From Candidatus Latescibacterota bacterium (GTDB taxonomy: Bacteria; JAAXHH01; JABIQT01): 6,275 bases of DNA. The stretch is taken from contig JABIQT010000335.1 in NCBI GenBank assembly GCA_018667995.1, positions 1 to 6,275 of the forward strand, read 5' to 3'. A program made the translations under genes and the position numbers. Every line of letters begins with the position of its first letter. Within the stretch, counting starts at the first letter, position 1. The notes beneath the pieces are model-generated. The model did not search any database. It saw only the letters and a list, made by a program, of their open reading frames with translations, and was not told the origin of the DNA. Shown one piece after another: positions 1-6,275 of the stretch.

Positions 1-1614
1 AAGATACTCACTTGCCCGATAAGCCAATGCCTGAATCGTCAACGTCGGATTGCTTTTACCTGACGTCACGCAACAGCTTCCATCTACTACAAACAGATTC
101 TTAACATCATGTGATTGGTTGAACTTATTCAATACGGATGTTTGGGGATCATTACCCATCCTGCAGGTACCCATCAGATGTGCATCGCCACGTGGAACAC
201 TGTTTCGCCCAGCGAGTACCTGTGTCGCACCAGCCGCTTCGAGTAGGTCCTTCGCTCTGTTACGAAAGAAATCACCTAGTTTCCACTCGTTGGGGTGGAC
301 GTTATATGTAATGCGGGGAACGGAAAGTCCCCACTTGTCTATCACATTTGGATCCAGGTCGAGCGTATTGGACTCTTGTGAGAGTGATTCCATACTGGTG
401 ACGACCATCATCTTCTTCGCCCAGTTATCTATCATCCATTTCTTTCGTTTCGCACCCCACCTGGGAATGCGAGGCGCGTTCATATTAGAAAAATGTATGG
501 TGCTGCCATCTCCGCGGGGTTCCAGCACACCGCCGCCAAAGAATCCGTTTTTGTCAGGATCTGGTTCATAGAAATCCTGAATGATACGCGTATCCAGCAC
601 GCCCTGGTGTTCATTTAAATCCTTGTCGAAGAATGCCCGTACGACCTGGTAATAGTTGAACAGCAGATGTTTACCAAGCTTTCCGCTCCGATTTGCCAGC
701 CCATCGGGAAACTCCGAAGACTGGGAGGACAGAAGAATGCGCGGTGACATCACACCGTTCCCGCTTACCACTACAACACGAGCTGAAACGGCATGCTCCT
801 GCAGATTCTCATCAAGGTATATCACGCCATTGGCTAGTCCGTTTTTATCTACAGTAACTTCACGCACACAGGCATTGGGTCGCAGCTCACAATTTCCCGT
901 TTTGAGCGCTTTCGGTATATCGGTAACCATCGAACTGGACCGAGCCTCAATAGTACACCCATAGCCTTCACAGAAACCACAGTACATGCTCTTGGCTCTA
1001 CCGTCGTAGTTCTTTGAAGTGATAGCCAATGGTGCAGGATAGGAATGCCATCCCAGCCGAGAAGCGGCATAATCGGCGATGGCGCCGGATGAGGTCCTCG
1101 CAACGGGTGGCATGGGATATTCCCGACGACGCGGTGAGTCGAATGGATTGGCACCCGCAAGACCAGAGACACCGAATTCATACTCGGCCTTCTCGTAATA
1201 GGGCTCAAGGTCCCAGTAATCCAGTGGCCAGTCCTGAACGTCCGCTCCTTCAACTGGACCATACAAGCTGCGCTCTTTGAAATCCGACTCGTGGTATCGC
1301 CAGGCGATCCCGGTCCAATGAATGGTCGCCCCCCCTACATTCGCCTGCATACTGAGAGAAGTCATGGCAGCCGCTTCTTCTTCGGCGGTCTTACGATAAG
1401 TATTCGGTTGATCATACTTGATAAAGCCACGAAGCACATGACACTTCAGTTCATCCTGCTCATAGTCGCGTGTTTTGTGCCAGGGGCCCATTTCAAGGGC
1501 CAGCACCTTCAGGCCCTGCCTGGCCAGTTCCTTCATCATCACCCCGCCAGCAGCACCTGTGCCGACCACGATGACGTCAGGATCATCAATTCGGGGATTG
1601 GGTAAATATGGCAT
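1..1614 (-). CDS. GMC-family FAD dehydrogenase, catalytic subunit (gluconate/glucoside dehydrogenase-like), 3' end cut by window edge
   Basis: The frame stays open for 538 codons from the ATG at 1614 to the window edge, so only the last few residues are probably missing. Seen: an N-terminal dinucleotide-binding motif VVGTGAAGG (residues 16-24), a cysteine motif CGFCEGYGC (C212, C215, C220), a GMC core segment SGNGVMSPRILL, and the C-terminal catalytic part with HLMGTCRMG (H479) and NPTLT (N522). The His/Asn spacing of 43 fits the GMC active-site pair. The start follows a GAGGAG site 5 nt upstream. There is no signal peptide; in known relatives this subunit is carried through the Tat system by its small partner, encoded here 35 nt upstream. 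Family members oxidise sugars, polyols or aldonic acids in the periplasm and pass electrons to cytochrome c. The three cysteines resemble the region that holds a 3Fe-4S cluster in FAD glucose dehydrogenases; that assignment is inference. Substrate unknown. Confidence 0.95.
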   Translation of the reverse strand, partial: MPYLPNPRIDDPDVIVVGTGAAGGVMMKELARQGLKVLALEMGPWHKTRDYEQDELKCHVLRGFIKYDQPNTYRKTAEEEAAAMTSLSMQANVGGATIHWTGIAWRYHESDFKERSLYGPVEGADVQDWPLDYWDLEPYYEKAEYEFGVSGLAGANPFDSPRRREYPMPPVARTSSGAIADYAASRLGWHSYPAPLAITSKNYDGRAKSMYCGFCEGYGCTIEARSSSMVTDIPKALKTGNCELRPNACVREVTVDKNGLANGVIYLDENLQEHAVSARVVVVSGNGVMSPRILLSSQSSEFPDGLANRSGKLGKHLLFNYYQVVRAFFDKDLNEHQGVLDTRIIQDFYEPDPDKNGFFGGGVLEPRGDGSTIHFSNMNAPRIPRWGAKRKKWMIDNWAKKMMVVTSMESLSQESNTLDLDPNVIDKWGLSVPRITYNVHPNEWKLGDFFRNRAKDLLEAAGATQVLAGRNSVPRGDAHLMGTCRMGNDPQTSVLNKFNQSHDVKNLFVVDGSCCVTSGKSNPTLTIQALAYRASEYL

Positions 1615-1649
1615 CTGTACTCCTCAAAAGTAGAAAACTTAACCTTGCC

Positions 1650-2306
1650 CTAACCTTCTTTTCCCGGGCCGGTATATGGTACAAAAGCGGGATACTCGAT
1701 CTCGGGAATAATAGCATCGTAATAACCAAAAGGCGGATCGTAGCCAAACGGTTTGAGACCCGGAAAATTGATGAGCTTCCATCCGACCTCATTGCGGTTG
1801 CCGCCATATTTTGGATCGGCGAACATCCCTTCCATCGTATGCTCAATCATATGACGAAGCCATGCTCTACTCGTCATATCGGCTTCGGCCGGCCATTCCG
1901 GTGGATTCTGACGGCTGTCCAAAGCGGAAAGTACCGCATCCTGAAGATCTGATGTCAATTCGACAAATGGCTTACCCTGAGTAGCTGACGAAAAGGTATC
2001 CAGCCAAACCAGACCGTGATCGTAGATCTCTTTTTCGTGCACATGATGCGTGGCTAAGGCACGGTCGATGTATACGACCACCTGCGCATCTGTAGCACCG
2101 GGACCACTGGAGTCTCTGGGCATTATCCGCTCAGCCAGGGCCACAACAGTTGCTGCCTGCTGGTCTGTCAGAACTTCAAATTCGGCTGTTTCCTGGGCGG
2201 TTATTCTGCCAGGGCCACCCAGCACACCCAGCGACACTATCCCACCGGTTACTGCCGCGGATCGAGTCAGAAATTCTCGACGTGAAAGGTCAGACTTTTT
2301 TCTCAT
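1650..2306 (-). CDS. Tat-exported gluconate 2-dehydrogenase subunit 3 family protein (small subunit of the GMC dehydrogenase)
   Basis: A 218-residue protein. It starts with a twin-arginine signal, SRREFL at residues 8-13, followed by a hydrophobic stretch to about residue 30 and a likely cleavage after ITA (residue 37). The mature part carries family hallmarks: AERIMPRDSSGPGATDA (about 58-74) and MEGMFADPKYGGN with GWKLINFPG (about 158-183). The frame is open further upstream, to an ATG at 2453. The start at 2306 is chosen because it places the Tat motif at the N-terminus and has a GGAG site 9 nt upstream; the longer form would bury the signal peptide and overlap the preceding gene. In characterised relatives this subunit is the Tat carrier and maturation partner of the flavoprotein, which follows here after 35 nt. 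The two almost certainly form one complex. Confidence 0.95.
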   Translation of the reverse strand: MRKKSDLSRREFLTRSAAVTGGIVSLGVLGGPGRITAQETAEFEVLTDQQAATVVALAERIMPRDSSGPGATDAQVVVYIDRALATHHVHEKEIYDHGLVWLDTFSSATQGKPFVELTSDLQDAVLSALDSRQNPPEWPAEADMTSRAWLRHMIEHTMEGMFADPKYGGNRNEVGWKLINFPGLKPFGYDPPFGYYDAIIPEIEYPAFVPYTGPGKEG

Positions 2307-2394
2307 TTTGTTGCACTCCGGCGATTTGAGAGATTTCGCAGGCTTATATGCCGTGCAGGTTTGCTCCATAAAATGTGAGCAGCAGATTTCCGGG

Positions 2395-2607
2395 CTATTC
2401 CTGGGAGGAGCGATTGCCCCAGAAAAGGAGAAGGATATAGTAGAATACTCCAAGCATCAGAAGTCCCAAGCCAATCGTCATGTACCAGATAATGGAGGTA
2501 GGATGGGTCCAGAACAGCGTAACTAATTCAATGACAAATCCAGCAAGGATAAGTCCACCCGCCAGGCGAACACCCTTGTCAAAGGGTAGTAACAGCGATG
2601 CTATCAT
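2395..2607 (-). CDS. Small two-helix membrane protein of unknown function, translationally coupled to the tetrahaem cytochrome
   Basis: A 70-residue protein with two hydrophobic segments, roughly residues 13-33 and 39-63, joined by a short WTHPTS turn, and a polar end GNRSSQE. I do not recognise a family. It is likely real because its ATG overlaps the stop codon of the upstream cytochrome gene (ATGA at 2604-2607) and it has a perfect AGGAGG site 7 nt upstream, embedded in the last cytochrome codons. Only 88 nt separate it from the Tat-signal subunit downstream. Its position between a membrane cytochrome and the dehydrogenase subunits suggests a membrane anchor, assembly factor or quinone-site partner. 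That role is inference; no cofactor ligand motif is visible. Confidence 0.72.
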   Translation of the reverse strand: MIASLLLPFDKGVRLAGGLILAGFVIELVTLFWTHPTSIIWYMTIGLGLLMLGVFYYILLLFWGNRSSQE

Positions 2608-3257
2608 TCATCAGCCTCCTGCCAGAATTCATCCTCGTCGTAGTCGTCCAATTCATCGATATTATGCTGCACGTCGTGGCACTTACTCTCCATGCAAGAA
2701 AGTGCATTGGCGTTTATCCGGGCCAACATGTCATCTTCCTTACGATGATGCCGACTCTCGTAGTAGCTCCGTGCACCTTCGTGACATTTCAGACACTCGC
2801 GATTATTGAACGGCTCATACAGCTCGATATCGAGCGGTTCAGGCATATCACCGAGATACTGGACATACACATGTTTCAGACCTCTGATTTTGGCAGTTAC
2901 ACTACCGTACCAGACATAGTCTGAATGACAGGTATAACATGATTTATCGCGTGAAACGAGGTAATTCTGGAAGTGATCTGCGGGGACAAACTCATTGTCA
3001 TCCACATGGAGACTCTTACCCCAATCATCCATGATGTGACAGGAGAGGCAATACTCGGTAGTCTGCGCATTATCGTTGTGAATCGCGCCTCCGAGACCAC
3101 CTACCCCAAGAGGGAGCAAGAAGAGGGCAAAGAAACCGAGGATCTGCCCAGCACCGTTACGTAGAATCGCAGGCTTGAAGATCACAATGCAGACAAGCGC
3201 CATGGCCAGTAAAATCGGTCCTACAACTAGACTTGTTGGCACGGACGGTGGAAGCAT
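2604..3257 (-). CDS. NapC/NirT-like membrane-anchored tetrahaem cytochrome c
   Basis: A 217-residue protein. Two hydrophobic stretches near the N-terminus (about 11-28 and 38-58) precede four haem-binding sites: CLSCH (C70-H74), CYTCH (C107-H111), CLKCH (C155-H159) and CMESKCH (C188-H194). The first site reads CLSCHIM, the CxxCHxM signature of NapC/NrfH haem 1. The segment around 116-136 (VWYGSVTAKIRGLKHVY) is also typical of the family. The fourth site is CX4CH instead of the usual CXXCH. NapC/NirT proteins move electrons between the quinone pool and periplasmic partners. Here the neighbours suggest a link to the GMC dehydrogenase, in either direction. The tail (about 201-217) is strongly acidic. 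The start has an AGGA site 9 nt upstream and lies 28 nt after the monohaem cytochrome stop. The second hydrophobic segment could be a true helix or part of the haem 1 region; NapC itself has one anchor. Confidence 0.92.
   Translation of the reverse strand: MLPPSVPTSLVVGPILLAMALVCIVIFKPAILRNGAGQILGFFALFLLPLGVGGLGGAIHNDNAQTTEYCLSCHIMDDWGKSLHVDDNEFVPADHFQNYLVSRDKSCYTCHSDYVWYGSVTAKIRGLKHVYVQYLGDMPEPLDIELYEPFNNRECLKCHEGARSYYESRHHRKEDDMLARINANALSCMESKCHDVQHNIDELDDYDEDEFWQEADE
2615..2620 (-). promoter_or_regulatory. Ribosome binding site of the small membrane protein, inside the cytochrome coding end
   Basis: A perfect AGGAGG lies 7 nt before the ATG at 2607, within codons for the last residues (QEADE) of the tetrahaem cytochrome. 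Together with the ATGA stop/start overlap it indicates translational coupling, and it is the main reason to accept the 70-residue frame as a gene. Confidence 0.8.
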
Positions 3258-3285
3258 GTATCAAAATCCTCGTTGGATGTACGAA

Positions 3286-3687
3286 CTACTTGGGTTCCGT
3301 TTTCAGCGTGGACAGCCATGAGGTGAGGGTCTCGAACTCTTCATCGGTACCTCGAAACTTCTTCTCATGCTTCTCACCCTCGTATTTGACCTTCTTCTTC
3401 AGGTACAGCTTGATCCAATCCTGTTCGTGCTCAAGGCCCACACCCGATAAGTCTGGGGCATCCTCATCGATCTCATCTGGCTCGAGATCGCCTACGTCCA
3501 ACTCAACCTTGGCTACTTGGATGGAATGGCAGCCCTGACATTCATGGTCCATAAATATGGCGGAAGCAGCAGCGGCGTTGTCCTGAGCAAGTGAAACACC
3601 TGTGGAAAACAACCCGGCCAGCATCAGTCCTGCCACGGCAGTCACACCAAAACAAACTACAGCTATGGAGGTAGTGTCGCGTTTCAT
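3286..3687 (-). CDS. Periplasmic monohaem cytochrome c
   Basis: A 133-residue protein with a Sec signal peptide (positive MKR start, hydrophobic to about residue 30, likely cleavage after SLA at residue 34) and one haem site CQGCH (C50, C53, H54). It is a small class I-type cytochrome with the family pattern APDLSGVG, then DWIKLYLKKK, KHEKKFRG, and a last helix with LTSWLSTLK. No methionine occurs after the haem site, so the usual Met axial ligand is absent; H87 or H107 are the candidates. An acidic loop (about 63-78) follows the haem. The frame is open upstream to an ATG at 3750, but 3687 is chosen because it gives a normal signal peptide and has a GGAG site 10 nt upstream. It is 28 nt ahead of the tetrahaem cytochrome and is the likely soluble electron carrier of the module. 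The 153-nt gap to the globin gene shows neither a convincing terminator nor a convincing promoter. Confidence 0.92.
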   Translation of the reverse strand: MKRDTTSIAVVCFGVTAVAGLMLAGLFSTGVSLAQDNAAAASAIFMDHECQGCHSIQVAKVELDVGDLEPDEIDEDAPDLSGVGLEHEQDWIKLYLKKKVKYEGEKHEKKFRGTDEEFETLTSWLSTLKTEPK

Positions 3688-3840
3688 TATTGGATTGCTC
3701 CTTGCGAAATTCGATTTGTTTCCCGATCTCAACGGACAGATTAGACTCAATCCGCCAATTCAAAGCATTCCCGATCGGTAAGGTCCGCATCTGATCTGAA
3801 AGCGTACTGAAGATTCCAGGCCGAGTCAGCTATTGGTCGA

Positions 3841-4350
3841 TTAGGAATCGCCGTCCATCGAACTGGCAGTTTTCAATTTCAATTTAACCAGCAACTCGTC
3901 CTTCTCTGTTTGCTCAAATTCGAACCAATCCATTGCCATGCCCAAGTGCTCAGCGATTATGGCCAGATCGTCGTCCGTCATACCCATGTCTGTGTGTAGG
4001 ATGCGTAACGTTTTCCCCATAAACATCGGCCCACCCGAGGCGTCAGAGAGTTGCCCGACCAACTGCAGCCGATATGCGGCTTTGTCGGTATCCGAGAAGT
4101 GCTTGCTTATTTTTTCGTCTTGCATTACCCGGGCGGTGAATTCACTCACAACACCCTTAATAGCAGTTTTGCCACCCCAACGCTCATAAAGAACCTTGGA
4201 TTCCATACCCTCTGCGCCATCCTCTTCGGCCATCTCGTCAGCATCTTCCCACTCCATATCCGGGTCGTCGTGCTGGGCAAAGGTAGTGGACGGCCCCATC
4301 ATCAGACATAGGGCTGTGCAAACTGCAAATAGCGACAAAAAACGCTTCAT
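3841..4350 (-). CDS. Exported group 1-like truncated haemoglobin with acidic N-terminal spacer
   Basis: A 169-residue protein. A Sec signal peptide (residues 1-25, likely cleavage TFA/Q) is followed by a very acidic spacer (about 27-50) and a truncated globin domain from LYERWGGKTAIKGVV (about 54-68) to the end. H119 (in LRILHTDMGMT) fits the proximal F8 histidine, F85 the CD1 phenylalanine, and SGGP followed by MG at about 105-112 matches the E-F region of TrHbN proteins. By alignment with the mycobacterial TrHbN sequence as I remember it, the distal residues TyrB10 and GlnE11 are Thr72 and Leu97 here, so NO dioxygenase chemistry cannot be assumed. Most truncated globins are cytoplasmic; this one should act in the periplasm. 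A GGAGG site lies 7 nt before the start. It precedes the cytochrome genes in the same orientation, which suggests a role in redox protection, gas sensing or haem handling for that cluster (inference). Confidence 0.92.
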   Translation of the reverse strand: MKRFLSLFAVCTALCLMMGPSTTFAQHDDPDMEWEDADEMAEEDGAEGMESKVLYERWGGKTAIKGVVSEFTARVMQDEKISKHFSDTDKAAYRLQLVGQLSDASGGPMFMGKTLRILHTDMGMTDDDLAIIAEHLGMAMDWFEFEQTEKDELLVKLKLKTASSMDGDS

Positions 4351-4456
4351 TGTAAAGCCTCCAGTTAATACTACAAATTTGATTACACTGATTGTATATG
4401 ATACGGTATACGCAGGATTTTCGTATCGAGTTGCGTTGTCTTACTTAGTACGATCC

Positions 4457-4485
4457 AATATAAAATCGCGATCTGAAGCGAACAA
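4457..4485 (-). promoter_or_regulatory. Candidate sigma70 promoter for the globin/cytochrome/dehydrogenase cluster
   Basis: Reading the minus strand, TTGTTC (4480-4485) and TATATT (4457-4462) are separated by exactly 17 nt, about 105 nt before the globin start. The -10 matches consensus at 5 of 6 positions, the -35 at only 3 of 6. The 192-nt region before the globin gene is the most likely place for a promoter of the six-gene cluster, but this call is weak. A 7-bp inverted repeat (TCAGACG/CGTCTGA, 4494-4500 and 4517-4523) lies just upstream and could be an operator or a leftover hairpin behind the Rid gene. Confidence 0.35.
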
Positions 4486-4542
4486 GTGGTTTTTCAGACG
4501 CCAGGAAAGGTACTTCCGTCTGATTCCCTCGCAATTTCCAGA

Positions 4543-5061
4543 CTACTGGCCGCGATAGGCAATGATGTCGATTTCTACACTCGTATTCAACACTACGCCT
4601 GATTCAATCGTTGTCCGTGCCGGAGGGTCCTTGGTCCAGTACGTCTGATACACTTCATTCATTCCAGAATAGTCTTCGAGAGTCTTAAGATATACCGTGG
4701 TCCGTACAACGTCATCCATATCAAGCCCTGATTTAGCCAGGGCCGTCTTCAGGTTATCCAATACGTATTTGGTCTCTGCCGTTACACCACCTGGAACGAC
4801 TTTGCCCTGTCGGTATGCTATCTTGCCAGAGAGAAACACAAAATCACCAGCCTCGACTGATTCACTATAGACCTGATTCGCGTTGATGGCCTTTTTTCCA
4901 CTCTTTTTTGATTGAGATTCCGCCGGAATCACGCCATATCCCAGTGAAGCAACCGCCAGCGCCACCACCGTAGCTGCGATTACAAGCCCCTTGGATAAAC
5001 CGATGGTCAATTCTACCGTATCATCTTCCTTCCGTGCCCGCATCCTGATCAAAGACTTCAT
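4543..5061 (-). CDS. RidA/YjgF-family protein with N-terminal membrane anchor
   Basis: A 172-residue protein. After a basic N-terminus (MKSLIRMRARK) comes a hydrophobic segment at about 20-43, a short polar linker, and a full Rid domain from about residue 58 to the end. Domain marks include FLSGKIAY, VLDNLKTALAKSGLDMDDVVRTTVYLK, and PPARTTIE near the C-terminus. R149 corresponds to E. coli RidA Arg105, needed for imine/enamine hydrolysis. The E. coli Cys107 position is Thr and the Glu120 position is Asp (D165), so the pocket is related but not identical. RidA is normally cytoplasmic; the positive-inside rule places this domain in the periplasm, tethered. Two ATGs compete, at 5067 and 5061. 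GAAGGG at 5070-5075 is 2 nt from the first and 8 nt from the second, so 5061 is chosen. The gene lies alone between a terminator and the globin cluster, in the same direction. The substrate is unknown. Confidence 0.92.
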   Translation of the reverse strand: MKSLIRMRARKEDDTVELTIGLSKGLVIAATVVALAVASLGYGVIPAESQSKKSGKKAINANQVYSESVEAGDFVFLSGKIAYRQGKVVPGGVTAETKYVLDNLKTALAKSGLDMDDVVRTTVYLKTLEDYSGMNEVYQTYWTKDPPARTTIESGVVLNTSVEIDIIAYRGQ

Positions 5062-5069
5062 GAGCATTT

Positions 5070-5075
5070 CCCTTC
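5070..5075 (-). promoter_or_regulatory. Ribosome binding site deciding the Rid-family start
   Basis: GAAGGG on the minus strand sits 8 nt before the ATG at 5061 but only 2 nt before the ATG at 5067, too close for normal initiation. This favours the shorter protein, which differs by two residues. Confidence 0.65.
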
Positions 5076-5130
5076 GTTGAGCTTGTTTGCGTTAATGGTG
5101 GTTTGTATACCCGACGTAGACCGGAACCTT

Positions 5131-5263
5131 GAAACTGGTATTGCTTGCGAATCGGAACGTAATACAATCTGTTTTTAGATATCTTCACGGCACTCGACAA
5201 GAAAGTAGGTTGATACACGCAGATGGACAATACCATAATCGAGCTGTGAGAAACTGGTGTTGC
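5131..5263. repeat. Pair of 14-bp near-identical direct repeats upstream of the Rid-family gene
   Basis: GAAACTGGTATTGC (5131-5144) and GAAACTGGTGTTGC (5250-5263) match at 13 of 14 positions, in the same orientation, 119 bp apart. They flank most of the roughly 200-nt gap between the Rid-family gene and the terminator. No strong promoter was found in this gap; TATACA at about 5105-5110 (minus strand) is the best -10 look-alike and lacks a good -35. The pair could be binding sites or chance. Confidence 0.35.
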
Positions 5264-5268
5264 AATGG

Positions 5269-5303
5269 AAAGCCCTGGCTGATCATGATACGGCCAGGGC
5301 TTT
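5269..5303 (-). terminator. Hairpin terminator behind the DUF1326-like gene
   Basis: A perfect 11-bp stem, AAAGCCCTGGC (5269-5279) with GCCAGGGCTTT (5293-5303), closes a 13-nt loop, 33 nt after the stop codon of the DUF1326-like gene. The stem is GC-rich with an A/T end, giving only a short U run on either strand, so it may work in both directions or mainly as an RNA 3' stabiliser. It separates that gene from the Rid-family gene. Confidence 0.75.
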
Positions 5304-5336
5304 ACCATAGAGATCTATTGTTTGATTGCCCTCGGT

Positions 5337-6017
5337 TTAACGAGAGGCCAAGTTGTTGGAGATAGCCAAGTTGTTGGAGATAGCGAATTTGCCGATATAG
5401 GCACTGCGCTTATTCACTGTCTTCCACTTTGAGTTTAAGTCTGCTCCACTGTAGGAACTCCTAGCCATCTGTACGAGTCGGACAGGTGTATCTCCTGCGA
5501 AGGCCCCATACCAGACCTGCGGATCACAAGAATACTCATGGTCGGCCTCAACCATGGTTCGGGTGACTACCTGGACCTCGCCGGGAATGAGAATCTTGAA
5601 GGCATCATCTCCTGTCTGGTCGAAAGAGATATCAGCCACTAGTACAGCCCTTATCTCTCCAAACACGTCGCTGTACCGCGAGGAAAAGGTGTCCCTGAGA
5701 TTAACCATCTGCTTTGCAGTCGCTCGGGAATCAATATACAGGACGGTTTCACGGGTATGATTTCCTAGCTGCAAGTTTCCTTTGCCCAGTACTACCGCCA
5801 CGACAGCAATGTCTGCCAAGTTGTCGCCATCAAGGCGCCAGGCCATAACAGCCCGATTTCCATCATATACAGCCTCAGCCGAATAGGTACAACCTCCGGC
5901 CATAATATGGTTTGAGCGTACCTCTACGTAGTCACCTGACAGTACGGCGTTGCCCGCATAAGCTGTATGAGCAAGCAGTAGAGCGAACCCCAGAGCAGTA
6001 GCGAATGCTTTTATCAT
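5337..6017 (-). CDS. Secreted DUF1326-like protein of unknown function
   Basis: A 226-residue protein with a Sec signal peptide (1-21, likely cleavage AYA/G). The mature part begins with GDYVEVRSNHIMAGGC (about 28-43), followed by AVMAWRLDGDNLADIAVVAVV (in the 56-76 region), LYIDSRATAKQ (about 93-103), a SCDPQVWYG segment (about 163-171), and an ending KWKT..KRSAYIGKF (about 197-211). These segments resemble, from memory, secreted DUF1326 proteins, which open with a GxYxEARS..TGPC pattern and close with a KRS-type strand. Two cysteines remain in the mature protein, C43 and C164, at positions that look family-conserved; they could pair or bind a metal. The biochemical role of the family is not established. 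The C-terminus carries a duplicated AISNNL hexapeptide beyond the point where I expect the domain to end. The start has AGGAGG 5 nt upstream and a good promoter further up. Confidence 0.78.
   Translation of the reverse strand: MIKAFATALGFALLLAHTAYAGNAVLSGDYVEVRSNHIMAGGCTYSAEAVYDGNRAVMAWRLDGDNLADIAVVAVVLGKGNLQLGNHTRETVLYIDSRATAKQMVNLRDTFSSRYSDVFGEIRAVLVADISFDQTGDDAFKILIPGEVQVVTRTMVEADHEYSCDPQVWYGAFAGDTPVRLVQMARSSYSGADLNSKWKTVNKRSAYIGKFAISNNLAISNNLASR
5347..5384. repeat. 18-bp tandem duplication in the 3' end of the DUF1326-like gene
   Basis: The unit CAAGTTGTTGGAGATAGC occurs twice without a mismatch (5349-5366 and 5367-5384), and two more bases on the left also match (38 bp, period 18). It is in frame and doubles the hexapeptide AISNNL, residues 212-217 and 218-223, just before the stop. 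The lack of any mismatch suggests a recent slippage event. Confidence 0.95.
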
Positions 6018-6041
6018 GCCGACCTCCTATATAGACACCTG

Positions 6042-6063
6042 CCGATCAATAATAGCTGATCGG
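6042..6063 (-). promoter_or_regulatory. Inverted repeat in the leader of the DUF1326-like gene
   Basis: CCGATCA (6042-6048) and TGATCGG (6057-6063) form perfect 7-bp arms around an 8-nt spacer, 24 nt before the start codon and about 30 nt downstream of the -10 box. There is no following U run, so it is not a normal terminator. It may be an operator or an mRNA hairpin that protects the 5' end or affects access to the AGGAGG site. Confidence 0.45.
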
Positions 6064-6092
6064 TAAGTAAAGTTGTGTTCAAGTTAGTCAGA

Positions 6093-6121
6093 ATAATAAC
6101 TCAGACTTGATGACAGGTCAA
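6093..6121 (-). promoter_or_regulatory. Sigma70-type promoter of the DUF1326-like gene
   Basis: On the minus strand, TTGACC (6116-6121) and TATTAT (6093-6098) each match the consensus at 5 of 6 positions and are exactly 17 nt apart. Transcription should start near 6086, leaving a leader of roughly 70 nt. TCAAG/CTTGA half-sites surround the promoter (6079-6083, 6106-6110, 6118-6122), the last two as an inverted pair with a 7-nt spacer that overlaps the -35 box, which hints at a regulator site. Confidence 0.72.
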
Positions 6122-6173
6122 GGGTGTAGAATGTGATGCATAGTCATTTGATTTAGTCCACCGACGCAATGGG

Positions 6174-6275
6174 TCAAGGTGAACGGAAGGCCATCCACAG
6201 CTTCCGATCATTACCTCCGCCCAATTTCAGAATCACGGAATACCCATGCATCTTATAAATATGAACGAAGCAATC
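6174..6275 (-). CDS. Possible 3' end of an upstream gene cut by the window edge (very uncertain)
   Basis: One minus-strand frame is open from the right edge for 33 codons and ends in TGA at 6174-6176, about 50 nt before the -35 box of the next gene. The other two minus frames contain stops. The translated piece (containing KMHGYSVILKLGGG and WMAFRSP) matches no family I know, and an open run of this length is not unlikely by chance. Otherwise I see nothing else in 6122-6275. Confidence 0.2.
   Translation of the reverse strand, partial: DCFVHIYKMHGYSVILKLGGGNDRKLWMAFRSP

Follow-up and report, generated by a model that had tools for sequence, protein, structure and literature searches.

A GMC dehydrogenase gene pair adjoining a NapC/NrfH-like cytochrome cassette in a Candidatus Latescibacterota genome: a candidate quinone-linked periplasmic dehydrogenase

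A GMC dehydrogenase gene cluster that lacks the usual triple-haem cytochrome subunit raises the question of which carriers take up the electrons of the enzyme. The window, i.e. the whole stretch of DNA analysed here, is 6,275 bp long and makes up the entire contig G000:C796 in the 6.06 Mb assembly (85% complete) of a marine bacterium, so it is silent on anything located to the left of the GMC gene. The open reading frame listing and Pfam searches revealed, in order of transcription on the minus strand, genes for a DUF1326 protein, a Rid-family protein, a globin, a monohaem cytochrome c, a NapC/NrfH-like cytochrome, a 70-aa membrane protein, a Gluconate_2-dh3 protein and the GMC protein (Table 1). 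All six genes from the globin to the GMC subunit, taken together as one functional unit in a preliminary description of this DNA, were recovered; three points of that description needed correction, namely the membrane anchor and haem motif of the tetrahaem cytochrome, the left end of the cluster and the role of the globin. From the monohaem cytochrome c gene to the GMC gene, successive genes are separated by about 28 bases, an ATGA overlap (between the tetrahaem and the 70-aa membrane protein genes), 88 bases and 35 bases, and the globin gene lies 153 bases upstream of the monohaem cytochrome gene. Scanned for promoters and terminators, the window gave scores not clearly above those of shuffled sequence. 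As for the first two genes, the DUF1326 protein is exported and the Rid-family protein is exported or membrane-anchored.

Table 1 Features of the window and loci of related cassettes in other genomes
Feature	Position or locus	Strand	Basis or remark
GMC/FAD catalytic subunit	1..1614, open at contig end (1614-<1)	-	PF05199 7e-22, PF00732 2e-9
Gluconate_2-dh3 small ('hitchhiker') subunit, Tat signal	1650..2306	-	PF13618 6e-32
70-aa two-helix membrane protein	2395..2607	-	ORF; no family
NapC/NirT-like membrane tetrahaem cytochrome	2604..3257	-	PF03264, 29.7 bits vs cut-off 24.1
Exported monohaem cytochrome c	3286..3687	-	PF00034 2.7e-6
Exported truncated globin	3841..4350	-	PF01152; neighbour, judged outside the unit
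Cassette with monohaem barrels	L014, L092, L093, L097		
Cassette with decahaem/MtrB-like genes	L091		
Cassette with other multihaem cytochromes	L094		
Cassette without monohaem c, with HAO-like octahaem	L016		

The identification of a GMC FAD subunit with a Tat-signal partner was borne out by the open reading frame listing and the Pfam matches. The closest PDB matches of the GMC protein were the large subunits of fructose and glucose dehydrogenase (FDH and GDH), and its H479 and N522 matched the catalytic His/Asn pair, while H99 corresponded to the histidine near the FAD. Three cysteines (C212, C215 and C220) are located where FDH and GDH carry the cysteines of their 3Fe-4S cluster, for which a structural reference is available (PMC6719666). 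C215 and C220 aligned with those of FDH and were found in 40 out of 40 aligned homologues, with C212 in a shifted position; the spacing is C-x2-C-x4-C in the window as against C-x5-C-x3-C in FDH/GDH-type complexes. Compared with a relative, the protein is short of about 10 C-terminal residues, owing to the contig end. The adjoining small subunit carries a twin-arginine signal (SRREFL) and was the sole PF13618 protein found in its own genome. With its His/Asn pair, a putative 3Fe-4S cysteine cluster and a Tat-exported small subunit next to it, the GMC protein resembles the fructose dehydrogenase FdhSCL, the FAD-GDH of B. cepacia and gluconate 2-dehydrogenase. Those three complexes, however, have a triple-haem, Met-ligated cytochrome which the window cluster is without; in its place stand a NapC/NrfH-like tetrahaem cytochrome, a monohaem cytochrome c, a small membrane protein and, in a sister genome, a pentahaem cytochrome c.

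That sister genome (G013, CAJXCW010000003.1, from Tara sample ERR599008) belongs to the same order as the source of the window (G000), and the two are placed in different families. It harbours the same five genes, from the monohaem cytochrome to the GMC subunit, in the same order, with protein identities of 80% (GMC), 66% (small subunit), 66% (small membrane protein), 76% (tetrahaem cytochrome) and 72% (monohaem cytochrome). Conservation of this order at 66-80% identity in a second genome excludes chance for the five-gene part, though not for the globin, and the gene arrangement indicates that these five genes very probably form one unit. No other locus was found to hold all six genes, and five of them occurred together in this one other genome. 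The neighbour upstream of the five genes in G013 is a Tat-signal aminotransferase gene, not a globin gene. A globin homologue is present in 14 of 15 relatives but is located elsewhere in the genome, beside HAD hydrolase genes in the loci that were read (with larC following in G001, G011 and G013). Since relatives keep it there throughout the order, the globin was rejected as a member, and the proposed six-gene unit is reduced to five.

The sister genome also bears on the missing cytochrome. Exactly where the window ends, 16 bp after the GMC gene, G013 encodes an exported 273-residue pentahaem cytochrome with four CXXCH motifs and one CX3CH motif, and its gene is followed by a hairpin (read by eye) and a T-run. 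The protein matched carrier-type cytochromes and no catalytic reductase family. A search of the window's own genome (85% complete) for an orthologue returned only a 33% identical paralogue on contig C391, and this paralogue adjoins a cytochrome b gene both there and in genus g3. The absence of the usual triple-haem subunit nevertheless held: it was found neither in the window nor at any of the roughly 38 loci with a GMC homologue, the sister cluster included, and the 8 PF00034 matches in the window's own genome (85% complete) did not include it either. To the left of the GMC gene, where a separate triple-haem partner would have counted against the preliminary description, the window's contig ends, and the sister genome has a multihaem cytochrome there that is not a triple-haem one. 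Given the position of the pentahaem gene in G013, the cytochrome subunit missing from the window cluster may simply be out of sight beyond the contig end, and would then not be of the triple-haem FdhC type. The five-gene unit itself is well supported and probably continues with such a pentahaem gene. The earlier suggestion that the triple-haem subunit is replaced by the NapC-like and monohaem cytochromes is therefore weakened by the pentahaem gene, even though both genes are present and no triple-haem subunit was found.

The tetrahaem cytochrome had been called NapC/NirT-like, which agrees with its PF03264 score above the cut-off and its four haem sites but has to be qualified in two respects. 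Three of the haem motifs are CXXCH and one is CX4CH (CMESKCH), the latter, at haem 4, aligning with a CXXCH of relatives. Two N-terminal hydrophobic helices (residues 8-27 and 35-62) were predicted by AlphaFold, where NapC and NrfH have a single anchor; that model, built from two sequences, had a pLDDT of 40 (about 30 in the haem domain), and only the two helices are usable. The protein scored below the NCBIfam cut-offs of the NapC, NrfH and TorC models, and NrfH (2j7a) was the only PDB match of its family profile. It shares with the NapC/NrfH superfamily (NrfH, CymA, ImoA, cM552) the four haems, the CXXCHXM motif of the first haem, the order of the periplasmic domain and a candidate for the lysine of the quinone site near haem 1 (K123, invariant in 10 homologues, lining up with K82 of NrfH in a weak profile match). 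It differs in its second helix, in its last haem motif, in having His129 where NrfH has Asp89, and in its partner, a GMC dehydrogenase. By its two helices it is a distinct subfamily of that superfamily.

The monohaem cytochrome c binds its haem through a CQGCH motif and, in the alignment of 8 homologues, carried G-x-K-H-x3-F-[KR]-G without exception close to the C-terminus, about where class I cytochromes carry their Met ligand, which makes bis-His coordination possible. These features bear on an alternative that we consider unlikely, in which quinone is bypassed: electrons would pass from GMC through the pentahaem and monohaem cytochromes to a high-potential acceptor (a cytochrome oxidase or bc-type complex), and the NapC-like protein would only balance the pool. 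LacABC-type GMC enzymes do use a soluble cytochrome c as electron acceptor, and the cytochrome b gene beside the pentahaem paralogue fits the same route. So does MtoD, a bis-His monohaem cytochrome c with a high potential (+155 mV) that is thought to serve an oxidase (PMC13390432) and whose example indicates that a missing Met ligand in the window protein is no proof of low potential. On the other hand, in both genomes the tetrahaem gene lies between the monohaem cytochrome gene and the GMC pair, and in the window it overlaps the small membrane protein gene, which argues against a bystander role. The quinone route favoured below, by contrast, has a precedent in Sideroxydans, where the NapC-family protein ImoA, with its monohaem partner PmcA, is a proposed quinone reductase (PMC13390432). 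The window would resemble this Mto pathway pair, judging from its genes, in having a periplasmic monohaem and a membrane tetrahaem cytochrome that exchange electrons with quinone; PmcA, however, has a Met ligand where the window protein has a His, and the donor to ImoA-PmcA is an outer-membrane conduit rather than a dehydrogenase.

NapC-like matches were found in 17 of the 384 genomes searched, and were seen beside a GMC gene only in G000 and G013 (the surroundings of the distant match in G340 were not read, and those in high-G+C G190 were not interpretable). The adjacency of monohaem cytochrome c and NapC-like genes is kept in several phyla, as is a small two-helix membrane gene after the NapC-like gene. 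Partners vary. In four genomes (G001, G078, G211 and G058), the three genes follow the gene of a barrel-like monohaem protein that had no Pfam or NCBIfam match and that terminates in an outer-membrane-barrel-like Phe in the first three (the end is masked in G058). The neighbours of the monohaem c/NapC pair are a decahaem cytochrome together with an MtrB/PioB-like barrel in G098, and other multihaem cytochromes in G145, while genus g3 has the NapC-like and small membrane genes behind the gene of an octahaem cytochrome, a relative of hydroxylamine oxidoreductase. The trio of monohaem cytochrome c, NapC-like cytochrome and small membrane protein is a portable cassette, and its varied partners elsewhere imply that the same presumed quinone-side hardware serves several of them, a dehydrogenase in this lineage. 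We tentatively suggest, as a possibility somewhat short of an even chance, that the trio constitutes an as yet unnamed quinone module that is interchangeable, occurs across phyla and is plugged into outer-membrane conduits, HAO-like enzymes or GMC, the window being the first seen GMC enzyme that would reduce quinone through a NapC-family cytochrome.

Elsewhere in the order the GMC pair goes without this cassette. A GMC orthologue was present in 13 of the 14 other genomes searched; in the 11 whose surroundings were read it was paired with the small subunit, either beside a Tat-signal aminotransferase gene (the downstream neighbour of the pair in G001 and G007) or alone, and no cassette cytochrome gene lay within 5 kb. 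Seven of the order's genomes have no NapC-like gene, and in one of them, G011, the monohaem cytochrome gene carries an in-frame stop. The enzyme can therefore work without the cassette. Such separation would be expected if the cassette and the GMC pair were accidental neighbours that serve different pathways and came together when the cassette moved in one lineage. We regard this as quite unlikely, because the gene order is kept between different families at the identities given above and with short gaps, because haem genes flank the GMC pair on both sides in G013, and because G000 and G013 have no barrel gene, which leaves the cassette there without its barrel partner.

We consider it reasonably probable that the cluster encodes a quinone-linked periplasmic dehydrogenase using the cassette in place of the triple-haem membrane subunit. 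The Tat small subunit would carry the GMC subunit out to the periplasm, where the latter would oxidise a sugar-like or other alcohol substrate. Electrons would then move from the FAD to the 3Fe-4S cluster and on to periplasmic haems (the monohaem cytochrome c and, at least in the sister genome, the pentahaem cytochrome c), and from these through the membrane tetrahaem cytochrome, with its two-helix partner, to the quinone pool, the trio standing in for the triple-haem membrane subunit of the fructose, gluconate and glucose dehydrogenases. The proposal draws on gene content, gene order, cofactor motifs and the modularity of the cassette, from which we infer complex formation, the direction of flow, the quinone acceptor and the substrate. 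The arrangement was seen in two genomes only, which counts against it, as does the occurrence of the GMC pair without the cassette in the relatives read.

NapC/NrfH proteins usually oxidise quinol, as do CymA and ImoA in Shewanella, and the tetrahaem protein could accordingly draw electrons from quinol and serve as donor either to the GMC subunit or to the pentahaem cytochrome, the latter then working as a reductase. This quinol-fed scheme, raised in the preliminary description beside the reversed flow, appears very improbable to us: the catalytic residues of the GMC protein are intact, we know of no GMC enzyme working as a physiological reductase, and the pentahaem protein has the carrier-type affinities described above. 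The reversed flow from substrate to quinone, by contrast, would have a precedent within the superfamily, since cM552 is a NapC-family cytochrome acting as a quinone reductase behind the hydroxylamine oxidoreductase HAO of nitrifiers (PMC3772326). Both systems would thus place a NapC-family quinone reductase behind a periplasmic dehydrogenase, and relatives of this order have NapC-like and small membrane genes beside an HAO-like octahaem protein, although the donor enzyme HAO is unrelated to GMC.

Our literature search turned up no report of GMC enzymes paired with NapC or with multihaem cytochromes, and the novelty lies in the electron-transfer partners of the GMC complex, not in the kind of enzyme. 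The quinone-linked reading points to the re-plumbing of a pre-existing electron-transfer cassette, by which electrons taken from an organic substrate would enter the respiratory chain. If this is true, NapC-family membrane cytochromes can act as quinone reductases for carbohydrate- or alcohol-type dehydrogenases, and one small cassette is exchanged among extracellular electron transfer, nitrogen-type octahaem enzymes and organic oxidation. A different haem partner would also be of practical interest, since biosensors make use of GMC dehydrogenase complexes. Finally, as a lead only, the Rid protein gene nearby and the aminotransferase genes beside the GMC pair in relatives hint at a substrate with an amino group.

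In the sister genome (locus L013), the gene for an exported pentahaem cytochrome lies immediately 3' of the GMC gene, and its orthologues in g3, a genus of the same order, carry five CXXCH motifs and are solitary, about 60 kb away from GMC. A pentahaem paralogue follows the cytochrome b gene in the window's own genome and at L170, the gene in g3 belonging to a Rieske-cytochrome b cluster, and may stand in for cytochrome c1.

The cassette found at four loci (L092, L093, L097 and L014) recurs across several phyla and encodes a monohaem protein with a barrel-like C-terminus, together with a monohaem c, a tetrahaem NapC-like and a small two-helix protein. Its first protein, which runs from ..YKTSCxTCHTxFPRLNYYGERF.. 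to a terminal ..R.MF, resembles Cyc2 in layout and had no match in Pfam, NCBIfam or the PDB. In G011, a genome lacking the NapC-like gene, the monohaem c gene is interrupted by an in-frame stop codon past the signal peptide.

Coordinates of the features
Feature	Location	Remarks
Exported truncated globin	window 3841-4350; L120-L125	
Exported pentahaem cytochrome	L013:2163-2981	haem motifs 4 CXXCH + 1 CX3CH
Pentahaem paralogue	G000 C391 (L173:1982-2776); L170 about 11650-12050	
Short repeat, C-terminal end of DUF1326 protein	window 5337-5400	FAISNNLAISNNLASR
Cassette with barrel-like monohaem protein	L092:5798-8312; L093:5962-8532; L097:1-2632; L014:9386-12157	
Monohaem c gene of G011	L119:9165-9566	
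HisC-like aminotransferase, Tat-type signal	L013:6987-8252; L073:2228-3499; L080:5178-6455	
Exported Rid-family proteins	window 4543-5067; L084:8830-9291	

At three loci in the order, the GMC/small-subunit pair is adjoined by the HisC-like aminotransferase; a PLP enzyme in the periplasm is unusual. An exported Rid-family gene stands immediately after GMC in genome G205 and upstream of the globin in the window. The exported globin is conserved order-wide and has HAD hydrolases as neighbours, joined by larC in several genomes. The DUF1326 repeat is perhaps a small duplication of recent date.
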